DNA of 21,278 bases from a virus: positions 1 to 21,278 of IMG/VR virus record IMGVR_UViG_3300043468_000200. One strand, given 5' to 3'. Each line of letters starts with the position of its first letter. Positions within the stretch are counted from its first letter, which is position 1. The notes beneath the pieces are model-generated. The model was not told the DNA's origin and searched no databases. It saw nothing but the letters and a program-made list of their open reading frames with translations. Positions 1 through 21,278 of this stretch are shown here, one piece after another. The position numbers were made by a program, and so were the translations under genes.

Positions 1-18
1 TTCGGCCCCGTCCTTTAA
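1..18 (+). CDS. Possible 3' end of an upstream gene
   Basis: Frame 1 reads five residues (FGPVL) and then TAA at 16-18, just before a strong ribosome binding site for the next gene. In tailed phages the next gene's type often follows the major capsid gene, so this may be the capsid C-terminus. Five residues cannot identify it, and frame 3 also ends in a stop at 19-21. Confidence 0.3.
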   Translation, partial: FGPVL

Positions 19-21
19 CTT

Positions 22-27
22 AGGAGG
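22..27 (+). promoter_or_regulatory. Strong Shine-Dalgarno site
   Basis: A perfect AGGAGG lies 5 bases before the ATG at 33. It fixes the start of the first complete gene and suggests high expression, as expected for an abundant virion protein. Confidence 0.8.
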
Positions 28-32
28 CAGAT

Positions 33-314
33 ATGGCTCTCTATCTCGGCGACGTTAAGGCCAATGTGGCTACATCCAGCAACACCGTTGTTGGCAGCCC
101 CGCCCGCGTTCGTGGCATCTATTACACGGCAAATGCTTCTGCTGGCTCTATCGTCGTAAAGGACGGTGGCTCTGGCGGCACAACCGTTCTCACGATTGCG
201 ACCCCGGCGAGCGGTTACGGCAATGTTACGGTTCCCGGTGACGGGATCCTTTGTTCGTCCAACGTCTATGTTGCGATGACCAATCTTGCGTCCGTAACCG
301 TCTTCTACGGCTAA
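33..314 (+). CDS. Small beta-rich virion protein, possible head decoration protein
   Basis: This 93-residue protein is rich in Gly, Ala, Thr and Val and has no charged clusters or membrane segments. The stretch RVRGIYYT near residue 26, a KDGGSGGTTVLTI strand and the C-terminal SVTVFYG look like a compact beta sandwich. I associate this pattern with small proteins encoded just after capsid genes in environmental phages. The strong Shine-Dalgarno site fits a protein made in many copies. It ends 9 bases before the next gene. Its role as a decoration or other virion protein is inferred from position and composition; no catalytic motif is visible. Confidence 0.6.
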   Translation: MALYLGDVKANVATSSNTVVGSPARVRGIYYTANASAGSIVVKDGGSGGTTVLTIATPASGYGNVTVPGDGILCSSNVYVAMTNLASVTVFYG

Positions 315-318
315 GGAG
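313..318 (+). promoter_or_regulatory. Shine-Dalgarno site for the 259-residue protein
   Basis: AAGGAG overlaps the upstream TAA (312-314) and lies 5 bases before the ATG at 324, so termination and reinitiation are closely linked. Confidence 0.65.
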
Positions 319-323
319 TCGGT

Positions 324-1103
324 ATGTCGGAAATCTCGTCGATCTCTCGCTTTGGCAAGACGGAGCCGTTCAACCTTCAGGTTGCTCGCGGTCAGGTTGC
401 ATGGCATCAGTCGCTAACTGTTTTCGGGTACAACTCTGATGTCGATCAGTCGATTGAGACAGTCTGGCCGGGTGGCGGGCTTCTGGCGTTTCCGTCCGCA
501 GCCTTGCAGATGAAGGTGAGTTCGGCCAACGCAAACGATACTGCTGCCGGTACTGGCGCTCGCACCGTTTACATCTCTGGTCTTGATGCGAGCTACAACG
601 AGACCTCCGAGACCGTTACGCTCAGCGGCCAAACCGCAGTCCTTACGGCAAATTCCTATCTCCATATCAACGAAGCCTATGTGGCTACCGCCGGATCTGG
701 GAATAGCGCAGCCGGGAACATATACATTGGTACGGGCGTTGTTACCTCTGGCGTCCCCGCGACCGTATATGACATCATTGCCTATGACTACAACAAGCGC
801 GTCACCGGCAGCTACACGGTCCCCGCTGGCTATACTGCCTACGTGTCTCAGGGGCTTTTCTCCACAGGACAGTCTGGCGGCACAAACTCCGTTACAGGGC
901 GTCTTATGACTCGCGGCACGAATGACATCCGGCTTACGGCTGCGATTGTCACGCTGAACAATGGTGCCGCTGACTACGTATTTGAGTATCCGCTTGTTGT
1001 GCCGGAGAAGACCACAATTGAGGCGCAGGCTTTCGGGGCCTCTGAAAACAACTCATGCTCGTCCATGTTCATTATCTTGCTGGTTAAGAACGCAAATGGC
1101 TAA
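324..1103 (+). CDS. Probable virion structural protein
   Basis: This 259-residue protein consists mostly of alternating Thr/Ser/Val/Gly strands with almost no long helix. That is typical of beta-sandwich head or tail components. A central section has a YDIIAYDYNKRVTGSYTVP stretch around residues 149-167. The C-terminus has a FEYPLVVPEKTTIEAQAFG strand pair followed by a short hydrophobic end. The start is set by AAGGAG 5 bases upstream. The protein follows a small decoration-like protein and precedes accessory genes, so it is probably part of the capsid-proximal structural block. It overlaps the next gene by 8 bases. The specific role (decoration, minor capsid or fibre attachment) is unknown. 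Confidence 0.6.
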   Translation: MSEISSISRFGKTEPFNLQVARGQVAWHQSLTVFGYNSDVDQSIETVWPGGGLLAFPSAALQMKVSSANANDTAAGTGARTVYISGLDASYNETSETVTLSGQTAVLTANSYLHINEAYVATAGSGNSAAGNIYIGTGVVTSGVPATVYDIIAYDYNKRVTGSYTVPAGYTAYVSQGLFSTGQSGGTNSVTGRLMTRGTNDIRLTAAIVTLNNGAADYVFEYPLVVPEKTTIEAQAFGASENNSCSSMFIILLVKNANG

Positions 1104-1350
1104 GTCTCCCGCTTGGACCCGGAAGGAAGGCAAGAACCCGAAGGGCGGTCTTAACGCCAAGGGTCGTGCATCCTACAATCGTGCAAACCCCGGAAAGCCG
1201 GGGCTCAAGCGTCCGCAGCCGGAGGGTGGTCCTCGTCGTGACTCGTTCTGCGCAAGGATGAAGGGGTTAAAGAAAAAGCTAACATCGGCAAAAACCGCCA
1301 ATGACCCAAACAGTCGTGTAAACAAAAGCCTTCGAGCATGGAATTGTTGA
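1096..1350 (+). CDS. DUF6321-like small basic protein
   Basis: This is an 84-residue, strongly basic protein. It opens with AKSPAWTRKEGKNPKGGLNAKGR and continues with Asn/Pro/Gly turns, a Pro/Gly-rich RPQPEGGPRRDSFCARMKG section and a C-terminal NKSLRAWNC. This pattern (W-x-R-K-E-G, N-P-K-G-G-L-N-A-K-G-R, S-F-C-A-R-M-K-G) matches my memory of DUF6321, a family from cyanophages and related aquatic phages with no assigned function. I chose the ATG at 1096, which overlaps the upstream stop, because an earlier in-frame ATG at 961 would lie deep inside the structural gene. The charge suggests nucleic-acid binding, which is inference. Confidence 0.75.
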   Translation: MAKSPAWTRKEGKNPKGGLNAKGRASYNRANPGKPGLKRPQPEGGPRRDSFCARMKGLKKKLTSAKTANDPNSRVNKSLRAWNC

Positions 1351-1706
1351 CCTGTACAAAGTGTAGGGAGGAAAAGCCTCAGACGCTTGAGTTCTTTCCC
1401 CCTCACAACAAAAAGAAGAACGGCTTGGATAGCTGGTGCCGAAAGTGCCGTGGATCCTACCGCAGCGAGATCCGGCGCGGAAATTACAGGAATTCAATTT
1501 CTGATTCCGACCTTAAGAATTGGATTTCCAGCAATCAAAACTGTATGATATGCGGAAAAGAAGAAAAGCTTGTTGTTGACCACGACCACGAAACGGGAAA
1601 GGTCCGGGGTCTTCTCTGCAACCATTGCAATCGCGGGCTTGGTCACTTTAGGGACAGCGTACAGTTCCTTGACCTTGCGGCAAAATATCTGAAGGATCGT
1701 GCCTGA
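1338..1706 (+). CDS. HNH endonuclease of the recombination endonuclease VII type
   Basis: This 122-residue protein has three Cys pairs: C6/C9 with C34/C37, and C69/C72 with C94/C97. They frame a D81-H-D-H-E-T-G core and the sequence RGLLCNHCNRGLG. That is the hallmark of the Endonuclease_7 HNH family: zinc-binding cysteines, catalytic His in the DHDH pair and a conserved Asn in the CNRGLG loop. T4 endonuclease VII (gp49) resolves branched DNA during packaging, but many family members are free-standing homing or nicking enzymes. The gene overlaps the DUF6321-like gene by 13 bases and its TGA overlaps the next ATG. All expected metal ligands are present, so it should be active. Either a Holliday-junction resolvase role or a mobile HNH role is possible. 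Confidence 0.88.
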   Translation: MELLTCTKCREEKPQTLEFFPPHNKKKNGLDSWCRKCRGSYRSEIRRGNYRNSISDSDLKNWISSNQNCMICGKEEKLVVDHDHETGKVRGLLCNHCNRGLGHFRDSVQFLDLAAKYLKDRA

Positions 1707-2077
1707 TGGGCCGCACCAACGAAGCATTGTGGTCGAGGGCCAAGGCAGAAGCCAAGGCGAAGATGGGCGGCAAGCACTCAGCCAGAGCTATGCAGTTGGC
1801 TGGCAAGATCTACAAGCAGCGCGGCGGTGGATATACCGGCCCGAAGACTGCGGCACAGAAGTCCATGTCCAAGTGGACGAAGGAAGATTGGGGAACCAAG
1901 AGCGGCAAGCCATCCGGCAAGACCGGAGAGCGCTACCTCCCCAAGAAGGCCCGTGCCGCACTGACATCCGCTGAATATGCAGCGACAACCCGGGCGAAAC
2001 GTGCCGGGACAAAATCCGGGAAGCAGTTCGTCCCTCAACCAAAGAGAATTGCCGCGAAGACGGCACGGTTCAGGTGA
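1706..2077 (+). CDS. DUF5872-like basic protein
   Basis: This 123-residue protein is very rich in Lys, Arg, Ala and Gly. It has an N-terminal helix (NEALWSRAKAEAKAKMGGKHS), a YKQRGGGYTGPKT turn and a central SMSKWTKEDWGTKSGKPS motif. A helical, Lys/Arg-rich tail with the ALTSAEYAATTRAKRAGT pattern follows. The KWTKEDWGTKSGKPS core matches my memory of DUF5872, found in phages and algal viruses with no known function. The composition suggests DNA binding or a packaged internal protein (inference). The ATG overlaps the upstream TGA (TGATG junction), so translation is probably coupled to the HNH gene. Confidence 0.72.
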   Translation: MGRTNEALWSRAKAEAKAKMGGKHSARAMQLAGKIYKQRGGGYTGPKTAAQKSMSKWTKEDWGTKSGKPSGKTGERYLPKKARAALTSAEYAATTRAKRAGTKSGKQFVPQPKRIAAKTARFR

Positions 2078-2082
2078 CATAG

Positions 2083-2301
2083 ATGGATACAAAGGTTGAA
2101 ATTTCGGTTGCCCGTATGGAAGTGCAGGTTGAACGCCTTGAGAAAGACGTGGCCGAGGTGAAGGATGACGTGAAAGCCATCCGTGCTACACTCGATAAGG
2201 CCACAGGCGGTTGGAAAGTGCTTATGATGGTTGGCGGGGCGTCGGCTGCGATTGCCGCGTTCATCACAAAGGTAATGTCCGCATGGCCGTTCGGTCGGTA
2301 A
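2083..2301 (+). CDS. Coiled-coil and transmembrane protein, XhlA-like holin or lysis accessory
   Basis: This 72-residue protein has an N-terminal heptad-like helix (about residues 5-38, VEISVARMEVQVERLEKDVAEVKDDV) and a single hydrophobic membrane segment (about 44-64, WKVLMMVGGASAAIAAFI). It ends in a short tail. A coiled coil followed by one membrane helix is the architecture of haemolysin XhlA-type proteins, which act with holins in prophage lysis modules. It opens a block that contains a secreted protein, an M15 endolysin and a second holin candidate, which supports a lysis role. The start is 5 bases after the previous stop. It overlaps the next gene by 19 bases. Pore formation is inferred and not visible in the sequence. 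Confidence 0.65.
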   Translation: MDTKVEISVARMEVQVERLEKDVAEVKDDVKAIRATLDKATGGWKVLMMVGGASAAIAAFITKVMSAWPFGR

Positions 2302-2681
2302 TACTGGCTCTCGCAGCCTTTCTGGTTTTCAGCGCCCCTGCTCGCGCTCAGGAGTGCGTCCCCGTTTCAGAGTTCGCCGAAATCGTTCGTGATACCGGCG
2401 CGATTGTCATGCTTGCGAAAGCGGAGGCTGCTCAACGGGCGGCTCGCGTTGTAAACATCAACAGGGCCAATGCCGGGAAGAAGCCGATTGATGTCGGCAA
2501 CTTCATGGTTATGCTTCTTCAGGACCCCGACGGCACGATCTCTGTCGGGGTTGCAATGTTTGACAAGCAGAACTGCGCAATTGCGGAAACGGTTGTAATT
2601 CTCACGGCTGATCAATGGCTGGGCTTTGCGCAGGACGCGAAGCTCGTCAAGGAAGACTTCGCCGTAATTCAGGGTTCGTGA
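2283..2681 (+). CDS. Secreted protein of unknown function in the lysis cassette
   Basis: Starting at the ATG at 2283 gives 132 residues with a clear Sec signal peptide: basic MAVR, a hydrophobic core VILALAAFLVFSA, and a probable cut after ARA near residue 22. I prefer this over the in-frame ATG at 2211, which would add a non-hydrophobic leader inside the upstream gene. An AAAGG stands 9-10 bases upstream of 2283. The mature part has two cysteines (about residues 25 and 98) that could form a disulphide in the periplasm, a helix, and a DGTISVGVAMFD strand. There is no lipobox, so it is not a typical outer-membrane spanin. It sits between a holin-like protein and the endolysin. I do not recognise its family. 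Confidence 0.7.
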   Translation: MAVRSVILALAAFLVFSAPARAQECVPVSEFAEIVRDTGAIVMLAKAEAAQRAARVVNINRANAGKKPIDVGNFMVMLLQDPDGTISVGVAMFDKQNCAIAETVVILTADQWLGFAQDAKLVKEDFAVIQGS

Positions 2682-3091
2682 TGGAATTCAGCAAGACATC
2701 GCTTTCGAGGCTCAAGGGCGTACATCCGGATTTGGTGCGCGTTGTGACCCGTTGCGCGAAGGACTGGACGGACAAGCAGTTCACCTTCGGCATTACGTGC
2801 GGGGTTCGTACACTTGAGGAGCAGAAGATCCTTGTGAGCAAGGGTGCCTCCAAGACGCTCAAGAGCCGCCACATTCCTGCGGCCAACGGTTACAGTCACG
2901 CCATTGACGTTGTGGCGTACATTGATGGTGCCGTCCGCTGGGATTGGCCCCTTTACGGAAAGATTGCCACAGCGATGAAGGCTGCGGCCAAGGCAGAAAA
3001 GGTTCCCGTTGAGTGGGGCGGGGACTGGACTACGTTCAAAGACGGCCCCCACTACCAACTGCCGTGGAAATCATACCCCGGCACAAAATAG
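2681..3091 (+). CDS. Endolysin, M15-family peptidase (L-Ala-D-Glu or D-Ala-D-Ala carboxypeptidase type)
   Basis: This 136-residue protein has the M15 pattern: an N-terminal helix (SRLKGVHPDLVRVVTRC), a strand TFGITCGVRTLEEQ, S62-R-H64, then G70-Y-S-H73-A-I-D76, and W112-G-G-D-W with G-P-H124-Y-Q-L near the C-terminus. H64 or H73, D76 and H124 are the likely zinc ligands, and E111 is a candidate catalytic residue. Such enzymes cut peptide bonds in peptidoglycan stems and serve as phage endolysins (for example in T5). The ATG at 2681 overlaps the upstream TGA. A start at 2615 would add an arginine-rich leader read in the wrong frame of the previous gene. No signal peptide is present, so export would rely on a neighbouring holin. 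Confidence 0.88.
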   Translation: MEFSKTSLSRLKGVHPDLVRVVTRCAKDWTDKQFTFGITCGVRTLEEQKILVSKGASKTLKSRHIPAANGYSHAIDVVAYIDGAVRWDWPLYGKIATAMKAAAKAEKVPVEWGGDWTTFKDGPHYQLPWKSYPGTK

Positions 3092-3100
3092 GAAGTTCGC

Positions 3101-3271
3101 ATGAACAAGGAAATGGTACTCGGTCTCGTTCGCCACCTGCTTACGTTCGGTGGTGGTTACGTCGCGGCCAAGGGCATTGTCGATCAGGCTGTTGTCAATG
3201 AGGCTATCGGCGCTGTTATCACGTTGATCGGTCTCGGCTGGTCGGTCGCTGACAAGAAGAAGAAAGCCTGA
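3101..3271 (+). CDS. Small holin, Pam3-gp28-like
   Basis: This 56-residue protein has two short hydrophobic segments (about residues 6-24 and 34-49) joined by a short hydrophilic turn, and it ends in a lysine cluster (DKKKKA). The pattern VLGLVRHLLTFGGGYVAAKG, then GAVITLIGLGWSV and a Lys tail, matches my memory of Pam3-gp28-type holins from aquatic phages. It follows the M15 endolysin by 9 bases, has an AGGA upstream of the ATG, and ends in a TGATG junction with the next gene. It is the strongest candidate for the membrane-permeabilising protein that triggers lysis. Confidence 0.8.
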   Translation: MNKEMVLGLVRHLLTFGGGYVAAKGIVDQAVVNEAIGAVITLIGLGWSVADKKKKA

Positions 3272-3492
3272 TGTCGGAGGCGGTCGTACTGATCGCCTGC
3301 GTGTTGGGTTTGGCGATTGGCACATATTTCGTGGCGAAAAGCCCGGACTTCTGGTTCGGGCTGATCACGCATGTGGCTAAGGAAATGATGCCAATCATCG
3401 CCAAAAGAATGCCTCCGGATCAGGAGGCGGCTTGGCGTGACTGCGTAAAGCGCAACGGCAAGTGGAACCATCGTAAGAATCGGTGTGAATGA
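3271..3492 (+). CDS. Small membrane protein of the lysis block
   Basis: This 73-residue protein has an N-terminal membrane segment (about 4-22, AVVLIACVLGLAIGTYFVA). An amphipathic stretch (about 26-47) and a basic tail with two cysteines (MPPDQEAAWRDCVKRNGKWNHRKNRC) follow. It starts on the stop of the holin gene and ends on the start of the next gene, so translation is tightly coupled. Its place after the holin and its one-membrane-segment topology are compatible with an inner-membrane spanin or an antiholin, but the soluble part lacks the long coiled coil of a usual i-spanin. The function is unassigned. Confidence 0.7.
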   Translation: MSEAVVLIACVLGLAIGTYFVAKSPDFWFGLITHVAKEMMPIIAKRMPPDQEAAWRDCVKRNGKWNHRKNRCE

Positions 3493-3689
3493 TGGCTATG
3501 TCTCGCGGAAATATGGGCAAGCAGATTGCCCGCCCCGGCAAGGTGAAGAAGGTGATGCACGAATTCAAGGTCGGCAGCCTCAAGTCTAGCTCGGGCCAGC
3601 GCGTGACAAATCCGAAGCAGGCGGTTGCTATCGCCTTGTCAGAGGCTCGGCGTGTGCGCCGTCCTCGGCGTCCCAAGAGGATGAAATGA
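3489..3689 (+). CDS. DUF6496-like small basic protein
   Basis: This 66-residue protein carries KVMHEFKVGSLKSSSGQRV, TNPKQAVAIALSEARR and a C-terminal run of Arg/Pro/Lys. This matches my memory of the DUF6496 pattern (MHEFK-x-G-x-L-x-S-x-x-G-x-x-V-x-x-x-x-Q-A-I-A-I-A-L-S-E-A). The family is found in phages and some bacteria and has no assigned function. Its basic character suggests nucleic-acid contact. The start is ambiguous: ATG codons at 3489, 3492 and 3498 are all in frame. The first overlaps the upstream TGA and fits the local coupling pattern. It overlaps the next gene by 4 bases (ATGA). Confidence 0.78.
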   Translation: MMAMSRGNMGKQIARPGKVKKVMHEFKVGSLKSSSGQRVTNPKQAVAIALSEARRVRRPRRPKRMK

Positions 3690-5857
3690 GCAAGAAGAAA
3701 GTCACTGCCCCAACCACATACAACCCCGGATCTGGCCATCCAAAGGAATATCTTGCCTACCTCAATTGGCAGGAGATGCAGGCGCTTCAGCGCTTAAATG
3801 GTAATGGACCCCGCCGTGGTCCAAAGGGTATTCCCTCTTTCGCTGACGACAGCGCATCTTCTTTGGGAAATGAGCGCCCACCTGAAAGCCCGTACAGCGG
3901 GTATCAAGGTGGCGGTGACGGTGGATTTTCGGGAAACAACTATAGCGATGCCGGTAGCGAAAGTGGCGGCGGCGGCTATGGCGGTAGTGACTATGGCGGT
4001 GGTGGATCTAGCTATTCTGGGTCATCCACGGGTGCATATCAGTCGTCCAGAGATACGGCTGCATCACCCGAATCGCCATCTCCGTCTCAGCAGCAGTCTC
4101 CCGATACAGCCGCACAGAACGCGGCAGAGGTTAACAACGCCAAAGAAGCTTCGCTTAGCTCGGCACTCATGGATGACTCCAGAAGGGGAGGCATTTCTTC
4201 TATCAATGTTGGCCCGATGCAAACGCCTGTTGCGATTGGCGGCGGTCAGATACATGACGCTCTTTCCGAGGTTGCCAGCTATTCTTATCGTCCGGTTACA
4301 CCGACGAGCCCCGGTGCGGGCGGCGGCTTTGGTTCACTTGATACTCGTCGTAGCAGCCTTCTTTCGCCCGTTGGTCCTTCTAGCGGAACAGAAGCATTTG
4401 GCAATGTTGGTCCGTCCCGTATATCTCCGCTTGGGTCGTATCCCGGATTTGGATCCAGTACAGATTTAAAATTGCCGACTTCATATCCTGATGCGCCTTC
4501 CGGGACTTTTGGCCCGATATCCCCCATCAAAACATATTATCCAGACGCGCCGCAGGGGTCTTTTGGGCCTCGCATATCTTCACCTACTTCACGCCGTCCT
4601 ACTGATCCTGATCTCTCCCCATACACGCAGCCGAGCAATATGTGGATGTCAGAGCCCGGCGGGATAAGCGCCCTCGGGTTCAGCAGGATTGAACCGCTCA
4701 AGCAGGCCATCGGGGATGCTTACAAGGCAATTGGCAACTACTTTTCGCCGGAAACTCCGTCTGGCGGCGTTGCTGGCCTTGGTGGTATTCCTTCTCTTGA
4801 AATTGCAAACAAATCTCCGGATGTCAAGAACGACATCAGCATGAGCGTTATCGGAGGTCTTGGTATGCCTGCGACCACGGGGTCGGCACAATCACAAAAG
4901 ATTAGCCCGTTCACTAATCTCGAACTTAGGAATATAGCATACGGAAGCCCAGACTTCGGAAAGATTGGGTTTGTTGCTGGTAAGTACGACAGCCCGATTG
5001 GGCCAACCGCAATCGGGGATAGAACAAATCCGTTTGCAAAATATGCAAGCGATTCGCTGCCGCCGGGCTACCGTGAAAAGTATCTTGGCACTGAAATTAT
5101 GGTGGAGGATGTGCCGCCGGAGGCTCCGGCGGCCCCAGCGGGATCAATCGCTATACCGTCCCAAGAGGAAGATATCGTAAATCAGGTAAAGCCCGCCGTC
5201 CCGTATGGCCCAATTTATGTTGATCAAAAAATCCAAGAGGTCATGCGCCGCTACGACAAAATAAACGACAAAGTCGTTGGCGGTGGTATTGGCTTGGCAA
5301 AGGGGGTCGTCGGAGCCTTTACGGGAGGTCTTGGTTCGCTGGCTCTTTCCGGTGTCGAAAAAGGTCTTGACTACTTCACGGGCAGAGATTTCAGTGAAAC
5401 AATAACCGATCCGGCATCCTCTGCCAGACGCTCCCTTATGCAAGCAAGAACTGATGAGGAGAGGCAGCAGATTATTTCCGACAACCCGCAGCTTGTGCCT
5501 TTTGCGCGGCAGGCTGGCGTTGACGTAACTGACGAGAACATGCAAGACTGGCAAAACCAGAGAATTGCTTCAGGGGTAATCCCGAAGGGTATGCCAATCC
5601 CGGGGTATGGTGGATCTGCGTATCAGGGTGGAGCTCCAATTCGTGAGCTTGGCGGCAAACAGAGCTACGAAACAGCATACAACCCCACAAGCCCATCTTA
5701 TCCGTCGGGCGCGACACCGGCACCGGAAGAGTCAACCGGGAGGCCGTACCAGTATTACCTCTGGGACCTTGGCGTCGGAATTCCATCTCCGGGGGACCCG
5801 GACTATAATGACTATCAGGAATATCTAGCTGGACGCGAGCCGTCCGCGAGGACCTGA
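3686..5857 (+). CDS. Large low-complexity probable virion protein
   Basis: This 723-residue protein is mostly disordered. Residues 20-52 form a short ordered head (YLAYLNWQEMQALQRLNGN then GPKGIPSFADD). Residues 70-115 are Gly/Ser/Tyr-rich, 125-150 Ser/Pro/Gln-rich, and 200-320 Pro/Ser/Gly-rich. Two near-copies of YPDAP-x-G-x-FGP occur at 267-276 and 285-294. Residues 515-570 look ordered: a helix, then a Gly-rich hydrophobic hairpin (VVGGGIGLAKGVVGAFTGGL). Residues 570-615 form charged helices. The C-terminus (686-717) is aromatic and compact (YQYYLWDLGVGIPSPGDP). No enzyme motif is visible. The Gly-rich hydrophobic hairpin and disorder resemble ejected internal virion proteins (inference). 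ATGA overlap joins it to the upstream gene. Confidence 0.65.
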   Translation: MSKKKVTAPTTYNPGSGHPKEYLAYLNWQEMQALQRLNGNGPRRGPKGIPSFADDSASSLGNERPPESPYSGYQGGGDGGFSGNNYSDAGSESGGGGYGGSDYGGGGSSYSGSSTGAYQSSRDTAASPESPSPSQQQSPDTAAQNAAEVNNAKEASLSSALMDDSRRGGISSINVGPMQTPVAIGGGQIHDALSEVASYSYRPVTPTSPGAGGGFGSLDTRRSSLLSPVGPSSGTEAFGNVGPSRISPLGSYPGFGSSTDLKLPTSYPDAPSGTFGPISPIKTYYPDAPQGSFGPRISSPTSRRPTDPDLSPYTQPSNMWMSEPGGISALGFSRIEPLKQAIGDAYKAIGNYFSPETPSGGVAGLGGIPSLEIANKSPDVKNDISMSVIGGLGMPATTGSAQSQKISPFTNLELRNIAYGSPDFGKIGFVAGKYDSPIGPTAIGDRTNPFAKYASDSLPPGYREKYLGTEIMVEDVPPEAPAAPAGSIAIPSQEEDIVNQVKPAVPYGPIYVDQKIQEVMRRYDKINDKVVGGGIGLAKGVVGAFTGGLGSLALSGVEKGLDYFTGRDFSETITDPASSARRSLMQARTDEERQQIISDNPQLVPFARQAGVDVTDENMQDWQNQRIASGVIPKGMPIPGYGGSAYQGGAPIRELGGKQSYETAYNPTSPSYPSGATPAPEESTGRPYQYYLWDLGVGIPSPGDPDYNDYQEYLAGREPSART

Positions 5858-5858
5858 G

Positions 5859-6002
5859 ATGGCAAAAAAGAAAGACGCAATTGGGAATAGCCTCCCCCTC
5901 TTCACCAAAAAGAGCCGGGGGCGCAGCAAGCCGGTCCATAGGCGGGGTTCCAAAAAGCTTGGCCCGAAGGACCCCAACAGGGGCGACAGAGGCAAATATT
6001 AA
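5859..6002 (+). CDS. Small, highly basic protein
   Basis: A 47-residue reading frame starts 1 base after the upstream TGA and ends at TAA 6000-6002. It opens with MAKKKDAIGNSLPLFTKKSRGR and continues with KPVHRRGSKKLGPKDPNRGD, and about a third of it is Lys and Arg. Its composition matches the other small basic proteins of this region, and a GAGGA stretch upstream could serve as ribosome binding site. I do not recognise a family. A role in binding packaged DNA is possible but only inferred. Confidence 0.6.
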   Translation: MAKKKDAIGNSLPLFTKKSRGRSKPVHRRGSKKLGPKDPNRGDRGKY

Positions 6003-6089
6003 GATAGCGGGGAACGTGAGCATTTGGGCAGGCGGCTCCTGTAATCGGCGGTATGCCTCTTGGAGCGGGGCTCACACTTAGGATCAAAG
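6003..6089 (+). other. Short interval without a firm gene
   Basis: This 87-base gap is the longest between confident genes. One frame offers a GTG-started 21-codon peptide ending at 6081. Another reads naturally from about 6023 onward (AFGQAAPVIGGMPLGAGLTL) and runs on into the first part of the adaptor gene, but it follows a stop codon. A TAGGAT at about 6079-6084 may be the ribosome binding site for the adaptor. I see no terminator hairpin. Confidence 0.4.
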
Positions 6090-6791
6090 ATGACAACAAG
6101 CGGAACGACAACTTGGAACCCCGACATCGGGGAATTGGTCGAGGAAGCCTACGAGAGGGCTGGCCTTGAACTGCGTTCTGGCTATGACCTGAAGACTGCT
6201 CGGCGCAGCATGAACTTCCTCCTAGCGGAGTGGGCCAACAAGGGCCTTAACCTCTGGACTGTTCGTTCCGGCACCATTACTCTTGTGGCCGGTCAGAAGA
6301 CCTACACGTCTGCCGACGGGCTCCCGGCTGACGCGATTGACTACATTGAGCATGTGTGCCGGACGAGCAGCGCCGGAATCAACACCGACATTTCCCTGAA
6401 CAGGATCTCGGTGTCCACATACGCAAACATCCCGACCAAGGACCAGACTGGGCGTCCCTACCAGATCTATGTAAACAGGGCGACAAACTCGCCACAGATT
6501 ACGCTCTGGCCGGTTCCGGACTCTAGCACCGTTTACACGCTCGCGTACTGGTATCTGAAGCGTATGGACGACGCGACGAACCCCGTAAGCCAGACGATTG
6601 AGATCCCATTCCGGTTCTACAATGCCCTCGTTGCCGGGCTGGCATATCACATTGCCTTGAAAAAGCCGGAAGCCGCCGATAGGGTTTCCATGCTGAAGGA
6701 TCTCTACGACGAGGCGTTCCAGCTTGCCGCCGACGAGGACCGGGATCGCTCCAGCGACAGGTTCATCCCGTTTGTTGGATATGATTTCTGA
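6090..6791 (+). CDS. Head-to-tail connector adaptor, P22 gp4-like
   Basis: This 233-residue protein starts MTTSGTTTWNPDIGELVEEAYERAG, then ELRSGYDLKTARRSMNFLL and AEWANKGLNLWTV. This helical N-terminus is the pattern of P22 gp4-like packaged-DNA stabilisation/adaptor proteins in environmental podoviruses. A beta section (GTITLVAGQKTYTSADGLP and later SPQITLWPVPDSSTVYTLAYWYLKRM) and a C-terminal helix pair (FYNALVAGLAYHIALKKPEAA) follow, as expected for a ring-forming adaptor. It should bind the portal after genome packaging and give the docking surface for the tail. The ATG at 6090 is preferred over one at 6060 because of the TAGGA upstream and the fit to the family N-terminus. It overlaps the next gene by 1 base. 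Confidence 0.85.
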   Translation: MTTSGTTTWNPDIGELVEEAYERAGLELRSGYDLKTARRSMNFLLAEWANKGLNLWTVRSGTITLVAGQKTYTSADGLPADAIDYIEHVCRTSSAGINTDISLNRISVSTYANIPTKDQTGRPYQIYVNRATNSPQITLWPVPDSSTVYTLAYWYLKRMDDATNPVSQTIEIPFRFYNALVAGLAYHIALKKPEAADRVSMLKDLYDEAFQLAADEDRDRSSDRFIPFVGYDF

Positions 6792-7357
6792 TGTCGTTCT
6801 ATGCCTACATCCACTGTAAACCCGACGGAACGCCTTTCTATGTTGGCAAGGGCGACGAAACGCGGGTGTCGTTCAAGAAGCGTTACCACAACCGCCATCA
6901 CATGAACATCCTGAACAAGTACGGCGAGGACAAGATCCTCGTGGGAAAGATGGAGTGTTCGACGGAGGATATCGCCTTCGACCTTGAGCGGGGCCTGATA
7001 AAAAGGCTTCGTAAAATGGGCGTTGGCATTGTAAACTTAACTGAGGGAGGCGACGGCACCAAGGGTGCAGTTCGGTCCCCCGAAGCCCGGGCAAGGATGG
7101 CCGCTGCCAAAATTGGCAATCAGTGGAATGTTGGCCGGAAATATTCACTTGCGACCAAGATCAAGAAATCTAGGTCGCTTGGAGGGTCTGCTGTCGAGTG
7201 CGAAAAGGACGGAATTGTCCTGCGTTTCCCGACGATCTCTGAAGCTTGCAAGTCCCTTGGTCTCGACCTACCAAATGTCGTTAACCACATGAACAGGAAG
7301 GTCAGGCGCAGATCTCGCGGCATAAAGGGCTGGCAGATACGGAGGGTTTCTGAATGA
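6791..7357 (+). CDS. GIY-YIG homing endonuclease with NUMOD-type DNA-binding tail
   Basis: This is a 188-residue free-standing nuclease. The N-terminal GIY-YIG domain has Y4-A-Y-I-H and F16-Y-V-G-K-G for the GIY and YIG strands, R25, the catalytic-type E67 in a DLERGLIKRL helix, and N82-L-T-E-G-G-D-G. Residues 96-110 (SPEARARMAAAKIGN) match the NUMOD3 minor-groove-binding motif. Residues 137-186 (GIVLRFPTISEACKSLGLDL through GIKGWQIRR) look like a NUMOD1/IENR1 helix-turn-helix module. This is the architecture of phage homing endonucleases that cut alleles lacking them. It starts on the stop of the adaptor gene and ends in an ATGA overlap with the next gene, so it is inserted without breaking the operon. 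Confidence 0.9.
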   Translation: MSFYAYIHCKPDGTPFYVGKGDETRVSFKKRYHNRHHMNILNKYGEDKILVGKMECSTEDIAFDLERGLIKRLRKMGVGIVNLTEGGDGTKGAVRSPEARARMAAAKIGNQWNVGRKYSLATKIKKSRSLGGSAVECEKDGIVLRFPTISEACKSLGLDLPNVVNHMNRKVRRRSRGIKGWQIRRVSE

Positions 7358-7710
7358 GCGTTCCGTATGCCAAAGGAAAACTTGCATTCGGTTTTTGTGA
7401 TACATGCAACCAGAGGTATGACCTCCACGAGCTAAAGCCTCAAGTCGTCGCCGGTCGCGTCACAAACATCAAGAACTGCCCCTATTGCCTCGACAAGGAT
7501 CAGCCTCAATATTTCGTCGGGCGTGTGCCGATCAACGATCCGCAAGCCCTCTACAATCCCCGGCCTGACACTGCACAGGTTGTCAGCCGCGAACTCTGGG
7601 GCTGGAACCCCGTAGGAAACCCCGCTGTTTACGGAACCGGACAGGTTGGCGTGATCGGCATTTATCTCAACGGGGTGCCGAGCCCCATCACTTACTCTGG
7701 AGAACTATAA
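7354..7710 (+). CDS. Zinc-ribbon-like protein next to the connector genes
   Basis: This 118-residue protein has two CxxC pairs (C15/C18 and C42/C45) separated by 23 residues, the spacing of a small zinc ribbon. RYDLHELK and the strand VVAGRVTNIKN lie between them. The rest is a Pro/Gly/Trp-rich extension (SRELWGWNPVGNPAVYGTG) ending GIYLNGVPSPITYSGEL, with no helix predicted by eye. It is coupled on both sides (ATGA and TAATG). I recall similar proteins near head-tail genes of environmental phages, without assigned function. A structural zinc site in a minor virion or assembly protein is the best guess. Confidence 0.65.
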   Translation: MSVPYAKGKLAFGFCDTCNQRYDLHELKPQVVAGRVTNIKNCPYCLDKDQPQYFVGRVPINDPQALYNPRPDTAQVVSRELWGWNPVGNPAVYGTGQVGVIGIYLNGVPSPITYSGEL

Positions 7711-8357
7711 TGAAGAAGATGAAGCATGGCGGCAAGGCCCGTAAGTCTCACAAGCGTATGCAGGACGGCGGAATTACCAGCTACGGTAGCGCGTCAAATC
7801 TGAAGCCGGGTATGCAGGCTCTTGCCTCAAGCGATGCCTATATGCGCAGGCCGGGGCGTGGCAATGAGGGAATGTATCGTCCAATTGGTCGCTCGGGCCG
7901 TGGCGGTTCGTTCTCCGACATTCAGGGCATCATCGGTGGGGCTATGGGCCTCCCTATCCGTGGTGGCGGAATGACATCTGATATTGGTTCCGTCCCCATG
8001 GGTCGTGGTGGTGCCATGGCATCCATGGAAGCTCAGCCAGTGCGTCTCCCGGGTCGTGGTGGCGCAATGCCATCCGCTATCTCTCGGGGCATTGCTTCCG
8101 GCGCTCAGCCGATGGGCCGTGGTGGTTCTATTGGTGGTGCCACAGGCTATCAGGCTGGCGGCGGAATGACATCCGATGCCGACTCAGTTCCGATGGGTCG
8201 CGGTTTCCGCAAGGGCGGTGCTGTGAAGGCCAAGAAGAATATGCGTGGTGGCGGTCTCGCCCGTAAGGGTGTCGGCATGGCCCTCGCCAAGGGTGGACTT
8301 GCGAAGCGTGCCGGTGGTTGCGCGAAGCGCGGCGTTGGTCGCGGAAAGATGGTATAA
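7710..8357 (+). CDS. Gly/Arg/Met-rich repeat protein with Arg-Gly tail
   Basis: This 215-residue protein is nearly pure low complexity. It begins MKKMKHGGKARKSHKRMQDG, then carries repeated units of the form PxGRGG-(A/S)-M (for example VPMGRGGAMAS, RLPGRGGAMPS, QPMGRGGSIGG) and two near-identical copies of GGGMTSD-(I/A)-(G/D)-SVPMGRG near residues 85-98 and 151-164. The C-terminal third is Lys/Gly-rich (FRKGGAV, MRGGGLARKGVGMALAKGGL, KRAGGCAKRGVGRGKMV). It resembles RGG-box proteins but lacks any folded domain. The next genes carry the same type of C-terminal tail. Its start overlaps the upstream TAA. Nucleic-acid binding or packaging into the virion is inferred. Confidence 0.65.
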   Translation: MKKMKHGGKARKSHKRMQDGGITSYGSASNLKPGMQALASSDAYMRRPGRGNEGMYRPIGRSGRGGSFSDIQGIIGGAMGLPIRGGGMTSDIGSVPMGRGGAMASMEAQPVRLPGRGGAMPSAISRGIASGAQPMGRGGSIGGATGYQAGGGMTSDADSVPMGRGFRKGGAVKAKKNMRGGGLARKGVGMALAKGGLAKRAGGCAKRGVGRGKMV

Positions 8358-8358
8358 C

Positions 8359-8760
8359 ATGGCAAAAGACAAGCCCACAAAAGAAGAGGCGGCGACAGGC
8401 GCAGCAGACATGATCTATGCGCTTAGTCAGGGCTTGGGCATGGGCACCCGTAGCCCCGGAAGGTTTGTTGATCTTCTCGGCGGCACGGGTCTTGCTGTTG
8501 CCGGTACAAATAGGGAGGGCCAGACAGGTGTCCTGATTGGCAACAAGTTTGTGCCGACAAGCCAGAATTACTACGAATCCCCGTACTCCCCCGGGGATTC
8601 ATCGGATGATGAGGAAAAGCCTTCAGGCAAGCCGATCAAGGATATTGACCTTCCGATAAAGGTTGGCAGCAGATTGAAAGCTTCTGGAATGAAGGCTGGT
8701 GGCCTTGTCCGTGGTGCCGGTAAGGCTGAGCGCGGGCGCGGGCGCGGAAGGATGGTCTGA
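8359..8760 (+). CDS. Small protein with Gly-Gly/Arg-Gly tail, paralogue A
   Basis: From the ATG at 8359 (1 base after the previous stop; an earlier in-frame ATG at 8245 is inside the upstream gene) this is 133 residues. A helical N-terminus is followed by GTGLAVAGTNREGQTGVLIG, an acidic section (DSSDDEEKPSGKPIKDIDLP), KVGSRLK, and a C-terminal tail MKAGGLVRGAGKAERGRGRG. The G-x-LA-x-G-x-(N/H)-R-(E/D)-G strand, the KPIKDI-(D/N)-LP linker, KVGSRL and the tail all recur in the next gene. The pair therefore looks like a tandem duplication with diverged ends. No known family is recognised. Confidence 0.65.
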   Translation: MAKDKPTKEEAATGAADMIYALSQGLGMGTRSPGRFVDLLGGTGLAVAGTNREGQTGVLIGNKFVPTSQNYYESPYSPGDSSDDEEKPSGKPIKDIDLPIKVGSRLKASGMKAGGLVRGAGKAERGRGRGRMV

Positions 8761-8761
8761 T

Positions 8762-9106
8762 ATGTCAAAGCCGATCAAGGCCCCAACAGAGCCGGGTAAG
8801 TTTGTCGGCCTTGGTCCGCTGGCCTTTGGTGTTCACAGAGATGGGACACCCGGAGTCATGTTTCATGGTCACTTTTTTGCGTGGCCGGACAGCATGTCCT
8901 CCGGAGACAAGGAAGACAAGCCGACAGCGAAGCCGATCAAGGACATCAACCTCCCTTTGAGCGACAAGGGGCCCGAAAAGCGCTCTGATTCGGAAGCCTA
9001 CAAGCCGAAGGTTGGCAGCAGGTTGTCAAAGGACATGCGTTCCGGCGGAATGGTTCGTGGTTGTGGTTCCGCTCAGCGTGGGCTCACTCGCGGAAAAATC
9101 AAGTAA
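8762..9106 (+). CDS. Small protein with Gly-Gly/Arg-Gly tail, paralogue B
   Basis: This 114-residue protein starts 1 base after the upstream TGA. It has LGPLAFGVHRDGTPGVMFHG, an acidic linker, KPIKDINLPLS, KPKVGSRLSKDM and the tail MRSGGMVRGCGSAQRGLTRG. Each segment has a counterpart in the same order in the preceding protein, but the N-terminal helix is missing and the linker is longer. This is the shorter member of a duplicated pair. It ends 9 bases before the next gene, whose ribosome binding site (AAGAGGAAG) overlaps its stop region. Function unknown. Confidence 0.65.
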   Translation: MSKPIKAPTEPGKFVGLGPLAFGVHRDGTPGVMFHGHFFAWPDSMSSGDKEDKPTAKPIKDINLPLSDKGPEKRSDSEAYKPKVGSRLSKDMRSGGMVRGCGSAQRGLTRGKIK

Positions 9107-9115
9107 GAGGAAGAA

Positions 9116-9394
9116 ATGAAGTACACGTACAGGAAGAAGATGGCGGAAGGCGGCAAGGTCGGCTACACCGCCAAGGAGCGCAAAAGTCTCCGTCGCCTTA
9201 TCGAGGAGATGGCCGATCCTTATGCCGGTGACGTAACGGGCGGTAGCTCTGTCACCATCATCAAGAAGAGCAAAAAGAAGATGGCTGCTGGCGGCATTGT
9301 GAATGCTCCCGCTCGCTCTCATCGTGACATGCGGGCTGGTGCCGGTAGCGGTGTCGGTCGGCTTCAGAAGACCAAAATCCAGCGGGGTCGCTAA
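9116..9394 (+). CDS. Small basic Gly-Gly-motif protein
   Basis: This 92-residue protein has a first motif KKMAEGGKVGYTAKERKSLR, a helix RRLIEEMADPYAG, a short strand SSVTIIKKSKKK and a second motif KMAAGGIVNAPARSHRDMRA. It ends in GAGSGVGRLQKTKIQRGR. The RAGAGSG-x-GRLQK ending looks like one I associate with small proteins of environmental phages. The two K-M-A-(E/A)-GG copies match the motif in the neighbouring proteins. A GAGGAAG ribosome binding site precedes the ATG at 9116. No enzyme motif is visible. Confidence 0.65.
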   Translation: MKYTYRKKMAEGGKVGYTAKERKSLRRLIEEMADPYAGDVTGGSSVTIIKKSKKKMAAGGIVNAPARSHRDMRAGAGSGVGRLQKTKIQRGR

Positions 9395-9395
9395 A

Positions 9396-9563
9396 ATGCA
9401 GAAGCAGAACGCACGGCTCAAGGACCCGTCGGATGCCACCGTTGAAGGCGGCATGCGGCGCGGTGTAAACGTCGGGAACATGAAGATCCTGAAGAAGCCC
9501 ATGAAGATGCGCGGCGGTGGTGCCGCGACGAAGGGTCTGAGGATCTCGGAGAAGCAGGGCTGA
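9396..9563 (+). CDS. Small basic protein with Gly-Gly and Arg-Gly motifs
   Basis: From the ATG at 9396 (1 base after the upstream TAA) this is 55 residues: MQKQNARLKDPSDATVEGGM, RRGVNVGNMKILKKPMKMRG and GGAATKGLRISEKQG. The earlier in-frame ATG at 9303 lies inside the previous gene. The RGGGAATKG end resembles the RGxGxAxRG tails of the preceding proteins. It is the last member of the small-protein block and is followed after 1 base by the second adaptor-like gene. Confidence 0.6.
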   Translation: MQKQNARLKDPSDATVEGGMRRGVNVGNMKILKKPMKMRGGGAATKGLRISEKQG

Positions 9564-9564
9564 T

Positions 9565-10209
9565 ATGGCCTTCACGTATGCACAGCTTGTAGATGCGATC
9601 CACGGCTACCTTCAGGTAGACTCGAATGGTATCTCGACTACCGATATGGACACGATCATTCGGCAGGCCGAGCAGCGCATCTACTATGACGTGCAGATCC
9701 CGGTCCTCAAGAAGAACGTGACGGGCAACCTGACGGCGAACAATCGCTATCTCACGACCCCGACGGACTATCTGGCGACATACTCCATTGCCGTGAACAA
9801 CAACGGCACATACGAGTATTTGCTCCCGAAGGAGGTTGCGTTTCTCCGTGAGGCGTATCCCTCTACATCGACGACCGGGGTTCCCCGCTACTACGCGATC
9901 TTCGACAACGACACCTTCCTGATCGGTCCTCCACCGGATTCATCTTACGAAGTCGAGCTTCACTACTTCTACGAACCGGCGTCCATCGTTGATCAGCCAG
10001 CAGGCACTTGGATCAGCGAAAACGCCGAAAATGCTCTACTGTACGGCTGCCTATTTGAGGCGTACACGTACCTCAAGGGCGAGCAGGATCTCATTGGCCT
10101 TTACGCCGGGAAGTACAAGGAGTCGCTACAGGCGCTCAAGGTCATTGGCGAAGGCCGTAACCGTTCCGACACGTACAGAAATTCTGAACCCCGCATCACG
10201 CCGAACTGA
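9565..10209 (+). CDS. Head-tail adaptor or tail-tube-like connector protein
   Basis: This 214-residue protein begins MAFTYAQLVDAIHGYLQ, with an N-terminal helix bundle (TTDMDTIIRQAEQRIYYDVQIPVL). A strand-rich core (NRYLTTPTDYLATYSIAV, YEYLLPKEVAFLREAYP, GVPRYYAIFDNDTFLIGPPP, YEVELHYFYEP) follows, then a C-terminal helix (ENALLYGCLFEAYTYLK). The PTDYL, (P/V)-x-x-YYAI and IGP-x-P patterns are those of phage adaptor proteins related to T7 gp11-like or SU10-type connectors. It probably forms a ring between portal and nozzle. Together with the gp4-like adaptor it brackets the small Gly-Gly protein block. Its TGA overlaps the next ATG. Confidence 0.78.
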   Translation: MAFTYAQLVDAIHGYLQVDSNGISTTDMDTIIRQAEQRIYYDVQIPVLKKNVTGNLTANNRYLTTPTDYLATYSIAVNNNGTYEYLLPKEVAFLREAYPSTSTTGVPRYYAIFDNDTFLIGPPPDSSYEVELHYFYEPASIVDQPAGTWISENAENALLYGCLFEAYTYLKGEQDLIGLYAGKYKESLQALKVIGEGRNRSDTYRNSEPRITPN

Positions 10210-10493
10210 TGAACAATGGATTTGGCTCCGTAGGAGCATTTGAGGTACGGACCACGCACGAGCGGGGTTTTACCGTTGAAGAGATTGCCGAAGACCTTCT
10301 GAACAAGCTCTTGTTCATTTCGTCGGAGGCCCACCCGGCAATACGAGATCAGGCGATGGCGTACAAGGACCGTATCCGTCCCGCGATCATTCACTACATG
10401 AAACAGGCTGTAAGGTCAGACCGTACAACTCTGGCGGCGCAGCTAGGCAAGCAAGGCCATAACGACATGGCCGAAATCATCAGGAGGCTCTAG
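10209..10493 (+). CDS. Small conserved-looking helical protein between connector and fibre genes
   Basis: This 94-residue protein has a short N-terminal strand (FEVRTTHERGFTVEEIAEDL) and then three probable helices (LLNKLLFISSEAHPAIRDQA, KDRIRPAIIHYMKQAVRSDR, TLAAQLGKQGHNDMAEIIRR). Its organised amphipathic pattern and coupling to both neighbours (TGATG and TAGTG) show it is a real gene. I recall similar small proteins in this position in environmental phages, with no function. A minor connector or assembly role is inferred. Its last codons contain a perfect AGGAGG that serves the next gene. Confidence 0.68.
   Translation: MNNGFGSVGAFEVRTTHERGFTVEEIAEDLLNKLLFISSEAHPAIRDQAMAYKDRIRPAIIHYMKQAVRSDRTTLAAQLGKQGHNDMAEIIRRL
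10482..10487 (+). promoter_or_regulatory. Perfect Shine-Dalgarno site for a GTG start
   Basis: AGGAGG inside the last codons of the upstream gene lies 5 bases before GTG at 10493, which itself shares its G with the upstream TAG. This supports GTG as a strong start despite the non-ATG codon. Confidence 0.75.
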
Positions 10494-10921
10494 TGGCAAT
10501 TTCCACGGCTATGTGTACATCGTTCAAGTCGCAGCTTATGTCTGCGCTGCACGACTTCGACAACCCGGGCGGCAACACCTTCAAGATCGCCCTTTACACC
10601 TCGTCCGCCACGCTTGGCGCTTCGACAACGGTTTATTCCACGTCGAACGAGGTTACGGGTACCGGCTACAGCGCTGGCGGAAACACCCTTACATCGGTGT
10701 CTCCGACCACCTCCGGCACGACTGCCTATGTTGACTTTGCCGACACGACTTGGTCTTCTTCCACGATCACCGCCAACGGTGCCCTGATCTACAACGCCAA
10801 CTCATCCAATGCGGCTGTTGTGACCTTGGCATTTGGTTCCGACAAGTCTTCGTCCAACGGCGACTTCGTGATCGTTTTCCCCACCGCCAACGCGACTGAC
10901 GCCATCATCCGCATCGCCTAA
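10493..10921 (+). CDS. Beta-rich small structural protein near fibre genes
   Basis: This 142-residue protein starts at GTG and is supported by a perfect AGGAGG. An N-terminal helix (TSFKSQLMSALHDF) leads into FKIALYTSSATLGASTTVYS, then strands rich in Thr/Ser/Gly. It ends with NGDFVIVFPTANATDAIIRI. This combination is common in small proteins encoded beside fibre genes in phages of water and soil. It looks like a single beta-sandwich domain and could cap, trimerise or decorate the fibre, or act as an adhesin. Role inferred from context. It ends 12 bases before the repeat fibre gene. Confidence 0.65.
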   Translation: MAISTAMCTSFKSQLMSALHDFDNPGGNTFKIALYTSSATLGASTTVYSTSNEVTGTGYSAGGNTLTSVSPTTSGTTAYVDFADTTWSSSTITANGALIYNANSSNAAVVTLAFGSDKSSSNGDFVIVFPTANATDAIIRIA

Positions 10922-10933
10922 TAAGGTATCGCC

Positions 10934-11902
10934 ATGGCCGACGCAATCGTCCCATTCCAAGGCTGGGGCTCGTTCGGCTGGGGCGAGGCCCCTTGGGGGT
11001 ATTCCGGTATACTGGACACCGGAGCGACAGGATCGCCCGGTAGCGTAACCGTATCCGGAAGCGCAAACGCAAGTGTAAACGGCGTCTCAGCGACCGGCAG
11101 TGTCGGCACAATTGAGGTCATCGTTAACTCCTTTGTGCCCGTTGATGGCCTTCAGGCAACGGGGTCTGCTGGATCCGTAACGGTATCCGGTAAGGCAAAC
11201 GTATCGGTTACTGGCGTCTCCGCGACGGGTGCGACTACAGCGCCGACCGTCTCTGGCGGGGCAAATGTTTCCGTTACCGGCCTCTCTGCCGCTGGATCTT
11301 CCGGCGATGTAACCGTAACCGGCACGGCAAATGTCGATGTGTCCGGCTCCGAGGCAACTGGTGCCGCAGGCACGGTAACAGTCCGCAGCGTCAATTACAT
11401 ATACGTGGTCGGCATTGAGGCAACCGGAAGCCCGGGGTCTGTAACCGTCTCTGCCGACGCGAATGTCGATGTCTCCGGTAGCCTTGCCACAGGAGGGGTC
11501 GGCACCCCAGAGATCCAGACAGACCAAGTGCTTAGCGTCACCGGAGTCTCTGGCACTACTGCCGTCGGCAGTGTTATAATCAAGGTGAACTCAAGCGTTA
11601 CGGTCGAGGGTTCCACGGCGTATGGATATGCCGAGGAAGTGACCGTAAACCTCGGAACGACTGTATATCTGGTCGGTGTATCCGCCACCGGATATGTAAA
11701 CGGCGGGGTCTTGATCTGGGGTCTCGTTGACACAGACCAGACTCCAGATTGGCAGGCGATCTCTGATGGGCAAAGCCCCGGATGGTCTTCTGTATCCACC
11801 CCGCAAACTCCCGGGTGGACCCCGGTTACAGATTCTCAGACCCCGGATTGGGGGCCGGTGAGCGACTCACAAACAACCACTTGGACGCAAATAGCGGCGT
11901 AG
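10934..11902 (+). CDS. Repeat-built tail fibre or tail appendage protein
   Basis: This 322-residue protein has three parts. Residues 8-23 form a Trp/Gly cluster (FQGWGSFGWGEAPWGYSG). Residues 31-250 are ten consecutive units of exactly 22 residues with the pattern ATGS-x-G-x-VTV-x-G-x-ANV-x-V-x-G. Residues 269-322 are five units of 11 residues with Q-(T/S)-P-x-W at the start of each. The regular Thr/Val/Gly alternation predicts stacked beta strands, as in a solenoid or a trimeric fibre shaft. The gene sits just before the large tail fibre, so it may be a fibre shaft, a second fibre or a connector to the nozzle. No enzymatic motif is present. Confidence 0.72.
   Translation: MADAIVPFQGWGSFGWGEAPWGYSGILDTGATGSPGSVTVSGSANASVNGVSATGSVGTIEVIVNSFVPVDGLQATGSAGSVTVSGKANVSVTGVSATGATTAPTVSGGANVSVTGLSAAGSSGDVTVTGTANVDVSGSEATGAAGTVTVRSVNYIYVVGIEATGSPGSVTVSADANVDVSGSLATGGVGTPEIQTDQVLSVTGVSGTTAVGSVIIKVNSSVTVEGSTAYGYAEEVTVNLGTTVYLVGVSATGYVNGGVLIWGLVDTDQTPDWQAISDGQSPGWSSVSTPQTPGWTPVTDSQTPDWGPVSDSQTTTWTQIAA
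11024..11683 (+). repeat. Ten in-frame 66-bp units (22-residue repeats)
   Basis: Units begin at residues 31, 53, 75, 97, 119, 141, 163, 185, 207 and 229 of the fibre protein with no insertion or deletion. They are conserved mainly as protein (ATG at the start, VTV strand, ANV strand), with clear divergence at DNA level. An eleventh partial unit begins at 251. Confidence 0.85.
11738..11899 (+). repeat. Five in-frame 33-bp units (11-residue repeats)
   Basis: Gln at residues 269, 280, 291, 302 and 313 and Trp at 273, 284, 295, 306 and 317 keep an exact spacing of 11. The consensus is QTPxWxxVSDS. The last unit is shortened and ends at the stop codon. Confidence 0.85.
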
Positions 11903-11906
11903 GCAC

Positions 11907-14348
11907 ATGGCATCAACATACTCTCCCAATCTCCGTCTTGAACTCATTGGAACCGGCGAGCAGCAGGGTACGTGGGGTACAACCACGAACACCAACCTTG
12001 GCACCCTCCTTGAGGAGGCGATTGGCGGTTACGTCTCTGTTACGGTTTCCAACAGCGGCGACACAACCCTTTCCACCAACAACGGCTCTGCCGATCAATC
12101 CCGTAATGCGGTCATCAATCTAACCGGCACCATTACCGCCGCCCGCAATGTGATCTGCCCCGCGATTGAAAAGCTATACGTGGTGAAGAACGCCACGACC
12201 GGCGGATTCAGCGTGACCTTCAAGGTGTCTGGCCAGACCGGCGTAACCATCCCCAATGGCGAAACGTACTTCCTTTATGTAGACGGCATTGACGCCAATA
12301 AGATCGTCGGCAATGTGGCGTCCACAAATGCCACGAACACGTTTACCGAAAACCAGATTATCTCTGTCACAGACAACACCGATGCCGCCTTGCGCATTAC
12401 CCAGCTTGGCACCGGCAATGCACTTCTGGTCGAGGACAGCACGAACCCCGACGCAACACCCACGGTGATTGCCGCAGACGGAACGGTTATTGTGGGGCAT
12501 ACGACCGCCCTTTCCACCGACAGTTTTGTCGGAACCCAGCAAACTCCAAAGGCTCAGATTCACGGTGCGAACGCGCAAAATTCTTCACTTAGTGTGAATT
12601 GCTGGGCTGCTGCGAACACCCCTCCTTCCATTAACTTTGGAAAATCCAGAGGAGCAATCGGTACAAATACGATTGTACAGAACAACGACGTACTTGGTGA
12701 CATAACCTTCAACGGGGACGACGGCACCGAATTGGTGGTTGGCGCTTCAATTGTTGGCTGGGTAGATGGAACTCCGGGCCTCGGAGATATGCCATCCCGT
12801 ATTGTTTTTAGCACAACCGCCGACGGTTCTTCCACAACAACGGAGCGTATGCGGATTAACTCAAAAGGCAATGTAAATATCGGCGATGCCGCCGACCCCG
12901 GTTATGTCCTCCAGATCACCGGAAACACAAATGTTACTGGCATTATGGTTGGTTCAATAAGCGGAACCACGCTCACGATCACATCCGTATCCTCTGGCTC
13001 CATTTCGGTTGGTGATCGAGTGTTCCTTGGGACATCCGGCCTTGATTACAACACATACATAACCGCCCTTGGCACGGGTACTGGTGGCGTTGGTACATAT
13101 ACAATCAACAACACCACTACACTTGCCAGTACGACAATATACTCTTCCCCTTCAAAAAACAGTACGATTAGCTTCGTTAATACCGACACGACATTGCTTA
13201 CAAATCAGCCGATTGGCGGTATTGAGTGGTACGGATCTGATGTAAGCACTCCCGGCGCTGGCGTTAAGGCTTACATCGCAACCGTTGCCGAAAGCGCGAC
13301 CCCAGATACAGCAATGCTGTTCGGAACGTCCGACAATACAGCCAGCACACAGGCTGTTGAGCGCATGCGCATTACATCAGGCGGTAATGTCGGCATAGGA
13401 ACATCAGCGCCCGGAAATCTTTTGGATGTAGGCGGAGCGGCACAGGCGACCACCTTTGAGGTTGGTAACGTATCCGACACGACTATCTCTCGCGTGTCTG
13501 CCGGTGTTATCGCGGTTGAAGGCGACACGGTTGCAATGCTTACTGCGGCCCAGACTTTCGCGGGCCTCAAGACGTTTACCGGAGGAATTCAATCCACCGC
13601 GAATGCCATATATAACGTCCAGAACGCCAACACAAAGACTGTTGCCAATGCCGCCGTCGGGGCGACGGGCTCGCAGTATATTGGGTGGAACGCGACTGGC
13701 TCTGCGACCGCAGTTGGCCTCGGAAACCAGTCTACTGGCACAGGTGGTGTATTCTACGAGGGGTACAAAGCCCGTGGCGGCGACACCACCACGATTACCG
13801 CAGCCGCAAGCGGCGATGACATCCTTTCGATTCGCGGAAACATCTACGATGGTGCGATTTGGCGGGGATCGGCAAGAATTAACTTCAGTGTTGACGGAGC
13901 CGTTTCTTCTGGTGATGTTCCGGGCGCTATAATATTCTCGACCACAAGCGATGGCGCTGGAAGCGTAACTGAAAGATTCAAGATCGACAGCAGCGGCGAC
14001 TGCTTGGTCATTGGAACAAGCCTCCTTGGCTATGGCGCTGGCTCTGGTTCCAGCGTCACACAGGCCACCAGCAGGACAACCGGCGTTACAATAAATAACC
14101 CCGTTGGAAGGATTACGCTCGTCAGCGCGGCTGGATCGCCGACTTTTGCATCATTCACCGTGACCAACTCAACCGTTGGAACAAGCGACTTAATCGTCGT
14201 TAACCAAAGGACTGGAACAGACTTATACGAAATCCACGTAACGGCGGTTTCTGCCGGATCCTTTAGGCTGTCCTTCCGGACTACTGGCGGAACGACAACG
14301 GAAACGCCAACATTCTCATTCGCTGTTATCAGCGGCTCCATAACCTAA
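11907..14348 (+). CDS. Tail fibre protein
   Basis: This is an 813-residue, beta-rich fibre. The N-terminus (MASTYSPNLRLELIGTGEQQ, then GTWGTTTNTNLGTLLEEAIG) is the pattern seen at the virion-attached end of many environmental phage fibres. The shaft has three copies of a module ending in E-R-(M/F)-(R/K)-I-x-S-x-G-(N/D), at about 313-326, 485-498 and 689-701. A domain at about 353-413 (GTTLTITSVSSGSISVGDRV through GTGTGGVGTYTINN) resembles a common interspersed fibre domain. The C-terminus from about 707 (GYGAGSGSSVTQATSRTTGV through FAVISGSI) resembles a fibre-tip domain found in other phages. There is no visible S74 autoproteolytic chaperone. It should bind the host surface. It starts 4 bases after the repeat fibre stop. 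Confidence 0.86.
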   Translation: MASTYSPNLRLELIGTGEQQGTWGTTTNTNLGTLLEEAIGGYVSVTVSNSGDTTLSTNNGSADQSRNAVINLTGTITAARNVICPAIEKLYVVKNATTGGFSVTFKVSGQTGVTIPNGETYFLYVDGIDANKIVGNVASTNATNTFTENQIISVTDNTDAALRITQLGTGNALLVEDSTNPDATPTVIAADGTVIVGHTTALSTDSFVGTQQTPKAQIHGANAQNSSLSVNCWAAANTPPSINFGKSRGAIGTNTIVQNNDVLGDITFNGDDGTELVVGASIVGWVDGTPGLGDMPSRIVFSTTADGSSTTTERMRINSKGNVNIGDAADPGYVLQITGNTNVTGIMVGSISGTTLTITSVSSGSISVGDRVFLGTSGLDYNTYITALGTGTGGVGTYTINNTTTLASTTIYSSPSKNSTISFVNTDTTLLTNQPIGGIEWYGSDVSTPGAGVKAYIATVAESATPDTAMLFGTSDNTASTQAVERMRITSGGNVGIGTSAPGNLLDVGGAAQATTFEVGNVSDTTISRVSAGVIAVEGDTVAMLTAAQTFAGLKTFTGGIQSTANAIYNVQNANTKTVANAAVGATGSQYIGWNATGSATAVGLGNQSTGTGGVFYEGYKARGGDTTTITAAASGDDILSIRGNIYDGAIWRGSARINFSVDGAVSSGDVPGAIIFSTTSDGAGSVTERFKIDSSGDCLVIGTSLLGYGAGSGSSVTQATSRTTGVTINNPVGRITLVSAAGSPTFASFTVTNSTVGTSDLIVVNQRTGTDLYEIHVTAVSAGSFRLSFRTTGGTTTETPTFSFAVISGSIT

Positions 14349-14357
14349 GAGGAATAT

Positions 14358-14558
14358 ATGTACCTTGCATTTGTCACCCACGACCTAAATCACAACACGC
14401 TTGAGGCGAATTGGCTTGAGCCCGTCGTCAACGAGTACGGCGAGGTTGTTTCGTTGAAATCCGTTCAGCGCCGCAACTACAGTCAGGATCAGAAGGCAGA
14501 GTTTGAGGCTGACTGTGGTGCTGGTTCCAACAAGTACACGCAAATGGCGGGCTGGTAA
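14358..14558 (+). CDS. Small protein after the tail fibre
   Basis: This 66-residue protein starts after an AAGAGG site at 14347-14352. It has a strand-rich beginning (MYLAFVTHDLNHNTLEANWL), VSLKSVQRRNYSQDQKAEFE and an acidic/aromatic end (GSNKYTQMAGW). Proteins with LEATWxE-x-x and NYS-x-x-Q motifs occur next to fibres in several phages. They may be fibre assembly chaperones, but I cannot assign a function. It is separated from the next gene by 2 bases. Confidence 0.65.
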   Translation: MYLAFVTHDLNHNTLEANWLEPVVNEYGEVVSLKSVQRRNYSQDQKAEFEADCGAGSNKYTQMAGW

Positions 14559-14560
14559 AA

Positions 14561-14917
14561 ATGATTGAGGAACTCGTCGCCCGGGTTTTCAAGACCCGCA
14601 ATCAGGCCCATCTGGCCCACTGGAAAACGAAGTCCTATGCCGAGCATAAGGCACTCGGGTCTTTCTACGACGATGTGATTGACACGCTTGACAAGCTGGT
14701 GGAGGCTTGTCAGGGATCGAAGGGCATCATCGGCCACGTTGATCTTTCCTGCAAGGACGAATCCGTGGACATCATTAAGTGCCTTACGGAAGATGCAAAC
14801 TGGATCTCGAAGAGCCGCACAAAGGTTGCTCACGGGGTCCCCGCAATCGAGAACATCATCGACGAACTCGTCGGCACATACCTCTCCACGCTATACAAGC
14901 TGAAGAACCTTTCATAG
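14561..14917 (+). CDS. DUF5856-like helical protein with Dps/ferritin-like pattern
   Basis: This 118-residue protein is almost wholly helical. It begins MIEELVARVFKTRNQAHLAH, then HWKTKSYAEHKALGSFYDDVIDTLDKLVEACQG. Later helices are KDESVDIIKCLTEDANWISK and AIENIIDELVGTYLSTLYKL. The H-x-x-HW-x-T-x-SY-x-x-H-x-x-(L/F)-x-x-FYD pattern recalls Dps and ferritin-like helices, in which His and Asp bind iron. It also matches my memory of DUF5856, a phage family without assigned function. Whether it binds metal cannot be decided here. Its place between fibre and nozzle genes is unexpected for a stress protein and may indicate a structural or host-manipulation role. Confidence 0.68.
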   Translation: MIEELVARVFKTRNQAHLAHWKTKSYAEHKALGSFYDDVIDTLDKLVEACQGSKGIIGHVDLSCKDESVDIIKCLTEDANWISKSRTKVAHGVPAIENIIDELVGTYLSTLYKLKNLS

Positions 14918-14927
14918 GGCGTTCTAG

Positions 14928-17123
14928 ATGCTCTCCAAGCTCAAATTCCAGCCCGGCATCAACCGTGACACGACGAGCTATGCCAATAGCGGCGGGTGGT
15001 TTGACTCGGATTTCATACGCTTCAGGAACGGCCTCCCGGAGAAAATTGGCGGCTGGACGAAGATATATGCCAACCAGACAGCGCTGATCGGCAAGTGCCG
15101 CAAGCTGTATGGGTGGTCTAGCCTTGTCGGCACCAACTATCTTGCCATGCCGACCAACATCAAATTTTACGTTGATGATTCCTCGACCATAGTTGACATC
15201 ACGCCCCTTCGGCGAACATCAAACCTTGGCTCAAATCCGATAGCGACGGTAAACGGTTCAAGCAACGTGACAATCACAGACGTTGCTCACGGGGCGATTG
15301 CCGGTGACTATATAACCGTGTCTGGCTCGTCGAATGTAAACGGTATACTTAGCACCGCCATCAATACGGAGCTAATCGTCCAGAACGTCGTGAACGCGAA
15401 CGCCTATACCGTTACCACGACAGGCACCGCAACATCAACTGGTTCTGGTGGCGGTTCAAGCGTATCGGTAGAATATCAGTTCCATCCCGGCATATCCACC
15501 AATGTTACGTTTGCAGGCTGGGGCAGTGGTCCGTGGGGTGGTGTATCTGGATCCTATGGCTGGGGATATGGCCCAGACAGCACCCTCTCAACGTACTACA
15601 GCGGCCTATGGACGGTGGACAACTATGGCGAGGACATGGTCGCCTGTCCGCGCGATCTCACCAACTATTACACCCTTGGATCAAATCCGCTTGACCTGAC
15701 AAACGGCAGCAACGTCGTGACCGTCACGCAGTTGAACCACGGCTTCTCGAATGGAAATGCAGTAATCATCGGTAATGTTTCTGTGGACATCGGCGGCGTC
15801 TCTGTTTCCGCCCTGAACGGAACGCATACAATTTCCGTTGTCAACGCGAATGCGTACACGTTTACCGTAACGAGCAACGCCACAACGACGGAGTCTGGCG
15901 GCACAGGATGCGAAGTTTACACATCATCCATCGTCTATTGGGACATCACCGACACCGACGGCCCCGCCGTCAGCTTTAGCAACCTTGGGTCCGTATACTC
16001 CAAGAAGTATTTGCCGTATGTCGCAACTGAGATTTTGGTCTCCGACCAGAACAGGCAGATCATCGCTTTTGGTTGCAATCCATACGACGTTACGCAGCCG
16101 CAGGACAAGATGACAATTCGCTGGTCTGATTCGTCCGATCCAACGAATTGGGATGCCGCAGACCTCACAACAACTGCTGGCGACAACAGGCTTTCTTCGG
16201 GGTCGTATATTGTCACAGCCGTCCAGAACAGAGAGGAAATCCTGATCTGGACCGACACATCGCTTTACACGATGACCTACATCGGTCCTCCTTATGGATA
16301 CGGCTTCAACTATGTCGGGTCTTCCTTTGACATCATAGGTCCGAACGCAAAGATCGTCGCTGGCTCAGCCGCCTTCTGGATGGGGTCAAACAACTTCTAC
16401 TCCTACAATGGACGCATTGAACCGCTACCCTGCACGGTCAGGGATTACGTGTTCTTGGATCTGGACACCGACAACGGCGACAAGGTCTACTGTTCTGCCG
16501 ACTCCGGCAACAACGAGATCATCTGGTTTTACCCGTCAAAGACGCAGTCCACAGAGGACGGGGTTGCCCCGGCTGATGTGGAGGTTGACCGTTATGTCGT
16601 TTACAACTACGCGGAAAACGCTTGGTATTACGGAAGCCTTGCTCGCACAGCTTGGATTGATCGGACGGGCAGAACTACCCCCCGCGCCGTAAGCGTGGAC
16701 GGATACCTGTACGCCCAAGAGTCCGGCTTCAACGATGGCAGCACCAACCCCGAAACGCCGATCAACGCATACATCCAGTCCAGCCCTGTAGAGATCGGGG
16801 AGGGCCAGAAATTCATGTTCGTGAACCGCATTATACCGGACCTCACGTTCAAGAACTCTACAGTGCATGACGGCGACGTGGAGCCGATTGTCAAATTCAC
16901 GATCAGGCCGCAGGACTATCCGGGTTCCGCAATTGGCGCTGGTGATGAACGAAACGCCCAGAGGAGTTCCTCGGCAACCCTTGCCGTTAACAGGTTTACC
17001 GATCAGATGTTTACTCGCATCAGGGCAAGGTCCGTTGCTCTCCGGGTAGAGAGCGATGAACTCAATGTCGCTTGGCGTCTTGGGGTGCCGCGCCTTGACA
17101 TGAGGGAGGATGGTCGTCGATGA
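14928..17123 (+). CDS. Large tail nozzle/stabilisation-like protein
   Basis: This 731-residue protein begins LKFQPGINRDTTSYANSGGW, then FDSDFIRFRNGLPEKIGGWT. This is a highly characteristic start of large tail proteins in environmental podoviruses. The rest is beta-rich, as expected for a propeller-like nozzle (T7 gp12 or P22 gp10 type). Two related domains at about 99-182 and 249-330 carry HG-x-x-x-G-(D/N)-x-(I/V)-x-(V/I) and VVNANAYT, resembling the FCCH-like fold. A Trp/Gly cluster lies between them at 196-215. Later motifs include QNREEILIWTDTSLYTM, GSAAFWMGSNNFYSYNGRIE and EIIWFYPS, typical of propeller blades. The C-terminus has arginine-rich strands. The ribosome binding site is weak (AGGG). 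It should close the tail tube and hold DNA. Confidence 0.8.
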   Translation: MLSKLKFQPGINRDTTSYANSGGWFDSDFIRFRNGLPEKIGGWTKIYANQTALIGKCRKLYGWSSLVGTNYLAMPTNIKFYVDDSSTIVDITPLRRTSNLGSNPIATVNGSSNVTITDVAHGAIAGDYITVSGSSNVNGILSTAINTELIVQNVVNANAYTVTTTGTATSTGSGGGSSVSVEYQFHPGISTNVTFAGWGSGPWGGVSGSYGWGYGPDSTLSTYYSGLWTVDNYGEDMVACPRDLTNYYTLGSNPLDLTNGSNVVTVTQLNHGFSNGNAVIIGNVSVDIGGVSVSALNGTHTISVVNANAYTFTVTSNATTTESGGTGCEVYTSSIVYWDITDTDGPAVSFSNLGSVYSKKYLPYVATEILVSDQNRQIIAFGCNPYDVTQPQDKMTIRWSDSSDPTNWDAADLTTTAGDNRLSSGSYIVTAVQNREEILIWTDTSLYTMTYIGPPYGYGFNYVGSSFDIIGPNAKIVAGSAAFWMGSNNFYSYNGRIEPLPCTVRDYVFLDLDTDNGDKVYCSADSGNNEIIWFYPSKTQSTEDGVAPADVEVDRYVVYNYAENAWYYGSLARTAWIDRTGRTTPRAVSVDGYLYAQESGFNDGSTNPETPINAYIQSSPVEIGEGQKFMFVNRIIPDLTFKNSTVHDGDVEPIVKFTIRPQDYPGSAIGAGDERNAQRSSSATLAVNRFTDQMFTRIRARSVALRVESDELNVAWRLGVPRLDMREDGRR
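15225..15917 (+). repeat. Duplicated FCCH-like domain within the nozzle-like protein
   Basis: Residues about 100-182 (15225-15473) and 249-330 (15672-15917) start with LGSNP, continue with NGSSNV or NGSNVV and an HG turn, and contain VVNANAYT followed by Thr/Ser-Gly-rich ends. The copies differ in loop length. A Trp/Gly-rich linker lies between them. Confidence 0.7.
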
Positions 17124-17380
17124 CGGGCACAAAATCTGCTCTTCCGCTGGCCACCAAGGACTACAGCCAAGAGTACATGAACAGGCTTATCAAACAGATT
17201 GAGATTAGCCTCCAGAAGCTCGACGCAATCAGGCCGATAACTGTTGCTTCCGACCTTACAAATCAGGTCGCGGCATTTCCCATTTCTGGCCTGACAATCC
17301 AGAACATACCCACAACCTCAACCGGCCTTCCGTCTGGCAGTGTTTGGTCAGACGGCGGCATCTTGAAGATCGTGAGCTAA
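17120..17380 (+). CDS. Small virion-like protein
   Basis: This 86-residue protein has an N-terminal helix (KDYSQEYMNRLIKQIEISLQKLDAI) and a Pro/Thr-rich beta end (IQNIPTTSTGLPSGSVWSDG, then GILKIVS). The GLPSG-x-VW-x-DGG-x-LKI ending is common in small structural proteins encoded near nozzle genes of environmental phages. It overlaps the upstream stop by 4 bases (ATGA). No function is assigned. A minor tail or assembly role is likely from position. Confidence 0.68.
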   Translation: MTGTKSALPLATKDYSQEYMNRLIKQIEISLQKLDAIRPITVASDLTNQVAAFPISGLTIQNIPTTSTGLPSGSVWSDGGILKIVS

Positions 17381-17381
17381 T

Positions 17382-18077
17382 ATGTATTTCAACGGAATTC
17401 CACCAGCGTTTGGGCAGGCCCAATACAACAATCCGCAGGACCTTATGAATAAGCCCGTTTTCGGTTATAATCAGGGTATTAGCGGCATTCAGTCAAACCA
17501 GCAATCACAGTGGTCGCCACCGCCGCAGCTTGGAAACATTGGCGGCTCTGGTCAGCCTCCGCAGCAGCAAAGCTCAAGCGTAAATTCCACCACAGGGGGT
17601 GCCGGTAGGCAAATTATGCCGCTCCAGTCCTACAGCAAGCCAATGGCCGGTCAGGCGATGGCGCGTGGAGGGGTTGTTAACCAGACCCTCGAAAAGGGTG
17701 GCGTAGTTGCTGGCGGCATTTCGGCCCTTCGTGGGCAGCACCCTAATCCGCGTCAGGCACTTGATCGCTATGATCGCATGTTCGGCAGGGATGCCACAGC
17801 AGAGCTTATCCGCGCCTACGCAGATGGAGGCGTTGTGTCCGGCCCCGGAAGCGGGGTCGCAGATTTGGTCCCCGGTTCAATTGATGGCCGAGAGGATGTC
17901 CGGATTGCGAGCGGCGAGTATGTTATTCCGGCGTGGGCTGTTGCCACACTTGGCGATGGTTCGACAGAGGCCGGTGCAAAAGTCCTAGACGCCATGGTCG
18001 CGCGTCTGAGAGAAGAAGGATCCGAGCTTATCAAGGGATCTGAACCCATCAACCCCAGCGAATTTCTTCCGGCGTAA
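17382..18077 (+). CDS. Gly-Gly-motif protein, probable virion component
   Basis: This 231-residue protein has a disordered Gln/Pro/Ser/Gly-rich first third (about 30-75). Two motifs then lie at 94-99 (ARGGVV) and 104-109 (EKGGVV), and a third at 147-152 (ADGGVV). Between them a helix (NPRQALDRYDRMFGRDATAE) is visible. Residues 153-215 carry SGPGSGVADLVPGSIDGRED, RIASGEYVIPAWAVATLGDG and STEAGAKVLDAMVARLREEG. This G-P-G-(S/T)-G-x-x-D-x-(V/I)-P then S-x-GE-(Y/F)-V-(I/V)-P/N-A pattern is widespread in phage tail and internal virion proteins. It may be a scaffold or ejection component. It is separated from its neighbours by 1 and 3 bases. Confidence 0.68.
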   Translation: MYFNGIPPAFGQAQYNNPQDLMNKPVFGYNQGISGIQSNQQSQWSPPPQLGNIGGSGQPPQQQSSSVNSTTGGAGRQIMPLQSYSKPMAGQAMARGGVVNQTLEKGGVVAGGISALRGQHPNPRQALDRYDRMFGRDATAELIRAYADGGVVSGPGSGVADLVPGSIDGREDVRIASGEYVIPAWAVATLGDGSTEAGAKVLDAMVARLREEGSELIKGSEPINPSEFLPA

Positions 18078-18080
18078 AAA

Positions 18081-19313
18081 ATGGCAAAGACAGAAACAGG
18101 TAAATCGGTAGCCAACTACGTACAAGACGTACTAGATCAGGCTCAAAGTGGCGGAAGCGCGGCCATTGAGGCTGGCTATCCGGGCTTGTCTAAATACACG
18201 ATGGCGTACTTGCGTGGCCTCCCGGGGCTAGGCCAGTATGGCGATGCCGAGCAGCGCGAAGCACTTCGTCGCATGGGCGATATGTATCGCCAGTATGGTC
18301 AGGCTGGCCAGTACGACATGACGAATTTTTCCGACATCGGCAGAAAGTACGAGCGGGCCGGTGAGTATGATCCGACCAGCTACGCCAACCTACAGGATGC
18401 GTATCGCAGGCAGGGCAGATACGGCCCTACGGATTTCGCAGAAGCCGACTACACCACCAAAAACATCAAGCAGCGCATGTCTCCCTATGAGGAGCTTGTC
18501 GCAAAGCGGGCAACAGACCGCCTTCAGAAGCAGTACGATGAGGCGGCATCAAGCCGCGCCCTTGAAGCTGCTCGTGCGGGTTCCTTTGGTGGATCTGGTG
18601 CGGCAGTTGCCCAAGAGGTAGCCCGCCGCAATATGCAGGAGCAGATGGCGGATGTAAACGCTCAGAGCCTCCAGAACGCATACGAATCTGCCGTTGGTCT
18701 CTACGGCAAGGAGTTCGCCGACAACATGGCGGCACAGCAGGCCGAGGAACAGTCACGTCAGTTTGGTGCCAACCTTGGTCTTCAGGGGCTTCAGGGCGCT
18801 ATGGCTGCCCGTCAGGCTGGCGAAGCCTCAAGGCAGTTTGCATCTCAGGCTCAGTTTCAAGGGCTTCAGGGCCTTATGGGCGCACGTCAAGCCGAGGCTG
18901 GTCAGATTGCCGCCGCAAAGGAAGCGGAGCTTGCCGCCCTTCAGGGTCGCGCATCTTCTGCCCGTGAGCAGGCGCTCCTTGCGGAGCAGAAGAAGAACAT
19001 GCAGCTTGCGAACCTCGCGGCCCTTCAGGCTGGAGGAAATTTACAAGAGCAGTACAACTTGGCGCAGCGGTATTATCCGCTTCAGGTTTCGCAGATGCAG
19101 GCTGGCGTCTTGGGCGGCATGTCAGGCGGCTATCAGCCCGTGAAATCAATGGGCAATGATAAGCCATCTTGGCTCCAAAATGCCATCGGCCTCGGATCCG
19201 CCGTTGGTGGAATTCTTCAGGGCTTTGGTGGCTTCCGCAAGGGTGGCGTCGTATATCGCGGTGGTGGCCTCGCCGATCTTGAACCCGAATACTACGATCA
19301 GTACGAGCGCTAA
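18081..19313 (+). CDS. Probable internal virion (ejection) protein, helical, Gln/Ala-rich
   Basis: This 410-residue protein is rich in Ala, Gln, Glu and Arg and mostly helical. Residues 38-125 have short Tyr/Gly turns (YRQYGQAGQYDM, YERAGEYDPTSY, YRRQGRYGPTDF). Residues 134-225 form long helices. Residues 225-249 and 250-273 are two related units (SRQF-x8-GLQG-x-M-x-ARQAGEA and similar), followed by a coiled-coil-like section to about 310. A Gly-rich hydrophobic patch (AIGLGSAVGGILQGFGGF) leads into RKGGVVYRGGGLADL near the C-terminus. Size, helicity and position match gp14-like internal proteins of T7-type phages, ejected with DNA (inference). It starts 3 bases after the previous stop. Confidence 0.68.
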   Translation: MAKTETGKSVANYVQDVLDQAQSGGSAAIEAGYPGLSKYTMAYLRGLPGLGQYGDAEQREALRRMGDMYRQYGQAGQYDMTNFSDIGRKYERAGEYDPTSYANLQDAYRRQGRYGPTDFAEADYTTKNIKQRMSPYEELVAKRATDRLQKQYDEAASSRALEAARAGSFGGSGAAVAQEVARRNMQEQMADVNAQSLQNAYESAVGLYGKEFADNMAAQQAEEQSRQFGANLGLQGLQGAMAARQAGEASRQFASQAQFQGLQGLMGARQAEAGQIAAAKEAELAALQGRASSAREQALLAEQKKNMQLANLAALQAGGNLQEQYNLAQRYYPLQVSQMQAGVLGGMSGGYQPVKSMGNDKPSWLQNAIGLGSAVGGILQGFGGFRKGGVVYRGGGLADLEPEYYDQYER

Positions 19314-19316
19314 AAA

Positions 19317-20789
19317 ATGCCCAACATCATTGAACAGCAGGATCTCCTCAAGGGCCTTCCAGACGCTAGGCTCTCGATGCTCATGCAGAACCCGACGGGT
19401 GACATCCCGCCGTTCCTTGTTGCGGCAGAGGCTCAGCGCCGTCAGTCCATTCGTGAGCAGTTCTCCGGTGGTCCGCAGGAGTCGGTTGTCGATACACTAA
19501 CTAAGCAGCTTGCGAGTGTGCCGCAGAATATTGAGGCCCCGATGCAGACGCCGCCCCAGATGCCGCCGCCTCAGATGCGGGCTGGCATTGACGCTCTCCA
19601 GCAGGGCATGCGGCGTGGTGGTTTTGTACAGAGATACCAGTCTCTTGGGTTGGTCGTTCCAAATGGCAGCCGCGTTCAGGAAATTGCCAATCAATATGGC
19701 ATGACCGTTGAAGACGCCGCAAGGATGCTGGAGAACAATCCGGACTTATCTGGTCAAAAACCAGAGTCCTCTTTTGGTTTGCCGCCTAGCGTATTGGAGC
19801 AGAATGTACAGCCTTACGCGAATCCATCGCTTCCGCCAATTCCTGTGCTAACCGCCAGCCCTGAAGAGGTTGCCGGTTATGAAGCTGAAAGGATGCGCGA
19901 GCAAAAGTATCTTGATATGGATTCTTACCCCGGATATCAGGCGGCAGTAAGAATGATTTTTGATTCATCAATGCCCGGAGAGAGAGCGGCGAAGCGATCT
20001 GCCAATGCCTCTATTCCCCCAGACCCAAACATCGGCAAGAGAGACTCTTCTTTTGAGAACAAAGCCGCGATCTCTATTGAGGAACGGAAAAAGCGACTTG
20101 AGTCAATTTTTGGCGTAAACGCAGAAGACAGAGAATACGTTGAGGAAAAATTAAAGGAGCTTTACGGCGGCGAAATTTCAAGTTGGGAGAAGGCGCAGAA
20201 ATGGTTTGACGCTGCACAGGCTGCGATTAAGCCGGGACAAAGCAATATGCAGGCGGCAATCAATGCTCTTTCTGCTCTTGGCGGTGGTTACGCCCAAGAG
20301 CGCGCCGAAGAACGTGCCAACAATAGAGAAATGCAGCAAGCGCTCCTCAAGTATGAGCTTGGTGCCCGTCAAGACGAAAGGCAGTCGCAAAGAGATATTG
20401 CAAAGGGTCTTCTTGAGTATGAGCAGTCGGAGATTGATCGTGTTCGCGCTAATGAAGCAGCAAGCGCAGAGCGTGAAATTGAGGGCTATAAATGGCAGGC
20501 TCAGCAAGAGATCGAAACAGCGAGGATGTACAAGTCTGCGGCTGATGACCTTTCTGACAATCTCAATCGGCGGGTGTCCGACCTTATGCGCAGCGGCATT
20601 GTTTCGCCGGAAGAGATCTCAAAAGACACAGAGATCATGGACTTGACAAAGAGAATAGAAGAAAATAATCTCAAGGCCAACAATGCCGTGATACGGTCCC
20701 GCATGTTGCAGAGAAGGTTTGGCGGCGCGACTGGTTCCCTCACAAGAACCGAATACGCAGATGGAGATACCATGGGGTATCTCGACTAA
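19317..20789 (+). CDS. Probable internal virion protein with conserved N-terminal motif
   Basis: This 490-residue protein begins MPNIIEQQDLLKGLPDARLS, MLMQNPTGDIPPFLVAAEAQ and RRQSIREQF. The LKGLPD and (N/Q)PTG-x-x-PPFLV-x-x-E-x-x-RR motif recurs, as I remember it, at the start of virion proteins in environmental phages. A Pro/Gln-rich stretch (65-90) precedes RRGGFVQRYQSLGLV (99-113), another copy of the window's Gly-Gly motif. Residues 300-405 are helical, acidic and basic in turn, with coiled-coil character (ERAEERANNREMQQALLKYE and following). There is no catalytic motif. With its neighbours it probably forms the ejected internal complex. It starts 3 bases after the upstream stop. Confidence 0.68.
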   Translation: MPNIIEQQDLLKGLPDARLSMLMQNPTGDIPPFLVAAEAQRRQSIREQFSGGPQESVVDTLTKQLASVPQNIEAPMQTPPQMPPPQMRAGIDALQQGMRRGGFVQRYQSLGLVVPNGSRVQEIANQYGMTVEDAARMLENNPDLSGQKPESSFGLPPSVLEQNVQPYANPSLPPIPVLTASPEEVAGYEAERMREQKYLDMDSYPGYQAAVRMIFDSSMPGERAAKRSANASIPPDPNIGKRDSSFENKAAISIEERKKRLESIFGVNAEDREYVEEKLKELYGGEISSWEKAQKWFDAAQAAIKPGQSNMQAAINALSALGGGYAQERAEERANNREMQQALLKYELGARQDERQSQRDIAKGLLEYEQSEIDRVRANEAASAEREIEGYKWQAQQEIETARMYKSAADDLSDNLNRRVSDLMRSGIVSPEEISKDTEIMDLTKRIEENNLKANNAVIRSRMLQRRFGGATGSLTRTEYADGDTMGYLD

Positions 20790-20815
20790 TTCAATTACCG
20801 GAAACGGCTAGTTAG

Positions 20816-21278
20816 ATGGCTCGAACCATATATGTACCGCAAGCTGATGAATTTATTGACTTCAGCGACACGGCGACTGATGCTCAAATCCAATCGTGGA
20901 TCAGGGCTAAATATCCAAAGCCAGCACCTCCACCACCCACTCCTCCTCCGGCACCTCCGGAAGAGGGGGTTGGTGCCCTTGAATCTGGCTTCTATGGTTC
21001 ATTGGGTCGGCTTGAGGCTGCGGGTGGCATGGCTGCGCAAGCAACCGGCCTTGAGAGCCTTGCTGAATATCTCTTCAACAAATCCCGCGAGAGCGAAGAG
21101 TATGCCGCCAAGTACAAGCCGGATGTCGCTGACATCTCCGAGATTGAGGGAGTCGGCGATGTAGCTAAGTTTGCAGGTTCCACCATTGCCCAATCTGCGC
21201 CCGAGACTGCTGTTGGAATTGGTGGCGCTCTTGTCGGTGCTTCAGTCGGTGCGCTAGGTGGCCCAGCCGCACCTGTGA
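20816..21278 (+). CDS. N-terminal part of a probable large internal virion protein (cut by window end)
   Basis: An open frame starts at ATG 20816 and runs without a stop past base 21278, giving 154 codons here. It begins MARTIYVPQADEFIDFSDTA and TDAQIQSWIRAKYPKP. This short domain (F-x-DFSDTATDAQI-x-x-WI) resembles the tag at the start of large internal virion proteins of environmental phages. A Pro-rich linker (PAPPPPTPPPAPPEEG) follows, then a region with ALESGFYGSLGRLEAAGGMA and AEYLFNKSRESEEYAAKYKP. It ends at a Gly/Ala-rich hydrophobic segment (IGGALVGASVGALGGP). Such proteins may carry a transglycosylase farther along, which cannot be seen here. Confidence 0.7.
   Translation, partial: MARTIYVPQADEFIDFSDTATDAQIQSWIRAKYPKPAPPPPTPPPAPPEEGVGALESGFYGSLGRLEAAGGMAAQATGLESLAEYLFNKSRESEEYAAKYKPDVADISEIEGVGDVAKFAGSTIAQSAPETAVGIGGALVGASVGALGGPAAPV

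Follow-up and report, generated by a model that had tools for sequence, protein, structure and literature searches.

An Arg-Gly-rich C-terminal tag on different small proteins encoded among the head and neck genes of environmental phages

Encapsulin cargo-loading peptides are short C-terminal tails on different cargo proteins, and encapsulin shells have the HK97 fold in common with phage capsids. The capsid targeting sequence of phage T4 is a single short signal with which several different internal proteins are carried into the head; it is located at the N-terminus and is removed by the prohead protease. In RGG/RG-rich nucleic-acid-binding tails the conserved element is the repeated RG, and ssrA-type tags are an example of signals that are read at a free C-terminal end. 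Here we describe a tag that is anchored to the C-terminus at a fixed spacing, is carried by 22 families of protein bodies in the sample and comes from genes of the phage head and neck region. It is made up of the final 22 residues: a motif of roughly [K/A]-K-G-G-x-[V/M]-[R/K]-G-x-G-x-A-x-[R/K]-G, after which seven more residues lead to the free C-terminus.

The DNA under study, hereafter the window, is a virus record of 21,278 bases with phage head, neck and tail genes on board. An initial annotation had described in it a block of five consecutive small proteins with a common C-terminal tail, lying between two adaptor genes. The five ORFs and the peptides quoted from them were found as it described, and PHROG and Pfam matches confirmed that the block is flanked by two adaptor-like genes (6072-6791 and 9565-10209). 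The features of this region are as follows.

6072..6791, + strand: adaptor 1, adaptor-like (phrog_12985, E 3.5e-29; phrog_10775 'tail protein', E 1.9e-9)
6791-7357: homing-endonuclease-like gene, between adaptor 1 and the CxxC protein
7354..7710, + strand: small CxxC...CxxC protein, labelled zinc-ribbon-like by eye (weak PHROG match, E 0.039)
7710..8357, + strand: ORF1, 215 aa, pI 11.7, Gly-rich
8289-8354, + strand: tail of ORF1 (last 22 residues), a looser form of the tag with GCAKRG and then seven residues to the end
8359..8760, + strand: ORF2, 133 aa, with the 22-residue tag KAGGLVRGAGKAERGRGRGRMV at 8692-8757
8762..9106, + strand: ORF3, 114 aa, a paralogue of ORF2, with the 22-residue tag RSGGMVRGCGSAQRGLTRGKIK at 9038-9103
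9116..9394, + strand: ORF4, 92 aa, with another tail of 34 residues, ending in AGAGSGVGRLQKTKIQRGR, at 9290-9391
9396..9563, + strand: ORF5, 55 aa, directly before adaptor 2, with the short tag form RGGGAATKGLRISEKQG
9565..10209, + strand: adaptor 2, SU10 family (PF24175 SU10_adaptor, E 6.5e-26; also phrog_10775)

Adaptor 2 scored 92.4 bits with PF24175 against a curated cut-off of 27 and therefore belongs to SU10_adaptor. The CxxC protein is kept beside the adaptors in relatives of the window. No Pfam or PHROG match was obtained for ORF1 to ORF5 at E 1.

The last 40 residues of the window proteins were compared in pairs, with 1000 shuffles for each comparison. The tails of ORF2 and ORF3 showed strong similarity (z = 11.8, 0 of 1000 shuffles as good), those of ORF1 and ORF2 and of ORF1 and ORF3 moderate similarity (2 of 1000 for each pair), and those of ORF1 and ORF5 weak similarity (18 of 1000); no support was obtained for ORF2-ORF5 (585 of 1000), ORF3-ORF5 (112 of 1000) or any of the four comparisons that involve ORF4 (58 to 804 of 1000). 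From the window by itself, the tail common to ORF2 and ORF3 is the only pair beyond doubt. When relatives were added, the families of ORF1, ORF2, ORF3 and ORF5 all reached at least 12 bits on one tail profile, a score attained by 0 of 5957 decoys, and the proposed sharing of one tail by five proteins therefore holds for these four and fails for ORF4, which has another tail. ORF4 was rejected as a member of the tag group: KMAAGGIVNAPARSHRDMR is not its end, and its last 34 residues are GGIVNAPARSHRDMRAGAGSGVGRLQKTKIQRGR. ORF5 is a highly conserved small protein, the tag of which is one residue longer after the last KG. The bodies of ORF2 and ORF3 are related (z = 10.3, 0 of 1000 shuffles as good), and these two proteins are therefore paralogues; the description of the upstream parts as mostly unrelated does not apply to this pair, whereas the presence of different bodies behind the tail was confirmed. 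The motif GG[LMIVK][VM] was counted 8 times in 31 window proteins, compared with a shuffle mean of 2.2 and a largest shuffle value of 8. Given that this count is only mildly raised, it was left out of the evidence.

With adaptor 2 as the query, 79 IMG/VR loci were obtained, and a first regular-expression scan of these loci gave 84 tail matches, all 84 of which are on the coding strand of the adaptor. A tail profile was then prepared from 27 tails, with none identical to a window tail and close ones kept in, and decoys (n = 5957) were made by shuffling the body and the last 40 residues apart. At 12 bits or more the profile matched 110 of 5957 distinct ORFs of the related loci, a number that includes the proteins that supplied the 27 training tails, and none of the 5957 decoys. 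The corresponding numbers were 110 ORFs and 1 decoy at 10 bits and 114 and 4 at 8 bits. Matching thus did not occur at the rate expected from composition, and similar tails are present in other phage contigs, as the initial annotation had stated for environmental phages. All 110 matches lie no more than 14 residues from the C-terminal end. Given that many of the loci are close relatives, the locus counts are not independent; one locus (L002) has a block identical to that of the window. When annotated phages were searched by tblastn, ORF3, a 23-residue tail, ORF4, a protein of locus L118 and a LysM tail protein all remained without a match, probably because low-complexity sequence was masked, and profile and pattern searches were therefore used in its place. 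No match to the tag profile was found in the PDB at E 10. The phrog_2423 domain of a relative (L066) is found in 48 phage records; the five proteins read were short and without the tag, and this candidate was dropped.

The distance of the tag from the stop codon was examined with a back-translated DNA pattern for K-GG-x-[V/M/I]-[R/S]-G-T-G-A-A, in which the protein end is left unspecified. This pattern matched 46 viral stretches, every one of them in frame and starting exactly 21 residues before the stop. The matches comprise 10 different sequences of the last seven residues, and all 46 have [R/K]-G after the searched motif, at positions that the pattern does not specify. Bacterial and archaeal genomes amounting to 257 Gb, for which about 1 match is expected by chance (our own arithmetic, with equal base use), contained the pattern twice and neither time at a protein end: one match is in a mechanical ORF that continues for 50 residues, and the other is in no open frame. 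ORF2 and ORF3 have the same spacing as the viral matches, with GG at -20, while ORF1 keeps A-x-R-G plus seven residues and ORF5 has eight. The fixed distance to the stop codon makes the case for a conserved tail on different bodies stronger and, together with the placement in the head region described below, fits the targeting or docking function that had been proposed for it. The other function proposed at that time, a processing signal at which a protease cuts at the GG and releases the body, did not find support and appears highly improbable. The GG is indeed at a fixed place in strict-tag proteins, 20 residues before the end, and a signal that acts before its removal, as in T4, would likewise stay conserved. 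However, residues after the GG are conserved, the [R/K]-G beyond the motif being kept throughout the 46 matches, and the gene listings, as read by eye, did not show a prohead protease gene.

The bodies that carry the tag are diverse. A body of at least 20 residues is present in 108 of the 110 profile matches, and single linkage placed these bodies in 22 families, the largest of which (n = 52) may have been chained by this procedure. Tags with 70% identity or more were found in 442 pairs drawn from 74 distinct strict-tag proteins, and in 159 of the 442 the bodies are without similarity at E 0.1; in the clearest body-unlike pairs the tag DNA is 88% identical and the 150 nt upstream are at the level of shuffled sequence. 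A close set of 23 loci, made up of the window and 22 others with adaptors 92 to 100% identical, encodes before adaptor 2 a total of 19 distinct strict-tag proteins of four body families. Sixteen of the 19, with starts picked by rule, belong to one family and mostly have a common N-terminal core and a differing linker, and the bodies of the close set therefore change fast, yet retain traces of kinship. Three LysM-tag proteins that were scanned matched PF01476 (E 9.5e-14 to 3.5e-13), and two other tag proteins matched DUF6496 (E 2.5e-9 and 1.2e-10). Seven further tag proteins, from Pfam scans of five and of two, gave no Pfam match; two proteins of the scans that had been picked for other tails were left out of this tally.

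The tag is predicted to be disordered. In the structure model of a LysM-tag protein, the pLDDT is about 80 for the LysM part and drops below 50 over the last 50 residues. For ORF2, a helix and strands were predicted in the first half of the protein and disorder in the second; with a mean pLDDT of 56 and a pTM of 0.35, this model was too poor for a fold search. The mean net charge of the tags is +5.4 (2 to 8 among 61 distinct tags), a value that counts against docking in that it also fits nucleic-acid binding. With this charge, the tag could be an RG-rich nucleic-acid-binding tail of small basic proteins whose task is to neutralise the packaged DNA or to act in the infected cell on DNA or RNA, and further small proteins of very basic character (DUF6321, DUF5872-like and DUF6496; pI 11.2 to 12.0) are encoded in the same region. 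The DUF6321 protein of the window matched 8 PHROGs (99 to 928 positions), with the last position reached in 7. We nevertheless regard nucleic-acid binding as a rather unlikely function of the tag, given that neither the exact spacing to the C-terminal end nor the choice of V or M is needed for loose binding and that the LysM bodies point to peptidoglycan, not to DNA. The second RG is also frequently altered: among 52 distinct tags, a set that was gathered by motif and in which the fixed columns of the motif are therefore conserved by construction, the first RG position has R in 45 and K in 7, and the second has R in 30 and K in 22.

ORF5, the ORF4 tail and the window-group tags are coding sequences under constraint. 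In these sets, all of which were gathered by a motif that fixes some of the residues, pS and pN were 0.467 and 0.063 for ORF5 (34 distinct DNA sequences), 0.572 and 0.115 for the ORF4 tail, and 0.610 and 0.192 for the window-group tags, respectively. For all tag pairs the values were 0.68 and 0.40, with synonymous sites near saturation, and the narrower sets are therefore quoted. Such constraint bears on whether the tails might be low-complexity, recombination-prone ends that were spread by duplication and shuffling and are themselves without function. The paralogy of ORF2 and ORF3, the chimeric ORFs carried by relatives of the window and the Gly- and Arg-rich composition would suit an origin of this kind, but the absence of same-composition decoys at 12 bits, the low pN relative to pS of the window-group tags and the exact spacing to the stop make it very unlikely that the tails are functionless.

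To place the tag in phage genomes, 20 records, many of them chosen by adaptor, were each searched whole with a 20-row tag profile at E 0.05. Twenty tag matches were found in 12 of the records. Twelve matches lie between the adaptors and six within 2.6 kb upstream of adaptor 1, and the question raised by the initial annotation, whether such tails cluster near adaptor genes, is thus answered in the affirmative for 18 of 20 matches. The remaining two are located in the terminase-portal gap of a record without a detected adaptor and at the end of HTVC023P gp32, which adjoins gp31, a 2.3-kb gene annotated as hypothetical that we take for a probable portal gene. All positional evidence comes from related phages, and the product of the between-adaptor fractions (7.3e-13) ignores this relatedness and is not a probability. 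Eight of the 20 records, including HTVC027P and Roseobacter phage CRP-901, had no tag match at E 0.05. The records searched have this type of adaptor or are near it, and the eight without a match count against the docking reading in that the module works without the tag. The 20-row profile likewise found nothing at E 1 in a further 15 cultured phages (0.94 Mb).

The gene layout was read in eleven loci, in which terminase-, portal- and capsid-like genes were labelled by likeness to annotated relatives. Tag genes are found between adaptor 1 and the CxxC protein (L130, L136 and L170), directly before the CxxC protein in a locus cut at the contig end (L139), between the CxxC protein and adaptor 2 (L131, L144 and L167), between terminase-like and portal-like genes (L143, L160 and L165), and after a capsid-like gene (L148). 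No single neighbour gene accounts for the tagged genes, and given that these genes also occur in the terminase-portal gap or after the capsid gene, the adaptors need not be the partner of the tag. It is gene position that suggests a role for the tagged proteins in virion assembly. The tag might instead act in the infected cell, as a degradation, localisation or host-interaction signal on non-structural proteins whose genes merely happen to lie in the head region; signals read at a free end are typically anchored at the C-terminus, and no proteomics placing tagged proteins in virions was found. We give such a signal only a slim chance, in view of the 18 of 20 matches among head and neck genes near the adaptors and the position of others beside portal-like genes.

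Two cultured phages, HTVC023P and Planktothrix phage Pag-Yong1, carry the tag. HTVC023P gp32 (QGZ17661.1) and gp51 (QGZ17680.1) and Pag-Yong1 UMO75986.1 are proteins from the head and neck region that are annotated as hypothetical, end in the tag or a close form of it, and have unrelated bodies. Gp51 scored 17.7 bits on the tail profile, yet is absent from the whole-record matches, and its Pfam match was below the cut-off. HTVC023P, the host of which is HTCC1062, belongs to a pelagiphage group that is called the most abundant known in the ocean (PMC12753301). A literature search, with most subscription papers outside its reach, found no paper on the tag, and neither a partner of the tag, a solved structure nor proteomics of HTVC023P or Pag-Yong1 virions came to light; a single paper, on an algal virus, contained one of three DUF names.

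The exact spacing to the C-terminal end, the conserved uncharged positions, the changing bodies and the constancy of the gene region suggest that the C-terminus is read by a partner. Our preferred reading, to which we assign a probability of about one half, is that the tag is a C-terminal docking or packaging tag for accessory virion proteins. The last 22 residues, a predicted disordered and basic short linear motif, would bind a constant partner in the phage head or neck, such as the portal, the capsid lining or an adaptor, and this binding would recruit accessory proteins, which differ from one another and change fast, to the interior or the surface of the virion. We infer the presence of tagged proteins in virions, the binding of the tag to a protein and the candidates for its partner from the features listed above. 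If the tag does load virions, virion or injected proteins could be called by a sequence rule from the many small genes that lack annotation in uncultivated phages, and the tag would also be a short handle on how accessory proteins reach the particle.

Other C-terminal tails were encountered in the same loci. The AGAGSGxGRLxK element of the ORF4 tail occurs in at least 120 viral stretches. In 78 loci scanned it gave 97 matches, 48 of which are at 7 or 8 residues from the end, the others being located further in and partly in tandem. A DYIKDL[LIMVF] end, first noticed in neighbours of those tag genes that lie in the terminase-portal gap, was found in at least 82 distinct proteins of at least 18 body families; its end position is by construction, since the search included the stop. 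A tentative and, in our judgement, doubtful extension of the docking reading is that C-terminal tags make up a small code by which environmental phages sort changeable accessory proteins to fixed sites of the virion during its assembly, with the RGxGxAxRG tag, the AGAGSGxGRLxK tail and the DYIKDL[LI] end as its joint members and peptidoglycan-binding LysM proteins among the cargo. Such a code would be a phage counterpart of encapsulin cargo loading.

In comparison with the described systems, the tag resembles RGG/RG-rich tails in its Arg-Gly pairs, positive charge and predicted disorder and differs from them in its fixed spacing to the C-terminus and in the second RG, which is often KG. It has in common with the capsid targeting sequence of T4 that one short signal is present on several different proteins, but it is C-terminal in all 110 profile matches and all 46 pattern matches, whereas the T4 signal is N-terminal, and it is without a sign of the cutting by which the prohead protease takes the T4 signal off. 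Like an encapsulin cargo peptide, it is a short C-terminal tail common to unrelated proteins, although its sequence is different and its setting, as known from sequence, is among phage head and neck genes. The tag may thus be likened to encapsulin cargo peptides in its way of working and to the T4 signal in its purpose, while apparently being a member of neither group.

ORF1 (window 7710-8357) and its counterparts in related viral loci (L006, L009 and L017) encode proteins whose Gly-rich middle part is made of repeats, and the length of such proteins differs widely across relatives, from about 130 to more than 500 residues by mechanical ORF calling. Upstream, adaptor 1 is separated from the CxxC protein by a homing-endonuclease-like gene, which is present in relatives L006 and L013 and absent from L005 and L014.

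Window 6791-7357: gene resembling homing endonucleases (match to phrog_314 at E 3.2e-15; sub-cut-off NUMOD matches)

The same region as the tag ORFs also encodes three small proteins that are very basic, and DUF6321 forms the C-terminal part of proteins in PHROG families that differ greatly in length.

Window 1096-1350, 1706-2077 and 3489-3689: very basic small proteins (DUF6321, PF19846; DUF5872 match below cut-off; DUF6496, PF20106)

The tail of ORF4 belongs to a widespread class, AGAGSGxGRLxK (also found in L190-L267), which lies close to the C-terminus of proteins rich in Pro or GG, with two tandem copies in some of them.

Window 9290-9391: ORF4 tail, AGAGSGxGRLxK class

KGGVV and GGVVSGPGSG motifs also occur in later genes of the region (window 17382-18077 and 18081-19313), where the comparison with the tags consisted of a motif count. 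Among more distant relatives, bodies of the MPLKRG...QKQAVAI type carry differing ends, ARGSGAARPQKFRKNG in one phage and VKRKFGGGNL in another, and VKRKFGGGKL also terminates an unrelated protein.

L066:6162-6461, L068:3789-4082 and L066:7517-7780: MPLKRG...QKQAVAI bodies and VKRKFGGG-type ends

A second C-terminal end, DYIKDL[LIMVF], was identified on at least 82 distinct proteins of at least 18 body families (L307-L384, L143 and L146) with a pattern that included the stop codon, so that its terminal position is given by construction. This end is often preceded by GG and GKG, and some single contigs contain up to three genes ending in it among the matches listed. In the cultured phage HTVC023P, gp53 also carries this kind of end, in the form DYYKDIM.

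L081:7497-7862: HTVC023P gp53, DYYKDIM end
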